DNA of 64,000 nucleotides, taken from contig NZ_AP012325.1 in NCBI RefSeq assembly GCF_001025195.1, positions 620,001-684,000 of the forward strand. Reading direction: 5' to 3'. The notes beneath the pieces are model-generated. The model saw only the letters and a program-made list of their open reading frames with translations, was not told the DNA's origin and made no database searches. Made by a program: the position numbers and the translations under genes. Within the stretch, counting starts at the first letter, position 1. Every line of letters begins with the position of its first letter. Positions 1-64,000 of the stretch are shown one piece after another. The stretch comes from Bifidobacterium catenulatum DSM 16992 = JCM 1194 = LMG 11043. GTDB taxonomy: Bacteria; Actinomycetota; Actinomycetes; Actinomycetales; Bifidobacteriaceae.

Positions 1-1538
1 CCAAGAATCGCAACATCTTTGCCGGGCTGAACAATCTGATAGCGGGAGAATGGGCATTCCCCGGCAATATTGACGGCTGGATCATGCTCTTCGGCACGCT
101 GCAACGGGTCGAATGCCATATCGGTGGCACGTTCAAGTGAGAGAATCTGCTCGCCAGGCATACGAATCGCCACCACGCCATGGTCGGACGGGCCGGTTGC
201 CCAAGCCAGCATGTCAAGCATCTGTTCGCCGCTTGCGGGAGCCAAACAGGTCACGTCAGGAACATTGGCGAACATCGTCATATCGAATGTGCCTGAATGC
301 GTGTTGTCGGCTCCGGAAATTCCCGCACCGAAAATCAGCAGTGTGGCAGGAACATGATTCAACGCCAACTCTTGTTGCAGCTGGTCGAAGGTGCGCTGGA
401 AGAACGTGGCGGAAGTCGCAAGCACGGGGCGGCCGCCCGCTTTGGCGATGCCCGCGGCGAACGCAGCCGCATGCTCTTCCGTAATGCCGGTATCAACGTA
501 ATGCGCGCCCGCACGCTCGCGAAAATCTCGTGTGATGCCGTTCGATCCAGGGGTTGCGGGGGAGATGACCACCAATCCTGGCTCGTTGCTGAAACGGCGT
601 TCCAACGATGCCATGGCCATTTCGCCATAGTATTTGCGTGCGTCGAGCGGTTTGCCGAGTGAGGCCTCCGGATCCTGCCAATGATTGGCCTCGCATTTGC
701 CCGCATGAGGTTGAGGATTGGTCTGATTGCAGCCGTCCGAACCTTTGTCGAACTCCTCGCCATCGTCGAAGCCCAAGCCTTTGGTAGTGTGAATATGCAC
801 TACGATCGGGTGGTCGATACCTTTGACCTCGTTCAACACCTCCACTAGCGTGTCAACATCATTGCCCTGCTCCACGTAGCGGTAATCCAAGCCGAATGCC
901 TTGAACAGGTTCAGTTCCGCCGTGCCATCTGACGCACGTAACTTGGCAAGCTGGCCGTACATGCCACCGAAATCCTCAGCGATCGACATTTCATTGTCAT
1001 TGACGATGATGATGAGATTGCCGCCCTGTTCAGCCGCGTTATTTAGCCCCTCGAAAGCGATTGCTGAACTCAAAGAACCGTCTCCGATAATGGCGACGAC
1101 ATTGCCGATAGCGCTTTCGCCTGTTGCAATGCGTTGCATATCGCGGGTTTTGGCGAGACCGCACGCGAGTGAAATCGAAGTGCCGGTATGACCAAGTACA
1201 AACGAATCATGCTCGCTTTCCAACGGATTGGTGAAACCGGTAACCTCGCCGAATCGGGATTCGTCGAGATACGCTTCGGCACGTCCGGTAAGCATCTTGT
1301 GCACGTAGCTTTGGTGTGACACGTCGAAAATAAAACGGTCGTGAGGCGAGTTGAACACGCGATGCAAGGCCACGGTGAGTTCCACCACGCCAAGATTTGA
1401 GCCGATATGCCCGCCATGCTTCCTGCCGTAATCAAGTAGCGTGGTGCGGATTTCAAAGCATAAATCGCGTAATTGTTGGGCTGAAAGGGCATGTACGTCC
1501 GCAGGAGTGTGAATCGAACTCAAAATGCCAGCGGTCAT
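1..1538 (-). CDS. dxs: 1-deoxy-D-xylulose-5-phosphate synthase-like enzyme, 3' end beyond the window
   Basis: Thiamine-diphosphate enzyme of the DXS/transketolase family; DXS condenses pyruvate and glyceraldehyde 3-phosphate at the entry of the MEP isoprenoid pathway. About 512 codons lie in the window and the C-terminus runs off the left edge. ATG at 1538 follows a GGGAAGGG-like ribosome site. Visible landmarks are GGHIGSNLGVVELTVALH (DXS active-site His region), FDVSHQSYVHKMLTGR, GHTGTSISLACGLAKTRD, the ThDP-binding GDGSLSSAIAFEGLNNA...NDNEMS, and DTGITEEHAAAFAAG with the catalytic Glu. The loop that reads DRAGxxGADGxTH in usual DXS reads FGAGISGADNTH here. The substrate-contacting Arg is Gly and one residue is missing. 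DXS is the best family match, but activity is uncertain. It diverges from the dehydrogenase gene at 1710. Confidence 0.75.
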   Translation of the reverse strand, partial: MTAGILSSIHTPADVHALSAQQLRDLCFEIRTTLLDYGRKHGGHIGSNLGVVELTVALHRVFNSPHDRFIFDVSHQSYVHKMLTGRAEAYLDESRFGEVTGFTNPLESEHDSFVLGHTGTSISLACGLAKTRDMQRIATGESAIGNVVAIIGDGSLSSAIAFEGLNNAAEQGGNLIIIVNDNEMSIAEDFGGMYGQLAKLRASDGTAELNLFKAFGLDYRYVEQGNDVDTLVEVLNEVKGIDHPIVVHIHTTKGLGFDDGEEFDKGSDGCNQTNPQPHAGKCEANHWQDPEASLGKPLDARKYYGEMAMASLERRFSNEPGLVVISPATPGSNGITRDFRERAGAHYVDTGITEEHAAAFAAGIAKAGGRPVLATSATFFQRTFDQLQQELALNHVPATLLIFGAGISGADNTHSGTFDMTMFANVPDVTCLAPASGEQMLDMLAWATGPSDHGVVAIRMPGEQILSLERATDMAFDPLQRAEEHDPAVNIAGECPFSRYQIVQPGKDVAIL

Positions 1539-1709
1539 CGTGCGCAATCACCCTTCCCTACGATCAGTGCAACCAAATGCGAAATCTTATCCCACTGTAT
1601 GCCCCGACGAGGGTGTTTACGGGCAAAGGAGCGCAAAGTCTTCTCAACTTGAGGCACAATAGAGGTGTTTGCAATCGTGAAAAGCCGTTATTCGCAAAGG
1701 AGCGCGAAC

Positions 1710-2699
1710 ATGAAAGCCGTATATGCCACCGGAACGAATTATGATGATCCGCTGTCTATGCTTGAAGTGGGCGATATGCCCGAACTGGAAACCAAGCCAT
1801 TCTGGTCCACCATTCGTGTGAAATCAGCGAGCGTGAACCATCATGACGTGTGGAGTCTGCAAGGTGTGGGGCTTGCCGACGAGCAGACGCCGATGATTCT
1901 CGGCACCGATGCGGCTGGCGTGCTGCAAGAAGACATTCCCGTGAGCAAGGGGCTTAAGGCCGGCTCCGAAGTGGTGCTGTACACGCTCATCGGCACCGAT
2001 GGGGCCGGAGTCATGCCGGGGGAGCGTCGTTCGATTCTTTCCGAACGATATGCGGGAACCATGGCCGAATGCACGCAGGTGCCCAGCGCCAACGTGTTCG
2101 CCAAGCCTGAGAATCTCAACTTCGATGAGGCTGCAGCATTGGGCACCAGCTGGCTTACTGCATATTCTTTGCTGTTCACGTCGGCGAATGTGAAGCCGGG
2201 AGATACGGTGCTTGTTCAAGGTGCCGGCGGAGGCGTGTCGACCGCTGCGATCCAGCTTGCCCATGCGGCTGGATTGGAAGTGTTTGTTACCTCACGTAGC
2301 GAAGACAAGCGCAATCGTGCATTGGAAATCGGCGCTGACGCGGTGTTCGAATCGGGTGCGCGACTGCCTCGCAAGGTGGATGCCGTCATCGAATCCGTCG
2401 GAGCGTCCACTTGGAGCCATTCCGTCAAATCCGTGCGCCCGGGAGGCACCATCGCCATCTGCGGCGCGACCACGGGCGATCAGCCTGGCGCCGAACTTAC
2501 GAGAATCTTCTTCCAAGATATTCGTGTGCAAGGCAATACCATGGGTTCTCGCGAGGATTTCGCACGCCTGTTGAAATTCGTGGAACATGCCGATCTGCAC
2601 CCGGTCATCGACTCCGCATATGCGATCGATGATGCGCGACTTGCGTTTTCCAAAATCGTGAATGGCGACGTTTTCGGGAAAATCATGTTACACATCTAG
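1710..2699 (+). CDS. Zinc-independent MDR-family oxidoreductase (NADPH:quinone reductase-like)
   Basis: 329-residue member of the medium-chain dehydrogenase/reductase superfamily, probably cytosolic and NADPH-dependent. The N-terminal GroES-like half has VNHHDVWSLQGVG and ILGTDAAGVL. The Rossmann half has VLVQGAGGGVSTAAIQLA, matching the quinone-reductase nucleotide motif, followed by GADAVFES and RPGGTIAICGATTG. No cluster of structural-zinc cysteines and no Cys/His catalytic zinc set is visible, which favours the quinone-oxidoreductase/enoyl-reductase-like branch over alcohol dehydrogenases. ATG at 1710 was chosen over an upstream in-frame GTG/TTG region because AAAGGAG sits eight bases before it. 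The true substrate cannot be told from sequence. No terminator is seen before purE. Confidence 0.8.
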   Translation: MKAVYATGTNYDDPLSMLEVGDMPELETKPFWSTIRVKSASVNHHDVWSLQGVGLADEQTPMILGTDAAGVLQEDIPVSKGLKAGSEVVLYTLIGTDGAGVMPGERRSILSERYAGTMAECTQVPSANVFAKPENLNFDEAAALGTSWLTAYSLLFTSANVKPGDTVLVQGAGGGVSTAAIQLAHAAGLEVFVTSRSEDKRNRALEIGADAVFESGARLPRKVDAVIESVGASTWSHSVKSVRPGGTIAICGATTGDQPGAELTRIFFQDIRVQGNTMGSREDFARLLKFVEHADLHPVIDSAYAIDDARLAFSKIVNGDVFGKIMLHI

Positions 2700-2725
2700 C
2701 CGATTGCGTAAAGTAAGCGGTGTTC

Positions 2726-2739
2726 AAGAACATGTTCTT
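2726..2739. promoter_or_regulatory. Perfect 14-bp palindrome upstream of purE
   Basis: AAGAACATGTTCTT is an exact palindrome 23 bases before the purE start and 26 bases after the dehydrogenase stop. Its place between the two genes suggests an operator, but no regulator is identified. It does not resemble the motif shared by purF and purC. Confidence 0.35.
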
Positions 2740-2762
2740 TTGGATTCTTTCGGAGGTCCTTG

Positions 2763-3260
2763 ATGGCAGACAACAAGCCTGAAGTCGCAGTGATTATGGG
2801 GTCGGCGAGCGATTGGGAAACCATGAAGCACGCCTGCGAGATGCTTGACCAGTTCGAAGTGCCGTACATGAAGCAGGTGATTTCCGCGCACCGCACCCCG
2901 GAATTGATGGGTGAATTCGCGCATAATGCCCGTGCCAACGGCCTGAAGGTCATTATCGCCGGCGCTGGCGGCGCGGCACACCTGCCGGGTATGGTGGCGG
3001 CCCAGACTACTCTGCCGGTCATCGGCGTGCCGGTGCGTTCCCATGCGTTGTCCGGCTGGGATTCGCTGTTGTCCATCGTTCAGATGCCGGGCGGTATTCC
3101 GGTCGCCACCACTGCGGTCGGCAATTCCGGTGCCACAAACGCGGGCCTTTTGGCTGTGAGCATTCTGAGCACTACCGATGAGCGTCTGGCCAATGCCCTG
3201 CAGGAATACCGTGACTCGCTGAAGGAAAAGGTGGCTGAATCCAATGCCCAGCTTGTCTGA
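2763..3260 (+). CDS. purE: N5-carboxyaminoimidazole ribonucleotide mutase
   Basis: Class I PurE. It converts N5-CAIR, made by PurK, to CAIR in de novo purine synthesis. The 165-residue length is typical of the octameric bacterial enzyme. The phosphate-binding start IMGSASDW, the active-site SAHRTP and the loop [15 protein letters not shown] are all present. ATG at 2763 is preferred over TTG at 2760 because GGAGG at 2752-2756 then has a six-base spacer. The 3' end overlaps purK by 17 bases if purK starts at 3244, so the two are co-transcribed and probably translationally coupled. Confidence 0.95.
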
Positions 3261-4413
3261 GGAAACCAACGGCCGTGTTGAAAGGCTGATGCCGGGTGCC
3301 ACCATCGGCATCATCGGTGGCGGTCAGCTTGGCCGTATGATGGCGTTGTCTGCCCGCTATATGGGCTTCCGCATCGGAGTTCTCGACCCGACACCGGACT
3401 GCCCGACTGCGCAGGTGGCTGATTTCCAGGTCACTGCCGAATATGACGACATCACCGCAATCCGCGAACTGGCCGAAAAATCCGATGTACTCACGTACGA
3501 GTTCGAAAACGTGAACGCTGACGCCATCGACGAAGTGCGCGCGCTTGCAGCGGCACCGCAAGGCACCGATCTGCTGCGTGTCACGCAGGATCGCGTCAAC
3601 GAGAAGCAATTCATCAACGACCATGGCACGCCGACCGCACCGTGGAAGGCCGTCAACAGTGTTGAGGAGCTTGACTCGGCACTCGATGAGATTCACTACC
3701 CGGCCGTGCTCAAAACCCGTTCCGGCGGTTATGATGGCCATGGCCAGACGGTACTGAAATCCGATGCCGATCTTGAAAAGGTGCGTGCCCGTGCCGATCG
3801 TGGTGGCGGATTCCCCCCAAGCATTCTCGAAGGCTTCGTTGACTTCGCATTCGAAGCAAGCATTCTCGTTGCAGGCAACGGCAAGGATTACGTGACCTTC
3901 CCGATTGTGCGTAACGAGCATCGCAACAATATCCTGCATATGACCATTGCTCCTGCCGAAGTCAGCGAAGCCGTGGCGAAGGAGGCGCACGAACTCGCGT
4001 TGCGCTTGGCGCAGGGCTTCGAATTGGCGGGCATTCTCGCCATCGAACTGTTCGTCACCAAGGATGAGCGGGTCATTGTCAACGAGCTTGCGCCTCGTCC
4101 GCATAATTCCGGCCATTACACCATCGAGGCATGCTCGTTCGATCAATTCGACGCGCATATCCGAGGCATCGCGGGTTGGCCGCTCGAACAGCCTGAACTA
4201 CTCAAGCCGGCCGTCATGGTCAATGTGCTCGGCCAGCATGTGGCACCGACCCGTGCGCTGATCGCCGAGCATCCGGAATGGAGCATGCACGACTATTGCA
4301 AGGCTGAAGTGCGCCATGACCGCAAGATGGGTCATATTACCGTGCTGACCAACGATACTGAGCGGACCGTGGCCGATCTTGAGCGGACTGGCTGCTGGGA
4401 TGATTTGAAATAA
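3244..4413 (+). CDS. purK: N5-carboxyaminoimidazole ribonucleotide synthase
   Basis: ATP-grasp enzyme that carboxylates AIR with bicarbonate and ATP, handing N5-CAIR to PurE. The 389 residues begin with a short extension, then [16 protein letters not shown] (PurK N-terminal glycine loop). [12 protein letters not shown] (ATP-grasp loop) and [19 protein letters not shown] (metal/ATP-site signature) follow. The start at 3244 overlaps purE. A second ATG at 3289 sits just before the conserved core, but its GAAAGG is only three bases away, so 3244 is kept with some doubt. Two hairpins follow the stop, before the Fur-type regulator gene. Confidence 0.93.
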
Positions 4414-4430
4414 ACCTAGACGGTAGGTTT
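4412..4430. promoter_or_regulatory. Dyad AAACCTA-N5-TAGGTTT upstream of the Fur/Zur-type gene
   Basis: A perfect 7-bp inverted repeat with a five-base centre overlaps the last bases of purK and lies about 62 bases before the Fur-family start. The position and size fit an autoregulatory metal-repressor operator, or a small RNA hairpin. It does not match the AT-rich Fur or Zur box consensus that I know. Confidence 0.35.
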
Positions 4431-4471
4431 CGCGCGCCGGCCTTTCCTTCAAGGATTGGTCGGCGCGCGAA
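4429..4471 (+). terminator. GC-rich hairpin after purK, no U-tract
   Basis: TTCGCGCGCCG pairs perfectly with CGGCGCGCGAA across a 21-base interval, with CC/GG possibly extending the stem. It is very stable but not followed by a T-run. It may act as a weak terminator, an mRNA 3' protector for purEK, or an attenuator before the next gene. Confidence 0.4.
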
Positions 4472-4492
4472 GTCATCAAGGATGGACGTAGA

Positions 4493-4894
4493 TTGGCAGA
4501 CGGACGCGTGGAGCGCAATACCAAACAAAAAGAACTGATTCATGATGCTCTGAAGGCGAGCGATGAATTCATTTCCGCACAGGATCTGCATCGCAAGCTG
4601 GAAGACGAAGACGTGAAAGTGGGACTCGCCACCGTATATCGTCAGTTGAACGCGTTGGCTGAGGCTGGGGAAGCCGACACTGTGCGTTTGGAAGGTCAGC
4701 AGCTGTTCCGTCTGTGCGGCGATGATGGACATCACCATCATCTCGTATGCACGAACTGCGGCAAAACCGTGGAAATCGAATCACCATCCGAAACATGGCT
4801 ACGTGGCATCAGTACAAAATATGGTTTTACCATCGAACGGCATACGCTGGAAGTATTCGGACTCTGCTCCGACTGCCAGAACAAGGTGCGTTAG
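4493..4894 (+). CDS. Fur-family metal-responsive transcriptional repressor, probably Zur-like
   Basis: 133-residue Fur-superfamily regulator. The N-terminal winged helix includes RNTKQKELIHDAL, SAQDLHRKL and the recognition helix region VGLATVYRQLNALAEAGE. The C-terminal dimerisation domain has HHHHLVCTNCGK and ends with CSDC, giving two CxxC pairs for a structural zinc. Fur, Zur and PerR cannot be separated with certainty. The His-rich stretch before the first CxxC is normal for the family, and Zur is a guess. Translation is taken to start at TTG 4493, after AAGGAT, because it gives the full winged helix. It sits between purK and the LTA synthase gene on the same strand. Confidence 0.85.
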   Translation: MADGRVERNTKQKELIHDALKASDEFISAQDLHRKLEDEDVKVGLATVYRQLNALAEAGEADTVRLEGQQLFRLCGDDGHHHHLVCTNCGKTVEIESPSETWLRGISTKYGFTIERHTLEVFGLCSDCQNKVR

Positions 4895-5148
4895 TAATTC
4901 CAGCAATCGTAGTGAGAATGTACTCGAATGGCGAAATCATACGAAATGAGATATCGCCATCCAAACTGCCTGTACCCCCATTATGTTTTTGCGTTTTCAT
5001 CGGTATATCCATAAGAAAATCAGAAGAAACTGTGGATGAAATCGATCATTATATCTTTTTGTCAGATATAGTCGCGAAAATGGTGCCTTAGTGTCGCCGT
5101 AAGGCGGGAAACGAAGTGAACTGACACGTTACGAGTGGAGAGACACAC

Positions 5149-7224
5149 TTGACGAACGAATCCGTGAATAACGAGACGATTGAGGAACTGAGGATCTCGA
5201 CGATCGATCCAAACGCACCCGCCAAGGAACGTAAGGAATTCCCCGGGTGGTTGTACGGCGTACTGTTTGTGGTATTCGATATCATCGGCGTGGCCGCGCT
5301 ACAGATCGGCGTTAGCCAAGCCACCACACGCGTCAAGCTATCGAACAACATGTGGCTGACTGGTTGGGGCTTCGTCACCAAAATGTTCACCAGCCTCAAC
5401 TTCGTGGCCGTGCTCAACCTGATTCTGTGGGGCATGCTCTATGTGATACTGCTCATGCTCATCAACCGTTTCTGGATTGCCACTCCCATTTTTTTGGCGG
5501 TGACGTTCATTAGCGCGGTGATTGAACATTTCAAAGTATCCATACGATATGAGGCGATTCTGCCCAGTGACTTGAACTTCCTGAAAGCCGACGCGGGCAA
5601 CCTCATGAGCTTCATGCCGGCCGGAGCGCAATGGACGATTTTGCTTGCGGTTGGAATTTTTGCCTGTTTTGTCTCATTGTTCGTGTTTTTGAATCACCGC
5701 GATGGACGTCATGGCAAGCTGTTTCGTGGGGACGACAAGCAGTCGCGTTCGTTGAATGCGATTGTGCGCCTGTTGCTGATCATCGTACCGGGAACGTTCT
5801 TCACACTGTATTCCATGCAGGTAAGCACCGTTGGATCTTGGGCGAAAAACTTTTCTTCCGCAATGGGCGATATGCCTTCCATGTGGGATTCCGTATACGA
5901 TGCTCAGCGTAATGGTCCGCTGGTGGCGTTTACCCGCCAGCTCAATCCGAGAGTCATGGTCAAGCCGGATAATTATTCCGAGGAAACCATGAAGGATGTC
6001 GCGGCCCGCTATACGAAGGAAGCGAAGAAGATCAACTCGAAACGCTCCGCGAATATGACCGACAGCACAGTGATCTATGTGTTGTCTGAATCGTTCTCCG
6101 ACCCGTCTCGTGTGCCGGGATTGAAGGTCAACAAGGATTCCATGCCCAACATCCGCTCCATCAAAGAGGACACAACTTCCGGTTTGATGCTTTCGTCCGG
6201 ATATGGTGGTGGAACCGCCAATCTTGAATATATGGGATTGACCGGTTTGAGCATGGCGAATTTCGATTCGTCGCTTACCAGCCCATACCAGCAGCTCGTG
6301 CCGAGCGAGCATTGGACGCCGACCATCAACCAGCTGTGGGGTGCGGCGAAGAATTCCATCGGACTTCATCCGTATGAATCGTCCATGTATTCACGTGCCA
6401 CCAACTATAAGAAGTTCGGATTCTCGCACTTCTATACGTTGACCGGTCCGGACGTCATCTCGCATCAAGACAAGATCGACGATTCGCCGTATGTGTCGGA
6501 TGAGGCCACGTATAAGAGCACCATTGAAGAGGTTGAGAAAACCGACGGCAACCAGTTCCTGCAGGTCATCACCATGCAGAATCACATGCCATACCACGAT
6601 TGGTATAAGAACAACGATTTCAAGGCCGAATCCACTACGGACACTCCTTTGGAGGACGATGAGAAGGAGTCCATCGAAACCTATCAGAAAGGTGTGGCTC
6701 TGACCGACGAAGCGACCGCCGACTTCCTCGACAAGCTCGACGCCATCGACAAGCCGATCACCGTAGTATTCTACGGCGATCATTTGCCAGGCATTTATTC
6801 GTCCGCTTCCGAAGATGATAACAATTCGCTTGCCTTGCACCTGACAGATTATTTCATCTGGTCCAACAAGGCGTCCAGCTCGCAAGGCAACGAGATTGAC
6901 AACGCCGACTATTCGTCGCCGAACTTCTTCGTGGCGCAGGCCGCCGAGCATATGGACGCCAAGGTGTCCCCATATCTGGCGTTCCTCACGCAAATGCATG
7001 AGAAGATCTCCGCCATGGAGCCGCCAGTCGTCAACAATATCCAAGGATGGGACCGTATTCCTGAAGGCCAGAACATTTATCTTGATGCTGACGGTAATCC
7101 CATGGCTGAAAGCGATTTCGATACGGAAACCAAGCAGCTGCTGGCGGATTATCAGCTTATCCAATATGACATTACGTCAGGAAAGAACTATCTGAAAGAT
7201 ACGGATTTCATGCAATTGCCGTGA
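5149..7224 (+). CDS. LtaS-like lipoteichoic acid synthase / sulfatase-family phosphoglycerol transferase
   Basis: 691-residue membrane enzyme that probably transfers glycerophosphate from phosphatidylglycerol to lipoteichoic acid outside the membrane. About five hydrophobic segments occupy roughly residues 30-225, followed by a large extracytoplasmic sulfatase-fold domain. Likely catalytic and metal residues are Glu314 in VLSESFSD, Thr356 in GGGTANLEYMGLTG (LtaS nucleophile position) and Asp544-His545 in YGDHLPG. TTG at 5149 follows GTGGAGAG with normal spacing and precedes a 30-residue cytosolic tail. The 254 bases upstream hold no convincing gene and are AT-rich near 5040-5075, where the promoter may lie. 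A strong bidirectional terminator follows at 7326. Confidence 0.88.
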   Translation: MTNESVNNETIEELRISTIDPNAPAKERKEFPGWLYGVLFVVFDIIGVAALQIGVSQATTRVKLSNNMWLTGWGFVTKMFTSLNFVAVLNLILWGMLYVILLMLINRFWIATPIFLAVTFISAVIEHFKVSIRYEAILPSDLNFLKADAGNLMSFMPAGAQWTILLAVGIFACFVSLFVFLNHRDGRHGKLFRGDDKQSRSLNAIVRLLLIIVPGTFFTLYSMQVSTVGSWAKNFSSAMGDMPSMWDSVYDAQRNGPLVAFTRQLNPRVMVKPDNYSEETMKDVAARYTKEAKKINSKRSANMTDSTVIYVLSESFSDPSRVPGLKVNKDSMPNIRSIKEDTTSGLMLSSGYGGGTANLEYMGLTGLSMANFDSSLTSPYQQLVPSEHWTPTINQLWGAAKNSIGLHPYESSMYSRATNYKKFGFSHFYTLTGPDVISHQDKIDDSPYVSDEATYKSTIEEVEKTDGNQFLQVITMQNHMPYHDWYKNNDFKAESTTDTPLEDDEKESIETYQKGVALTDEATADFLDKLDAIDKPITVVFYGDHLPGIYSSASEDDNNSLALHLTDYFIWSNKASSSQGNEIDNADYSSPNFFVAQAAEHMDAKVSPYLAFLTQMHEKISAMEPPVVNNIQGWDRIPEGQNIYLDADGNPMAESDFDTETKQLLADYQLIQYDITSGKNYLKDTDFMQLP

Positions 7225-7325
7225 TATTTGGTAGTACGTGCGAATGCTATCAAATATTCGAACATAATCTGAATAACTGTCAATTATAAATAATTGATGA
7301 TTTGTGGGATTGTCAATAATAATAC

Positions 7326-7362
7326 AAAGAAGACCTGTGCTGATTGGGCACAGGTCTTCTTT
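7326..7362. terminator. Bidirectional intrinsic terminator between ltaS-like gene and purD
   Basis: AAAGAAGACCTGTGC and its exact complement form a 15-bp stem with a seven-base loop. A/T at the stem base supplies a U-run for both convergent genes. Confidence 0.9.
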
Positions 7363-7398
7363 GATAATTGATTGCGCGTTTATATTGCGCTCGCTGTA

Positions 7399-8658
7399 TT
7401 ACTGCAATGCCTTGGCGCCAATGTCGTGACGGTAGAACATGCCCTTGGTGTCAAGCTTGTCGATAATCGCATACACCTTGTCTTGAGCGGTCTTGATATC
7501 GGCGGCAGAGGTCTCGACCAGCAGCACGCGACCGGAATTGGCAACCAGGCCTTCTTCGCTACGAGCAACGCCAGCGTAATACACGTGGGAATCCTCGTCG
7601 ACTGGAATCTCAGGAATCGCAGCGCCCTTGATCACATCGACAGGATAGCCGTCGGCGGCGAGTACCACACCAAGCGTGGCATTGTCGTTATCCCAAGTGA
7701 ATTCCGGAGTCTCGCCATTGAGCAGAGCGCTGATGCCAGCGCCGAGATCAGACGTGAGCTTCGGCAGCACGACTTCCGTTTCCGGATCGCCAAAACGAGC
7801 ATTGAACTCGATGACCTTCGGACCGTCAGCGGTGGCAATCAAGCCAGCGTACAGAATGCCAGTGAACGGCGTTCCCTCATCAGCCATAGCCTGAACGGTC
7901 GGCTTTACAATGGTCTCAATAGCGGTATCAACCACATCCTGACCGATCTGCGGAACCGGGCTATACGCACCCATGCCACCGGTATTCGGACCCTTATCGC
8001 CATCATATGCGCGCTTATGATCCTGCGAAATCGGCATCGGCCAGAAATCAGTGCCGTTCACAAAGCTCATCAGCGAGAACTCCTGACCCTCCAGGAAGTC
8101 CTCGATAACAACCTTCGCACCGGCGTTGCCGAAACGATGATCGACGAAAATGTCTTCAAGAGCGGCGATGGCGGTTTCCTCATCCATGGCGACGGTCACG
8201 CCCTTGCCGGCGGCCAAACCGTCAGCCTTGATCACAATCGGAGCGCCATGCTCACGAACATAAGTCGTGGAACGCTCTAAATCGCCGAACGTCTGATACT
8301 TTGCGGTCGGAATGCTGTGACGCTCCATCAGCTGCTTGGCGAAATCCTTGGACCCCTCGATCTGTGCGGCGGCCTTGCTCGGACCGAACGCCTTGATGCC
8401 AGCCTGAGCGAAATCGTCAACGATGCCCTCGATAAGCGGCACTTCCGGACCGACGAACACCCAGTCATAGCCGTTGTTCTTTACGAAATCAATCAGCGCG
8501 GCATGATTGGACGGGTTGATCTGCGTGATGCGGATGCCGTCAAGCTCCATACCTGGATTGCCCGGAGCCACTGTGACTTCGCTGACGCTGCCGCCACGCA
8601 TAAGCGCATGAGCGATGGCATGCTCGCGTGCACCGGAACCGATGACCAGAACCTTCAT
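7399..8658 (-). CDS. purD: Phosphoribosylamine-glycine ligase (GAR synthetase)
   Basis: ATP-grasp enzyme that joins glycine to 5-phosphoribosylamine, the second step of purine synthesis. 419 residues, monofunctional length. The N-terminus MKVLVIGSGAREHAIAHAL is diagnostic. GPSKAAAQIEGSKDFAK begins the ATP-grasp part, and NARFGDPETEVVLPKL is the PurD signature. ATG at 8658 has a consensus AGGAGG seven bases upstream. It lies downstream of purF and purM on the same strand, but a good terminator (8712-8747) separates it from purM. purD therefore needs readthrough or a promoter in the 99-base gap. Confidence 0.96.
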   Translation of the reverse strand: MKVLVIGSGAREHAIAHALMRGGSVSEVTVAPGNPGMELDGIRITQINPSNHAALIDFVKNNGYDWVFVGPEVPLIEGIVDDFAQAGIKAFGPSKAAAQIEGSKDFAKQLMERHSIPTAKYQTFGDLERSTTYVREHGAPIVIKADGLAAGKGVTVAMDEETAIAALEDIFVDHRFGNAGAKVVIEDFLEGQEFSLMSFVNGTDFWPMPISQDHKRAYDGDKGPNTGGMGAYSPVPQIGQDVVDTAIETIVKPTVQAMADEGTPFTGILYAGLIATADGPKVIEFNARFGDPETEVVLPKLTSDLGAGISALLNGETPEFTWDNDNATLGVVLAADGYPVDVIKGAAIPEIPVDEDSHVYYAGVARSEEGLVANSGRVLLVETSAADIKTAQDKVYAIIDKLDTKGMFYRHDIGAKALQ

Positions 8659-8711
8659 GTTTCCTCCTGTTATGTCCCTTCTGGGAAAATCCTATGTTCA
8701 GGAAAGTCTTT

Positions 8712-8747
8712 GGAAATAAAAGGGGGTGGCCGTTATGGCTCACCCCC
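8712..8747 (-). terminator. Intrinsic terminator after purM
   Basis: On the minus strand GGGGGTGAGCC pairs with GGCCACCCCC (one bulge), followed by TTTTATTT. It ends purM transcription 11 bases after the stop and could limit flow into purD. Confidence 0.8.
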
Positions 8748-8757
8748 GTATATGTAT

Positions 8758-9792
8758 TTACTGCAGTTCGACGTCGCTATCGGTCTTCTTGACGATATTG
8801 CCGAGCACATAACCGGCTTCGCCATTGGACTTGAGCAATTCCATGGTCTTATCGGCATCTTCGGCGTTGACCGCCAACACCATGCCAATACCCATATTGA
8901 AGATGTTGAACATTTCCATATGATCGATTTCGCCGGCCTTCTCGAGCACATCGAAAATTGGCAGTACCGGCCAAGAGCCGAGATTGATGTGCGCAGCCAA
9001 GCCGTTCGGAATCATACGCGGAATGTTTTCGATGAAGCCGCCGCCGGTGATATGGGCGACGCCCTTGACCACGCCGGCCTTGAATAGCGGGGAAAGAGCC
9101 TTCACATAGATCTTCGTCGGGGTAAGGAGCACGTCGCCGAGCTTTTCGCCATCAAGTTCGTCAAGTACGGTGTCGACCGTGTAGCCGGCCTTCTCGAACA
9201 GGGCCTTGCGTACTAGAGAGAAGCCATTGGAATGCACGCCGGTGGACGGCAAGCCAATGAGTACATCGCCTTCAGCGATGGTGGAGCCGTCCACGATTGC
9301 GGACTTCTCGGCAACGCCGACCGCGAAACCGGCCAGATCGTACTCGTCTTCGTCATACATACCCGGCATTTCAGCGGTTTCGCCACCGATCAGACCGGAA
9401 CCAGCCTGTACACAGCCGTCGGCAACGCCAGCCACAACCTGCTCGAGCAGTGCTGGATCGTTCTTGCCACAGGCGATGTAATCCAGGAAGAACAACGGTT
9501 CCGCACCCTGAGCGGCAATATCGTTGACGCACATGGCCACACAGTCGATGCCGATGGTGTTGTGCTTGTTGGCCATCTTGGCAACGACCAGTTTGGTGCC
9601 GACGCCATCGGTGCCGGAAATCAGTACCGGCTCCTTGTATCCGAGGGAAGCCAGATCGAACAGGCCGCCGAAGCCGCCAATACCGCCGACTACGCCCGGA
9701 CGGTTGGTGCGAGCCACATGGGACTTGATGCGCTTGACGACTTCGTAACCGGCCTCAACGCTTACGCCGGCTTCTTCATATGCTTTTGGCAT
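8758..9792 (-). CDS. purM: Phosphoribosylformylglycinamidine cyclo-ligase (AIR synthetase)
   Basis: Converts FGAM plus ATP to AIR, the fifth purine step. 344 residues, the usual PurM size. Visible features are the N-terminal [19 protein letters not shown], the glycine-rich [12 protein letters not shown] followed by [10 protein letters not shown] (ATP-binding loop of the PurM/PurL fold), [13 protein letters not shown] and [17 protein letters not shown] at 9792 follows AGAAAGG. Only 18 bases separate it from the purF stop, so purF and purM form one transcription unit that ends at the hairpin at 8712-8747. Confidence 0.96.
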
Positions 9793-9810
9793 ATCAAACC
9801 TTTCTAGGGT

Positions 9811-11325
9811 TCAGTGTTCTTCTTGGGGTGAAGTAGTGGTGTATTCGTTGCCTTCGTACTTGCTCTTGTACAGGGCGAATTCAGGCAGTCGGACGCGGTC
9901 TTCCGGAGTCAACGACTTCAGGAAATCAGCTTCATAGTCATCCAAGGCGGTCGGATAATCGCCATTGAAATAGGCCACGCACAGACCGCCGTACGGTGCG
10001 TCCGCACCCAGACCGATGGATTCGACCAATCCGTCGAGTGACAGGAACGCCAAGGAATCGGCGCCGATGAAATCGCGAATTTCTTCAACGGACTTCTTCG
10101 CGGCGATGAGCTCCTTGGTGGTGGAGATGTCGATGCCGTAGAAGCATGGGTATTTCAGCGGCGGCGAGCTGATGCGCATGTGCACTTCGGCTGCGCCGGC
10201 TTCCTTAAGCAGCTGCACGATGCGCTTGGACGTGGTGCCGCGCACGATGGAATCGTCGATGACGATCACGCGCTTGCCTTTGACCACGCCGCGCACGGCG
10301 GACAGCTTCATGCGCACGCCCTGCTCGCGCAGTTCCTGCGTCGGCTGGATGAAGGTTCGAGCCACATACTGGTTCTTGATCAGGCCCATCTCGTTTGGCA
10401 GACCAGCTTCTTCCGCATAGCCGGAGGCCGCGGACAGTGAGGAATTCGGCACGCCAATGACCATATCGGCATCGACCGGCGATTCTTGGGCCAGACGCGC
10501 ACCCATACGCTTGCGGGCGGAATGCACGTTCACGCCGTAAATATCGGAATCCGGGCGTGCGAAGTAGATGAATTCCATCGAGCAGATGGCCAGCTGGGTC
10601 TGGTTCGTGTACTGCACGATCTTGTAGCCGTGATCATCCACGACCACGATTTCGCCCGGGCGGATGTTGCGCACCAGCTCGGCGCCGACGATGTCGAGCG
10701 CGCAGGTCTCGGAGGCGAGCACATATGCGCCGTTCTTCATCTTGCCAAGGGAGAGCGGACGGAAGCCGTTCGGATCGAGCGCGCCGATCATGGCGTTCTC
10801 GGTCATGATCAGATAGGCGAAGCCGCCATGAACGGTATTGAGCGCTTCCTTGAGCTTGTCCATGAAAGTGCGCTTCGAGGAACGGCGGATGAGGTGCATA
10901 AGCACTTCGGTGTCGGAATTGGAGTGGAAGATCGCACCTTCGTCCTCCAGCTTGCGGCGCAGGGACGGGCAGTTGGTGAGGTTGCCGTTGTGGCACAGGG
11001 CCATATCTCCATCATGGAAACGGAAGATGAACGGCTGAATGTTGTCGGTGCCGCCAGAGCCGGCAGTGGCGTAGCGCACATGGCCAATCGCCCTGTCTCC
11101 CTTCAGGCGTTCGATTTCTCGCTCGTCGCTGAACACCTGGGTCAACAGACCCGTTCCGCGATGACCGATAAGATGACCATTATCGTTAGAGACAATGCCG
11201 GCGCCCTCCTGACCGCGATGCTGCAACGCGTGCAAGCCGAAGTAGGTGAGTCGGGCGGCGTCCGGGTGGCCCCAAACGCCGAAAATACCGCATTCCTCGT
11301 GGATGTCTTCGAGTTCAGCTGACAA
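9811..11325 (-). CDS. purF: Amidophosphoribosyltransferase
   Basis: Committing step of purine synthesis: glutamine and PRPP give phosphoribosylamine. 504 residues. The first 11 residues look like a cleavable propeptide before Cys12 ([15 protein letters not shown]), the nucleophile of the Ntn glutaminase domain, as in the Bacillus type. [16 protein letters not shown] is the PRPP-binding motif. Three cysteines of the Bacillus-type iron-sulfur site are recognisable ([25 protein letters not shown]). The last CxxC reads CVAY, so one ligand is missing and an intact 4Fe-4S cluster is unlikely. TTG at 11325 is preceded by GGAAGGAG. A motif shared with purC lies about 53 bases upstream. Confidence 0.95.
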
Positions 11326-11377
11326 GCCAAAGCTCCTTCCAAAACCATGGAGACAAGGGATTCGCTACCGTTCAACC

Positions 11378-11399
11378 CTACCAACCGGAGGCTACAAGC
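11378..11399 (-). promoter_or_regulatory. 22-bp element upstream of purF, matched upstream of purC
   Basis: On the minus strand the element contains TTGTAGCCTCCGGTTGGTA. 20 of its 22 bases are identical to the copy at 24999-25020 before purC, and both have the same orientation. TTGTAG could serve as a -35 box and the CCTCCNGTTGG core as an operator for a purine regulator. The regulator is not identified. Confidence 0.55.
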
Positions 11400-11447
11400 G
11401 GCAGCTTCCGGGGAGTCCTCGGACTATGTATGAAAAAGGACGAGTAA

Positions 11448-11478
11448 TCGAACAATTGTTCGAATGTTCTGGTATGAT
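11448..11478 (+). promoter_or_regulatory. LexA (SOS) box and extended -10 promoter of the Y-family polymerase
   Basis: TCGAACAATTGTTCGA at 11448-11463 is a perfect palindrome matching the Gram-positive/actinobacterial LexA consensus CGAAC-N4-GTTCG. Ten to fifteen bases on, TGGTATGAT (11470-11478) is a good extended -10. The operator would cover the -35 region, so LexA should block transcription until DNA damage. Confidence 0.85.
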
Positions 11479-11544
11479 GTAATCGTTGGAACCGTAAATC
11501 GCGGATGCAGGCTTTGCTGCGGATTATTGCATGGAAGGAGCGTC

Positions 11545-13209
11545 ATGTCCGAACGAACATATGTGGCGGTCGACTTGAAATCCTTTTATGCGTCTTCGGA
11601 ATGCGTCGAGCATGGTTTTCCGCCACTGTCCACGCATCTGGTGGTGGCGGACCAGTCGCGTACCGACAAAACCATTTGTTTGGCGGTTTCTCCGTCGCTG
11701 AAAGAATACGGGTTGCCGGGTCGTGCCCGTCTATTCGAAGTCAAGGCGAAGCTCAAAGAGGTTAATGCGGCACGTCGGGCTGTTGCCCCGGGCGGAGTAC
11801 TGACGGGAAAATCGTATGATGCGAAAGCGCTCGCTGATAATCCGAATCTGGCCGCGGACGTGTTTATAGCCAAGCCGCGCATGTCGCATTATCTGGCGAT
11901 GAGTGCGAAAATCTACGGTATTTACTTGAAATACGTGTCGGCGGATGACATCCATGTCTATTCGGTGGACGAGGTGTTCATGGATGTCACTGGGTATCTA
12001 CGCGCCTACGGCAAAGGCGTGGAGGAGATGACGCGCGACATTATCCATGACATTCATGCTCAGACTGGTATCACCGCTACAGCGGGTATTGGCACGAACA
12101 TGTATCTGGCCAAGGTTGCCATGGACATTGTGGCCAAGCATATCCAGACAGGGGAGGACGGCATCCGCATTGCCAGGCTGGACGAGATGTCGTATCGGAA
12201 ACTGTTGTGGGGGCATCGTCCGATTACTGATTTTTGGCGTGTTGGACGAGGATATGCGAAAAAGCTCGAGGCTCAGGGCTTGTTGACCATGGGGGATATC
12301 GCACGTTGCTCGATGGGACGCGCCGATGAGTATTACAACGAGGATCTGCTGTACCGCATGTTTGGCATGAACGCCGAACTGCTTATCGACCATGCGTGGG
12401 GTTGGGAACCATGCACTATCGCCGACATCAAAGCGTATAAGCCAGCTGGTCATAGTATGAGTTCGGGGCAGGTGCTTACGGGCGCGGTCGGTTTTGACTC
12501 GGCGCGGCTGATTGTGCGCGAGATGGCGGATACGTTGTCGTTGGATTTGGTGGCGAAGGGCATGAGGGCCAGCAGGGTGGGGATGATGATCGGCTACGAT
12601 ACGGCGAGCCTTGATCCGAAACGGCTTGGCAAGGATGCTCCCGCCGAGCTGAAGACGATTGCCGAGCGTGCTGCAGCGACGTATGACGGTCCGGTCTCGC
12701 TTGACAGGTATGGCCGCCGTGTTCCCAAGCCGGCTACGGGGTCGATCGCATTGTCGGGACCTACGTCAGCGACGTCCCGCATATGCGATGCCGTGGATGA
12801 ACTGTTCTGCTCAATTGTCGACAGGCGATTGCTGGTCCGCCGTCTGAATGTGGTCGCAGCAGATTTGCTGACGGCCGATCAATTTGCGCGGCGGCGGCAG
12901 TCCGATATGTCCGAATATATGCAACCTGATTTGTTCGATGCTTTGAACTCGTCATCGGATTCCAGCATTGCTGATGCGGCTGGAGATGAGGGGCTTTACG
13001 ATAACGCTTTCCCAGGCTGTTCGCAAAACAACTCATCCGAAAGGCCGTCCAGCGGTGCGTCGTGCGATGATGCCGAACTGCATATGCAGCAGACGCTTCT
13101 GAACATCAAGCGTAAATTCGGCAAGAATTCCGTCATCAAAGCCATGGATATGTTCGATGATGCCACCGGCCGGCAGCGTAACCAGCAGATTGGAGGCCAT
13201 GCGGCATGA
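11545..13209 (+). CDS. Y-family DNA polymerase (UmuC/ImpB/YqjW-like), SOS-inducible
   Basis: Error-prone translesion polymerase, 554 residues. The catalytic palm is clear. VAVDLKSFYASSECVEHG near the N-terminus carries the first metal-binding Asp, and VYSVDEVFMDVTGYL carries the Asp-Glu pair. GITATAGIGTNMYLAKVAMDI is the expected helix after the palm, and ITDFWRVGRGYAKKLEAQGL is the helix-hairpin-helix of the thumb. The little-finger part follows, then a roughly 120-residue C-terminal tail of unknown role. ATG at 11545 follows GGAAGGAG; upstream in-frame codons lie within the promoter. The LexA box at 11448 predicts DNA-damage induction. The stop overlaps the YolD-like start (ATGA). Confidence 0.9.
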   Translation: MSERTYVAVDLKSFYASSECVEHGFPPLSTHLVVADQSRTDKTICLAVSPSLKEYGLPGRARLFEVKAKLKEVNAARRAVAPGGVLTGKSYDAKALADNPNLAADVFIAKPRMSHYLAMSAKIYGIYLKYVSADDIHVYSVDEVFMDVTGYLRAYGKGVEEMTRDIIHDIHAQTGITATAGIGTNMYLAKVAMDIVAKHIQTGEDGIRIARLDEMSYRKLLWGHRPITDFWRVGRGYAKKLEAQGLLTMGDIARCSMGRADEYYNEDLLYRMFGMNAELLIDHAWGWEPCTIADIKAYKPAGHSMSSGQVLTGAVGFDSARLIVREMADTLSLDLVAKGMRASRVGMMIGYDTASLDPKRLGKDAPAELKTIAERAAATYDGPVSLDRYGRRVPKPATGSIALSGPTSATSRICDAVDELFCSIVDRRLLVRRLNVVAADLLTADQFARRRQSDMSEYMQPDLFDALNSSSDSSIADAAGDEGLYDNAFPGCSQNNSSERPSSGASCDDAELHMQQTLLNIKRKFGKNSVIKAMDMFDDATGRQRNQQIGGHAA

Positions 13210-13433
13210 GCCTTACGCAAACCCATCGCTATGACGACATCATCGGTCTGCCGCACCATCAGTCGAGGCTCCACTCACGCATGCCCCGGTCCGGCAGGGC
13301 GGCGCAGTTCATGCCCTTCGCCGCGCTGACGGGGTACGAGGCGGTGATCGAGCATGCGGCGCTCGCCAACGAGGAGGCCGTGGCCAGGGCCAATGCCCCG
13401 GTCGACGTGGCGGACGGCTATATGCCTGCCTGA
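13206..13433 (+). CDS. Small YolD-like protein coupled to the Y-family polymerase
   Basis: 75-residue protein whose ATG overlaps the polymerase stop codon, a sign of translational coupling. Its conserved core is YDDIIGLPHHQS, then MPRSGRAAQFMPFAALTGYEA, which resembles YolD-like proteins encoded next to UmuC-type genes in Gram-positive bacteria. The role of YolD is not settled; a part in controlling or supporting the polymerase is inferred from the pairing. No catalytic motif is visible. The C-terminus is short compared with usual YolD proteins. Confidence 0.7.
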   Translation: MSLTQTHRYDDIIGLPHHQSRLHSRMPRSGRAAQFMPFAALTGYEAVIEHAALANEEAVARANAPVDVADGYMPA

Positions 13434-13526
13434 TCCGTCCGAGTAATGTAGTCGTTGGTCTCTGATGGAGGGGCGGCGCTGCGGGGCGCGCTCGGGCAAC
13501 GGTGACGGCCCGTGCCGTCGAACGGC

Positions 13527-14234
13527 TTATTCCGGCATGGGGTATGCGTCGTGCAGCAGGGAAGAGAAGCTTTCGCTCGCCATGCCGTAGAATGCGCCGA
13601 GCAGCAGCTGCAAAGCCAGGTCATGTGGCAGATCGTTGTCGTTTGCGAGCGACGCGAGTAATCCCCCGAATTTCTGCGGCGTGCTGCTCCAGATCGATGA
13701 CATCTCCTGCAGTGTCAGCAGCTTCGCCGCCAGTTCGGGGAATTTCGGCGATGACAGCAGCCGGTCGATGGTGGCGGCGCGGTATTCGGGCATGGGGTCG
13801 CCTTCGCGCGGGGTGCCATGCATCATTGCATGATTGGTCTCCCGGGAATCATCCGTTGCCATTGTCTGTGATTCCGCCGTCGTGCCGATCCAAGAGCGAA
13901 TGGCGGTGATGGAGCTGCTGCTTAGCCCGGTGAATGCGCAGGCGTGGCTCATGACATAGGTTTTCTCATCCGTTTCGCCGGTTAGATAGCCGACATCCAC
14001 GCCGAAGAAGTCGGCAATAGTCGCCATGGTTTCGTATTTGGGGAACCCGATTTCGCCCGATGAGGTGCGGTTTCCGGTATTCAGCCATCTGCTGACGTCC
14101 TTTTGGTGGAATTTTGTGAGGTACTGCCGGTTCAATGCGCGTACGAAATCTAGTTGCGTGAGACCTCGTTCATCCATGCATTGCTTGAGTCGTGTTCTCC
14201 AGCAGGCGCTGTTTCGTGTTGATATACCACTCAT
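13527..14234 (-). CDS. XRE/Cro-family transcriptional regulator
   Basis: 235-residue protein. An N-terminal helix-turn-helix of phage-repressor type spans about residues 10-75 (RLKQCMDERGLTQLDFVRAL, then KDVSRWLNTGN and TMATIADFFGVDVGYLTGETDE). An uncharacterised helical C-terminal domain follows. ATG at 14234 follows AAGGGGG; an in-frame TTG at 14252 has no ribosome site. A perfect TATAAT lies at 14264-14269 on the coding strand. Two inverted repeats at the promoter and start codon suggest autoregulation. It faces away from the membrane cassette starting at 14510, so it could control that cassette, but this is inference from position. Confidence 0.8.
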   Translation of the reverse strand: MSGISTRNSACWRTRLKQCMDERGLTQLDFVRALNRQYLTKFHQKDVSRWLNTGNRTSSGEIGFPKYETMATIADFFGVDVGYLTGETDEKTYVMSHACAFTGLSSSSITAIRSWIGTTAESQTMATDDSRETNHAMMHGTPREGDPMPEYRAATIDRLLSSPKFPELAAKLLTLQEMSSIWSSTPQKFGGLLASLANDNDLPHDLALQLLLGAFYGMASESFSSLLHDAYPMPE

Positions 14235-14277
14235 GGTATAAACCCCCTTCAAAATATGAGTGAATTATAACATGTTA
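14223..14277 (-). promoter_or_regulatory. Promoter and candidate operators of the XRE gene
   Basis: Reading the minus strand, TATAAT (14269-14264) lies 30 bases before the start codon. TAACATGTTA (14268-14277) is a palindrome overlapping that -10 box. TATACC-N6-GGTATA (14223-14240) is an inverted repeat that straddles the ATG. Both fit repressor sites. No clear -35 box was found. Confidence 0.5.
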
Positions 14278-14509
14278 CGTCATTGACGCCATAGCAGGGA
14301 TGAAAGAGGATAGACACCAAAAGGAGAGAACTCATCTGCTGTGGGGTTCAACGTCGCATTTTCGCGTCTTGTGAAAGAAGGGAGAAGCCGCACGCGAAAA
14401 AATCACGCCCCCTGATGACGGGTTCCGCAACGAGGCCGATTCGTGGTCTTGGAATGACTGAAGGTCAGTCGTTTCTCATAGGGAACGCCGTCAGAAAGGA
14501 AGCAAGGTC

Positions 14510-14683
14510 ATGTTCGCGCAACTGGCAAACACGATTCTGCACGGCGTACGCATATTCGATGAGGCGGCAAAGAACACCATGCCGACCGAGATGAATCGCC
14601 CCGATGATTGCAACGAGGAACGGAGCGGACATCATCGCGGTGAGAACTCCCACAAGAAAGGAAACGACAATGACGTTCGATGA
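14510..14683 (+). CDS. Possible 57-residue leader gene of the membrane cassette
   Basis: Short reading frame beginning MFAQLANTILHGVRIFDEAA, with a good ribosome site (AAAGGAAG) ten bases upstream. It ends 14 bases inside the next gene, which would allow coupled translation. The composition is hydrophilic after the first 20 residues and matches no family I know. It may be real or only a leader. The 275 bases between the XRE start and this frame otherwise show only a small hairpin (GACTG-N5-CAGTC) and no clear promoter. Confidence 0.35.
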   Translation: MFAQLANTILHGVRIFDEAAKNTMPTEMNRPDDCNEERSGHHRGENSHKKGNDNDVR

Positions 14684-16022
14684 CGAAAACAAGCCAAAGT
14701 CGCAGGATATTCCGAACACTCAGGTGCCGCAGGCATCAGGCGATGAAGTTGAACCGCAGAGTGGTGCAGTTGGGGCGAATGCCGGTGGTTTAGAAGAGAT
14801 GGATGCCAAAGAAGCAGCGGTGCAGTTGGGGCACAATGCTCGGCAAGCGGATTCCGAAGCGACGCAGATGTTCAATCCGAACGATTATGCGCAGTGGAAT
14901 TCGTTTCAGGACTCTACGCGGCAGATGCCGAGTGCCGCACAGTTGCAGGAGCATCAGACTGATAGCTCTCAAACCTATATTTCGACGGTTCCCCCTGTGG
15001 AGGAAGCCCAGCCGAAGAAGCGTAAAAAACTATCGAAAATCGTAGTGTTCGCTGTTATCGCCGCCACAGTGTTCATGCTGCTTGCGTCGGTGGGAACCGC
15101 TTCCGATATCAGCGTGCCGCTCATTGCGTTATTGGCATTCATACCTGCACTGTTGTCCGTTCTGGGGGTGATCTTCACGCGGAAGAACGGCAAGGTCGGA
15201 GGCCGTATCGGGGCATATGTCGCCATCGGTGTCACTGTGGCTGCCGTAGTGGTCATGGGCGGCAGAATGATCGATTACACCGTGCATGCGAAGGCCGAGC
15301 ATAAGGCTGCAATTGAGGCATCATGCCAGTCGATTACTTGGCCGGATGGGGACTTCGCCAAGAAACTGCCGGCGTTAGCTAATCAGAAAGGCGAGGTTTA
15401 TAACGATTCATCGGACCATGTTTCCATTGAGTTGTGTAATGCGACGCGATCCTCTTTCGATTCCTATGTAAAGGATGCGAAGAAAATGGGGTTCACCGTT
15501 GACTATGACAAATCCGCGGATATCTATACTGCGAAAGATGTTGAGGGCAATGAGATTACGGTCTTCTTCATGGAGGATGAGGAGGATGGAAACACCATGG
15601 ACATCACGTTGGATGCCCCGAAATCCAAAGATAATTCAAAAGCCCAGGATTCGACAGACGGTCAGCAGACTCAGGAATCGCAGAACCAGCAGCAGTCGCA
15701 GAATACGCAGCAACAGGAACAGCAGTCGCAGCAGAACCAGCAAAGCCAGCAATCCGACCCATCGCAGGTCAGTGCTGACTTCAAGGCCTCGATGGACAGC
15801 TACGAGCAGTTCTTCGACCAGTACGTCGAATTCATGAAGAAGTACAGAGACTCGGGGGACTCCATCAGCATGCTCGCGGACTACACGAAGATGATGCAGC
15901 AATACACCGACACCATGAACAAGTTGAATGCGATTGATCAGAATTCGCTGAGCTCTGCCGATGAGGCGTACTACCTCGAGGTAATGGGGCGCATCACGCA
16001 GAAGCTGGCATCCGTCGCATAA
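14670..16022 (+). CDS. Membrane protein with Gln-rich linker and DUF6591-like domain
   Basis: 450 residues. An acidic, cytosolic N-terminus (about 115 residues) leads to three hydrophobic segments at about 120-200 (VVFAVIAATVFMLLASVG, SVPLIALLAFIPALLSVLGV, YVAIGVTVAAVVVMGG). A likely extracytoplasmic domain follows (SITWPDGDFAKKLPALANQ...), then a roughly 35-residue Gln/Ser-rich linker near 331-365, and a helical C-terminus (DSYEQFFDQYVEFMKKYRDSG). The last two parts resemble DUF6591 proteins of Gram-positive bacteria. ATG at 14670 follows GAAAGGA; an earlier in-frame ATG at 14604 lacks one. No function is known. It is the first large gene of a same-strand cassette that includes an SPFH protein, so a membrane-stress role is inferred. 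Confidence 0.75.
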   Translation: MTFDDENKPKSQDIPNTQVPQASGDEVEPQSGAVGANAGGLEEMDAKEAAVQLGHNARQADSEATQMFNPNDYAQWNSFQDSTRQMPSAAQLQEHQTDSSQTYISTVPPVEEAQPKKRKKLSKIVVFAVIAATVFMLLASVGTASDISVPLIALLAFIPALLSVLGVIFTRKNGKVGGRIGAYVAIGVTVAAVVVMGGRMIDYTVHAKAEHKAAIEASCQSITWPDGDFAKKLPALANQKGEVYNDSSDHVSIELCNATRSSFDSYVKDAKKMGFTVDYDKSADIYTAKDVEGNEITVFFMEDEEDGNTMDITLDAPKSKDNSKAQDSTDGQQTQESQNQQQSQNTQQQEQQSQQNQQSQQSDPSQVSADFKASMDSYEQFFDQYVEFMKKYRDSGDSISMLADYTKMMQQYTDTMNKLNAIDQNSLSSADEAYYLEVMGRITQKLASVA

Positions 16023-16032
16023 GGATTCAAGA

Positions 16033-16070
16033 AGCTCCGGAGTATCCTAGCGGTGCCCCGGAGCTCTCTT
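16033..16070 (+). terminator. Hairpin after the DUF6591-like gene
   Basis: AGCTCCGG pairs perfectly with CCGGAGCT, followed by CTCTTG rather than a clean T-run. It may be a leaky terminator that lowers expression of the downstream cassette genes. Confidence 0.45.
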
Positions 16071-16099
16071 GCGTGTGAATAGAGAGGGTATACGGATAC

Positions 16100-16603
16100 A
16101 TGGTTTTGGCAGTTCAACAAGGCAGCTTCTCATCATCGCCATTGATGGTTTATCAGTCCATTCGTACGATGCTGGCAACGAGTGCGACATTCATGCTTAC
16201 CGGTGCGAACGATACGACTATGACGGTGCTGTTCAGCGCATACAACGGCGGCACATTTACGGCTGTGGTATCTCCCCGTGAAAATGGGGCTCTCGTCACG
16301 GTGAGCAGCGAGAACGATGACGAGACGCAGTACATGCAGCACGTCAAACAATTCTTCCAAGATGTTGACGCACAGCTGAGTATTCGCGCCGTCGCGCAGA
16401 AGAGCGAAGCTGCCAAGCTTGAGCAGAACAAGCAGATGCTGCTTATCGGCATCGTCGCCTGCGTGGTGATATTCGTCATCATCGCTATCGCGTACATGAT
16501 CTGGGGAGAAAGTTTTCTCGGCCTGATTGAGCTCATCATTATCATTGCGGCGATCTGGTTCTTTAAACAGCGCAAAGGAAACAAGGGGGAGAAGAGAGGG
16601 TGA
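16100..16603 (+). CDS. Unknown protein with two C-terminal membrane helices
   Basis: 167 residues. The first 110 form a soluble, mixed alpha/beta-looking domain with no motif I recognise (TFMLTGANDTTMTVLFSAYN, FTAVVSPRENGALVTVSSEN). Then come two hydrophobic helices, MLLIGIVACVVIFVIIAIAY and FLGLIELIIIIAAIWFF, separated by a short turn, and a basic tail (KQRKGNKGEKRG). The topology is likely cytosolic N- and C-termini with a hairpin in the membrane. The stop is three bases from the next start. A small membrane partner next to a PH/zinc-ribbon protein and an SPFH protein recalls the YdjG/YdjH/YdjI arrangement in Bacillus subtilis; this is analogy, not homology shown here. Confidence 0.65.
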   Translation: MVLAVQQGSFSSSPLMVYQSIRTMLATSATFMLTGANDTTMTVLFSAYNGGTFTAVVSPRENGALVTVSSENDDETQYMQHVKQFFQDVDAQLSIRAVAQKSEAAKLEQNKQMLLIGIVACVVIFVIIAIAYMIWGESFLGLIELIIIIAAIWFFKQRKGNKGEKRG

Positions 16604-16605
16604 CG

Positions 16606-17217
16606 ATGAGCGGATACCAGCTTCAATCGGATGAAACGAAGATACTGACCTGCGCGCAGGCCCACCGTTGCGGCGATGATCGCGAACAGGCATGTGTGGA
16701 ATTGACTCTGACCAACAGGAACCTGATATATGTATGGCAGATCAGAAAGATGTTCGGTAAGGGGACGGAGCATGAGGATGTGTACCCGTTATCCCGGCTT
16801 AAGGTGCTGGATGGGGTTGCGCAGGCGAAATACGCGGAAAAAAATGATCTTGCGGTATTGGATTTGTTCTTCGCCACGGATGAGGTGTCATTCGTGTTTG
16901 AGACCGGTGACAAGTACTCCAGTCGGAAACTGGTAGCCCAATGGTTGGATGCCATCAGTCAAGTCACCACAGGACTTCCGTCCAGCCAGGCTGCGGAATT
17001 GCGCAAGACCATACCCAGTGTGGAGATGCTGGCGGGGGCCATCAAGGGGACCCTTGATGTTTTCGCCAAAACGTTTACCGGAAAGACGATGGATTCGCAG
17101 GAAAACACAGAAGAACAGGTCACGGTCAAATGCATCGGATGTAGGGCGCCTATCTCCGGGCGTTCTGGCATGACGATCCAATGCCGCTACTGTGACACCA
17201 CACAGACGTTGAACTAG
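16606..17217 (+). CDS. PH-like domain protein with C-terminal zinc ribbon
   Basis: 203 residues. The N-terminal 120 residues look like a bacterial PH/GRAM-type beta domain (ELTLTNRNLIYVWQ, YPLSRLKVLDGVAQ, LDLFFATDEVSFVFETGDKY, then the helix KLVAQWLDAISQVTTG). The C-terminus carries a four-cysteine zinc ribbon, VKCIGCRAPISGRSG and IQCRYCDTTQTLN. ATG at 16606 is preferred over the overlapping GTG at 16600 because GAGAGGG then has proper spacing. Such proteins are often membrane-associated adaptors, and the next gene encodes an SPFH protein. The function is unknown. Confidence 0.7.
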   Translation: MSGYQLQSDETKILTCAQAHRCGDDREQACVELTLTNRNLIYVWQIRKMFGKGTEHEDVYPLSRLKVLDGVAQAKYAEKNDLAVLDLFFATDEVSFVFETGDKYSSRKLVAQWLDAISQVTTGLPSSQAAELRKTIPSVEMLAGAIKGTLDVFAKTFTGKTMDSQENTEEQVTVKCIGCRAPISGRSGMTIQCRYCDTTQTLN

Positions 17218-17245
17218 TCGCGCTAACAGGCGAAAGGCATATGAC

Positions 17246-18421
17246 ATGGGCATTCTGCAGGCAATAGGTGGGGCGGTCGGCGGAGCCTTCGGTGATCAGT
17301 GGAAAGACATCATCACCGCGGGACATTTCGATGAGCACACGGCGTTAATTCCCGGCGAACGGCGGAACACCGATAACGGCCGCGGCTCCAACGGGCACGG
17401 TTCCGAGGGCGTCATCGCCAACGGGTCGAAGATCTATGTGCCGGAGAATACGGCGGCGTTCATCTTCAGCCAGTCCGGTATTGAGAACATCATCTCCCAG
17501 CCGGGCGGCTACGAATACCATGATGGTCAAGACAGCGTCTTCAATGGCGATGGCATCGGTAATTCGATTTTCAAACAAATCGGCGAGCGCATCGGCTACG
17601 GCGGTATCACGTCCGATTACAAGCAGATTGCCTTTGTAAATCTGCGTGAGATTCGTGACATCAAGTTTGGCACGCGCGGCCCGCTCATGTATAACGATCT
17701 GTTCTATGGGACGGATCTTGAGATTTTCGCGTATGGTTCGTTCACCATCCGAATCGGTGACCCGGTGCGGTTCATCCGTAATTTCGTTCCGGCGAACGTT
17801 ACCTACTACTCGCTTGATGATCAGCGAGCACGTTCGCAGATTCTGGCTGAGTTTCTGCAGTCGTTCACGGTGGCACTGAATGCGCTGTCAACGCAGTACA
17901 GAATCTCGCAGTTGCCAGCGCAGGCGAACGACATTGCGCTCAAGGTCGCGAATGATGGGCAGAACGCGGGGACGTGGCCTGCCCGGTTTGGGTTCAATAT
18001 CGTCAAGATCGGTATCGAGAACATCGAGTTCTCGCCGGATTCACGCGCCTTGGTGCAGAAGTATTCCGCCAACAAGATGGATCTAAAGGCGTATGAGGAT
18101 GTGTCGCAGCATGCTTCGAATGTGGCGGCGCAGCAGAAGATTGCGCATGGTGTTGAGGCACATGGGTTCGGTGATGCGGGCGCGATGATGTTCGGCGCGG
18201 CCTTCGCGCAGGGCGTGAATCCTGTGACCGGAGCGCAGGCCAATGCTGTAGTTGCGGAGCAGCCAATGGCGTCGCAACAGTCGGCTTCGACCGCTGCGGC
18301 GCCGTCCATGTCGGTCGGTGAACAGTTGGATGCGGTCAAGAAGCTCAAAGAACTGCTTGACGCGGGGATCTTGACCCAGGATGAATTCGAATCCAAGAAG
18401 AAACAGATTCTCGGTCTATAA
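17246..18421 (+). CDS. SPFH (band 7) domain protein with C-terminal SHOCT domain, YdjI-like
   Basis: 391 residues. Most of the protein is an SPFH domain of the YdjI/virion-core-protein-like branch: KDIITAGHFDEHTALIPGE, YVPENTAAFIFSQSGI, FVNLREIRDIKFGTRGP and EIFAYGSFTIRIGDPVRFI. An Ala/Gln-rich linker (about 310-350) leads to a SHOCT domain, LDAVKKLKELLDAGILTQDE. No transmembrane helix is present, so membrane partners probably recruit it, as YdjG and YdjH recruit YdjI in B. subtilis. SPFH proteins oligomerise at membranes and scaffold stress or defence complexes. ATG at 17246 follows GAAAGG. Confidence 0.85.
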   Translation: MGILQAIGGAVGGAFGDQWKDIITAGHFDEHTALIPGERRNTDNGRGSNGHGSEGVIANGSKIYVPENTAAFIFSQSGIENIISQPGGYEYHDGQDSVFNGDGIGNSIFKQIGERIGYGGITSDYKQIAFVNLREIRDIKFGTRGPLMYNDLFYGTDLEIFAYGSFTIRIGDPVRFIRNFVPANVTYYSLDDQRARSQILAEFLQSFTVALNALSTQYRISQLPAQANDIALKVANDGQNAGTWPARFGFNIVKIGIENIEFSPDSRALVQKYSANKMDLKAYEDVSQHASNVAAQQKIAHGVEAHGFGDAGAMMFGAAFAQGVNPVTGAQANAVVAEQPMASQQSASTAAAPSMSVGEQLDAVKKLKELLDAGILTQDEFESKKKQILGL

Positions 18422-18439
18422 ATCTATAAGGAGGGCAAC

Positions 18440-19234
18440 ATGATGAAGAAGGTCTTTGCTGCGATACTGAGTATCGCATTGATTGCTGGTGTATCCGCAT
18501 GCGGCGAGAAGAAGGCCGAGGGGCCGGACTATGCCGATGACGAGGCGATGTCCATTATCGCGGAGGGTTTCAGCAATCGTTCCTCTCTTATCGATAAGCT
18601 CAAGGGACAGGGCAAGGATACAAGCGAATCAAAGAATCTTCAGCAGATTATTCAGGCTGAGATCGATAATGATAAGCCGTTGAAGGCTCGTCAGTTCAAG
18701 GATTCGAAGCTCCAGGAGCAGATCATCGCCTATTTGAATTCGCTGGATGATCAGCTGGCCGTAGTTAAGAAATACTCGAGTACCAGTGCTGAATACACTA
18801 CTGCGTGGAGCGAAGCATATGACAAGCGGTCCACAATTCTGAAGACATTCGTGGATAAGTATGGGCTTAAGGTCGATTCGAAATACCAAGACACCCTTGA
18901 CGATCTGGTTCGTAACGGCAATTCCGTTCAGGAGAAGAACGAGACGGATCAGGTGATCAATAATCTGGTTTCATCGGCTCAATTTGACAGAACAGAAGCG
19001 GAATATGGCGGTTACTACACGTATTCCGCAGTCATCGAGAACACCAGTAAAATCAACTTCAGCAATGTCTCGCTGCTGTTGGCGCTCTATGATGCTGACG
19101 GTGTGAAGGTCGAGGAGACTTTTGCCAACACCAGTTCATGGGCGGCAGGTGAGAAGGTTCGGTTCGAGGCTGGTACTGATGTGAACGCCGCACAGGTCAA
19201 GGTATCGGTCAGTAACTACGACGTGGTGAAGTAG
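18440..19234 (+). CDS. Lipoprotein with C-terminal FxLYD domain
   Basis: 264 residues. A type II signal peptide starts the protein (MMKKVFAAILSIALIAGVSA followed by Cys), with lipobox VSAC, so the mature protein is lipid-anchored outside the membrane. A charged helical middle (residues 30-190) precedes an immunoglobulin-like C-terminal domain (GGYYTYSAVIENTSKINFSN, VSLLLALYDADGVKVEE, WAAGEKVRFEAGT) resembling FxLYD domains. The start has AAGGAGG before two adjacent ATGs. It lies 18 bases after the SPFH gene, so the same transcript is likely. A role as the outer sensor or scaffold of the cassette is inferred. Confidence 0.8.
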   Translation: MMKKVFAAILSIALIAGVSACGEKKAEGPDYADDEAMSIIAEGFSNRSSLIDKLKGQGKDTSESKNLQQIIQAEIDNDKPLKARQFKDSKLQEQIIAYLNSLDDQLAVVKKYSSTSAEYTTAWSEAYDKRSTILKTFVDKYGLKVDSKYQDTLDDLVRNGNSVQEKNETDQVINNLVSSAQFDRTEAEYGGYYTYSAVIENTSKINFSNVSLLLALYDADGVKVEETFANTSSWAAGEKVRFEAGTDVNAAQVKVSVSNYDVVK

Positions 19235-19406
19235 GGTACGCTTTTTGTCGTTGTGCCGACTGATATGAAAGTTCAGTTATCGGGGTCGTACCAGCCGGTC
19301 ATCTGCTAGTATTTTCATGCCAACGTGTAGACACAGTATATGAATGCAATGCGTGCAGTTGTTGTCTCATGGACGGCATAGGGAATATCAAAGGAAAGAG
19401 AAGATT

Positions 19407-20060
19407 ATGCCTAGAAATTCCAGAAAGAGTTCTATGAGGAACCCGATGGGAAGCATGAGCATCAAGGCGAAGGTGATTGTGCTCATCGTTACCATTGCGG
19501 TGTTTATGGGGATAGGGGCCGTTGGATACCGCAAAATGGAGGGAATCTTCAATCCGAAGAAGGCTGAGCCTGAAATTACCACTACGATTGTCTCCCGTCA
19601 GCTGCAGACGATGCAGGATCTGACCACCGCCAAGGAGAACGATTATGGTTTCGAGGAATTCTCCGAGGGGAACATCGCCCATGTGAACAAGAAGAAGTTC
19701 ACGATGTTCTACAGTTATGAGATTCGTGCAGGCGTCGACTTGGCCAAGGCGGGAATCAAGGTGCATGACGGCACTCGTACGATTTCGATTACCTTGCCCA
19801 AGGCCACGTTGCAATCCGTGTCGGTGGATCCCGACTCGTTGCGCTTCTTTGACTCGGAGAGCTCGTTGTTCAATGGCAATGAGGTAACGGACACTGCCGA
19901 AGCGTTGAAGCATGCCAAGAAGTCGGCAGCTGATAAGGCTTCCAAGAGCAAGCTTCTGCAGGAAGCCGATAAGCAGGCCAAGCAAATCGTGGAGAAAGCG
20001 TATTCACCAATCGCCAAAGCGAACGGCTACAAGGTCCAAGTCCAGCTTGCCGATAAGTAG
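19407..20060 (+). CDS. DUF4230-like membrane-anchored protein
   Basis: 217 residues. A short basic N-terminus is followed by one transmembrane helix (VIVLIVTIAVFMGIGAVGY, about residues 27-46), then an extracytoplasmic domain with ITTTIVSRQLQTMQDLTTAK and FYSYEIRAGVDLAKAGIKV. The C-terminal helix is rich in Ala/Lys (KQAKQIVEKAYSPIAKANGY). This matches the layout of DUF4230 proteins, whose role is unknown. ATG at 19407 follows GGAAAGAG. The 172-base gap before it could carry a separate promoter; the region 19235-19406 shows no clear hairpin. It ends the cassette. Confidence 0.7.
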   Translation: MPRNSRKSSMRNPMGSMSIKAKVIVLIVTIAVFMGIGAVGYRKMEGIFNPKKAEPEITTTIVSRQLQTMQDLTTAKENDYGFEEFSEGNIAHVNKKKFTMFYSYEIRAGVDLAKAGIKVHDGTRTISITLPKATLQSVSVDPDSLRFFDSESSLFNGNEVTDTAEALKHAKKSAADKASKSKLLQEADKQAKQIVEKAYSPIAKANGYKVQVQLADK

Positions 20061-20168
20061 TGAGCACTGTGCTGTCAAGAAGGAACGTGTCATGGCTAAT
20101 GCGCTTGTTTGTGGCAGATTTCGGTGGTCTTGATTTGCTTGTTCTCTTGTTTGTGGCATCTTTTCTGA

Positions 20169-20218
20169 GTTACACCGAGTACGAGAGTTGCAATTCCGTG
20201 GCTCATAATCGGTGTAAC
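20169..20218. repeat. 10-bp inverted repeat downstream of the cassette
   Basis: GTTACACCGA and TCGGTGTAAC are exact complements 30 bases apart in the otherwise gene-free 20061-20341 stretch. CTTGTTTGTGGCA also occurs twice nearby, 45 bases apart. The purpose is unknown. Confidence 0.4.
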
Positions 20219-20247
20219 GCGTTTTGAATGCCATTGTTTAAACTAGC

Positions 20248-20314
20248 GCATGCAATACAAAGAAGGTGTGTCCAGAGTCCAATGCTCCGGACACACCTTC
20301 TTTGTATTGCATGC
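20248..20314. terminator. Very long bidirectional terminator hairpin before purL
   Basis: A 30-bp stem with a single A-C mismatch (20274 against 20288) and a seven-base loop. Its middle reads AAAGAAGGTGTGTCC and the complement. It separates the convergent cassette and purL and shares the AAAGAAG/CTTCTTT base with the terminator at 7326. Confidence 0.9.
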
Positions 20315-20341
20315 GGTTCATCATGAATCGCATGCTTTGAA

Positions 20342-23300
20342 TCAGGCGGTGAAGTACTCCACGCCGGCTGTGAACAGCGGCTGATCCTTCTCGCCCGGAA
20401 CGTTCTTGAACGTGCCGTTGCTGTAGCGTTCCGAATGTCCCATCTTGCCAAACACGCGGCCGTCCGGGCTGGTGATGCCTTCAATGGCCAGCAGCGAACC
20501 GTTCGGGTTCACGTCCAGATCCATGCCAGGCACGCCGGCCTCGTCCACATACTGCGTGGCGATCTGGCCGTTGGCCTTGAGCTGTGCAAGCACATCGTCG
20601 GAAGCCACGAAACGGCCTTCGCCGTGGGAGATGGCGATGGTGTGCATGTCGCCAACCTCGGTCTTCGCCAGCCACGGGGAGAGGTTCGACGCCACGCGGG
20701 TGCGCACCAGACGGCTCTGGTGGCGGCCGATGGTGTTGAACGTCAGCGTCGGGCATTCGGCGGTCATCGGCACGATATCGCCGTACGGCACCAAGCCAAG
20801 CTTGATCAGCGCCTGGAAACCATTGCAGATACCGAGCATCAGGCCATCACGGTTATTCAACAGGTCACGCACCGCTTCGGTAACGGCAGGAGCGCGGAAG
20901 AACGCGGTGATGAACTTGGCGGAGCCGTCCGGCTCGTCGCCGCCGGAGAAGCCGCCGGGGATCATGATGATCTGGCTCTTCTTGATTTCCTCAACCAAAG
21001 CTGCGGTGGACTCAGCCACAGCAGCAGGGGTGAGGTTGTTCACGATGAGCGTGCTCACGTCGGCACCCGCACGCTCGAAAGCGGCTGCGGAATCGTATTC
21101 GCAGTTGTTGCCAGGGAACACAGGAATGATCACATGCGGCTTGGCAACACCGGCGCCGGTGTACACGGTCTTCTTCGGAGCTTCGAAGGACACGGTCTCA
21201 ACGGTCTTGCCCTTTTCGTCGCCCTTGGAACGGTACGGGAACACGGATTCGATGCCGCCCTCCCAAGCGTCCTGCAGTTCGGCCAGATCCAGCGTCTCAC
21301 CGGCTGCCACGAACTGGTAGGCCTCGGTGGTTTTGCCGACCTCGCTGACCTCGACCAGGTTGGACACAGCCGGAACCTTCGCGTTGTCCGCAAGCTCGAT
21401 GATGAAGGAGCCGTAGGATGGAACAAACAGGTCATCTACGGTAATGCCGTTGGCCAGCTTCACGCCAATCTGGTTGCCGACCGTCATCTTGAAGATTGCC
21501 TCGGCGGTCGCGCCATAGCCCGGCGTGGACACGGCCAAAGCATCGCCGAAATCGGTGAGCTCCTCGACTGCGGAGAACACCTCCAGCAGCGAATCCTTGT
21601 CCGGTGTGAGGCCGTCGGCCTGGTAACGCGGCGCGATGCGGATCACACGGTGACCAGCGCCCTTGAACTCTGGGGAAGTGGCACGCTTCATGTTGCCCAC
21701 CGCCACGGCGAAGGAGATCAGGGTCGGCGGAACGTCCAGCTGTTCGAACGTACCGGACATGGAGTCCTTGCCGCCGATTGCGCCAGCGCCCAGATCCACC
21801 TGAGCCATCAGAGCGCCCAGTACGGCGGCCATCGGCTTGCCCCAACGCTCCGGCTCGTTGCGCAGCTTCTCGAAGTATTCCTGGAAGCTCAGATACGCTT
21901 TCTCATGTTCGAAACCGGCGGCCACCAGCTTCGAGAGGGATTCGACCACAGACAGATAAGCGCCCGTGAACTGGTTCTGCTCCATGATGTACGGGTTGAA
22001 GCCCCAAGCCATCGCGGAGGCGGTGGTGGTCTCGCCGAACACAGGTAGCTTGGCGACCATGGCCATGTTCGGGGTCAGCTGCTTACGCCCGCCGAACGGC
22101 ATGAGCACGGTGCCTGCGCCGATGGTGGAGTCGAAACGCTCGGAAAGACCCTTGTTGGAAGCCACGTTCAGATCGGTGAGCATGGCATGCATGCGGTCAG
22201 ACAAGGAACCGGAAGCCCACGGGGTGGCGTAGCCGTGCTGAGCTTCGACGTGCACCACTTGATGCTTCGGAGCACCGTTGGAAGCGAGGAATTCACGAGA
22301 CAGGTCAACGATCTTGTCGCCGTTCCACACCATGGTCATGCGCGGATCTTCAGTCACGGTTGCGATGACTTCAGCCTCGAGATTCTCTTCCTTGGCGTAG
22401 CCGAGAAACTCGTCGACGTCTTCGGCTGCAACGTCCACAGCCATACGCTCCTGGGATTCGGAAATCGCAAGTTCTGTGCCGTCCAAGCCTTCGTACTTCT
22501 TCGACACCTTGTTGAGGTCCACGTACAGGCCGTCGGCCAGCTCGCCGACCGCCACGGATACGCCACCTGCGCCGAAATCGTTGCAGCGCTTGATCAGACG
22601 GCACGCGTCACCGCGGCGGAACAGACGCTGCAGCTTACGTTCGACGGGAGCATTGCCCTTCTGTACCTCGGCGCCGTCAAGCTCCAGGGATTCGACGTTA
22701 TGCGCCTTGGACGCGCCGGTGGCGCCGCCGATGCCGTCACGTCCGGTACGCCCGCCGAGCAGGATGACCTTGTCGCCCGGAGCCGGGGTTTCGCGGCGTA
22801 CATGATCGGCCGGGGTCGCGGCCACAACCGCACCGACCTCCATGCGCTTGGCCACATATCCGGGGTGGTAGATCTCGTCCACCTGACCGGTGGCAAGACC
22901 GATCTGGTTGCCATACGAGGAATAACCGGCGGCGGCGGTAGTGACGAGCTTGCGCTGGGGGAGCTTGCCTTCAAGCGTCTCAGACACCGGCACGGTTGGA
23001 TCGGCGGCACCGGTCACGCGCATGGCCTGATACACGTAGGAACGGCCGGAAAGCGGGTCGCGGATGCAGCCGCCGATGCAGGTTGCCGCACCACCGAACG
23101 GTTCGATTTCCGTCGGGTGGTTGTGGGTTTCGTTCTTGAACAGGAACAGCCAATCCTCATCATGGCCATTCACATCAACCTTCACCTTGACAGTGCAGGC
23201 GTTGATTTCTTCGGATTCGTCAAGATTCTTCAGAATACCGTTCTTCTTGAGCCACTTTGCGCCGATGGTGCCCATATCCATAAGGCATACGGGCTTTTCG

Positions 23301-24076
23301 CCGCGGCCAAGCTCGTGACGCATCTCAAGATACTTATCGAACGCGGCCTGCACGGTCGCGTCGTCAATCTGCACATCATCAAGTTGCGTGCCGAACGTGG
23401 TGTGACGGCAATGATCGGACCAATACGTGTCGATCACCTTGATTTCCGTGATTGTCGGATCACGATGTTCCTCGGTGAAGTGAGCACGGCAGAACTGCAC
23501 GTCAGCCAAATCCATGGCCAGGCCACGGTCGGCGATGAACTGCTCAAGATCGGCGTCGCTCATGGTGCGGAAGCCTTCGATGACCTCCACCTTGCCCGGT
23601 ACCGGCACCTGCGTCTTCAACGTGGTCTTGGTATTCAGCGAAGCTTCGCGAGCCTCGACCGGGTTGATCACATAATGCTTGATGGCGGCGATGTCGTCGT
23701 CACTCAGCTCGCCTTCAAGTGCATACACCTTGGCGGAACGAACAGTCGGGCGCTCGCCCTGGGAGATCAGCTGAATGCATTCGCTGGCGGAATCCGCACG
23801 CTGGTCGAACTGACCGGGCAGATACTCCACAGCAAACACATTATCAGAACCGAAATCAGGCAAATCGGCGGAAACATTATCGACCTGCGGCTCACTGAAC
23901 ACGGTAGGGGTGGCCTGTGCGAACAGTTCCTCGCTAATGCCTTCCACGTCATAACGATTGACGAGACGCACATTCTTCAGCGATGCGATGCCAAGAATGG
24001 TCTTCAGCTCGTTGGCGAGCTGCTTGGCCTCGACATCAAAACCCTGCTTCTTTTCCACGTACACGCGAAAAACCAT
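20342..24076 (-). CDS. purL: Phosphoribosylformylglycinamidine synthase, single-chain
   Basis: Large one-chain FGAM synthase of 1244 residues, the type that fuses the synthetase and glutaminase parts. The N-terminal portion leads to a first PurM-like domain (FKNETHNHPTEIEPFGGAAT, GGRTGRDGIGGATGASKAHN), a second one (LGGRTGRDG-linked halves to FGETTTASAMAWGFNPYIM), and a C-terminal class I glutaminase domain. The glutaminase domain has FPGNNCEYDSAAAFERAGAD, the nucleophile Cys in LMLGICNGFQALIKLGLVP, and a His/Glu pair in ISHGEGRF. ATG at 24076 follows AAGGAG. It lies behind purC with a hairpin between. It converts FGAR, glutamine and ATP to FGAM, the substrate of PurM. Confidence 0.96.
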   Translation of the reverse strand: MVFRVYVEKKQGFDVEAKQLANELKTILGIASLKNVRLVNRYDVEGISEELFAQATPTVFSEPQVDNVSADLPDFGSDNVFAVEYLPGQFDQRADSASECIQLISQGERPTVRSAKVYALEGELSDDDIAAIKHYVINPVEAREASLNTKTTLKTQVPVPGKVEVIEGFRTMSDADLEQFIADRGLAMDLADVQFCRAHFTEEHRDPTITEIKVIDTYWSDHCRHTTFGTQLDDVQIDDATVQAAFDKYLEMRHELGRGEKPVCLMDMGTIGAKWLKKNGILKNLDESEEINACTVKVKVDVNGHDEDWLFLFKNETHNHPTEIEPFGGAATCIGGCIRDPLSGRSYVYQAMRVTGAADPTVPVSETLEGKLPQRKLVTTAAAGYSSYGNQIGLATGQVDEIYHPGYVAKRMEVGAVVAATPADHVRRETPAPGDKVILLGGRTGRDGIGGATGASKAHNVESLELDGAEVQKGNAPVERKLQRLFRRGDACRLIKRCNDFGAGGVSVAVGELADGLYVDLNKVSKKYEGLDGTELAISESQERMAVDVAAEDVDEFLGYAKEENLEAEVIATVTEDPRMTMVWNGDKIVDLSREFLASNGAPKHQVVHVEAQHGYATPWASGSLSDRMHAMLTDLNVASNKGLSERFDSTIGAGTVLMPFGGRKQLTPNMAMVAKLPVFGETTTASAMAWGFNPYIMEQNQFTGAYLSVVESLSKLVAAGFEHEKAYLSFQEYFEKLRNEPERWGKPMAAVLGALMAQVDLGAGAIGGKDSMSGTFEQLDVPPTLISFAVAVGNMKRATSPEFKGAGHRVIRIAPRYQADGLTPDKDSLLEVFSAVEELTDFGDALAVSTPGYGATAEAIFKMTVGNQIGVKLANGITVDDLFVPSYGSFIIELADNAKVPAVSNLVEVSEVGKTTEAYQFVAAGETLDLAELQDAWEGGIESVFPYRSKGDEKGKTVETVSFEAPKKTVYTGAGVAKPHVIIPVFPGNNCEYDSAAAFERAGADVSTLIVNNLTPAAVAESTAALVEEIKKSQIIMIPGGFSGGDEPDGSAKFITAFFRAPAVTEAVRDLLNNRDGLMLGICNGFQALIKLGLVPYGDIVPMTAECPTLTFNTIGRHQSRLVRTRVASNLSPWLAKTEVGDMHTIAISHGEGRFVASDDVLAQLKANGQIATQYVDEAGVPGMDLDVNPNGSLLAIEGITSPDGRVFGKMGHSERYSNGTFKNVPGEKDQPLFTAGVEYFTA

Positions 24077-24130
24077 GGTTGACTCCTTGAAAGAGGGGCT
24101 TGGTGAGATTGATAAAAAATAAGATTTTCA

Positions 24131-24175
24131 AAAACGATGAAGCCCGCATCCGAGTTTGTACTGCAGATGCGGGCT
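24131..24175 (-). terminator. Hairpin between purC and purL, possible attenuator
   Basis: AGCCCGCATC and GATGCGGGCT form a perfect 10-bp stem (15-base loop) 10 bases after the purC stop. On the minus strand, T-rich sequence (GTTTTTG) begins five bases later. This fits partial termination between two genes that need different amounts. Confidence 0.6.
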
Positions 24176-24185
24176 ATCGCAAGTA

Positions 24186-24938
24186 TTATTCGGCTACTTC
24201 AATGCCTTCGGACTTGGCGAGTTCAGCCAAGCGGCTTTCGACCTCTTCGTAAGCCGGAATGATGTCGCCCAGATCGCGGCGGAACAGATCCTTGTCGAGA
24301 TGCTCGACCTTGCCGGAGCCGTCACGCTGATCCCACAGACGGCAGGAATCAGGCGTAATCTCATCGGCCAGCAGCAGCGTGCCATCGGAAGTGCGACCCA
24401 TTTCGATCTTGAAATCAACAAGCTTGATGCCGATTTTGGCGAAGATCTCGATCAGGGCTTCGTTGATGCGGCGTGCGAGAGGTGCGATCTCAGCCAGATC
24501 CTCACGGGTGCAGACGCCCAACGCAACCAGATCGTCGTCGTTCACGAACGGATCGTGCAGATCATCGTTCTTCAGGAAGTACTCCAGCACCGGCTCCTTG
24601 AGCTCAATGCCCTCTTCCACGCCCAAGCGAGAGCAGAAGTGGCCGGCGGCGGTGTTACGCAGCACGATCTCGAGCGGGAACATGGTGACCTTCTTGACCA
24701 GCTGGGAGGTTTCGCCCACGCGGGCCACCAGATGGCTGTTGATACCACGCTTCTTGAGCAGATCGAAGATCAGCGTGGTGATGAGGTTGTTCAGCCTGCC
24801 CTTGCCGGCGAAGTCTTCCTTCTTTTCGCCGTCACCTGCGGTAGCGGAGTTCTTGTATTCGACCCAGAGCACCTCCGGATCGTCAGTTGCGTACAGTTGC
24901 TTGGCTTTGCCCTCGTAGAGCTTTTCCAACTTCTCCAT
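24186..24938 (-). CDS. purC: Phosphoribosylaminoimidazole-succinocarboxamide synthase
   Basis: SAICAR synthetase, 250 residues, the bacterial monofunctional size. It condenses CAIR with aspartate using ATP. The N-terminal [17 protein letters not shown] is characteristic, as are [35 protein letters not shown] and [10 protein letters not shown] followed by [15 protein letters not shown] (metal/ATP region). ATG at 24938 has GGAAAGGCGAG upstream. The 22-bp element shared with purF lies about 60 bases before the start, so co-regulation with purF-purM is likely. purL follows on the same strand. Confidence 0.96.
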
Positions 24939-24998
24939 TACTCGCCTTTCCTGGTGTTTGGGAGGTAGATAGTTTGGTGAACTTGACGGTTAACAAGA

Positions 24999-25020
24999 TA
25001 CCAACGGGAGGCTACAATCG
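24999..25020 (-). promoter_or_regulatory. 22-bp element upstream of purC, matched upstream of purF
   Basis: Minus-strand core TTGTAGCCTCCCGTTGGTA. It differs from the purF copy (11378-11399) at two of 22 positions and sits at a similar distance from the start codon (61 versus 53 bases). This is a candidate purine operator or promoter element. Confidence 0.55.
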
Positions 25021-25074
25021 CATGGTTTTTGGGCGCGTTCCGGCAGTCTTCCGTCAGTATCCGGCAATAGCACG

Positions 25075-26328
25075 TCAGGCGATGTCGATTTCGAGCGATT
25101 CGGACACATTCGCGGCTTTGGCACGCGCGTCGGCCTCATCTGTTCCGATGGCCAGCGCGACCGCCATGCGACGATGGCCGTGCACTTCCGGCTTCGCGAA
25201 GATACGCAGGTCGGTGCCCGGCTGAGACAAAGCGTTGGCGACGTTACGGAATTCGGCCTCACCATCGCCCTGAATGACGATCGCATGGCTTGCCGCGACG
25301 GCACCGTCCGGGATAGATAAGGCGACATGTTCCTGCGTAATCGGCAAACCGAGAATCGCATGCGCGTGCAACGCGAATTCGCTTAATCGTTGCGACGCCA
25401 TCGTGACCATGCCAGTGTCATGCGGACGTGGGGAGACTTCATTGAACAGCACGGAACCGTCGGTCAGCACGAACAGCTCCACGCCGAACACGCCCCAACC
25501 CTTCTCGCCGGAAGCTTTGGCCTTCGCCACCAGACCTTCCACTGCGGTACGCGCGATGCGTTGCGCCTGCGCAAGCACATCCTGTGTGAAGGAGGCCGGT
25601 TGCCAGGATTCGCGATAGTCGCCGCTTTCCTGACGCTGTCCGATCGGAGCGCAGGTCACGATGCCGGCGCTGGAGCTGACGGTCAGTACGGTCAGTTCGT
25701 AATCCAATGGAGCCAACGCTTCTACAATCACTCGAGAAACGTCACCCTCGTCGTGCGCGCGACGACCTTCCTGTGCCTCAACCCAAGCTGCGTCAATCGC
25801 ATCGGCGGAACGAACCACGGACTGGCCATGACCGGAAGAACTCATAATCGGCTTGACCACGCACGGGTAGCCAACCATTTCTGCCCCAGCACGAAGCTCT
25901 TCCAGCGAGCCTGCGAAGCGGTACGGGGTGGTCGGCAAACCCAATTCCTCATGCGCGAGCACGCGCAAACGTTCGCGATCCATGCAAATGGATGCGATTT
26001 CGGCGCTAGGTACCACTTGGGCGCCACGTTCGGCCGCGGCAGCCAGTTCGCTGGTGGCGATCGCTTCGACTTCCGGCACAATGATGTCCGGCTGAATTTC
26101 GTCGAACAATGTTCGCAACTGTTCGGCATTGGCCATGTCGAGCACACGGTATTCGTGCGCCACCTGCTGCGCCGGAGCGCCCTCATAGGAATCGGCCGCA
26201 CATACCCATGCGCCAAGCCTCATCAATTCAATGGTGACTTCCTTGCCTAGCTCGCCGGAGCCAAGAAATAGAACACGAGTCGGATGCTTACCAAGCGGAG
26301 TGCCCAAGGCATGATTCTCTTCAGTCAT
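25075..26328 (-). CDS. purT: Formate-dependent phosphoribosylglycinamide formyltransferase 2
   Basis: ATP-grasp GAR transformylase that uses formate rather than formyl-tetrahydrofolate. 417 residues. The N-terminal VLFLGSGELGKEVTIELMRL and VEAIATSELAAAAERG are PurT hallmarks. VGYPCVVKPIMSSSGHGQS is the ATP-grasp loop, WGVFGVELFVLTDG and FNEVSPRPHDTGMVTM hold the metal-site Glu residues, and GHRRMAVALA is near the C-terminus. ATG at 26328 begins MTEENHALG. Upstream in-frame sequence runs into the opposite glycosyltransferase gene, so an earlier start is unlikely. Only 35 bases separate the two divergent starts, so one or both mRNAs may have very short leaders. Confidence 0.94.
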   Translation of the reverse strand: MTEENHALGTPLGKHPTRVLFLGSGELGKEVTIELMRLGAWVCAADSYEGAPAQQVAHEYRVLDMANAEQLRTLFDEIQPDIIVPEVEAIATSELAAAAERGAQVVPSAEIASICMDRERLRVLAHEELGLPTTPYRFAGSLEELRAGAEMVGYPCVVKPIMSSSGHGQSVVRSADAIDAAWVEAQEGRRAHDEGDVSRVIVEALAPLDYELTVLTVSSSAGIVTCAPIGQRQESGDYRESWQPASFTQDVLAQAQRIARTAVEGLVAKAKASGEKGWGVFGVELFVLTDGSVLFNEVSPRPHDTGMVTMASQRLSEFALHAHAILGLPITQEHVALSIPDGAVAASHAIVIQGDGEAEFRNVANALSQPGTDLRIFAKPEVHGHRRMAVALAIGTDEADARAKAANVSESLEIDIA

Positions 26329-26363
26329 GTCTTCTATTGTGCCATCGGCGTAGGATGGAGTGC

Positions 26364-27533
26364 ATGTCTGAGACGGAACAGGAAGAAACGCAACGCCCCC
26401 TGACCATCGCCATGGTGGTCGACACGTCGGGAAACCGAGGCAATGGCACTTCGAATTCGGCATTGCAATGGGCGGAGGAATTGAAACGGCAAGGCCACAC
26501 GGTCAGGCTCGTAGGCATTGGTGCGCCTGAATACCCGGCGCGAGTCAACCATGTGCCTCTGGTCAGTTGGGTGGCGAAGCAGCAGCAGATGCAGTTCGCC
26601 GAGCCGAGCGACACGCTGTTCAGAACCGCGTTTCAAGGAGTGGACGTGGTGCATATCTACACCCCGTTCCGTTTCGGTCAACATGCTTGCAAAGTCGCCA
26701 AACAGATGGGAATCGCGGTTACTGCGGGCTATCATGTGCAGCCGGAGAACATCACGTATTCGGCGGGCCCGCTGAAATATATTCCGGGTATCGACCGTTT
26801 TATCTACTGGCTGTTCAATCTGTGGCTGTATCGCAAAATCGACCATGTGCATGTGCCCACCGAACTTGGCGCAAGTCTGCTGCGTTCCCACGGATACAAA
26901 GCGAAACTGCACGTGATTTCCAACGGATACGAAGCGCGATTCACTCCGAAAACGCAGCGCGATGCAGGGAAGTCCGCGCCGGTTCCGTTCCATATCGTTG
27001 CTTCCGGACGATTGACGAACGAAAAGAATCATGTTGCGTTGATTCAGGCGATCGCGCGTTGCAGGCATGCGCAAGATATTGAATTGACGATTGCCGGCAC
27101 TGGTCCTCTAAAAAAGAAATTGCAGCGACTTGCGTCACGCTTGCTTTCCAGACCGGCGTCGATTGGATTTCATAAGAACGCAGAAATGCCGGCTTTGCTG
27201 CGTTCCAGCAATCTACTGGTGCATCCTTCGATCGCCGATCTTGAGTCGGTGAGCGTAATCGAGGGCATGGCTGCCGGCTTGGTTCCTGTGATCGCCTCAT
27301 CGCCGTTGAGTGCGGCAGGCCAGTTTGCGTTGCGGGATGAGTCACTGTTCCCCGTTGACGATGTGGAATCGTTGGCGAGACGTATCGATTGGTGGATCGA
27401 CCACCCCGACGAATTGTCGAAATGGGGCGAAGTCTACGCCGAGCACACCAAGGAATATTATTCAGTGGAGGCGTCCGTGCATAAGTTCATTGCGATGGAA
27501 CGCGAGGCAATCTCTGACAATATCAGCAAATAA
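26364..27533 (+). CDS. GT4-family glycosyltransferase
   Basis: 389-residue GT-B fold glycosyltransferase of family 4. The N-terminal domain starts LTIAMVVDTSGNRGNGTSN, and VHIYTPFRFGQHACKVAKQMGI follows. The C-terminal donor domain has IVASGRLTNEKNHVALIQAI, TIAGTGPLKKKL, and HPSIADLESVSVIEGMAAG with the family's conserved Glu. No membrane segment is evident, so it is cytosolic or peripheral. Donor and acceptor are unknown; lipid glycosylation (glycolipid or mannoside type) is a common role. ATG at 26364 was chosen because AGGATGGAG precedes it. It is divergent from purT and ends before a bidirectional terminator. Confidence 0.85.
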   Translation: MSETEQEETQRPLTIAMVVDTSGNRGNGTSNSALQWAEELKRQGHTVRLVGIGAPEYPARVNHVPLVSWVAKQQQMQFAEPSDTLFRTAFQGVDVVHIYTPFRFGQHACKVAKQMGIAVTAGYHVQPENITYSAGPLKYIPGIDRFIYWLFNLWLYRKIDHVHVPTELGASLLRSHGYKAKLHVISNGYEARFTPKTQRDAGKSAPVPFHIVASGRLTNEKNHVALIQAIARCRHAQDIELTIAGTGPLKKKLQRLASRLLSRPASIGFHKNAEMPALLRSSNLLVHPSIADLESVSVIEGMAAGLVPVIASSPLSAAGQFALRDESLFPVDDVESLARRIDWWIDHPDELSKWGEVYAEHTKEYYSVEASVHKFIAMEREAISDNISK

Positions 27534-27606
27534 AGTAATGCGTAATATGCGTAATACGCGGCGTAAAGGAAGCCACGTATGCGATTAATGGCTGTTGTGT
27601 AAACAA

Positions 27607-27638
27607 AAGAGGCGTGGGATGCAAGTCCCGCGCCTCTT
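27607..27638. terminator. Bidirectional terminator between glycosyltransferase and aldolase
   Basis: AAGAGGCGTGGGA and TCCCGCGCCTCTT form a 13-bp stem (one G-T pair) with a six-base loop, flanked by A-rich and T-rich bases. Confidence 0.85.
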
Positions 27639-27687
27639 ATTGTTCGTTTTTAATAATTATTCTATGCCTATTCTCATCGATGATGCG

Positions 27688-28713
27688 CTACAGCAGTGCG
27701 ATCAGCTGCTCAACCTGCTCGTCGGTGGTGGCCCAGCTGGTGCAGATGCGCATCACCGTGTGCGTGTCGTCGGCCTTTTCCATGAAGCCGAGGCGCACGC
27801 TGCGCTGCAAACGTTCGGACGTCTCGTTATCAAGCGTGATGAAGATCTGGTTGGTCGGCGCGTCGAAAGTGAGCGTATAACCGCGTTCCACGAGCACTTC
27901 GCGAATGCGGTCGGCCGCATCGTTGGCGCGGCGGGCGATTCTGCAGTACAAGTTGTCGGTGAACAGCGTGTCGAATTGCACGCCCAGCAGCCATCCCTTG
28001 GCGAGCAAAGCTCCATGCTGCTTGACGAGCGTCACGAAGTTCTTCGGCATGTTGCCGTGCGTGAACACCACCGCTTCGCCGAACATGGCACCCACCTTGG
28101 TACCGCCGATGTAGAACACGTCCGCGATGCGCGCGATGTCTTCAAGCGTCACGTCGTTGCCGGTTGCGGTCAGCGCGTAGCCGAGTCGTGCGCCGTCAAT
28201 GAACAATGGCATGTCGTACTTCGTGCAGATCTTGCGGATCGCCTCGAGTTCGTCGAGCGTGTAGAGCGTGCCATATTCGGTGGCCTGTGAAATGTACACG
28301 CATCCGGGGAACACCATATGCGTGTAGTTGCCGTCCGCATAGAACGTGGCGCAATATTCATCGAGCTCGTCCGCATCGATCTTGCCGTCATGGTGGGGGA
28401 GCGTCAGCACCTTGTGGCCGGTGAATTCGATGGCGCCCGCCTCATGCACGTTCACATGGCCGGTGTTTGCCGCGACCACGCCGGCATACTGCGGTGTGAT
28501 GGAGTCGATGATGGTCTGATTGGTCTGCGTGCCACCTACCAGGAAGAAGATCTGGGCGTCGGGGCAGGAGCATACCTCGCGAATCTTGGTTTTCGCGCTT
28601 TCGCAGATGCTGTCATTGCCGTAACCCGGATATTGGTTCTGCGCGATCTGTTCGATGCGTTCAATGATTTCCGGCGTTGCCGTACAGGAATAGTCGTTTT
28701 CAAAAGACAGCAT
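27688..28713 (-). CDS. Threonine aldolase family protein (PLP-dependent)
   Basis: 341 residues, fold-type I PLP enzyme of the low-specificity threonine aldolase/beta-eliminating lyase group. It cleaves L-threonine or allo-threonine to glycine and acetaldehyde. MLSFENDYSCTATPEIIERI is the usual N-terminus. FFLVGGTQTNQTIIDSI contacts the cofactor phosphate. HVNVHEAGAIEFTGHKV, PLFIDGARLGYALTATG (Asp to the pyridine nitrogen) and FYIGGTKVGAMFGEA (Schiff-base Lys) are all present. ATG at 28713 follows AAGGAG. It is monocistronic between two terminators. The stereospecificity cannot be read from sequence. Confidence 0.92.
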   Translation of the reverse strand: MLSFENDYSCTATPEIIERIEQIAQNQYPGYGNDSICESAKTKIREVCSCPDAQIFFLVGGTQTNQTIIDSITPQYAGVVAANTGHVNVHEAGAIEFTGHKVLTLPHHDGKIDADELDEYCATFYADGNYTHMVFPGCVYISQATEYGTLYTLDELEAIRKICTKYDMPLFIDGARLGYALTATGNDVTLEDIARIADVFYIGGTKVGAMFGEAVVFTHGNMPKNFVTLVKQHGALLAKGWLLGVQFDTLFTDNLYCRIARRANDAADRIREVLVERGYTLTFDAPTNQIFITLDNETSERLQRSVRLGFMEKADDTHTVMRICTSWATTDEQVEQLIALL

Positions 28714-28787
28714 GATGCGCTCCTTGTGTCTGACTTATGCTGATGACTTGATCGGCTGTTTGCTGTATTTCAAGCCGTCCAGATAGC

Positions 28788-28813
28788 AAAAAACCTCGGA
28801 ATTTCTTCCGAGG
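28788..28813 (-). terminator. Intrinsic terminator of tRNA-His
   Basis: On the minus strand CCTCGGAA-N4-TTCCGAGG is followed directly by six T residues, ten bases past the tRNA 3' end. Confidence 0.92.
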
Positions 28814-28823
28814 TCTCTACCGG

Positions 28824-28897
28824 GGTGGCTAACGCGGCTCGAACGCGCGACCTTCTGAACCACAATCAGATGCTCTACCAACTGAGCTATAGCCACC
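28824..28897 (-). tRNA. tRNA-His (anticodon GTG)
   Basis: Cloverleaf on the minus strand. It has an eight-base-pair acceptor with the encoded extra G at -1 opposite C73, a D-arm with AGCTCAGTTGGTAGAGC, and an anticodon stem TCTGA/TCAGA with loop TTGTGGT giving GTG. The T-arm is GCGCG-TTCGAGC-CGCGT. CCA is not encoded (the next bases are CCG), so it must be added. The extra G-1 and GTG anticodon identify tRNA-His. Confidence 0.95.
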
Positions 28898-28933
28898 ATG
28901 TTCTCGCTTCATGCAGAAGCGCAACAGATGAAA

Positions 28934-28961
28934 ACTATACACGATTTTCCAGCTATGTCTA
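28934..28961 (-). promoter_or_regulatory. Promoter of tRNA-His
   Basis: On the minus strand TAGACA and TATAGT are separated by 16 bases, about 30 bases before the mature tRNA. This is a good sigma-70-type promoter. Confidence 0.7.
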
Positions 28962-29173
28962 CATCGGCGTGTTGCGTGTGCCTGTCGTCGGCTTGCGCTG
29001 TGGACTGTTCATTATGTGAACGGCATATTACGCAAAGCCGAAACTCATGCGTACTTTGTAGTCGCTGCATGCGTAAGGGTGTGCTGTAATGGCGGTGCGG
29101 GCCGTCTCGGAGTGTTTTCGGCGTATGCGGATCATCAGCCGAAAAGCTGTGAAGTGTGAAGGAAGAGAGATTC

Positions 29174-30214
29174 ATGCAGAAGGTCAAAGCGTTTGGTGAT
29201 TGGCTCACCAAGTGGTTCACCGCGATTGTGATTGTGTGGGCTGTGTTCAACTATTTCGTGCCGCAGGCAAGCTTGTGGGGCAAATCCTATACCGGTTATT
29301 TCCTAGGTATCGTGCTGTTCGGCATGGGTCTTACCTTGACCCTTGACGATTTCAAGCGCATTCTCACCCAGCCTCTGATGGTCATCGTCGGTACAGTGGC
29401 CCACTTCGTCATCATGCCGTTGGTGGCTGTGCTGTTGTGCTGGATTTTCCGTCTTGATGGTGCGCTCGCCGTCGGTGTGATTCTGGTCGGCTGCTGCCCG
29501 TCCGGAACCTCGTCCAACGTGATGAGCTATCTGAGTCGTGGCGATGTGGCGCTGGACGTGTCCATCGGCATTTTGTCCACGCTGTGCGCGCCGTTCATGA
29601 TTCCGCTGTTGATGCAGTGGCTGGCCTCCCAGTATGTGTCGGTTCCGGTGGAATCCCTGTTCCTCAATGCGGTCAAGGTGGTGCTGTTCCCGATCGCTCT
29701 TGGCGTGATCTGCCATGCTATTTTCGGCGAGAAGATCGAGAAGATTACGGTCGCTCTGCCGATCGTGTCCCAAGTCGCCATCCTGCTTATCATCGGCGTG
29801 GTCGTCGCAGCTAACGGTCCGAAGCTGTTCGTGGCTTCCTCGCTGCTTGCCATCCCGGTGGTCATTTTGCACAACCTGTGTGGATACGCGCTGGGCTTCG
29901 GATTCTCCAAACTTATGTACAAGGTGTATCCGAAGGGCTTCCGTTATGCGCAGCAGAAAGCCATCACCTTCGAGGTCGGCATGCAGGATTCCGCGTTGGG
30001 GGCGACTTTGGCGCTGACGTCGTTCGCTTCCAATCCGTTGGCCGCGGTGCCGTCCACGTTCTTCAGCGTCTGGCACAACATTTCCGGCTCCGTGCTGTCC
30101 AGCTGGTGGCGTGAGCATGATGACAGGCATCAGATCCATCCTGATTCCGACAATGGAGAGAAGGGCTCGGCTGCGAAGGCCCGCGAAGACGCCGTCGAAA
30201 CAGCTAACAGCTGA
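29174..30214 (+). CDS. Bile acid:sodium symporter family (BASS) transporter
   Basis: 346-residue polytopic membrane protein with about nine or ten hydrophobic segments, the BASS fold. Characteristic features are YFLGIVLFGMGLTLTLDDFK in the first repeat, VGVILVGCCPSGTSSNVMSY (the crossing-helix ion/substrate motif), and AITFEVGMQDSALGATLA followed by ALTSFASNPLAAVPS in the second repeat. The hydrophilic C-terminal tail of about 35 residues is cytosolic. Family members move bile acids, pantoate, pyruvate or other organic anions with sodium, so the substrate is not fixed by sequence. Bile handling would suit a gut bacterium. ATG at 29174 is preferred over GTG 29156 because GGAAGAG precedes it. 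Confidence 0.87.
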   Translation: MQKVKAFGDWLTKWFTAIVIVWAVFNYFVPQASLWGKSYTGYFLGIVLFGMGLTLTLDDFKRILTQPLMVIVGTVAHFVIMPLVAVLLCWIFRLDGALAVGVILVGCCPSGTSSNVMSYLSRGDVALDVSIGILSTLCAPFMIPLLMQWLASQYVSVPVESLFLNAVKVVLFPIALGVICHAIFGEKIEKITVALPIVSQVAILLIIGVVVAANGPKLFVASSLLAIPVVILHNLCGYALGFGFSKLMYKVYPKGFRYAQQKAITFEVGMQDSALGATLALTSFASNPLAAVPSTFFSVWHNISGSVLSSWWREHDDRHQIHPDSDNGEKGSAAKAREDAVETANS

Positions 30215-30247
30215 CATTCGTCAGTAGAGTTCGTCGTCATATTGCGC

Positions 30248-30290
30248 ATTCCCTGAATCTTTCAAAACGATTCAGGGAATGTTTTGTTTT
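30248..30290 (+). terminator. Intrinsic terminator after the BASS gene
   Basis: ATTCCCTGAATC and GATTCAGGGAAT form a 12-bp stem followed by GTTTTGTTTT. Confidence 0.9.
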
Positions 30291-30418
30291 GAGTGGTGCA
30301 AACGTGTCATTGTGATGTTTTGTTGCTTTGTGCTGATGTAGGCAAAATGATTGAAATTATTGGGATTTAAGGGTGTTTTCACCCGTGTTTTTTGTTCGTT
30401 TTGGGGTATACTGTAATT

Positions 30419-30691
30419 GAAGGCCGGAGTTGTGGATCAGTCGAGAATTCGTCAGGTCGCAACGAAGCGTCTATGGCCGCAAGGTTCATGCGCAACGCCT
30501 TTAAGATATAACTGAACAATAGCGATTCGAGACGGCGGCGATGGGGTAGTACGGCGCAGGCGCCGGGCCGCAAATGCAAAACAGACAACGAGACTGAAAA
30601 GTGCGCGTAAGGTAGCGCGTAGCAAAGAAGTGGGAATCTCCTTCCCGAGTGGGTGGCCCCGGATTCAAAAGGATTCGGGGCCACTCCTTTT
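30419..30691 (+). ncRNA. Candidate structured non-coding RNA upstream of the str operon
   Basis: The 744 bases between the BASS gene and rpsL hold no credible protein gene. TATACT at 30407-30412 could start a transcript near 30419. It would end at a strong hairpin (GTGGCCCCGGATTC against GATTCGGGGCCAC, 30653-30684) followed by TCCTTTT. Inside are several local stems, for example GGGAA-N5-TTCCC near 30632-30646 and the CG-rich GGCGC-A-GGCGCC near 30563. A second promoter for rpsL lies after the terminator, so this would be a separate RNA of about 270 bases or an attenuated leader. It lacks the signatures I know for tmRNA, RNase P RNA and SRP RNA. No function is assigned. Confidence 0.4.
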
Positions 30692-30711
30692 GCGATTTGC
30701 GACACGGCATG

Positions 30712-30738
30712 TTGGAATGTCTTGGGAATCCGTATACT
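30712..30738 (+). promoter_or_regulatory. Promoter of the str operon and its structured leader
   Basis: TATACT at 30733-30738 with a poor -35 (TTGGAA, 15-base spacer) just past the terminator at 30691. The resulting leader of about 210 bases carries a strong hairpin (CCAAC, GCATGCCT pairing with AGGCGTGC, GTTGG; about 30754-30790). It may control ribosomal protein synthesis. Confidence 0.45.
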
Positions 30739-30958
30739 AGTAATTCGTGTGTGCCAACGGCATGCCTTATGTGACAGGCGTGCGGGTTGGGATATCCCGG
30801 AACTCGATTGCATCACGCGCAGCAATGCGGCGGTGAGAGAGGGATGGGCCATCGGGCCGGTGGACTGTGGCTATCTTCATGATTCAGATGCGTGGAGTGT
30901 GGGTGCAGTGCGGCGGTCACACAAAAGCAAGAGAAACCACTGAATCGGAGAATTCAAG

Positions 30959-31330
30959 TTGCCTACTATTGAACAGCTCGTCCGTAAGGGACGTCAGGCA
31001 AAGCCGAAGAAGTCCAAGACTTTGGCACTGAAGGGAAGCCCGCTGCGCCGCGGCGTGTGCACCCGTGTTTACACCACCACCCCGAGGAAGCCGAACTCGG
31101 CACTGCGTAAGGTCGCTCGTGTGCGTCTGAGCTCCGGTGTGGAAGTCACCGCTTATATCCCGGGCGAGGGCCACAACCTGCAGGAGCACTCCATTGTGCT
31201 CGTGCGCGGCGGCCGTGTCAAGGATCTGCCGGGTGTTCGTTACCACATCGTTCGTGGCGCCCTCGATACCCAGGGTGTGAAGGATCGCAAGCAGGGTCGT
31301 TCCCTGTACGGAGCAAAGAAGGCGAAGTAA
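30959..31330 (+). CDS. rpsL: Ribosomal protein S12 with Arg at position 43
   Basis: 123-residue S12 of the 30S decoding centre. [19 protein letters not shown] and [13 protein letters not shown] are the two loops near the A site. The position that is Lys in most bacteria (K43 counting Met; K42 in E. coli) is Arg, encoded AGG at 31085-31087. Lys88 in [11 protein letters not shown] is unchanged. K43R is the classical high-level streptomycin-resistance substitution. TTG at 30959 after GGAGAA is the start. It is the first gene of rpsL-rpsG-fusA-tuf, and the downstream genes follow closely. Confidence 0.97.
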
Positions 31331-31335
31331 GAGAT

Positions 31336-31806
31336 ATGTCACGTAAAGGACCTTCCAAGAAGCATCAGCTGCTGCCGGATCCGATTTACGGTTCCACTGT
31401 TGTGGCACAGCTCATCAACAAGATTCTGCTCGACGGCAAGAAGTCGATCGCCGAAGACATCGTCTACTCCGCTCTCGATATGGTCAAGGAAAAGACCGAT
31501 CAGGAGCCGGTGGCAGTGCTTAAGCGCGCTCTCGACAACATCCGTCCGTCCCTCGAGGTTCGCTCCCGCCGCGTCGGTGGCGCTACCTACCAGGTTCCGG
31601 TCGAAGTGAAGCCGGCTCGTGCGAACACCCTGTCCCTGCGCTGGCTGACCGACTTCTCCCGCGCCCGTCGTGAGAAGACCATGGCTGAGCGTCTGGCCAA
31701 CGAAATCCTCGATGCCTCCAATGGCCTTGGTGCTTCTGTCAAGCGTCGCGAGGATACTCATAAGATGGCAGAGGCCAACAAGGCCTTCGCTCATTACCGC
31801 TGGTAA
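31336..31806 (+). CDS. rpsG: Ribosomal protein S7
   Basis: 156-residue S7, primary binder of the 3' domain of 16S rRNA, lining the E site. [20 protein letters not shown] is the usual actinobacterial N-terminus. [18 protein letters not shown] is the RNA-binding beta-hairpin, and NKAFAHYRW ends the protein. The start lies only five bases after the rpsL stop with a weak ribosome site, so translational coupling to rpsL is likely. Confidence 0.98.
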
Positions 31807-31836
31807 TTAGTCGAGAACGAGAGTTAAGGAACACTC

Positions 31837-33966
31837 ATGGCACTAGACGTGCTCAATGATCTCAACCAGATCCGTAACATCGGCATCATGGCTCACATCG
31901 ATGCCGGTAAGACCACTACCACCGAACGTATCCTGTACTACACCGGCAAGAACTACAAGATCGGCGAGACCCATGACGGTGCCTCGACGATGGACTTCAT
32001 GGCTCAGGAGCAGGAACGCGGCATCACCATCCAGTCCGCTGCAACCACTTGCTTCTGGAACCGTCAGACCCATGACGAGAAGCAGAAGTTCCAGATCAAC
32101 ATCATCGATACCCCGGGCCACGTGGACTTCACGGCCGAGGTGGAGCGCTCCCTGCGCGTGCTCGATGGTGCCGTTGCCGTGTTCGACGGCAAGGAAGGTG
32201 TGGAGCCGCAGTCCGAGACCGTTTGGCGTCAGGCTGACAAGTACGGCGTTCCGCGTATCTGCTTCATCAACAAGATGGATAAGCTCGGCGCTGACTTCTA
32301 CTACTCCGTCGACACCATCAAAACCAAGCTTGGCGCGACCCCGCTTGTCGTGCAGCTGCCGATCGGCGCTGAGAACGACTTCGCCGGCGTTGTCGATCTG
32401 ATTCGTATGAAGGCTTACGTCTGGAACGACGTTTCCGGCGACATGGGCGCTCACTACGACACCACCGACATCCCGGCCGACTTGCAGGACAAGGCTGAGC
32501 AGTATCGTGCAGAGCTGATCGACCAGGTCGCAGAGTCCGACGAAGAGCTGCTTGAGAAGTATCTCGAATCCGGTGAACTGACTGAGGACGAGATTCGTAG
32601 CGGCATCCGTAAGCTCACCATCAACCGTGAAGCCTACCCGGTGCTCTGCGGCTCCGCCTTCAAGGACAAGGGTGTTCAGCCGATGCTGGACGCCGTTGTC
32701 GACTACCTGCCAAGCCCGGAGGACGTTCCGTCCATCGTCGGTTTCGATCCGAAGGACGAATCCATCGAGATCGATCGTAAGCCGACCACCGATGATCCGT
32801 TCTCTGCCCTGGTCTTCAAGATCTCTACCCACCCGTTCTACGGCAAGCTCGTGTTCGTGCGCGTCTACTCCGGCGCCGTCACCCCGGGCGACACCGTGCT
32901 TGACTCCACCAAGGGCAAGAAGGAACGCGTCGGTAAGATCTTCCAGATGCACGCTGACAAGGAAAACCCGGTCGATGCTGCCGAAGCCGGCAACATCTAC
33001 ACCTTCGTGGGCCTGAAGAACATCACCACCGGTGACACCCTGTGCGACGAAAAGGCTCCGATCTCCCTCGAATCCATGACCTTCCCGGATCCGGTGATCG
33101 AGGTGGCCGTGGAGCCGAAGACCAAGGCCGATCAGGAGAAGATGAGCATCGCTTTGGCGAAGCTGTCCGACGAAGATCCGACCTTCCAGGTGAAGACCGA
33201 CGAAGAGTCCGGCCAGACCCTGATCTCCGGCATGGGCGAGCTGCAGCTCGACATCATCGTCGACCGTATGCGTCGTGAATTCAAGGTGGAGTGCAACGTG
33301 GGTAACCCGCAGGTTGCATACCGCGAGACGATCCGCAAGGCCGTCATGAACCAGGAATACACGCACAAGAAGCAGACCGGTGGTTCCGGCCAGTTCGCAA
33401 AGGTCTTGATGAACTTCGAGCCGCTCAACACCGAAGAAGGCGAGACCTACGAGTTCGTCAACGAGGTCACCGGCGGCCACATCACCAAGGAATTCATTCC
33501 TTCCATCGATGCTGGTGTGCAGGAAGCCATGGAATCCGGCGTGCTCGCCGGCTTCCCGGTGGTTGGCGTCAAGGCTACCGTCACCGACGGCCAGGTCCAC
33601 GACGTCGATTCCTCCGAAATGGCCTTCAAGATCGCAGGTTCCATGTGCTTCAAGGAAGCTGCTCCGAAGGCCAAGCCGGTCATCCTCGAGCCGATCATGG
33701 CCGTGGAAGTGCGTACTCCGGAAGAGTACATGGGCGACGTGATGGGCGATATCAACGCCCGTCGTGGTTCCATCCAGTCCATGACCGACTCCACCGGTGT
33801 CAAGGTCATCGACGCCAAGGTTCCGCTGTCCGAGATGTTCGGCTACATCGGCGACCTTCGCTCTAAGACCCAGGGCCGCGCAATGTTCACCATGCAGATG
33901 GACTCCTACGCTGAGGTTCCGAAGAACGTCTCCGAGGAGATCATCAAGGCCCAGCGCGGCGAGTGA
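31837..33966 (+). CDS. fusA: Elongation factor G
   Basis: 709-residue translocase GTPase. The G domain has [15 protein letters not shown] (P-loop), the switch I threonine within [21 protein letters not shown] and [10 protein letters not shown]. Domains II-V follow, with [14 protein letters not shown] in domain IV and [18 protein letters not shown] near the C-terminus. ATG at 31837 follows AAGGAAC. It lies 30 bases after rpsG in the str operon. No substitution typical of fusidic-acid resistance was sought systematically. Confidence 0.98.
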
Positions 33967-33996
33967 CACGCGCTGCCGCTTAAGTGGAAACTGTCT

Positions 33997-34030
33997 CCAG
34001 TCAGCGCTAGTATTTTGTAGCGCTGACTGG
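33997..34030 (+). other. Perfect 13-bp hairpin between fusA and tuf
   Basis: CCAGTCAGCGCTA and TAGCGCTGACTGG pair exactly around an eight-base loop. No T-run follows. It could be an RNA processing or partial termination point before tuf; a possible -10 (TAAAAT, 34069-34074) downstream would give tuf its own promoter. Confidence 0.6.
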
Positions 34031-34135
34031 GTTCGGGCTCCAAAGTGGCACAAACCCGTCAAACCCAGTAAAATGTAGCGAGTGCCTTGAAGTGAGTTCA
34101 AGGCTTACTACGAGACGTCCAGGAGGACAAAACAC

Positions 34136-35335
<1,200 letters not shown>

Positions 35336-35374
35336 TTTCTGCTTGATGTCAAGGCACGCTTGAACTAGCGTTTT

Positions 35375-35416
35375 AGGAAAACCTCCCGAGGCATGTTCGC
35401 CAAGGGAGGTTTTCCT
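35375..35416 (+). terminator. Intrinsic terminator after tuf
   Basis: AGGAAAACCTCCC and GGGAGGTTTTCCT form a perfect 13-bp stem with the T-run inside the 3' arm, closing the str operon. Confidence 0.88.
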
Positions 35417-35516
35417 ATATATGGAAGGCTTACCGACAAAGTATGCACACCGTGGCATAATGAGCAAGGCTCTTTTTAAGCTTTCCCTGTTAGACGAAGA
35501 AAATAGGTGAGTTAAT

Positions 35517-36080
35517 TTGGCACAGACTACCAATGACATCAAGAACGGTTCCGTCCTGAACCTCGATGGCCAGCTGTGGGCCGTCATCAAGTTCCAGCAC
35601 GTCAAGCCGGGCAAGGGCCCTGCTTTCGTGCGCACCACCATCAAGAACGTCCTCTCGGGCAAGATTGTCGACAAGACTTTCAATGCCGGCATGAAGATGG
35701 AATTCGAAACCGTCGACAACCGCAACCTCCAGTACTCCTACGAGGACGGCGACAACTTCGTGTTCATGGATATGACCACCTACGATCAGATCTACATTCC
35801 GAAGACTCTCGTCGGTGACCAGGCCAAGTTCCTGCTGGAAGGAACTGACTGCGTCGTGTCCTTCCACGACGGCACCCCGTTGTCCGTCGAACTGCCGGCT
35901 TCCGTGATCCTGACCGTCACCCATACCGAACCGGGTCTGCAGGGTAACCGTTCCAACGCCGGTACCAAGCCGGCCACCGTTGAGACTGGTGCCGAGATTC
36001 AGGTTCCGCTGTTCATCGGCGAAGGCGAGAAGGTCAAGGTGAACACCACCGACGGCTCCTACCTCGGCCGCGAGAACTGA
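35517..36080 (+). CDS. efp: Translation elongation factor P
   Basis: 187-residue EF-P that relieves ribosome stalling at polyproline. Three beta-barrel domains, the usual length. The loop tip reads [13 protein letters not shown], with Lys33 between Pro residues (PGKGP). This is the actinobacterial subfamily reported to work with an unmodified lysine, so EpmA/EpmB-type modification need not be expected. TTG at 35517 is used, consistent with the mature start [11 protein letters not shown]. The 100 bases upstream contain CATAAT at 35456, a possible -10. nusB and carAB follow, closely spaced, on the same strand. Confidence 0.96.
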
Positions 36081-36102
36081 GAGTAAGGACGAAAGAAGTT
36101 TC

Positions 36103-36546
36103 ATGGCACGTTCCACCGCTCGTAAGAGGGCTCTGAATACGTTGTATGAAGCGGATGAGAAGGGACAGGACATCCTGTCCCTTCTTGCTGAGCGCATTGA
36201 GCAGCCCGGCGCCCAGACTCCGCTGCCTGAATACGCCATCGAAATCGTTCGTGGCGTTGCGGAACATATCGCAGCCATCGATTCTACGCTTGACGAGCAT
36301 TCCACCGGTTGGAAGGTCAAGCGTATGGGCGTTGTCGATCGCAATATTCTGCGTATCGCGGCGTGGGAGATCATGTTCAATGATGATGTTCCGAATATGG
36401 TGGCCATCGACGAGGCGCTTGGCCTTGCCAAGACGTTGTGTGATGACGAATCACCGGCATTCATCCACGGTCTGCTCAGCGCCGTCAGCGCTGATGCGGA
36501 TGCCGCTCAAGTGGATGAGCAACCGACCGAACCTTCAGCTGAATAA
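36103..36546 (+). CDS. nusB: Transcription antitermination factor NusB
   Basis: 147-residue, all-helical NusB that binds boxA RNA with NusE (S10) during rRNA transcription. MARSTARKRALNTLYEADEK at the N-terminus holds the basic RNA-binding helix. MGVVDRNILRIAAWEIMF and NMVAIDEALGLAKTL are family signatures. A negatively charged tail (DEQPTEPSAE) ends it. It starts 22 bases after efp, so the two are co-transcribed. An unusual 13-bp inverted repeat lies inside its first 30 codons. Confidence 0.96.
   Translation: MARSTARKRALNTLYEADEKGQDILSLLAERIEQPGAQTPLPEYAIEIVRGVAEHIAAIDSTLDEHSTGWKVKRMGVVDRNILRIAAWEIMFNDDVPNMVAIDEALGLAKTLCDDESPAFIHGLLSAVSADADAAQVDEQPTEPSAE
36158..36185. repeat. Perfect 13-bp inverted repeat inside nusB
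   Basis: AGAAGGGACAGGA and TCCTGTCCCTTCT are exact complements separated by only CA. The RNA would form a strong hairpin in the early coding region (codons about 19-28). It is not followed by a T-run. Confidence 0.7.
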
Positions 36547-36633
36547 AGCTGAAAGTTAAGCGATTCGGCCGGGTCGCGAGTCCTAACCGGCCGCTATCCT
36601 TGGTACGAATACCTTGACTATAAGGGGGTTTTG

Positions 36634-37851
36634 GTGAACCAGTATGATTCCGAAGCCGTGATGTTTGACCCTCAAGATGCCGTTCTCGTTCTCGAAGACG
36701 GACAGGTGTATGTGGGTGAACCTTACGGCGCGATCGGCACGACCAGCGGGGAGATCGTTTTCGCGACCGGCATGACCGGTTATCAGGAGACGCTTACGGA
36801 CCCCAGCTACGATCGTCAGATCGTGGTACAGACGTTCCCTCATATTGGGGACACGGGAATCAATGGGGAGGATCCGGAATCCACGCGAATCTGGGTTGCC
36901 GGCTACGTCGTGCGCGATCCCAGCCCGAACGTGAGTAATTGGCGCGCCACCGGCAGCCTTGATGACGATCTGGAAGCCAACAAGATTGTTGGCATCAGCC
37001 GTATCGACACCCGCAAGCTGGTGCGTCACCTGCGTTCCGCCGGTGTGATGCGTGCTGCGATTTTCTCCGGTGACGCCTTGCTTGACGACAATGGCAAGCT
37101 GCGCACCATCGAATCCATGCTCGACGAGGTTAAATCCACTCCACAGATGAAGGGGATGAGCCTCTACGACGAGGTCAGCACCAAGGAAGCCTACACCATC
37201 GAACCGTGTGGTGAATTCGCAGGCAAGGAGCCGCTGTTCACCATCGCCGCGGTCGATCTTGGCATCAAGGCCATGACTCCGCATCGTATGGCTGAACGCG
37301 GTTGCCGTGTGCATGTGGTGCCTTCCAGCATCACGTTCAACGAGCTTGAAGCTCTCCATCCTGATGGTGTTTTCTTCTCCAATGGCCCGGGAGATCCGGA
37401 ACAGGCCGCCCCTGAGGTGAACTTGCTTCGTCAGGTGCTTGATGCAGGTTATCCGTTCTTCGGCATCTGCTTCGGCAACCAGCTGCTCGGACGTGCGCTT
37501 GGCTTCGGTACGTACAAGCTGAAGTTCGGCCACCGTGGCATCAACCAGCCGGTCAAAGACATGACTACCGGCAAAATCGAAATCACCGCGCACAACCACG
37601 GTTTCGCCGTCGACGCGCCGATCGGCGAAACCGTTGACGCGCCGTTCGAAAACGGCAAGTACGGCAAGGTGTTCGTCAGTCACATCGATCTGAACGACAA
37701 CGTGGTTGAAGGCCTGCAGTGCGTCGATATTCCGGCATTCTCCGTGCAGTACCATCCGGAGGCCGCAGCCGGCCCGCACGATGCCGCATACCTGTTCGAT
37801 CGTTTCGTGGATCTCATGCGTTCCGCCAAGGAGGGAACCCGCAATGCCTAA
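36634..37851 (+). CDS. carA: Carbamoyl-phosphate synthase small (glutaminase) subunit
   Basis: Supplies ammonia from glutamine to CarB for arginine and pyrimidine synthesis. 405 residues. The N-terminal domain has [20 protein letters not shown] and [15 protein letters not shown]. The class I amidotransferase domain has [11 protein letters not shown], the nucleophile Cys in [16 protein letters not shown], and the His-Glu pair in [14 protein letters not shown] at 36634, after AAGGGGG, is preferred over the overlapping TTG at 36631. A CGGCCGG-N14-CCGGCCG hairpin (36566-36593) precedes it without a T-run. The stop overlaps carB by eight bases. Confidence 0.96.
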
Positions 37852-40800
37852 GCGCACAGACATCAAGTCCGTGATGGTCATCGGCTCCGGTCCGATTGTG
37901 ATCGGCCAGGCCGCAGAATTCGATTACTCGGGCACTCAGGCCTGCCGCGTGCTTCGTGAGGAAGGCATCCGAGTCATTCTCGTCAACTCCAACCCGGCCA
38001 CCATCATGACCGATCCGGAAATGGCGGATGCCACCTATATCGAGCCGATCTCCACGCCGATCCTCGAGCAGATCATCGCCAAGGAACGTCCTGACGCCCT
38101 GCTGCCGACCCTAGGCGGTCAGACCGCACTGAACGCAGCCATGGCACTGGGCGAGGCCGGTGTGCTCAAGAAGTACAATGTCGAGCTGATTGGCGCTTCC
38201 CTTGAAGCCATCGACCGTGGTGAGGATCGTGAGCTCTTCAAGAAGGTCGTTGAGGAGGCTGGTGCCGAATCCGCACGTTCCGATATCGCCCATTCCCTCG
38301 AAGAGGTCGATAAGATCGCTGAGAAGTTCGGCTATCCGCTGGTTGTGCGACCGAGCTTCACCATGGGTGGTCTTGGTTCCGGCATCGCGCACGATGAAGA
38401 GGAACTGCACCGCATCGCAGGCGCGGGCATCCATTATTCCCCGACCGACGAGGTGCTGATCGAAGAAGGCATCGAAGGCTGGAAGGAATACGAACTCGAG
38501 CTGATGCGCGACAAGAAAGACAATGTCGTGGTCGTCTGCCCGATTGAGAACGTGGATCCTGTTGGTGTGCACACCGGCGATTCCATTACCGTGGCGCCTG
38601 TGTTCACCCTGACCGATCGCGAATATCAGAAGCTTCGTGATATCGGCATCGCCATTATTCGTGGCGTGGGCGTCGATACTGGCGGCTGCAACATCCAGTT
38701 CGCTATCAATCCGAACACCGGACGTATCATCGTCATCGAAATGAACCCGCGTGTGTCCCGTTCCTCCGCTCTGGCATCCAAGGCAACCGGCTTCCCGATC
38801 GCGAAGATCGCCACCAAGCTGGCTCTTGGCTACACGCTCGACGAAATCCAGAACGATATCACGCAGTCCACTCCGGCCAGCTTCGAGCCGACCATCGACT
38901 ACGTGGTCACCAAAGTCCCGCGTTTCGCTTTCGAAAAGTTCCCGGGTGCCGATCCGACGCTGACCACCTCCATGAAGTCCGTGGGCGAGGCCATGGCGCT
39001 GGCAGGCAACTTCCAGGAATCCCTCGGCAAGGCCATGCGCTCCATCGACAAGCGTCACATGAGCTTCAGCTGGGATGGCGACAAGCCTTCCGCACAGGAA
39101 GTCGATGAGCTGCTGGACGCCATCAAGGTGCCGACCGAGCATCGTTATCTTCAGATTCAGCGTGCCCTGTGGGGAGGCGCCACCGAACAGCAGATCTTCG
39201 ACGCCACCAAGATCGACCCATGGTTCATTCGCCAGTTCGAACTCATCAATGAGACAGCTCTTGAAATCAAGGGAGCGGAGAAACTTAGCCGCAAGCTGCT
39301 GAAGAAGGCGAAGCTGGCTGGTCTTTCCGATCTGCAGATCGCCCACCTGCGTCGCTTGGGAGATGAAGGCGAAAACACGATCCGTGAGCTTCGTTGGTCG
39401 TATGATCTTCGCCCGGTCTTCAAGACGGTCGATACTTGCGCTGCCGAGTTCGACGCGGTGACTCCGTACTACTACTCCTGCTATGCGGATGAAAGCGAAC
39501 TGCGCCCGCGTGAGCGCGAAGCCGTGATCATTCTCGGCTCCGGCCCGAACCGTATCGGTCAGGGTATCGAGTTCGACTACACCTGCGTGCATGCCGTGCA
39601 GGAACTGGGCAAGGACTATGACACCATCATGGTCAACTGCAACCCGGAAACCGTGTCGACCGATTACGACATGTCCGATCGCCTGTACTTTGAACCGCTC
39701 ACCTTCGAAGACGTGCTCGAAATCTACGAGGCCGAAAAGAAGATGGGCCCAGTCAAGGGTGTTATCGTTCAGCTTGGTGGACAGACCCCGTTGTCTTTGG
39801 CAGCTCGTCTGAAGGCTGCTGGCGTGCCGATTCTCGGCACCACGCCTGAATCCATCGATCTGGCTGAAAACCGTGAGCTCTTCGGCGAAGTGCTGAAGAA
39901 GGCCGAGATGAACGCGCCTCGCTACGGCACCGCCCTGAGTCTTGACGAAGCCCGTGAAGCGGCACACAACATCGGTTACCCGGTGCTGGTACGTCCGAGC
40001 TACGTGCTTGGTGGTCGTGGCATGGAAATCGTGTATGACGATGCCCAGTTGCGCAAGTACGTGGACCGCGCATTGAAGGAAGCCCAGGCCGATACCGTGG
40101 TTTCTGGCCGTCTGCCTTCTCCGCTGCTGATCGACAAGTTCCTGCAGGACGCCGTGGAAATCGACGTTGATGCCCTGTTCGACGGTGAAGAGTTGTATAT
40201 CGGCGGCATTATGGAGCATGTCGAGGAAGCCGGTGTGCACTCCGGCGATGCCGCATGCACCTTGCCTCCGAGCACCCTTTCCGATGATCAGATCCGTCGC
40301 CTGCGCGAAGGCACCTATGCCATCGCCAAGGGCTGTGGCGTGCAAGGCCTGATCAACGTGCAGTACGCCTTCATGGCCAACACCCTGTACGTCATCGAGG
40401 CAAATCCACGTGCTTCCCGTACCGTACCGTTCGCTTCCAAGGCGACCGGCGTGGCACTGGCCAAGGCGGCGGCTCGCATCATGGCCGGCGAAACCATTCA
40501 GCAGCAGCGCGACAACGACTTGTTGTTGCCTCACGGCGATGGTGGAGATATTCGCCGCGGTCAGCAGGTTGCCGTCAAGGAATCCGTGCTTCCGTTCAAG
40601 CGTTTCCGCACGCCGCTCGGCAAGACCGTCGACGTGCTGCTCGGACCGGAGATGCGTTCCACCGGCGAGGTCATGGGCTTTGACCGTGACTTCCCGCATG
40701 CGTTCGCTAAGAGCCAGCTGGCCGCCTATGACGGTGGCTTGCCGACAAGCGGCAACGTGTTCATCTCTGTGAACGACACCGACAAGCGTCAACTGCCGTT

Positions 40801-41224
40801 GTTTGCCGCACGCTTGGTGGAGCTTGGCTTCAACATTTGGGCCACCGAGGGTACCGCATCCGTGTTGCGTCGCTATGGCATCGACTCCAAGATCGTCGAT
40901 AAGATCAGCGTGCGTATGGATTCCGATCCGGATGATCCGATTACCACCTACCATGCGGAAGGCAGTGTCGGCAAGAATGTCGTACAGCTGATCGAAGAAG
41001 GTGCCATCGATCTGATCCTCAACACGCCGAACTCCCGTGGATCCCGTTCCGACGGCTATGCCATCCGTTCGGCGGCCATTGCCGCGGATCTGCCTCAGTT
41101 CACCACCATGACGGAATTCTCCGCTGTATTGATGGCCATCGAGGCTGTGCGTAATAATGATTATCAGATCATGAGCATTCAGGATCATTCCCAGCAGCTG
41201 TTCGAGTTGGAAAGCCGTGAGTAA
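37844..41224 (+). CDS. carB: Carbamoyl-phosphate synthase large subunit
   Basis: 1126-residue synthetase made of two homologous ATP-grasp halves and a C-terminal allosteric domain. [20 protein letters not shown] and the paired [19 protein letters not shown] mark the starts of the halves. [20 protein letters not shown] and [19 protein letters not shown] are the ATP-grasp loops. The last 140 residues ([39 protein letters not shown]) form the MGS-like regulatory domain. ATG at 37844 has AAGGAGGG and lies inside carA. The TAA stop overlaps the start of the PyrF-like gene by one base, a tightly coupled operon. Confidence 0.97.
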
Positions 41225-42168
41225 TGGTAAGTAGCCTCAGTAGTGAAGAGATGAATGCCCAGCGTTCGGATTTCGGTCTGCGTCTGAGCAATTCCATGGC
41301 CAAGTATGGTCCGCTGTGTGTGGGCATCGACCCGCATCGGCAACTCCTTGCTGACTGGGGCTACAATGTGGACGCCTTAGGTGCGGAACTGTACTCCATG
41401 CGTATGTTGCAGGCAGCCAATGGGAGAGCGGCAGCCGTCAAATTCCAGTTCTCCATGTTCGAGCGCTACGGTTCGAAAGGTATCGCGGCGCTCGAACGGG
41501 TACTGTATGCGGCCCGTCAGATGGGAATCATCACCATTGTCGACTGCCTGCACGGCGGTTTGCCGACTACGGTGTCCGCATTCGCCGACGCCTATTTCAA
41601 GCCGGGATCTCCTCTGCTGGCCGACGCCATCACCTTGCTGCCGTACTACGGTGCACGTTCTTTGGGCGGTGTGATCAACGACGCGCTCAATAACGGTCGA
41701 GGCGTGTTCATCGCATCGTTGACCTCGAATCAAGAAGGTGCCAGCCTGCAGACAGCCATTCGTCAGGCGGGCGAATACAAGGGTAGAACCGTGGCCTACG
41801 GCATCGCCAGCACCGCGCAGAAATTCAACAAGGGCAATGACGGTATGGGTTCCGTTGGCTTGATCATCGGTGCCACCATTGGTCAGTGGATCAATGATTC
41901 CGGTGTCGACCCGGCTAAGTTCACTGGTCCTATTCTGTCTCCGGGCTACGGATGGCAAGGTGCTGAAACCCGCGACCTCAAGACGGTATTCAAAGGCACT
42001 AAAGGCAATGTGCTTGTCACCGTATCTCGTTTTATCGCCGCACACGGCCCGGATATTGCCGCTCTGAGCGCGGCCACGGAATCCGTGGCGCTCGATATTC
42101 GTCAGGCGCTTATCGAAGCGCAGAACGAAATCGATGATGAGGTTTTGGACGACGACGAAGAAGAGTGA
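41224..42168 (+). CDS. PyrF-like protein (type 2 OMP decarboxylase fold) lacking the catalytic Lys/Asp
   Basis: 314-residue TIM-barrel protein of the type 2 (mycobacterial) orotidine-5'-phosphate decarboxylase family. Substrate-region features remain: LCVGIDPHRQLLADWG, AVKFQFSMFERYGSKG, LLPYYGARSLGGVINDAL, IASLTSNQEGASLQTAI, ILSPGYGWQGAE and a late Arg in VSRFIAAHG. The catalytic segment, usually DxKRGDIGST, reads DCLHGGLPTT (residues 107-116). The proton-donating Lys is Leu109 and the second Asp is Gly112. Decarboxylation by the known mechanism is therefore unlikely. The acidic tail (DDEVLDDDEEE) is also odd. It is locked between carB and gmk. It could be a regulatory pseudoenzyme, or a decarboxylase with changed chemistry. 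Confidence 0.85.
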   Translation: MVSSLSSEEMNAQRSDFGLRLSNSMAKYGPLCVGIDPHRQLLADWGYNVDALGAELYSMRMLQAANGRAAAVKFQFSMFERYGSKGIAALERVLYAARQMGIITIVDCLHGGLPTTVSAFADAYFKPGSPLLADAITLLPYYGARSLGGVINDALNNGRGVFIASLTSNQEGASLQTAIRQAGEYKGRTVAYGIASTAQKFNKGNDGMGSVGLIIGATIGQWINDSGVDPAKFTGPILSPGYGWQGAETRDLKTVFKGTKGNVLVTVSRFIAAHGPDIAALSAATESVALDIRQALIEAQNEIDDEVLDDDEEE

Positions 42169-42242
42169 TCGCGCGTTCTCAAATCCGATGCTGAGATTCC
42201 ATATTCCATGTTCTGTTGATTGTTATGAAAAATGAGGATGTA

Positions 42243-42830
42243 ATGACTGATTCTCGTCATGGACGTTTGATTGTGCTTTGTGGTCCCGCCGGTGTTGGCA
42301 AGGGCACCGTTTTGGGACGCGTACGTGAGCAGCATCCGCAGATTTGGCTGTCGGTATCCGCAACGACCCGTAAACCACGTCCAGGCGAAGTGGATGGCGT
42401 CAATTACTTCTTCATGACCGAACAGGAGTTTCTCGCCAAAGAAGATGCCGGTGAGTTTTTGGAAACCGCTGACGTCTTCGGTCTTGCCCACTACGGCACG
42501 CCCGTGAAACCAGTCGTGGAACATCTTGAACAGAATATTCCAGTCATTCTAGAAATCGACATCCAAGGTGCCCGTAGCGTCAAACAGCGTGCGGGTGAGT
42601 TGGGCCTTGATGTGATGACCGTGTTCATTGCACCGCCGTCATTCGAGGAATTGGAGCGTCGTCTTGTCGGGCGTGGTACCGAAACCCCGGAACAGCAGGC
42701 GAAACGTTTGGAAACCGCGAAAATCGAGCTTGCTGCTGAACCTGAATTCGACAAAGTCATCGTCAATAATGTTGTCGATGATGCTGCAAACGAACTATGG
42801 AATCTTATTGCAACGGAATTCAATCTGTAA
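42243..42830 (+). CDS. gmk: Guanylate kinase
   Basis: 195-residue kinase making GDP from GMP and ATP. LIVLCGPAGVGKGTVLGRV is the P-loop. SVSATTRKPRPGEVDGVNYF binds GMP. VILEIDIQGARSVKQ is the family signature, followed by the LID region RRLVGRGTETPEQQAKRL. ATG at 42243 follows GAGGAT; an upstream in-frame TTG (42216) has no site. It is 74 bases after the PyrF-like gene on the same strand and ends the operon at a terminator. Confidence 0.95.
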   Translation: MTDSRHGRLIVLCGPAGVGKGTVLGRVREQHPQIWLSVSATTRKPRPGEVDGVNYFFMTEQEFLAKEDAGEFLETADVFGLAHYGTPVKPVVEHLEQNIPVILEIDIQGARSVKQRAGELGLDVMTVFIAPPSFEELERRLVGRGTETPEQQAKRLETAKIELAAEPEFDKVIVNNVVDDAANELWNLIATEFNL

Positions 42831-42850
42831 TCATAATAATTAAAGACTGC

Positions 42851-42886
42851 AACATGCGTTCGAATATATCGGGCGCATGTTTTTTA
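42851..42886 (+). terminator. Intrinsic terminator after gmk
   Basis: AACATGCG and CGCATGTT form the stem, followed by a T-run (TTTTTT). Confidence 0.85.
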
Positions 42887-42928
42887 AAAAAAAATAAGGA
42901 TTGCGCAGTAAGTAAACTACGCAATCCT
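42886..42928 (-). terminator. Intrinsic terminator after ilvD
   Basis: On the minus strand AGGATTGCG and CGCAATCCT pair, with inner AGT/ACT support, followed by TTATTTTTTTTT. It is back to back with the gmk terminator. Confidence 0.88.
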
Positions 42929-42958
42929 CATTATGTATTATTTGAGATTCACTGAAAC

Positions 42959-44818
42959 TCAGGCGAGACCGGAAAGCTTGTTGATCAACTCCGGATCGCG
43001 CGTGGCACCCTTATCTGCGGAACGGGCGAAGGCCGCGTAGGCCTTCAGCGCCTGGGAGACCTTGCGGTCGCGGTGTGCCACATAGCCGTCACCGGCTTCG
43101 AGTTCGGCGCGGCGTTGGGTCAGTTCTTCGTCGGAAAGCTCGACGTTCACCGTACGGTTCGGGATATCGATGTTAATGATGTCGCCGTTCTTGATAAGGG
43201 CGATCGGGCCCTTGTTCGCTGCCTCGGGAGCGATATGGCCGATGGCCAGACCGGAGGAGCCGCCGGAGTAGCGGCCGTCGGTCAGCATGGCGACCTGCTT
43301 GCCGATACCCTTGCCCTTGACGAACGACGTCGGGTACAGCATCTCCTGCATGCCCGGACCGCCCTTTGGGCCCTCGTAGCGGATGACCAGTGCCATACCG
43401 GGCTTCAGGGTGTCGTTGAGGATAACCTCGATGGCCTGTTCCTGGGATTCGACGACCAGTGCCGGTCCACGGAAGGTCCAAATCTCCTTCGGCACACCGG
43501 CGGTCTTCACCACACAGCCGTCAGGGGCGAGGTTGCCGCGCAGCACGGCCAGACCGCCTTCGGTGACGGCCGGATGGTCGATGTCGTGGATCGCACCGTT
43601 CATACGGTCGCGGTCGAGGGAATCGAACAGGGTGGTGTGCGTCCACGGATCCGGGGACACGATGTGACCCGGGGCCGCCAGATACATCTGCTTGGCCTGC
43701 TCGGTGCAGGTATCACGCATGATGTCCCAGTCGTTGAGCTTGTCCTCAAGCGTCTTGTAATCGATGGAATGCACGTCGCGGTGCAGCTTGCCGGCACGGT
43801 CGAGCTCGCCGAGAATGCCGGTGATGCCACCGGCACGATGCACGTCGGAGATCTCCCATTCGCCGGACGGTGAAGCCTTGCAGATGCAGGGCACGGTGTG
43901 GGAAATGCGCTCGATATCGTCAAGCGTGAAGTCCACGTCGGCGGACTGCGCCATGGCGAGGATGTGCAGCACGGTGTTGGTGGAGCCGCCCATGGCCACA
44001 TCCATGGTCATGGCGTTCTCGAACGCTTCCTTGGTGGCGATGGAACGCGGGAGCACAGTCTCGTCATCATCGTCGTAATACTGCTTGGCGATCTTGACGA
44101 TCTGTTCGGCGGCGCGCTTGAACAAATCCTTACGGTAGGAGTGCGAAGCCAGAATGGTGCCATTGCCCGGCAGGGCCAGGCCGATGGCCTCGGTAAGGCA
44201 GTTCATCGAGTTTGCGGTGAACATGCCGGCGCAGGAACCACAGGTCGGGCAGACGGTCTTCTCATAGGCGAGCAGATCCTCTTCGTTCAGATTGTCGTCG
44301 GCGGAGGCGTACATCACGTCGATCAGATCGGTGTTCTTCTTCACTGTGCCGTCAGGAAGCACCGTGGTACCGGCCTCCATTGGGCCGCCGGAAACGAAGA
44401 CGGTCGGGATGTTCAGACGCAGAGCGGCCATCAGCATGCCCGGCACGACCTTGTCGCAGTTCGGGATGCAGATCAGAGCGTCGGCGCAGTGCGCGTTCAC
44501 CTGATATTCCACAGTATCGGCGATGATGTCACGGCTCGGCAGGGAGTACAGCATGCCGGTGTGGCCCATGGCGATGCCGTCGTCAACGGCCATCGTGTTG
44601 AACTCACGCGGGATGCCGCCGGCTTCCTTGATGGCCTCGGAGATCAGTCGACCAACCTTGTTCAGGTGCACGTGGCCGGGCAGGAACTCATCGAAGGAAT
44701 TGGCAATGGCGATAATCGGTTTGCCGAAATCCTTACCGTCCACGCCAGCGGCACGGTAGAGGGCGCGCGCGCCCGCGAATACTCGTCCATTCATCAGTTT
44801 TGCAGATCGCATTTCCAT
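42959..44818 (-). CDS. ilvD: Dihydroxyacid dehydratase
   Basis: 619-residue iron-sulfur dehydratase of valine, isoleucine and leucine synthesis. [18 protein letters not shown], the cluster cysteine region [16 protein letters not shown], and [20 protein letters not shown] are the expected cluster-binding motifs. [20 protein letters not shown] and [17 protein letters not shown] lie further on. ATG at 44818 is used. An in-frame TTG at 44860 is really the first base triplet of a TTGACA -35 box and should not be the start. With that promoter the mRNA leader would be only about 8 bases. It is divergent from rpoZ. Confidence 0.95.
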
Positions 44819-44832
44819 GTTCTCTATTGTGG

Positions 44833-44860
44833 TAGTTAAGCGGGACACGAGTTTTGTCAA
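44833..44860 (-). promoter_or_regulatory. Promoter of ilvD
   Basis: Minus-strand TTGACA (44860-44855) and TAACTA (44838-44833) with a 16-base spacer, just before the ATG at 44818. No leader peptide or attenuator fits in this space. Confidence 0.6.
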
Positions 44861-44947
44861 GAGTCACTATGTGGAATTCCCAGAAGCGTTACATTCGTGA
44901 GCATTGTCGACGATGCTTGCGCTTGCCAAAAACATAAGAGAAAGGGT

Positions 44948-44977
44948 TTGAATCAGGTCCAGTGGCGGCCCTATACT
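44948..44977 (+). promoter_or_regulatory. Promoter of rpoZ
   Basis: TTGAAT (44948-44953) and TATACT (44972-44977) with an 18-base spacer, 55 bases before the rpoZ ATG. Confidence 0.7.
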
Positions 44978-45031
44978 TAAGACTTTGGAAAAGAAGCTTT
45001 TGGCTTATCTGATGATTGGGAGATAATCAAT

Positions 45032-45316
45032 ATGGCATTCGGCACTCAGCCAACCCCGACCGGTCTTGCGGAACCGCCGATCGATGATTTGATGGAGCAT
45101 GCTGACTCCAAGTACGCACTGGCTATTTTCGCAGCCAAGCGTGCCCGTCAGATCAATTCCTATTTCACCCAGCTTAACGAGGGCCTGCTGCAGAACGTCG
45201 GTCCGCTGGTGGAGTATCAGAATCAGGAGAAGCCGCTGTCCATCGCCTTCCGTGAAATCAACGACGGTCTGCTTGAGGAGACCCTCGGCGAAGACGATCT
45301 GACCGAAGGTAACTGA
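45032..45316 (+). CDS. rpoZ: RNA polymerase omega subunit
   Basis: 94-residue omega subunit that helps assemble beta-prime. [28 protein letters not shown] is split by function: [16 protein letters not shown] is the conserved core helix pair. [20 protein letters not shown] and the short acidic tail complete the protein. ATG at 45032 follows GGGAGAT. Unlike many bacteria, gmk is not directly adjacent but lies 2.2 kb upstream on the same strand with ilvD between. A small terminator separates it from metK. Confidence 0.93.
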
Positions 45317-45321
45317 CGCGA

Positions 45322-45342
45322 CGGCTCTTGAAGCAAGAGCCG
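45322..45342 (+). terminator. Hairpin after rpoZ
   Basis: CGGCTCTTG-AAG-CAAGAGCCG, a perfect 9-bp stem, followed by AT-rich sequence with a weak T-run. Confidence 0.65.
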
Positions 45343-45359
45343 AATCTTGAATTTTCATT

Positions 45360-45440
45360 CGCCCCGATACCTGAGCGGTGCGCTTTGAATAGTCCACAAT
45401 GAAACTATTGATTGCGTATGCGAAGGACGGGGCGTTTTTC
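45360..45440 (+). promoter_or_regulatory. Structured metK leader ending in a terminator (candidate riboswitch/attenuator)
   Basis: CGCCCCG (45360-45366) pairs with CGGGGCG (45428-45434), followed by TTTTT. Nested inside are TGCGC/GCGTA and an AATAGT/ACTATT hairpin, with two asymmetric internal loops. metK starts 53 bases later, after a second hairpin (ACGAACG-N7-CGTTCGT, 45457-45477) that abuts its ribosome site. This is the layout of a transcriptional attenuator. It lacks the conserved sequences I know for SAM-I/IV, SAM-II and the SMK box. Confidence 0.5.
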
Positions 45441-45492
45441 ATAGCAACCAGAAGGGACGAACGTGTGGGGCGTTCGTGAAAGGAGCGGCCAG

Positions 45493-46707
45493 ATGGCTGA
45501 ATTGAAATTGATTTCCGCTGAGTCGGTAACGGAGGGGCATCCAGACAAGGTCTGCGATCAAATTTCCGACGCGATTCTGGATGATATGCTTGCCCAGGAT
45601 CCGCAGTCTCATGTGGCTGTGGAGACGTGCGCCACCGTCGGCCAGTTCTTCGTTTTCGGAGAGGTGACGAGCGAAGGGTATTCCGACATTCAGAACATCG
45701 TGCGTTCCGTGGTGCGTAATATCGGCTATACCAGTTCCTGTGTCGGCCTTGATGCCGATTCCTGCGGCGTGACCGTGTCATTGACCGAGCAGAGCTCCGA
45801 AATCAATCAGGGTGTGGCTCGTTTGAGCGGCGAGGCGGAATCGCAGGCATCTCGCGAGCAGCGCTATGAAGCGCAAGGTGCCGGCGATCAGGGCGTAATG
45901 TTCGGCTATGCATGCGATGAGACCGATGCGCTGATGCCATTGCCGATTTACTTGGCGCATCGTTTGGCATATCGTCTTACGCAAGTGCGCAAGAATGGCG
46001 AAGTACCTCATCTGCGTCCGGATGGCAAGACTCAGGTGACCATCGAATACGATGAGAACGATACTCCCGTTCGTCTCGACACGGTGCTGGTTTCCACTCA
46101 GCATGATCCGCAAGTCGATCAGGCGTGGCTTAAGGAGCAGCTGACGGAACATGTGATTCGTCCGGTGCTCGACGATGTGCTTGCCGATCGTGTGGCGCAT
46201 GATGAATATCGCGTGCTCGTTAATCCGACCGGTTCATTCGTGCTTGGCGGCCCTGCCGCGGATGCCGGTCTGACCGGTCGCAAGATCATCGTCGACACGT
46301 ATGGTGGTGCGGCGCATCATGGCGGCGGCGCGTTCTCCGGCAAGGATCCGAGCAAGGTGGATCGTTCCGCGGCCTATGCGGCACGTTGGGTGGCCAAGAA
46401 CATTGTGGCCGCTGGCCTCGCGCATAAGGTTGAAGTGCAGGTGGCGTATGCCATTGGCGTGGCCGACCCGGTGTCCATCAATGTGGAAACGTATGGCACT
46501 GAAAATGGCGTGACCCGTGAGCGGATTCAGCAGGCTGTGCGTAAGGTGTTTGACCTTCGACCGGCCGCCATTATCGACGAGCTCGACCTGAAGCGTCCGA
46601 TCTATTCCAAGACCGCTGCTTACGGTCATTTCGGACGCGACGATGCTGATTTCACCTGGGAGGCCACCAATAAGGTCGACGAGCTGAAAGCCGCCATCGA
46701 GGGCTGA
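45493..46707 (+). CDS. metK: S-adenosylmethionine synthetase
   Basis: 404-residue enzyme making SAM from methionine and [23 protein letters not shown] holds the active-site His and Asp. [16 protein letters not shown] and [20 protein letters not shown] are the two PROSITE-type signatures. ATG at 45493 follows AAAGGAG with an eight-base spacer; an upstream in-frame GTG (45463) lies within the hairpin. The leader contains a terminator-like structured RNA, so regulation by SAM or methionine supply is plausible. The PriA-like gene follows after 14 bases. Confidence 0.95.
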
Positions 46708-46721
46708 GTTACCCTTGAATC

Positions 46722-48953
46722 ATGAGTACTGAGGATGCCGAGCAGCTGGCGCTTGACGGGCTTGCCCCGCGCAAACGGCGCAAACGTGTGTCTACGCCCA
46801 AAACGCCGGCTGCCGAGCATCCCATCGCCCAAGTGGTGCTGGACATTCAAGCCACCCATTTGGGGCAAACCTTCGACTATTACGTCGAGGAGAAATATTC
46901 CGAAGATGCACAACCCGGCGTAATGGTGCGCGTGCGCTTCGGAGGGCAACGGGTCAACGGCATCGTATGGAACAGAACCGACACCAGCGAAACCCCGGAA
47001 TCGTCGCTGAGATTCATCGAACGAGTGGTCTCGGATCGTGTGCTGGTACCCGCGTCCATGCGGAATGACGTTACGCTTATCGCGGATGCGTTCGGTGGAA
47101 CACGAGCCAACATCCTACGTTTGGCGGTGCCTGCGCGAGTGGCGCGAGTGGAACAGGAGCAGCGCCTCGGCAATCGAACGAATATCGAAAAAAACAGACG
47201 CAGGGAATCGCTTGCCGAGGTCGAACGGGAATCATACGAACAACTGCAACGGCAATACGGCAATATCAATCTGCTTCACGAAGCGTTGGAATCGCAACGT
47301 TTCCAATCGTTCGTGTTCGATCCGCTTCCGGGGGCCGATCATTGGCGGCAGTGCGCGGCATGGATGGTGGTTTTGGCGCTGCTGCAGGGCAAACCGGCGG
47401 TGCTGGTGCTGCCGACCATGCGTGAGATCGAGGATATGGCCGAGACCCTGCAGGCTATTGGCTTGCGCCCTTTCGCACCGACGCAATCCTCCGATGGAGC
47501 GTATGACGGCGATTTCGCCATTCTGAACGCGCAGATGGCGCCGGTGGAACGGTATCGTGCCTATCTGGCCACCAGCGAAGGGCAGGTTCGGTGCGTGATC
47601 GGCACGCGTGCGGCGATGTATGCTCCGGTGGACGGCAATGCGTTGTTCTTCATACTCGACGACGTGTGCTATCAGGATGCCGATGGCATGATGCCATACG
47701 CCAACGCTCGTGGAGTGTTGCGGTTACGTGCGAAATCGCATAACGGCGTGTTCGTTGCGATGGCCAATGCGCGCAGCGTGCAAAGCCAGTGGGAGACCGA
47801 TGCAGCGCACGTCAGAACCACTCAAGTCAGCGGTTTCAGCACTCCTATTCATGCGTTTCCTGCGGTGACCAAGGAGGCAAGTCCTTGGATTCGTTGGCTC
47901 AACCGCGATGAATTGGCGAGACTTGCGGATGCAACCATTGGAGCGCGCGTGCCGCACACCGCGGTGCGAGTGTTGTCGAAAGCGTTGGGAAGCGGCCCGG
48001 TGTTGTTGAGCATTCCGCAAGATGGCATCAGCGAGGCATTGAGCTGTGCGAAATGCCACCGCCAGGCGAGATGTTCGTATTGTACCGGGCCTTTGGAACG
48101 ATTGTTGGACGGATCCGTGCGATGCCGCTGGTGTGGCTCCGCCACAGTGCAATGGGCGTGCCCTGCATGCCGGGGCGAGCGTATGCGAGTGGTTCGTGTC
48201 GGGGCCGCGGGAACCGCACAGGAACTGAGCCGGCTGTTTCGGGGCGTTCCCATTGTGCTTTCAACGCCAAGCCAGCCGCGTGGCATTGTTTCCGATATTG
48301 GATTTACGCCACAGCTGGTCATCGCCACTCCCGGTGCCGAACCCCGTGTGCGTGGGCGGAATCCTTCGGAGTGTGAATACCGTGCCGTGGCCATTCTTGA
48401 CGCATGGACCAGCCTGTACGCGTTCGGTATCGACGCGGGCATAGACACGTTAACATCGTGGATGCGTGCGGTTTCGCTATGCGCGCCGCGAATTAGGGGA
48501 GGCCAGGCGCTGCTGATCGGAGAAACCGATCCTACGCTTGCCCAATCGTTGATGCTTTGGAATTCAACGCTGTTGGCGCAAACCGAGCTACAGGAACGTG
48601 AGCAGACGGCATTGCCCCCAGTGTTCGCCGCCGCCTGCGTGTGGGGTCGCCGTGACGCGGTGAAAGCCATGTTGGAACGGATTGGTGCATTGGGAGGGGG
48701 AGATATGTCTACCATCGAAACCGCCGAAGGCGTGCTGCCGTCCGTACTGGGGCCGGTGCCCATTCCACAGCCGCGAACCATTGATTCGCGTGAGTTGGAA
48801 GGCACCGCGGATCGTGTCAAGGCCGTGGTGCGTGTGCCGCAAAGCCGACGTGGCGAATTGGCGTTGCGTTTGCGTTCCGCCAGCGCCCTCCATGTGGCCG
48901 CTCGTGAGCCCGGTGAGCTGCGTTTCCAGCTTGATCCGAAGGAGCGGATCTGA
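46722..48953 (+). CDS. PriA-like primosomal protein without helicase motifs
   Basis: 743 residues. The N-terminal DNA-binding part is PriA-like (VVLDIQATHLGQTFDYYVEE, PGVMVRVRFGGQRVNGIVWN). The zinc-binding region is kept, with CAKCHRQARCSYC, RCRWCGSATVQWACPAC and its spaced cysteines. The ATPase is not: where PriA has a GSGKTE P-loop this protein has LPGADHWRQCAAWMVVLALL, and the DEEH box reads FFILDDVCYQDADG. It should bind replication forks or partner proteins without unwinding DNA. Actinobacteria are known to carry such helicase-dead PriA homologues. It lies 14 bases after metK, so likely shares the transcript. Confidence 0.85.
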   Translation: MSTEDAEQLALDGLAPRKRRKRVSTPKTPAAEHPIAQVVLDIQATHLGQTFDYYVEEKYSEDAQPGVMVRVRFGGQRVNGIVWNRTDTSETPESSLRFIERVVSDRVLVPASMRNDVTLIADAFGGTRANILRLAVPARVARVEQEQRLGNRTNIEKNRRRESLAEVERESYEQLQRQYGNINLLHEALESQRFQSFVFDPLPGADHWRQCAAWMVVLALLQGKPAVLVLPTMREIEDMAETLQAIGLRPFAPTQSSDGAYDGDFAILNAQMAPVERYRAYLATSEGQVRCVIGTRAAMYAPVDGNALFFILDDVCYQDADGMMPYANARGVLRLRAKSHNGVFVAMANARSVQSQWETDAAHVRTTQVSGFSTPIHAFPAVTKEASPWIRWLNRDELARLADATIGARVPHTAVRVLSKALGSGPVLLSIPQDGISEALSCAKCHRQARCSYCTGPLERLLDGSVRCRWCGSATVQWACPACRGERMRVVRVGAAGTAQELSRLFRGVPIVLSTPSQPRGIVSDIGFTPQLVIATPGAEPRVRGRNPSECEYRAVAILDAWTSLYAFGIDAGIDTLTSWMRAVSLCAPRIRGGQALLIGETDPTLAQSLMLWNSTLLAQTELQEREQTALPPVFAAACVWGRRDAVKAMLERIGALGGGDMSTIETAEGVLPSVLGPVPIPQPRTIDSRELEGTADRVKAVVRVPQSRRGELALRLRSASALHVAAREPGELRFQLDPKERI

Positions 48954-49030
48954 CGCACGTCCCCTCGCCGTGAAAAACTAGATAGGTTGAGGTTCGGCAT
49001 AAGGCCGTATGACAGTGAATGGAGGATCAT

Positions 49031-49741
49031 ATGAAGGGCTGGCCAGGAGAGCCTGACATGGAGTACGATGTGCTCATGGCAGACGGCGAAGCCGCGGCGA
49101 ATGCGGGCAAACCGATTACCGATGTGATTTTCGATTTCGGCAATGTGCTCATCTACTGGGATCCGGTTGCCGTGATGACGCCACGGTATAGCGACGAGCT
49201 TGTTGAGCAGTTCCTTGACAACGATATTTCCGGCTTTTATGACGTCAATGACGAGTTGGACTATGGCATGTCGAACGATGATGGTGTCGCCTTGATGCGT
49301 GAACGGTACGGAGACAAGTGGGCCGACATGCTGCAGTATTATCTCGACAATTTCGTTGACTCGCTGACCGGCGTGGTGCCGGGCGCCCGCGTGCTCATCA
49401 ACGATTTGAAAGCTGCCGGCGTGCGCGTATGGGGATTGAGCAACTGGCAGAAGGACCTGTTCCCGATCGCGCTTGATAATTTCGATATTCTGCGCAGTCT
49501 CAACGATCGTGTGGTTTCGGGGTACGTTTCCCTGCGCAAGCCCAACAAGGATATTTACGAGTTCGCGTTGCAGCAGTTTGGCATTGACGCTTCCGGTGCG
49601 GTATTCGTGGATGATAAGGCCATGAATATCGTAGGCGCGAACAATGCTGGCATTCGCGGCGTTCGATTCAAGGATTCGCGTGCGTTGCGTGCGTTGCTCA
49701 TCGATGCAGGTGTGAAGATTCCTGCAGTGCGCCAGGCATAG
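49031..49741 (+). CDS. HAD-superfamily hydrolase
   Basis: 236-residue HAD phosphatase of the YihX-like subgroup. Motif I VIFDFGNVLIYWDP carries the nucleophile Asp. Motif II is in VWGLSNWQ, motif III the Lys in SLRKPNKDIYEFAL, and motif IV VFVDDKAMNIVGANNAGI. The helical cap (residues about 50-120) suggests small phosphorylated sugars or nucleotides, but the substrate is unknown. ATG at 49031 is preferred over 49019 because GGAGG then sits five bases upstream. A possible promoter (TTGAGG, TATGAC) lies at 48988-49014. Confidence 0.85.
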   Translation: MKGWPGEPDMEYDVLMADGEAAANAGKPITDVIFDFGNVLIYWDPVAVMTPRYSDELVEQFLDNDISGFYDVNDELDYGMSNDDGVALMRERYGDKWADMLQYYLDNFVDSLTGVVPGARVLINDLKAAGVRVWGLSNWQKDLFPIALDNFDILRSLNDRVVSGYVSLRKPNKDIYEFALQQFGIDASGAVFVDDKAMNIVGANNAGIRGVRFKDSRALRALLIDAGVKIPAVRQA

Positions 49742-49858
49742 TGTTGATGCGTTGCATTCCTCCTGTTGCACACGCTGCTGATATGCGTGCTGTTGATATG
49801 ACGGAATGATTCCACGATGATAACGATGTGAATGAGGATTTGATAAGGAGGATTTTCC

Positions 49859-50821
49859 ATGCTGAAAGTGCTGTTTGCCGGTACTCCGGATGTTGCTGTG
49901 CCGTCGTTGGAGCTGCTGGCTGAAGACACCGAGCATTTTGAAGTGGTCGCAGTACTCACTCGACCGGATGCGCCTACCGGTCGTGGACGCAAGTTGGTGC
50001 CGAATCCCGTGAAACAGGCCGCTCTTGAGCTTGGCCTGCCAGTGATCGAATCCGATCCGAGCGAGGAAACCTTCATTTCCGAACTGGCAGCCACCGGAGC
50101 TCAGGCTGCCGCAGTGGTGGCGTACGGCAAAATCCTGAAGCAAGATGTGCTCGACGCGTTGCCGATGGGCTGGTATAACCTGCATTTCTCGCTGCTGCCG
50201 CAGTGGCGCGGTGCGGCTCCTGTGCAGCGCTCCATTTGGGCCGGCGAAAAAGTGACTGGTGCCACGGTGTTCCGCATTGTGCGCGCCATGGATGCCGGTC
50301 CGATTCTGGCGCAATCCACCGTGGAAATCGGCGTGCACGAAACCGCCGGCGAGCTTCTGAACCGTCTTGCCGAAGATGGATCACGCCTGCTTGCTGCATC
50401 GTTGCAGGCCATGGCCGATGATCAGATCATTCCGGTTGAGCAGCCTGCCGGCGCATATGAGATAGCTCAGAAGATCACCGTTGAAGACGCACATATTCGT
50501 TTCGACATTCCCGTGTTCGCGGTGGACCGTCAGATTCGTGCCTGCACACCCAATCCGGGCGCATGGTGCGAACTGCATGCCAACGCTGAAGCCAAACCGA
50601 CCACACTGCACGTGCTTCGAGCACAGAGCGCCGATATAAGCAATCCCAACACGCCTGCGTCGCTTGAGCCGGGGCAGATCGTAGCTGGAAAGAAGAACGT
50701 ATGGGTGGGCACTTCTTCAGATCCACTGGAATTGCTTGAAGTCAAAGCCCAAGGCAAAAAGGCCATGCGTGCCGCCGACTGGGCGAGAGGGGCTCATCTC
50801 GACGGTGCCTACTGCAAATAG
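49859..50821 (+). CDS. fmt: Methionyl-tRNA formyltransferase
   Basis: 320 residues. It formylates initiator Met-tRNA with 10-formyl-THF. [20 protein letters not shown] is the N-terminus. [20 protein letters not shown] contains the catalytic region and the folate-binding signature. [14 protein letters not shown] and the C-terminal OB-like domain ([17 protein letters not shown]) are present. ATG at 49859 has a strong AAGGAGG. No def gene is next to it. A 16-bp bidirectional terminator follows. Confidence 0.95.
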
Positions 50822-50844
50822 AATCGAAAACAGGTGGACCATAT

Positions 50845-50885
50845 AAAGTTGCCGTGTGAACATCATGATTTCACACGGCAACTTT
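50845..50885. terminator. Bidirectional terminator between fmt and serB
   Basis: AAAGTTGCCGTGTGAA and its exact complement form a 16-bp stem with a nine-base loop; the A/T ends serve both convergent genes. Confidence 0.9.
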
Positions 50886-50944
50886 TGCTATATCAAGCTT
50901 GCGATACTGCGATTCAAATCATCAGAAGAGCCGAATATCGCAAA

Positions 50945-51619
50945 TCAACGAAGAAAATCAAGGATCCGCGTCAAATCGCGTTCGTTCACACGATGTGGAG
51001 CATCCGCCTGAACCGCAGGCTTGGCGCAGAACGCCACACCGAGCCCGGCGGCATGAATCATCGGCAGATCATTGGCCCCATCACCAACCGCAACGGTCTG
51101 ATCCATACTTATGCCCATATGTGAAGCCCAATCATGCAGCGACTGCAACTTCACATCTTTCGTAACAATATCGCCAAGCACACGGCCGGTCAGACGGCCA
51201 TCCGCGGCTTCCAAACGGTTCGCAATCCAAAAATCAAGATGCGCGTCGGCGGCAAGGCAATCCACGACTTCATGAAAGCCTCCGGAAACCACGCCGACTT
51301 TCCAATCATGCGCATGCAAGGCATCAATCAAATCAAGCGCACCGTGTGTAAAATGCACGCGACGATATACATCATCGAATACCGAAGTCGGCAAATCCTT
51401 CAGCAATGCGACGCGAGCCTGCAATGCTTCGCGAAAATCAAGTTCGCCATTCATCGCACGTGCGGTAATCGACGCAATCTGTTCGCCAATTCCAGCAGCG
51501 GCGCCCAACTCATCGATGACTTCCTCGTCAATCAGTGTGGAATCCACATCCATAACCAGCAGACCCGGCTGAGAAAGGGTGGGCGTAGGTGCGATGTTCG
51601 GCGATTCTTGTTCAAGCAT
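50945..51619 (-). CDS. serB: Phosphoserine phosphatase
   Basis: 224-residue HAD phosphatase, last step of serine synthesis. LLVMDVDSTLIDEEVIDELG holds motif I (DVDST, typical of SerB). VGVVSGGFHEVVDCLAAD is motif II, LGDIVTKDVKLQSLHDWA holds the motif III Lys, and VAVGDGANDLPMIHAAGLGV is motif IV. It lacks the N-terminal ACT domain of longer SerB proteins. ATG at 51619 has no clear ribosome site and may be translated from a short leader. Divergent from arc. Confidence 0.93.
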   Translation of the reverse strand: MLEQESPNIAPTPTLSQPGLLVMDVDSTLIDEEVIDELGAAAGIGEQIASITARAMNGELDFREALQARVALLKDLPTSVFDDVYRRVHFTHGALDLIDALHAHDWKVGVVSGGFHEVVDCLAADAHLDFWIANRLEAADGRLTGRVLGDIVTKDVKLQSLHDWASHMGISMDQTVAVGDGANDLPMIHAAGLGVAFCAKPAVQADAPHRVNERDLTRILDFLR

Positions 51620-51738
51620 GGTTTTGATTGTCGGAAATCATGCGGACAATGAGTATTCTTAATGGGTGAATGTATGGGGCGGTTGCATTCCGACTTGGGT
51701 TTGTCGGAGTGTTCCCGCGCGTCGGAAGTGGGGTTTGC

Positions 51739-53283
51739 ATGGATCAGCGTGACGATACGTTGGCATCATTGGGTGAGGTCAATGATCAGTTGATGGCCAA
51801 GAACCATGCGTTGGCCAAGGCGTTGAACCGTGCCACTCAGGAGCTCGCCAAAGCCAAGGCTCAACTGAACCAGTTGGCCGGGCCTCCCATGACTTTTGCC
51901 ACCATGGTGCGCGTGTATTCCGCTCGAACGGACGAACAGGGTGTGCAGCATGCCAGCGCCGAAGTGATTTCCGGTACGCGACGCATGATCGTGCCGGTTG
52001 CGGCGAATGTGCAAGCGTCCAGACTCGAGGCGGGGCGCACTGTGCTGCTCAACGAAAACATGGTGGTGGTTTCGCAGGCTGACACCGACACGTTGGGTTC
52101 AGTGCGTACGGTGAAGCAGGTTATTGATGATGGACGATTGCTGGTAGCCGACAATGGAGGCAATGCTACATTGGTCCGTCGTTCGGGCACGTTGTCGAAG
52201 GCTGTGATCAATGTGGCCGATCGTGTTACGGTCGATTCGTCCATGCGATTCGCGCTTGCGCTGGTTCCCCCACAGAATGACGCTGATTTGGTGCTTGAGG
52301 AAGTGCCGAATGTCACGTTTGCCGACATTGGCGGTTTGGACGAGCAGATCGAACGTATTCGCGATGCCGTGCAAATGCCGTTCCTGCATCGTGAACTGTT
52401 CGAACGGTATGATTTGAAGCCACCGAAAGGTGTGCTGCTGTATGGGCCGCCGGGCAATGGCAAAACCCTGATCGCCAAAGCTGTAGCCAATGCGCTTGCC
52501 GAAGGCGCGGCCGGCGGCAGGGGTGTGTTCCTGTCGGTGAAGGGGCCGGAACTGCTCAATAAGTTCGTGGGTGAGTCGGAACGGTTGATCCGCATGATTT
52601 TCAAGCGCGCGCGTGAACGTGCCGCGGAAGGCAAGCCGGTGATTGTGTTCATCGATGAGATGGATTCGTTGCTGCGCACTCGTGGATCCGGAGTGTCGTC
52701 GGATGTGGAAACCACCATTGTTCCGCAATTTTTGGCAGAACTTGACGGCGTGGAAACGCTTGACAATGTTATGGTGATCGGTGCATCGAACCGTATCGAC
52801 ATGATTGATCCAGCAGTGCTTCGTCCTGGACGATTGGACGTGAAGATTCGCGTGGAACGTCCGAAGACGGCACAGGCGGCGCAGATCATCCGCCATTATC
52901 TGACCGATGATCTGCCGCTGGTGCCGGAATTGGATGCGAAGGCCCTAATTGGCGTGCTGGTCAACGACATTTATGCAAACGACGAGCATCGGCATCTATG
53001 TGATGTGCGTGATGAGCATGGCCAATGGCATCCGGTATATCTGGCAGATGTGGTGTCTGGAGCGGTGTTGAAGAACATTGTGGATCGTGCCAAAACCCAC
53101 GCCGTGAAGATTTCCATCGAGGATGGTCGGCCTGCGGCGATCGGTGTCGACTTGCTGGCCAAAGCAGTCGACGAGGAATTCATGGAAACCCAAGATGCGG
53201 TGCTGGACGCCGATCCGGAGCAGTGGAGCCGCATCAACGGTTTGGATGCCGGGCATGTGACCAGCATCCGCCCAGTGGCGTAA
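51739..53283 (+). CDS. arc: ARC/Mpa-type AAA ATPase of the pupylation system
   Basis: 514-residue ring-forming AAA protein (Mpa in mycobacteria, ARC in other actinobacteria) that recognises Pup-tagged proteins and unfolds them. An N-terminal coiled coil (MAKNHALAKALNRATQELAK) is followed by two OB-fold segments, then the AAA module: LLYGPPGNGKTLIAKAVANA (Walker A), IVFIDEMDSLLRTRG (Walker B), IGASNRIDMIDPAVLRPGRL (sensor/arginine finger). The C-terminus ends TSIRPVA and lacks the penultimate Tyr motif used to dock on the 20S proteasome. ATG at 51739 follows GGAAGTGGGG. First gene of arc-dop-(IMPase-like)-pup-pafA. Confidence 0.93.
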   Translation: MDQRDDTLASLGEVNDQLMAKNHALAKALNRATQELAKAKAQLNQLAGPPMTFATMVRVYSARTDEQGVQHASAEVISGTRRMIVPVAANVQASRLEAGRTVLLNENMVVVSQADTDTLGSVRTVKQVIDDGRLLVADNGGNATLVRRSGTLSKAVINVADRVTVDSSMRFALALVPPQNDADLVLEEVPNVTFADIGGLDEQIERIRDAVQMPFLHRELFERYDLKPPKGVLLYGPPGNGKTLIAKAVANALAEGAAGGRGVFLSVKGPELLNKFVGESERLIRMIFKRARERAAEGKPVIVFIDEMDSLLRTRGSGVSSDVETTIVPQFLAELDGVETLDNVMVIGASNRIDMIDPAVLRPGRLDVKIRVERPKTAQAAQIIRHYLTDDLPLVPELDAKALIGVLVNDIYANDEHRHLCDVRDEHGQWHPVYLADVVSGAVLKNIVDRAKTHAVKISIEDGRPAAIGVDLLAKAVDEEFMETQDAVLDADPEQWSRINGLDAGHVTSIRPVA

Positions 53284-53326
53284 TGCTGTTGGATAATATG
53301 AAAACAGACGAAAGGAAGTCATATCG

Positions 53327-54910
53327 ATGAGCGTTCGTCGAATCATGGGCACGGAAACCGAATATGCGGTTTCGGCACCGAAACTTGGGCATTACAATCC
53401 TGTGCAATTGTCGTTCGACGTGGTTGGTGCCGCGGCAAACGAACGAACCAAGCATATCCGCTGGGATTATCGGCAGGAAGACCCCGTCAACGACGCGCGA
53501 GGTACCAGACTGGAACGCGCCGCGGCACATCCCGACCTACTTACCGACGCGCCGCAGCTCAACATCACCAACGTGATCGCAGCTAATGGCGGACGTGTGT
53601 ATGTGGATCATGCGCATCCGGAGTACTCGTCTCCCGAAACCGATGATCCTTTTGATGCCGTGCTCTATGATCATGCCGGAGACCGCATCATGCGCGCCTG
53701 TGCACGCAAAGCCAGCGAACAAGCCGGCACCGCAATCGTACTGCATCGCAATAACGTCGACGGTAAAGGCGCAAGCTGGGGCACGCACGAAAACTACATG
53801 ATGTTGCGTTCGGTACCATTCGACCAGGTTGCGAAACTCATGACGGCCCATTTTGTGGCAAGGCAGATTTTCACGGGATCAGGTCGCGTCGGCATCGGCG
53901 AGCGGAGCGAAACCACAGGTTATCAGCTCAGCCAACGTGCCGACTACTTCCATATGAAAGTCGGTTTGCAGACCACGTTCGACAGGCCGATCATCAACAC
54001 GCGGGACGAATCGCATAGCACCGACGAATATCGCAGACTACATGTGATTGTCGGCGACGCAAACCGTATGGATGTGCCGCAAGCACTGAAGCTCGGCACC
54101 ACCAGCATGCTGCTTTGGCTGCTTGAACATGCCGAGGAGGCGGGATTGAACATGGATGAGGCCTTGAGGCCGACCACTCTTGCCGATCCGGTGCGCGCCA
54201 TGCATGAGGTGTCGCACGATCTTACATTGGGTGCCGCGTTGCCGCTGGAATACGGCGGTGAAACCACGGCATGGCAGATCGAAATCACATTGCGTTCTCT
54301 GGTATATGCCGCCGCAGCCGTGGTGTATGGGACCGATACGTCTGGCGAACCGGCGTGGCCGGACCGTTCCACCCGCAACATCATGGCGATGTGGGGACAG
54401 GCGCTCGCCGATGTGGCGGCCATTCGCCATGCCGACGATGATACGCGACTTGCGATGCATGGGGAAGCTTCCCGCGTCGAATGGTTGTTGAAATGGCAGT
54501 TGTTGGAGAAGCTGCGGCGCAAAATCGGCTCTGGCTGGGGTGATGCGCGCATCGCGGCCGTTGACTTGAAATGGGCTGCGATAGATCCCGCCGATTCAAT
54601 TTTCGATCGGTTGCGTGCCCAAACGGAACGTCTGGTCACGGACGAGCAGTTGGAACAGGCTTCGGTTGAAGCGCCATCGACTACTCGTGCGTGGTTGCGT
54701 GCTGAGATTATTCGTCGTTTCCCTGAGCAGGTCGTGGCCGCATCGTGGTCTCATCTTACCGTGCGTCATCGAACGATTAGTGATAATACCGTGGAGAATC
54801 CGATGGTCTCATTGGATATGTCGGACCCTCTGAAATACGGCAAATCTCAATGTTCTGGCTATTGTGAACGTCTCCAAGATGCGGCGTCGATTTTGGAAAT
54901 GTTACGGTGA
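53327..54910 (+). CDS. dop: Deamidase/depupylase Dop
   Basis: 527 residues of the PafA/Dop carboxylate-amine ligase-like family. Removes Pup from targets, and deamidates Pup in species with a C-terminal Gln. RRIMGTETEYAVSAP starts the fold. The Dop-specific loop (NERTKHIRWDYRQEDPVNDA) is present and separates it from PafA. YVDHAHPEYSSPE holds the nucleophile Asp94, and THENYMMLRSVPF and LSQRADYFHMKVG follow. ATG at 53327 has AAAGGAAG. Since Pup here already ends in Glu, the depupylase role should dominate. Confidence 0.94.
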   Translation: MSVRRIMGTETEYAVSAPKLGHYNPVQLSFDVVGAAANERTKHIRWDYRQEDPVNDARGTRLERAAAHPDLLTDAPQLNITNVIAANGGRVYVDHAHPEYSSPETDDPFDAVLYDHAGDRIMRACARKASEQAGTAIVLHRNNVDGKGASWGTHENYMMLRSVPFDQVAKLMTAHFVARQIFTGSGRVGIGERSETTGYQLSQRADYFHMKVGLQTTFDRPIINTRDESHSTDEYRRLHVIVGDANRMDVPQALKLGTTSMLLWLLEHAEEAGLNMDEALRPTTLADPVRAMHEVSHDLTLGAALPLEYGGETTAWQIEITLRSLVYAAAAVVYGTDTSGEPAWPDRSTRNIMAMWGQALADVAAIRHADDDTRLAMHGEASRVEWLLKWQLLEKLRRKIGSGWGDARIAAVDLKWAAIDPADSIFDRLRAQTERLVTDEQLEQASVEAPSTTRAWLRAEIIRRFPEQVVAASWSHLTVRHRTISDNTVENPMVSLDMSDPLKYGKSQCSGYCERLQDAASILEMLR

Positions 54911-55044
54911 AATGCAATCTGTGCGGGTAACATTACCATCAATTGGTCGCGAAGAACGACCATTGACAACAGGTAACATCATCCCGGTATTTTTAGGAGA
55001 GAGGACGTGCCGGGACTGTACAGAGGAAACGAAAAGGCATATCT

Positions 55045-55875
55045 ATGGAACTGAGGCAAATCGCCCTCGAAGTCGCCCGCATCCTGCAGGACGCAGGCAA
55101 GCATGCGTTGAACGACCAGACGAATCCGCACGACATGAGAAGGCTGGAAGTGTCCGAAGACTGCTTCCACTTCACTTCAAACACCGACGAGCGCCTACAG
55201 CAGTTCATCAGCAACCGTCTGACCTATGTCGACGTGTTCGATGGCTTCTGGCAGCTGAGACCGGAGCAGTGCTATCCCGGCCAACGATACTGGTGCGTGG
55301 GCGGCATCGACGGCGTGATCAATTTCGCACGCAACATGCCGGAATGGACCATCACCGTGACATTATTCGAATTCAACGAACAGTGCTCCGCACAGCCGAT
55401 CCTTTCGATCGTGCACGCTCCGGCGCTGGGATTGACGTATCTTGCGGTGCGTGGATCCGGTGCGATCCGTATTCGTAAGACCCCATTGGGAGACAAACGC
55501 GAGAAAATCATTCCTTCCACCACGTCGTCCCTCGATGGTTCGGTGGTGAGTTTCGGCATGTCTCCGGTGTCGTCCGAATCACAGCGCGCGCTCGATGTGG
55601 TGGCGAAGATCGCCGGGCGTCCTGCCGATATTAAACGTGTCGGCCCGGCGTCCCTTGATTTGTGCAAGGTGGCCGATGGCACGTACGACGCGTATTTCGA
55701 ACCGCACTTGCATGAGTGGGACGTGCCTGCCGTGTCTGCCGGTGCCGTGGTGATTTGGGAGGCGCAAGGCCATCTGACTCAGTGGAACGGCGAAGGCGTT
55801 CACTGGCGTCAGGAGAACGATGTGGTGGCCACCAACGGCCTAATCACCAACGATTTGAGCCAGTATTTGGCATAG
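55045..55875 (+). CDS. Inositol monophosphatase-like protein inside the pupylation operon
   Basis: 276-residue IMPase/CysQ-fold protein. The segment WCVGGIDGVINFARNMPEW aligns with the family signature WxxDPxDGTxNFxxxxP. The first metal-binding Asp is Gly86, Pro is Gly87 and Thr is Val91; Asp89 is kept. The second signature, EWDVPAVSAGAVVIWEAQG, keeps Asp226. An upstream Glu-Glu metal ligand is not apparent. Phosphatase activity is therefore doubtful, though a changed metal site is possible. ATG at 55045 follows AAAAGG; TTGACA at 54963 with TATTTT 19 bases on may be its promoter. Lying between dop and pup suggests a link with protein tagging. Confidence 0.8.
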   Translation: MELRQIALEVARILQDAGKHALNDQTNPHDMRRLEVSEDCFHFTSNTDERLQQFISNRLTYVDVFDGFWQLRPEQCYPGQRYWCVGGIDGVINFARNMPEWTITVTLFEFNEQCSAQPILSIVHAPALGLTYLAVRGSGAIRIRKTPLGDKREKIIPSTTSSLDGSVVSFGMSPVSSESQRALDVVAKIAGRPADIKRVGPASLDLCKVADGTYDAYFEPHLHEWDVPAVSAGAVVIWEAQGHLTQWNGEGVHWRQENDVVATNGLITNDLSQYLA

Positions 55876-55881
55876 TGTTGC

Positions 55882-55924
55882 ATGCTGCGCCACACCTGAT
55901 ATAAGGTGTGGCGCAGCATTTTTT
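55882..55924 (+). terminator. Strong intrinsic terminator directly before pup
   Basis: ATGCTGCGCCACACCT and its exact complement form a 16-bp stem with a six-base loop, followed by TTTTTT. Only 36 bases separate it from the pup start. Confidence 0.93.
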
Positions 55925-55960
55925 GTAGGTTTGCAACCGGAAGTTACAGGGAGGAATGCC

Positions 55961-56152
55961 ATGCCTCAGGAATTTGACCAGGCTCAATCCGCATCCGCAG
56001 GCCAAGAGGTGGGCGACATTGTCGAATCCGCCGGCGTGCAAGTCGACGGAACCACTGATGCGTTGGATGCCGTGCTTGACGACATCCAATCGGTGCTTGA
56101 GTCCAATGCCGAGGAATATGTCGGTAGTTTCGTGCAAAAAGGCGGCGAATGA
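55961..56152 (+). CDS. pup: Prokaryotic ubiquitin-like protein Pup, ending in Glu
   Basis: 63-residue, mostly disordered, acidic modifier that is attached to target lysines by PafA. The central DALDAVLDDIQSVLESNAEE is the helix-forming ARC/Mpa-binding part, and VGSFVQKGGE is the C-terminus. The final residue is encoded as Glu (GAA), so no deamidation is needed before ligation. ATG at 55961 follows GGGAGGA. The stop overlaps the pafA start (ATGA), so both are made together. Expression must pass, or start after, the terminator at 55882. Confidence 0.95.
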   Translation: MPQEFDQAQSASAGQEVGDIVESAGVQVDGTTDALDAVLDDIQSVLESNAEEYVGSFVQKGGE

Positions 56153-57618
56153 TGCCACAGCTGCGAGACAGCGGCAATCATTCCTCGTCTCCGCTTGATG
56201 CGGGAACATTGCGTGAGGTTCATTCTTTCGCCCGTATTTTCGGCATTGAAACCGAATACGGCGTCAGTGTTACCGGTGCGGATGCGCCATGCGACGCCAG
56301 CCAGACGGCAATGATGATGTTCCAACCGATCATTGCCTCCGCGCGATCGACCAATACGTATATTGAAAACGGTTCGCGACTGTATCTTGATGTCGGATCG
56401 CATCCTGAATACGCCACGTCCGAGGCCTGCGATCCCATGGATGCTCTGGCCGTGGATGCTGCTGGCGAACTGGTGATGCGCGACCTTGCGTTGGACGCCC
56501 AGCAGAGGCTCCGTTCCACTCATGGGGCGCATGCCACAGTGCATGTGTTCAAAAACAACGTGGATTCCGCGGGGCATTCGTTCGGTTGCCATGAAAACTA
56601 TCTGGTACGTCGATTTGTGCCGTTGGAAGTCATTGAACATGAATTGCTGCCGTTCCTGATTACCAGGCAGCTGTTCACTGGTGCCGGGCGCGTAACGAAA
56701 TCGGGTTTCCAGATCACGCAGCGCGCCGATTTTCTGGATGAGGCCGTTTCATCGGCGACCACAAGATCGCGTCCAATGGTCAACACCAGGGACGAGCCGC
56801 ACGCCGATCCTGACGCTTTCCGCAGACTGCACGTGATCATAGGGGATTCGAATCGTTCCCAATGGGCCACGATGATGAAGCTTGCCACCACGCATCTGGT
56901 GTTGTGCGTCATCGAACAGGCGGGACGTGAAGGGCGTGAGTCGGGATTCTCACGTTTCGCGTTCGCGGATGCCAGCGCCGCCAATCGTGCGGTCAGCCGC
57001 GATATGAGCGGCGTGACTGCTTCGTTCGACATGGCCGACGGATCGACGTTGCAGGGTGGTGCCGTAGCCATGCAGGAACGTTATCTGCAGGCTGTGGAAC
57101 AGTTCGTGGATGAGCATCCGGAAGTGGCTTCGTCGTTGCCGCGCACCGATGTGCACGATGTGATTCGTCAGTGGCGCAATGCGTTGGAAATATTCCGTTC
57201 CGGCAATGTGGATGCCTTGAGCGACAAGGTGGACTGGGTATGCAAGCATCGCCTGTTCGAAGCGCTGCGTACCCGTTCCGGTGGGAATATTACACAGCGC
57301 AAATTGGAGCAACTGGATTTGGATTATCATGACGTGGCCAATGGTGCGTTGTATGACTCGTTGCTTCGTCGTGGGACTTTGCACTCATTGATTGGCGATT
57401 GGCAGGCTCAGGAGGCCCGCACCACGCCTCCGGCAGACACGCGTGCCGCATTGCGTGGTAGGTTTGTCGGCGCGGCCAAGGCATATGGCGCGCAGTATTC
57501 CTGTGATTGGACCAGATTGTCGTTGCAGTCGCCGCAGAAGATGGACATGGTCTTGCTTGATCCATTTCAATGTGAAGGGAACGAGGATTTCCAAGCCATG
57601 CTTGATGCTTTGGCATAA
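56149..57618 (+). CDS. pafA: Pup-protein ligase PafA
   Basis: 489-residue ligase that uses ATP to join the Pup C-terminal Glu to lysines. ARIFGIETEYGVSVTGAD begins the fold, about 25 residues later than in mycobacterial PafA, so the N-terminus is extended or a later start is used. YLDVGSHPEYATSEACDP holds the nucleophile Asp81. CHENYLVRRFVPL, ITQRADFLDEAVSSATT and VNTRDEPHADPDAFRRLHV complete the active site. It lacks the Dop loop, which separates it from Dop. Coupled to pup by the ATGA overlap; terminated at 57648. Confidence 0.94.
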   Translation: MMPQLRDSGNHSSSPLDAGTLREVHSFARIFGIETEYGVSVTGADAPCDASQTAMMMFQPIIASARSTNTYIENGSRLYLDVGSHPEYATSEACDPMDALAVDAAGELVMRDLALDAQQRLRSTHGAHATVHVFKNNVDSAGHSFGCHENYLVRRFVPLEVIEHELLPFLITRQLFTGAGRVTKSGFQITQRADFLDEAVSSATTRSRPMVNTRDEPHADPDAFRRLHVIIGDSNRSQWATMMKLATTHLVLCVIEQAGREGRESGFSRFAFADASAANRAVSRDMSGVTASFDMADGSTLQGGAVAMQERYLQAVEQFVDEHPEVASSLPRTDVHDVIRQWRNALEIFRSGNVDALSDKVDWVCKHRLFEALRTRSGGNITQRKLEQLDLDYHDVANGALYDSLLRRGTLHSLIGDWQAQEARTTPPADTRAALRGRFVGAAKAYGAQYSCDWTRLSLQSPQKMDMVLLDPFQCEGNEDFQAMLDALA

Positions 57619-57647
57619 AGGTGAAGGCAGATGGTCTGCATGCATCT

Positions 57648-57700
57648 ACGAGAGTGGGGCGCGGTCGAGGTTTATGGACCGTGCCCCACTCTCGTATTTG
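57648..57700 (+). terminator. Terminator after pafA
   Basis: ACGAGAGTGGGGC and GCCCCACTCTCGT form a 13-bp stem continued by CGGTC/GACCG after a one-base mismatch, then ATTTGTGTT. Confidence 0.88.
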
Positions 57701-57758
57701 TGTTCCGCTATTTCGTTACGTGATTCTAAAGCGGTTAGTGTCGCTAGGCCGATCTAAG

Positions 57759-58559
57759 TCAGGCTTCACCGCGGTATTTCGCCATCATCTGCGATTGCAG
57801 CTGCTGCGCGCTTGGTGGCGTCCATGTAATGGCGTCCGCACCTGCTTCGATAGTGGCGAGAATGCGTTCTTCGGAACCGCCTCCTGATGCGAGAATCGGG
57901 ATTTCCGGATGGTGCATGCGGATGCTTGCCACAACCTGAGCGGTGCGTGCGCCTGCCGCCACATTGATGATGGCCGCGCCAGCAAGGATCTTACATTCGG
58001 TGGTCTCATCGTCTTCCGTGACTGTGGCGATGACTGGAATATCAACCATCAGCATGGTGGTTTCGATGGTTTCCGCAGGAGCGGGCGCATTGATGACAAC
58101 GCCTGCCGCGCCTTGCATTTCGGCCACCATGGCCAATTCGGCCACACGTGGACCTGTGGTGGTGCCACCGCCCACTCCTACGAACAACGGCATCTGGGCT
58201 ACGGTGAGCAGCGCTTGCGTGATGACCGGCTCGCCGGTGAACGGGTAGACGGCGAGAATGGCGTTGGCATTAGTGTTGCGAATGATCACGGCGTCGGTGG
58301 TATAGGCGAACGATTTGAGCGTATGGCCTTTGACTGTGATGCCGCCGCAATGTTGCGATATGACTGCGGGCACTCGCGCATTGGGGGAGGAGAGGCGACC
58401 TTCGATGCGTGCGGTTCCATAACGGGTGCGTGACACGTGAGGTGTCACGGAATGCTGTTCCACAGCCACGGCCTCACTTGGAGTGAACAGGGATCGTTTG
58501 CCGATACGAATTGGTTTGGGGCCGTTTGCCTCGGGAGCGTTCTCCTGCTCGTCGCTCAT
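57759..58559 (-). CDS. TIM-barrel protein of unknown function
   Basis: 266 residues with the rhythm of an alpha/beta barrel: LFVGVGGGTTTGPRVAELAM, AAGVVINAPAPAETIE, IPVIATVTEDDETTECKILA, AAIINVAAGARTAQVVASI and the phosphate-loop-like IPILASGGGSEERILATIEA. The last part recalls the phosphate-binding end of flavin- or nucleotide-linked barrels such as IMP dehydrogenase or nitronate monooxygenases, but the catalytic motifs of those families are absent. ATG at 58559 follows GGAGGT and overlaps the stop of the gene before it, so the two are coupled. Substrate unknown. Confidence 0.7.
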   Translation of the reverse strand: MSDEQENAPEANGPKPIRIGKRSLFTPSEAVAVEQHSVTPHVSRTRYGTARIEGRLSSPNARVPAVISQHCGGITVKGHTLKSFAYTTDAVIIRNTNANAILAVYPFTGEPVITQALLTVAQMPLFVGVGGGTTTGPRVAELAMVAEMQGAAGVVINAPAPAETIETTMLMVDIPVIATVTEDDETTECKILAGAAIINVAAGARTAQVVASIRMHHPEIPILASGGGSEERILATIEAGADAITWTPPSAQQLQSQMMAKYRGEA

Positions 58560-58915
58560 TCCTGTACCTCCGTGTCTGTGTGATTCAGCATAAGGAATTC
58601 ATGGATGGCTTTGCGTCGTTCTGCGTACTCTTCGCCGAGGAGTCTGGTGTCGGTGTTGTCGATGATACGTTGCAGAAGTTCGCTGAGAGTGGAAAGTTCC
58701 TCTTCGTTCAGGCATTCAAGCATATGCGTTGCCATGTCTGATGATTTTGGAAGCTGCTGTAGTGGTGCCACGCCACGACGGGCCGCTTCGACATTGCGTA
58801 CCCGTGTTGCGGCGCGAAGCGCGGTCTGTGCGCGCGTCGCCTTGAGTTTGGTGTGCAGTATCAGGATGTTGAGTTCGTGAAGTTGGTTGATGACTTCTTT
58901 ACGTTGATCGGTCAT
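58556..58915 (-). CDS. Small helical protein of unknown function
   Basis: 119 residues, predicted mostly helical and charged: QRKEVINQLHELNILILHTK, TRAQTALRAATRVRNVEAAR, then LNEEELSTLSELLQRIIDN, which weakly resembles the end of MarR-type regulators. No helix-turn-helix with a clear recognition helix is seen. ATG at 58915 follows GGGGAAT. The stop codon overlaps the TIM-barrel start. A large dyad just 10 bases before the start suggests tight transcriptional control, possibly by this protein itself. Confidence 0.6.
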   Translation of the reverse strand: MTDQRKEVINQLHELNILILHTKLKATRAQTALRAATRVRNVEAARRGVAPLQQLPKSSDMATHMLECLNEEELSTLSELLQRIIDNTDTRLLGEEYAERRKAIHEFLMLNHTDTEVQE

Positions 58916-58924
58916 GGATTCCCC

Positions 58925-58954
58925 ATCTATATGGACACGATGTCTAATATAGAT
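58925..58954 (-). promoter_or_regulatory. Nested dyad operator candidate
   Basis: ATCTATAT and ATATAGAT are exact complements 14 bases apart. Inside lies a second dyad, GACA-CGA-TGTC. On the minus strand the AT-rich arms could also supply a -10 (TATATT). The 30-bp symmetric site sits 10 bases before the helical protein's start. Confidence 0.55.
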
Positions 58955-59001
58955 AGTCTAGCGCAGGATCAACCTGAGAAACGGTTGCATGCGGGAATCA
59001 G

Positions 59002-59039
59002 AAAAACAGATGCCCCGACCATCGTGGTCGGGGCATCTG
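59002..59039 (-). terminator. Intrinsic terminator after hup
   Basis: CAGATGCCCCGACCA and its exact complement form a 15-bp stem with a three-base loop, followed on the minus strand by TTTTTC. Confidence 0.92.
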
Positions 59040-59059
59040 ATCGTCCATCATCACAATAA

Positions 59060-59341
59060 TTACTTGGTGACAGCCTTCTTCAGCAGGGAGCCGGCGGAAA
59101 TACGAACGCCGTAGGTTGCCGGGATCTCGATGGTCTCGCCGGTGCGCGGGTTGCGTCCGGTGCGTGCGGCGCGCTTGACGCGCTCAGCGGAGAACAGGCC
59201 GGTCAGCTTCAGGCCTTCGCCGGACTGCATTGCCTCGACGAACACGTCCTGGAAAGCGTTCACAGCTGCCTCAGCCTGTGCCTTGGTCAGGTTGGACTTC
59301 TGAGCGATCTTCGAGACGAGATCAGACTTGTTGTATGCCAT
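59060..59341 (-). CDS. hup: DNA-binding protein HU
   Basis: 93-residue histone-like protein that bends DNA as a dimer. MAYNKSDLVSKIAQKSNLTK and AVNAFQDVFVEAMQSGEGLK form the helical body. GLFSAERVKRAARTGRNPRTGETIEIPA is read in two parts, the saddle and the arm with RNPRTGE and the intercalating Pro. It lacks the lysine-rich C-terminal tail of mycobacterial HupB. ATG at 59341 follows AAGAAGGATG. It is transcribed alone. Confidence 0.97.
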   Translation of the reverse strand: MAYNKSDLVSKIAQKSNLTKAQAEAAVNAFQDVFVEAMQSGEGLKLTGLFSAERVKRAARTGRNPRTGETIEIPATYGVRISAGSLLKKAVTK

Positions 59342-59496
59342 AAAGCATCCTTCTTGGATCAGGGGACATTCTGATTACGAACATCCACGTTCTCTATGAT
59401 ATTAGCGCACTGTTATGAGGAAAACGGCATTTTATAAGGGCTTTAGGCGCTTTTTTTGAAAATCGGGGGGGAAATCAAAGCGTACGGGGGCGTTTG

Positions 59497-61932
59497 TCAG
59501 ATTAAATTGTGCTTGTCGAGCCATTTCATAGCCAGTGCGCCGACCGGAATTCGCAGCCAGTAGAAGGCGATTCGGTAGACGAGAGTAGCGGAAACGGCAA
59601 TGGTGGAGGGGATACCCACGGCGGTAAACGCCACCGACAGCGCGGCTTCCACGGCACCTAGGCCACCAGGTGTGGGAACCGCGGAACCCAAGGTGTTGGC
59701 AAGTAGGAAGATGAACGTGGTTTCTATGGGATTCGCGTGGCACCCAAACGCCATCAACGCGGCCCAGAAGCCCAGTCCGGTCGCAAGGTTGAGCACCAAT
59801 GCGCCCGCTATGCCGAAAGCCAGTTCTTTCGGGCGTGCGAGAACGTCGACTAGATTGCGTGCATAAGCCTTTGCCATCGGAAGATATTTCTCGGTCACCA
59901 AATGACGTACCGGAGGAATCGCCATGGCCGCCGACACAACCAGTGCGACGAGGGCAATCACCATGATCAGCGTATTCGTCGGAATCATGCCGGACAAGGT
60001 GTTGCGCCCCGTGAACAGGCCGATTGTCAGCAGCAGCACGATGGTGGTGCCTCCCTGCACGGCCCAGACCGCGCTCATAACCGCCGTCGCGGCGGTACTG
60101 CGATAACCGCTTTTACGCAGGAACTGAAGGTTGACGAACGCGGGGCCAACACCGGCCGGCATGGAAACGGCGGTGAAGCCGGATGCCATCTGAGAGCAAT
60201 ACAAGCCGATCGTATTGCGTTTGTCGGAATCCATGAACACGCCTAAGGTAATGGCGGAACCAAGCCATGCAATAAAACCGAGAGCAACGCAAACCAGGGC
60301 CATAGCGAGATTCGCGTCTCTGACCGCTTTGATCATCTCGGCCGGCTGGATCTGTGTGAACACCACATATACGGCAACCACCAGCAAGGCGATGGCGAAG
60401 AAGGAGCGGAAGCTGAATCGCGATAGCGTGACTTTTTCCATCGAATCCGCAACATTCTGCGGGGCAAGCGCGGAAATTCGTGTGCGCAGATCGGCAAGCA
60501 TCTTCTTATCCCAACCTGGTAGTGCGCGCGTTGCGGCTGGAACGGCGGCTTTTTGCACAAAAGGCGCCAGATTAATCAGCTGCTCATCGCCCCAGGTTCT
60601 GCGAGCGCAGGCGACCGCACGGTCGACGCCGTTCAACGTCGCAAGCAATACAAGAAGTTGTACCTTGTCGAGGGCGAAGTTTGGCGATGCGCTGCCATAA
60701 TCGCCATTCTGCCATCCGGCAATCACCGGTTGATTGTTCTCCATACGAGACAAGGTGTCGGGTGTGATGCGCCGATGTGTGAAACCATGGCGATGCGCTG
60801 CTGTGAGATATTCCATGAATGCTTCTATATCATGGTCGGACATGGTGTTTTGGTTGCATTCCAGCGGCATGTGGTTGCGGTGGAACACCAGAATGGAGGA
60901 TTCTCCATAATCAGCCACACCGTACACGTTCGGAGTTTCTAAGCCGGCATTGGATAGGCCAAGAATCATGGCGTAATGATGGTGCATGGCGTCAACGGAG
61001 GAACGATCGCGGCGCATGGAAACACCGGTCAGGCGAAGCCACTGCCACACCTGATTGAGGTAACCGGCCGCATGTACCTGATTGTCGAGCACGGAAACGG
61101 TGTATTGCGTGCCTTCATAATCGACGACATCGTAAATACGGGAGTTTTCGATCAGATCATCATCCAACGTGGCCTTCAATACGCCTGAATCGACGTATGG
61201 GGCGACTCTGCGTGTAAGCAGTGACACGTCAATGCCGATGGAACGCAACGATTGCTCGATTTGAGTGCCCCAAGCGCCATTGTTCTGCGTGCCGATGGCG
61301 AAGCGAATCAGCATGCCTATAACACGGCCTATGGCATAGGATGCAATGGCACCGGCCAGCGAATTCCATGAAAGCACAACCATTAGCATTGCTACGGCGT
61401 ACAGTACATTCCATCCCCATTTGGTGCATGAGCGGATACGACGCGGGCCTGAAACGGTGAGGAACGACGCCATGGCGGCGTAAAAATCGGGAAGCAGTCC
61501 GGTGCCTACGGATGTGCTGTTGGATTGCAGCGGAATGATTAGCATGGCATTGCCGGAATTGCTGATCAGCGCGGATACGCCCCATACCGTGAAGAATCCG
61601 AAGATGAGGGACACTACGGAAACCACGCTTTGCAGCCACTCTTTGGATGCGAGCAGCTGAATGAGCACACTGACTGTGATGCATACGATGGCAAGTTGCT
61701 GCAGCAGGGAGGATGGCACATCCATCAGCCAGCTGACCACACGTCTTGCGGAGCGAACGTCGGATTCCACGCCGGATGCGGTGCCGTGCAGATACACGGA
61801 GAACAGGATTACGCCTATGCCGAGCACCAGCGCGAAGAACGCATGCGTCAAATCGGCGAAATCGCGGCTGCGCTTTGGTGGCACATCGTCGATATGCGGC
61901 TTGGGCTTATTAGCTTCGGGGGAGTGAGACAC
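59497..61932 (-). CDS. Large UPF0104/LPG-synthase-like membrane protein with a degenerate kinase-like domain
   Basis: 811 residues. An N-terminal block of membrane helices (residues about 30-190, for example AFFALVLGIGVILFSVYLHG) leads to a cytosolic region of about 280 residues. That region resembles a protein or small-molecule kinase, but its HRD-Lys-Asn and DFG motifs read HGFTHRRITPDTLSR and VIAGWQNGDYG. A second set of about seven helices (residues 500-811) belongs to the UPF0104/lysylphosphatidylglycerol-synthase membrane family (GFTAVSMPAGVGPAFVNLQF, ANTLGSAVPTPGGLGAVEAA). GTG at 61932 after GGAG is the chosen start; ATG 61992 is an alternative, and an earlier TTG lies inside a hairpin. 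The role is probably lipid transport or flipping; unproven. Confidence 0.75.
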   Translation of the reverse strand: MSHSPEANKPKPHIDDVPPKRSRDFADLTHAFFALVLGIGVILFSVYLHGTASGVESDVRSARRVVSWLMDVPSSLLQQLAIVCITVSVLIQLLASKEWLQSVVSVVSLIFGFFTVWGVSALISNSGNAMLIIPLQSNSTSVGTGLLPDFYAAMASFLTVSGPRRIRSCTKWGWNVLYAVAMLMVVLSWNSLAGAIASYAIGRVIGMLIRFAIGTQNNGAWGTQIEQSLRSIGIDVSLLTRRVAPYVDSGVLKATLDDDLIENSRIYDVVDYEGTQYTVSVLDNQVHAAGYLNQVWQWLRLTGVSMRRDRSSVDAMHHHYAMILGLSNAGLETPNVYGVADYGESSILVFHRNHMPLECNQNTMSDHDIEAFMEYLTAAHRHGFTHRRITPDTLSRMENNQPVIAGWQNGDYGSASPNFALDKVQLLVLLATLNGVDRAVACARRTWGDEQLINLAPFVQKAAVPAATRALPGWDKKMLADLRTRISALAPQNVADSMEKVTLSRFSFRSFFAIALLVVAVYVVFTQIQPAEMIKAVRDANLAMALVCVALGFIAWLGSAITLGVFMDSDKRNTIGLYCSQMASGFTAVSMPAGVGPAFVNLQFLRKSGYRSTAATAVMSAVWAVQGGTTIVLLLTIGLFTGRNTLSGMIPTNTLIMVIALVALVVSAAMAIPPVRHLVTEKYLPMAKAYARNLVDVLARPKELAFGIAGALVLNLATGLGFWAALMAFGCHANPIETTFIFLLANTLGSAVPTPGGLGAVEAALSVAFTAVGIPSTIAVSATLVYRIAFYWLRIPVGALAMKWLDKHNLI

Positions 61933-62005
61933 TGTTGACTTGCTCCATACGTATGAGATTGGCTTTAGGTGGGTCACATTGCCCCACTGCATTCGATAAT
62001 ACGCC

Positions 62006-62040
62006 TTGAGGGTGGCTACGAAATACGTGGCCACCCTCAA
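62006..62040. terminator. Hairpin between purB and the UPF0104 gene
   Basis: TTGAGGGTGGC pairs with GCCACCCTCAA, extended to 15 bp through a G-T pair with a five-base loop. On the purB strand no T-run follows, so readthrough is likely. Confidence 0.6.
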
Positions 62041-62077
62041 AATGCATGGTTTTTAGCGCTTATTCGACAGTTGCGGT

Positions 62078-63520
62078 TCAGCGGTCGAAATCTACCAGCT
62101 TGCCGGCAACACCGGTATATGTTGCCGGAGTTAGCGCCTTCAAGCGGGCCGCTGTGTCATCGTCGAATGCCTGCTGGTCGATGAACTGTTCGACGGCCTC
62201 CTTGGAGATTTCATGGCCGCGCATGAGCTCCTTGACTTTCTCATACGGCTTGTCCATGCCTGGCAGGCCAGCCAGTTCGCAGGCTCGCATGGCGGTCTGA
62301 ATCGGCTCACCAAGCACCTCCCAGTTGGAGTCCAGCTCGGCTTCGATGGCGATGTCGTTCGGATGGATGGAATTCAGGCCGCCCATCAGATTATTGAGTG
62401 CCAGCACGGAATAGCCCAGTGCGGAACCAATATTGCGCTGCGTGGTGGAATCGGTTAGATCGCGCTGCCAACGGGACTCTACGAGCGTTGCGGACAAGGT
62501 GTCAAGCAGTGAGCAGGAGATCTCCAGATTCGCCTCAGCGTTTTCGAAACGGATTGGATTGACCTTGTGCGGCATGGTGGAGGATCCGGTGGCGCCCTTG
62601 ACGGGAACCTGGGCGAACACGCCACGGGAGATGTACATCCATACATCCACGCACAGGTTGTGCAGAATACGGTTCGTGTGGCTGATGGTACCGTACAGCT
62701 CGGCCTGCCAGTCATGCGATTCGATCTGCGTGGTCAACGGATTCCAAGTCAGACCCATGCGGTTGGTGACAAACTCACGGGAGACGGCAACCCAATCCAC
62801 ATCCGGGCATGCGGCCAGATGTGCGCCAAACGTGCCGGTAGCGCCATTGATCTTGCCGAGATATTCCTGAGACTTGACCTTGTTCAGCTGGCGGTTCAGG
62901 CGGTACACGTACACCGCAAGCTCCTTGCCCAGCGTGGTTGGGGTAGCCGGTTGGCCATGGGTCAGCGACAGCATGGCCTTGTCGCGGTATTCCTCGGCCT
63001 TCTGAGCCAGATGGTCGAGGATGGCCTGCGCGCCCGGCAGCCACACGTTCTCGATGCCGTTCTTCACACAGCGGGCAATGGACAGGTTGTTGATGTCTTC
63101 GGACGTGCAGGCGAAATGCACCAGGGTCTTGAGCCCGGTCAGCTGGGTTTCATGGCCGAGCACATCGGCGGCCTTGTCAAGCTGATCGTCGATGTAATAT
63201 TCCACGGCCTTCACATCATGATGGGTTTTGGCCTCATGGGCGGCATGCTGAGCGATGCCTTCGGCGCCGAAATCCTCAGGGATGGAGCGCAGGAACGCCT
63301 GCTCCTCATCGGTAAGCGGCTTGACGCCCGGAACGATGGTTTGATTGCCGTTGCCTTCAAAACCGTTGGCAAGCAGAATCATCCATTCGACTTCCACGCG
63401 CATGCGCTCGCGGTTCAATGCCGGTTCGCTCAAATATTCGACAAGCGGAGCGGTCTGCCCATGGTAGCGGCCGTCAAGAGGAGTTAATGCGATTGCAGGG
63501 GAGATATCAGTAAGCTTCAT
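62078..63520 (-). CDS. purB: Adenylosuccinate lyase
   Basis: 480-residue lyase acting twice in purine synthesis: SAICAR to AICAR and adenylosuccinate to AMP. TPLDGRYHGQTAPLVEYLSE starts the fold. FACTSEDINNLSIARC and LTHGQPATPTTLGKELAVY hold catalytic residues. TGSSTMPHKVNPIRFENAEA is the superfamily signature loop. Two starts are possible: ATG 63532 and ATG 63520. Neither has a ribosome site; 63520 matches the usual MKLTDISP-type start and lies seven bases after TATGCT, which could make the mRNA leaderless. It is on the same strand as the UPF0104 gene. Confidence 0.94.
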   Translation of the reverse strand: MKLTDISPAIALTPLDGRYHGQTAPLVEYLSEPALNRERMRVEVEWMILLANGFEGNGNQTIVPGVKPLTDEEQAFLRSIPEDFGAEGIAQHAAHEAKTHHDVKAVEYYIDDQLDKAADVLGHETQLTGLKTLVHFACTSEDINNLSIARCVKNGIENVWLPGAQAILDHLAQKAEEYRDKAMLSLTHGQPATPTTLGKELAVYVYRLNRQLNKVKSQEYLGKINGATGTFGAHLAACPDVDWVAVSREFVTNRMGLTWNPLTTQIESHDWQAELYGTISHTNRILHNLCVDVWMYISRGVFAQVPVKGATGSSTMPHKVNPIRFENAEANLEISCSLLDTLSATLVESRWQRDLTDSTTQRNIGSALGYSVLALNNLMGGLNSIHPNDIAIEAELDSNWEVLGEPIQTAMRACELAGLPGMDKPYEKVKELMRGHEISKEAVEQFIDQQAFDDDTAARLKALTPATYTGVAGKLVDFDR

Positions 63521-63634
63521 AGGTAACAGCATACGTTCAGCCGTAAACGAGATCCGGGTATCTGTCCGCTCGGTGGATGTCGCCTATCGTGCGTTATCAG
63601 TTCTGCTCGGCTGCGGCATGGCCGCTGCGTGCTT

Positions 63635-64000
63635 TCATTTGCTCATACGACCTTCGAAATACATGACCTCCTGCAGGTCGCCGTCGAGAATCTCATCGAA
63701 ATGTTGTTCGTGGGTTTTCATGGCGGACGATCCCATATCGGTTGCGTTCTGATATGCGGCTTGATGATATTTCAGCCAATGCGTGATCTCCTTGTTGTCG
63801 GGAGCGTCTATGACGGGAGTTCCCGCGAACGTTGATTTCGGATTGTTGTCGGACTTGCTTGCGGTGCCGCGTACGGTCAGCCAATGTTCGGAATTGGGAT
63901 TGGGCGCGCCGTCGAGGGCTGCCACAAGCTCGTCGTCCATCTCCACGCTGGTCACCCACGTTTTGTCTGGAATCGGATGGTTGGCTACGGGCGATCCGGC
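63635..64000 (-). CDS. C-terminal part of an unidentified protein, 5' end beyond the window
   Basis: 122 codons are open from the right edge to the TGA at 63635. The sequence (PVANHPIPDKTWVTSVEMDD, SEHWLTVRGTASKSDNNPKS, ITHWLKYHQAAYQNATDMGS, FDEILDGDLQEVMYFEGRMS) is hydrophilic and matches no family I recognise. A GTG at 63955 could begin a shorter protein, but the frame stays open upstream, so a longer gene is more likely. purB follows 114 bases downstream on the same strand. Confidence 0.55.
   Translation of the reverse strand, partial: AGSPVANHPIPDKTWVTSVEMDDELVAALDGAPNPNSEHWLTVRGTASKSDNNPKSTFAGTPVIDAPDNKEITHWLKYHQAAYQNATDMGSSAMKTHEQHFDEILDGDLQEVMYFEGRMSK

What the first reader, a model, noticed from the sequence alone, without database searches (positions are those of the whole stretch)
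31085..31087. S12 carries Arg at position 43, the classical streptomycin-resistance substitution
The rpsL codon at 31085-31087 is AGG (Arg) in [13 protein letters not shown]. In nearly all bacteria, including most bifidobacteria I know of, this is Lys (AAG), so a single A-to-G change explains it. K43R (K42R in E. coli numbering) is a known high-level streptomycin-resistance mutation that has also been reported in bifidobacterial strains. AGG is also out of character, since other Arg codons in this gene are mostly CGT/CGC. Chromosomal, non-transferable resistance is predicted.
Basis: partly seen in the sequence, partly recalled or inferred. Interest (0 to 1): 0.75.

Follow-up and report, generated by a model that had tools for sequence, protein, structure and literature searches.

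The report
Streptomycin-resistance mutation in a bifidobacterium's ribosome
This human gut bifidobacterium carries a well-known single-base change in a ribosomal protein that in other bacteria blocks the antibiotic streptomycin; its nearest sequenced relatives lack it, so it is most likely a genuine but ordinary acquired resistance mutation.

Summary
rpsL (30959-31330, TTG start) encodes S12 with Arg43 (AGG, 31085-31087). In the genus, 109 of 112 genomes carry Lys here and 2 carry Arg: this genome and a distant congener, G018. One 74%-complete genome shows neither. The same-species genome G019 has AAG; the two rpsL genes differ at 4 of 372 bases and only codon 43 changes the protein. A tree with codon 43 masked puts G000 with G019 and G018 elsewhere, so two independent A-to-G changes are likely. 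The same base change accompanies MIC 512 versus 16 µg/mL in two B. infantis strains (PMC8879182); K42R gives high-level, non-restrictive resistance in mycobacteria (PMC2916820). rpsL is single copy; rsmG and 16S rRNA look intact. No MIC for it was found. One correction: Arg43 is not by itself a mutant sign, since it also occurs in other lineages such as Paenibacillus and Wolbachia, where it looks natural. Real, apparently strain-level, of a known kind; low interest.

The parts
30959..31330 (+). rpsL, ribosomal protein S12 (uS12), 123 aa, TTG start
   Evidence: ORF; PF00164 E 9.7e-40; PDB S12 matches; only PF00164 match in the genome
31085..31087 (+). codon 43, AGG = Arg43 (Lys42 site in E. coli numbering without Met, numbering recalled)
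   Evidence: AAG in same-species genome G019
31086..31086 (+). the substituted base, A to G relative to relatives
   Evidence: codon 43 is AAG in G019 and G001; same base as rpsL position 128 in PMC8879182
31336..31806 (+). rpsG, ribosomal protein S7 (neighbour)
   Evidence: PF00177 E 2.9e-64
31837..33966 (+). fusA, elongation factor G (neighbour)
   Evidence: Pfam EF-G domains
34136..35335 (+). tuf, elongation factor Tu (neighbour)
   Evidence: Pfam EF-Tu domains

Best explanation
The strain carries an acquired rpsL K43R point mutation. In wild-type ribosomes Lys42/43 of S12 makes two hydrogen bonds to streptomycin and a salt bridge to A913 of 16S rRNA. Arg keeps the salt bridge but loses the drug contacts, so the drug binds poorly while translation stays nearly normal. 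The strain is therefore predicted to have high-level streptomycin resistance (hundreds of µg/mL) with little fitness cost, and no added resistance to 2-deoxystreptamine aminoglycosides from this change. Shown here: the residue, its derived state against the genomes compared, its rarity in the genus, single copy. From the literature: mechanism and effect in other organisms. Inferred: the phenotype of this strain, and past streptomycin exposure as the selecting force.
For: Arg43 AGG read directly. Same-species genome G019 has Lys43, with 4 of 372 bases different and one amino-acid change in S12. Lys in 109 of 112 genus genomes, Arg in 2. Of 37 sampled genomes of the same order or class outside the genus, 0 match the Arg pattern, 33 the Lys pattern and 4 neither. 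Masked tree of 32 loci: G000 with G019 (support 0.983), G018 with L010 (1.0), so the two Arg cases look independent. The identical context ccccgaGgaagcc is reported for resistant B. breve Yakult and B. infantis ATCC 15697 (MIC 512) against ccccgaAgaagcc in sensitive LMG 11588 (MIC 16) (PMC8879182, passages and tables). K43R is named the most likely cause of resistance in B. bifidum VA07-1AN (PMC7178285, passages). Mechanism and non-restrictive phenotype: PMC2916820, passages. Codons 43 and 88 are the two dominant rpsL resistance sites in a survey covering 37 bacteria (PMC7265455, passages).
Against: No MIC for this strain was found (searches; several listed papers not opened). No second assembly was available to exclude a base error. 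Only one other genome of the species was compared. Arg43 occurs in other lineages, so Arg alone does not prove drug selection. Bifidobacteria have partial intrinsic aminoglycoside resistance: PMC3855789 calls all six tested strains, none of them B. catenulatum, highly resistant by disc (streptomycin zones 13-30 mm), shows that two B. breve genes contribute to it, and lists a phosphotransferase-family protein (PF01636) in B. catenulatum DSM 16992. So a raised MIC would not be due to S12 with certainty. PMC2916820 itself notes an E. coli report in which K42R changed paromomycin resistance of a 16S mutant.
Confidence: 0.88

Rival explanations
1. Arg43 is a natural variant typical of this subspecies, not a resistance mutation picked up by this strain.
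For: Arg43 occurs in unrelated lineages, 34 of 116 scanned stretches with CGT. Only one other genome of the species was compared (G019), and by its size and single contig that one is probably subsp. kashiwanohense (recalled).
Against: Same-species G019 and the next relatives G001 and L029 have AAG. The change is the minimal one-step AAG to AGG in a gene whose other 14 Arg codons are CGT or CGC, which points to a young change. In one paper B. catenulatum isolates had low streptomycin MICs, 1-30 µg/mL by medium (PMC10484311, table passage), though it also calls two unnamed strains streptomycin resistant and reports conflicting results.
Confidence: 0.07
2. A sequencing or assembly error at 31086.
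For: No reads or second assembly could be examined here.
Against: One-contig genome, 99.94% complete. A random error falling on exactly the classic resistance base and giving the classic residue is unlikely. The same codon is seen in G018.
Confidence: 0.03
3. The Arg43 allele came in by recombination of rpsL from another resistant bifidobacterium.
For: The only other Arg genome of the 112 has the same AGG codon and the same 29 bases around it.
Against: Block by block, G000 is about as far from G018 as G019 is, and the masked tree separates them. The same 29-base context with AAG is found in 4 of the 30 Lys loci held.
Confidence: 0.02

Closest known systems
rpsL K43R in Bifidobacterium breve Yakult and B. 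longum subsp. infantis ATCC 15697
   Same: Same codon, same A-to-G base, same local context ccccgaGgaagcc, chromosomal (PMC8879182, passages)
   Different: Different species; resistance measured there, not here; ATCC 15697 rpsL lies among transposases, none found among the eight nearby genes scanned here
rpsL K43R in Bifidobacterium bifidum VA07-1AN
   Same: Same substitution, proposed as the cause of streptomycin resistance (PMC7178285, passages)
   Different: Different species and source (vaginal isolate)
rpsL K42R / K43R of Mycobacterium and E. coli
   Same: Same residue, high-level resistance, non-restrictive (PMC2916820, passages)
   Different: Different organisms; phenotype measured there only
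Arg43 S12 of Paenibacillus, Saccharibacillus, Wolbachia, Ehrlichia and candidate-phylum bacteria
   Same: Arg in the same S12 position
   Different: Recurs across species of a lineage, often with CGT; looks fixed, not a strain-level change (inference)

Membership tests
rpsL K43R streptomycin-resistance mutation | Gene is true S12 and residue aligns with Lys43 (Lys42 without Met) | tested here: met
   full-length alignment to a PDB S12 with Lys opposite Arg43
rpsL K43R streptomycin-resistance mutation | Residue is Arg through a single AAG to AGG change | tested here: met
   AGG here, AAG in G019 and G001
rpsL K43R streptomycin-resistance mutation | Derived relative to close relatives | tested here: met
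   Lys in 109 of 112 genus genomes including the one same-species genome
rpsL K43R streptomycin-resistance mutation | No wild-type rpsL copy that would mask the change | tested here: met
   one PF00164 match in the genome
rpsL K43R streptomycin-resistance mutation | High streptomycin MIC | not testable with these tools
   No MIC for the strain found in the searches
Other streptomycin-resistance routes (rsmG loss, 16S rRNA changes) | Broken rsmG or altered 530 loop / 912 region | tested here: not met
   rsmG frame open, 273 codons, not compared with relatives for missense changes; five identical 16S genes with the usual 530-loop and 912-region letters ('usual' is recalled)
Streptomycin-modifying enzymes (APH(6), ANT(3'')-like) | Gene present in the genome | tested here: inconclusive
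   no APH_6 match, control weak (1 of 14 genomes, none over cut-off); no AadA_C match, no control rang; general APH family PF01636 not searched, and PMC3855789 lists a PF01636 protein in B. catenulatum DSM 16992

The most novel reading that the evidence does not exclude
Because Arg43 keeps ribosome function, streptomycin resistance of this kind may be nearly cost-free and persist unseen in type and reference strains of gut bifidobacteria. The same residue looks fixed in several bacterial lineages, which would then be intrinsically streptomycin resistant through S12 alone. JCM 1194T, listed as reference strain of its species in a table of PMC10092070, would be an example of a resistant reference strain.
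Probability: 0.3. Interest if true: 0.3.

Novelty: new member of a known kind. Interest (0 to 1): 0.13.

Why it matters
It matters mainly for strain safety files and for choice of reference strains. If the identification and the prediction hold, the type strain of a common human gut species is streptomycin resistant by a chromosomal point mutation, and should not be used to set the wild-type susceptibility of its species. It also adds another case of the same base change arising separately in bifidobacteria.

Tried and rejected
Recombination from G018 was tested and disfavoured. rsmG loss and 16S changes were checked and not seen. Two enzyme families were searched with no match, but the controls were weak or silent, so that is inconclusive. 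I asked whether the strain looks like a laboratory multi-resistant line through rpoB: the rifampicin region has Asn at the His526 place (E. coli numbering and the resistance link are recalled), but the Asn pattern matches 112 of 112 genus genomes and the His pattern 0 of 112. It is a genus trait and no sign of selection in this strain.

Scripts with faults: one search failed to find rpsL in 16 of 32 loci, which lay on the other strand, and one search missed the 912 region because the search pattern was too strict; both were redone. No Rfam family reached its threshold in 30000-31400. The paper search gave nothing useful.

A report of K43R in B. catenulatum was not found in searches, in an open-licence library only, and not every listed paper was opened. 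Both papers that hold 'Bifidobacterium catenulatum', 'streptomycin' and 'rpsL' were looked into by passages and do not report it there. Kiwaki and Sato 2009 and Xiao 2010 were not seen; I know them here through PMC8879182.

Full report
What is there. The window lies at 620001-684000 of a 2,079,525-base one-contig genome, 99.94% complete. Size and single contig fit Bifidobacterium catenulatum JCM 1194T (2.08 Mb, one contig, in the strain table of PMC10187079, passages seen). The exact length of that strain's genome I only recall, so the name is likely but not proved by a call. The ORF at 30959-31330 with a TTG start is S12, followed by rpsG, fusA and tuf, the order of the ordinary str operon (recalled). 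Codon 43 is AGG, Arg, at 31085-31087. The other 14 Arg codons in the gene are CGT (10) or CGC (4). Lys88, the other common resistance site, is unchanged (read from the translation).

Is it unusual? In the genus, a pattern for Arg at this codon matches 2 of 112 genomes, this one and G018. A pattern for Lys matches 109 of 112. The one genome with neither, G094, is 74% complete. The same-species genome G019 has AAG. In 396 genomes sampled from the phylum the Arg pattern matches 11, including this one, and the Lys pattern 337; 48 match neither, some perhaps through incompleteness and some through other letters around the codon. Of the 37 genomes of the same order or class outside the genus, 0 match Arg, 33 Lys and 4 neither.

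Derived and probably recent. rpsL of this genome differs from that of G019 at 4 of 372 bases, and the only amino-acid difference is residue 43. From G001 it differs at 10 bases, again with only residue 43 changed. Of 32 genus loci compared, 2 have AGG; the 30 others, which were fetched by the Lys pattern, have AAG (29) or AAA (1). A tree of rpsL and most of rpsG with codon 43 masked groups G000 with G019 (support 0.983) and G018 with L010 (support 1.0); several deeper nodes are weakly supported. Block-by-block identity gives no sign of a tract shared by G000 and G018. Two separate A-to-G changes are the simplest account.

Effect. PMC8879182 (passages and tables seen) reports the same base change, in the same sequence context, in resistant B. 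breve Yakult and in B. infantis ATCC 15697 (MIC 512 µg/mL), against A in the sensitive LMG 11588 (MIC 16; EFSA cut-off 128). [quoted passage not shown] bifidum VA07-1AN. PMC2916820 (passages) states that K42R gives high-level resistance, breaks the hydrogen bonds to streptomycin, keeps the salt bridge to A913 and is non-restrictive, and finds no change in 2-deoxystreptamine susceptibility in M. smegmatis; it notes a partly different E. coli report for paromomycin. No MIC for JCM 1194T was found (searches; not every listed paper was opened).

What speaks on the baseline. PMC10484311 (passages and part of the results section) lists streptomycin MICs of 1-30 µg/mL, by medium, for two B. catenulatum columns; the same paper calls two unnamed strains streptomycin resistant by E-test and reports conflicting results, so it is weak evidence. 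PMC3855789 (passages and section 15) calls all six bifidobacteria it tested highly resistant to aminoglycosides by disc; B. catenulatum was not among them. It shows that two B. breve genes contribute to aminoglycoside resistance and lists a PF01636 protein in B. catenulatum DSM 16992. Partial intrinsic resistance through such genes could therefore add to, or be confused with, the effect of S12.

Other routes in this genome. rpsL is single copy. rsmG is an open frame of 273 codons; I did not compare it with relatives for missense changes. All five 16S genes are identical and carry the usual 530-loop and 912-region letters ('usual' is recalled). APH(6) was not found, with a weak control. The AadA_C search was silent also in its controls and says nothing. 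No transposase family appears among the eight genes scanned between 27688 and 36543, unlike the situation described for B. infantis ATCC 15697.

Arg43 is not by itself a mutant sign. Of the 80 with a title shown, 12 are Paenibacillus, 4 Saccharibacillus, 3 Wolbachia and 1 Ehrlichia. Of the 116, 34 use CGT, which cannot be reached from a Lys codon in one step. That these are long-fixed natural residues is my inference; no strains or drug tests were compared. The case for a resistance mutation here therefore rests on the comparison with relatives, which is strong. A useful contrast is RpoB: Asn at the His526 place, a rifampicin-resistance change elsewhere (recalled), matches in 112 of 112 genus genomes and His in 0 of 112, so that residue is a genus trait while Arg43 is not.

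A note on use. PMC10092070 (passages) lists JCM 1194 as the chosen reference strain of B. catenulatum in its Table 2, although its text counts DSM 16992T, the same strain by PMC6210967, among type strains that represent their species less well.

Verdict. The finding is real and the reading is supported. It is a known mutation in a further bifidobacterial strain. Interest is low; what remains is a MIC, a resequencing check and a look at sister strains.

Noticed in passing
G000:C1:1640417-1640442 (outside the window), locus L166: RpoB has Asn at the E. coli His526 place (numbering recalled), where changes give rifampicin resistance; the Asn pattern matches 112 of 112 genus genomes and His 0 of 112, so it is a genus-wide residue.
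   Followed up: yes
L034-L149 (genome contigs): Arg at S12 position 43 in 115 of 116 scanned stretches, among them Paenibacillus, Saccharibacillus, Wolbachia, Ehrlichia and candidate-phylum bacteria; some of these lineages may be intrinsically streptomycin resistant.
   Followed up: partly
L002:1501-1529 (G018): A second, distant Bifidobacterium genome carries the same AGG codon, apparently by an independent change.
   Followed up: yes
L150, rsmG: RsmG has a Gly/Arg/Asn-rich insert of about 46 residues that splits the Pfam match into two pieces.
   Followed up: no
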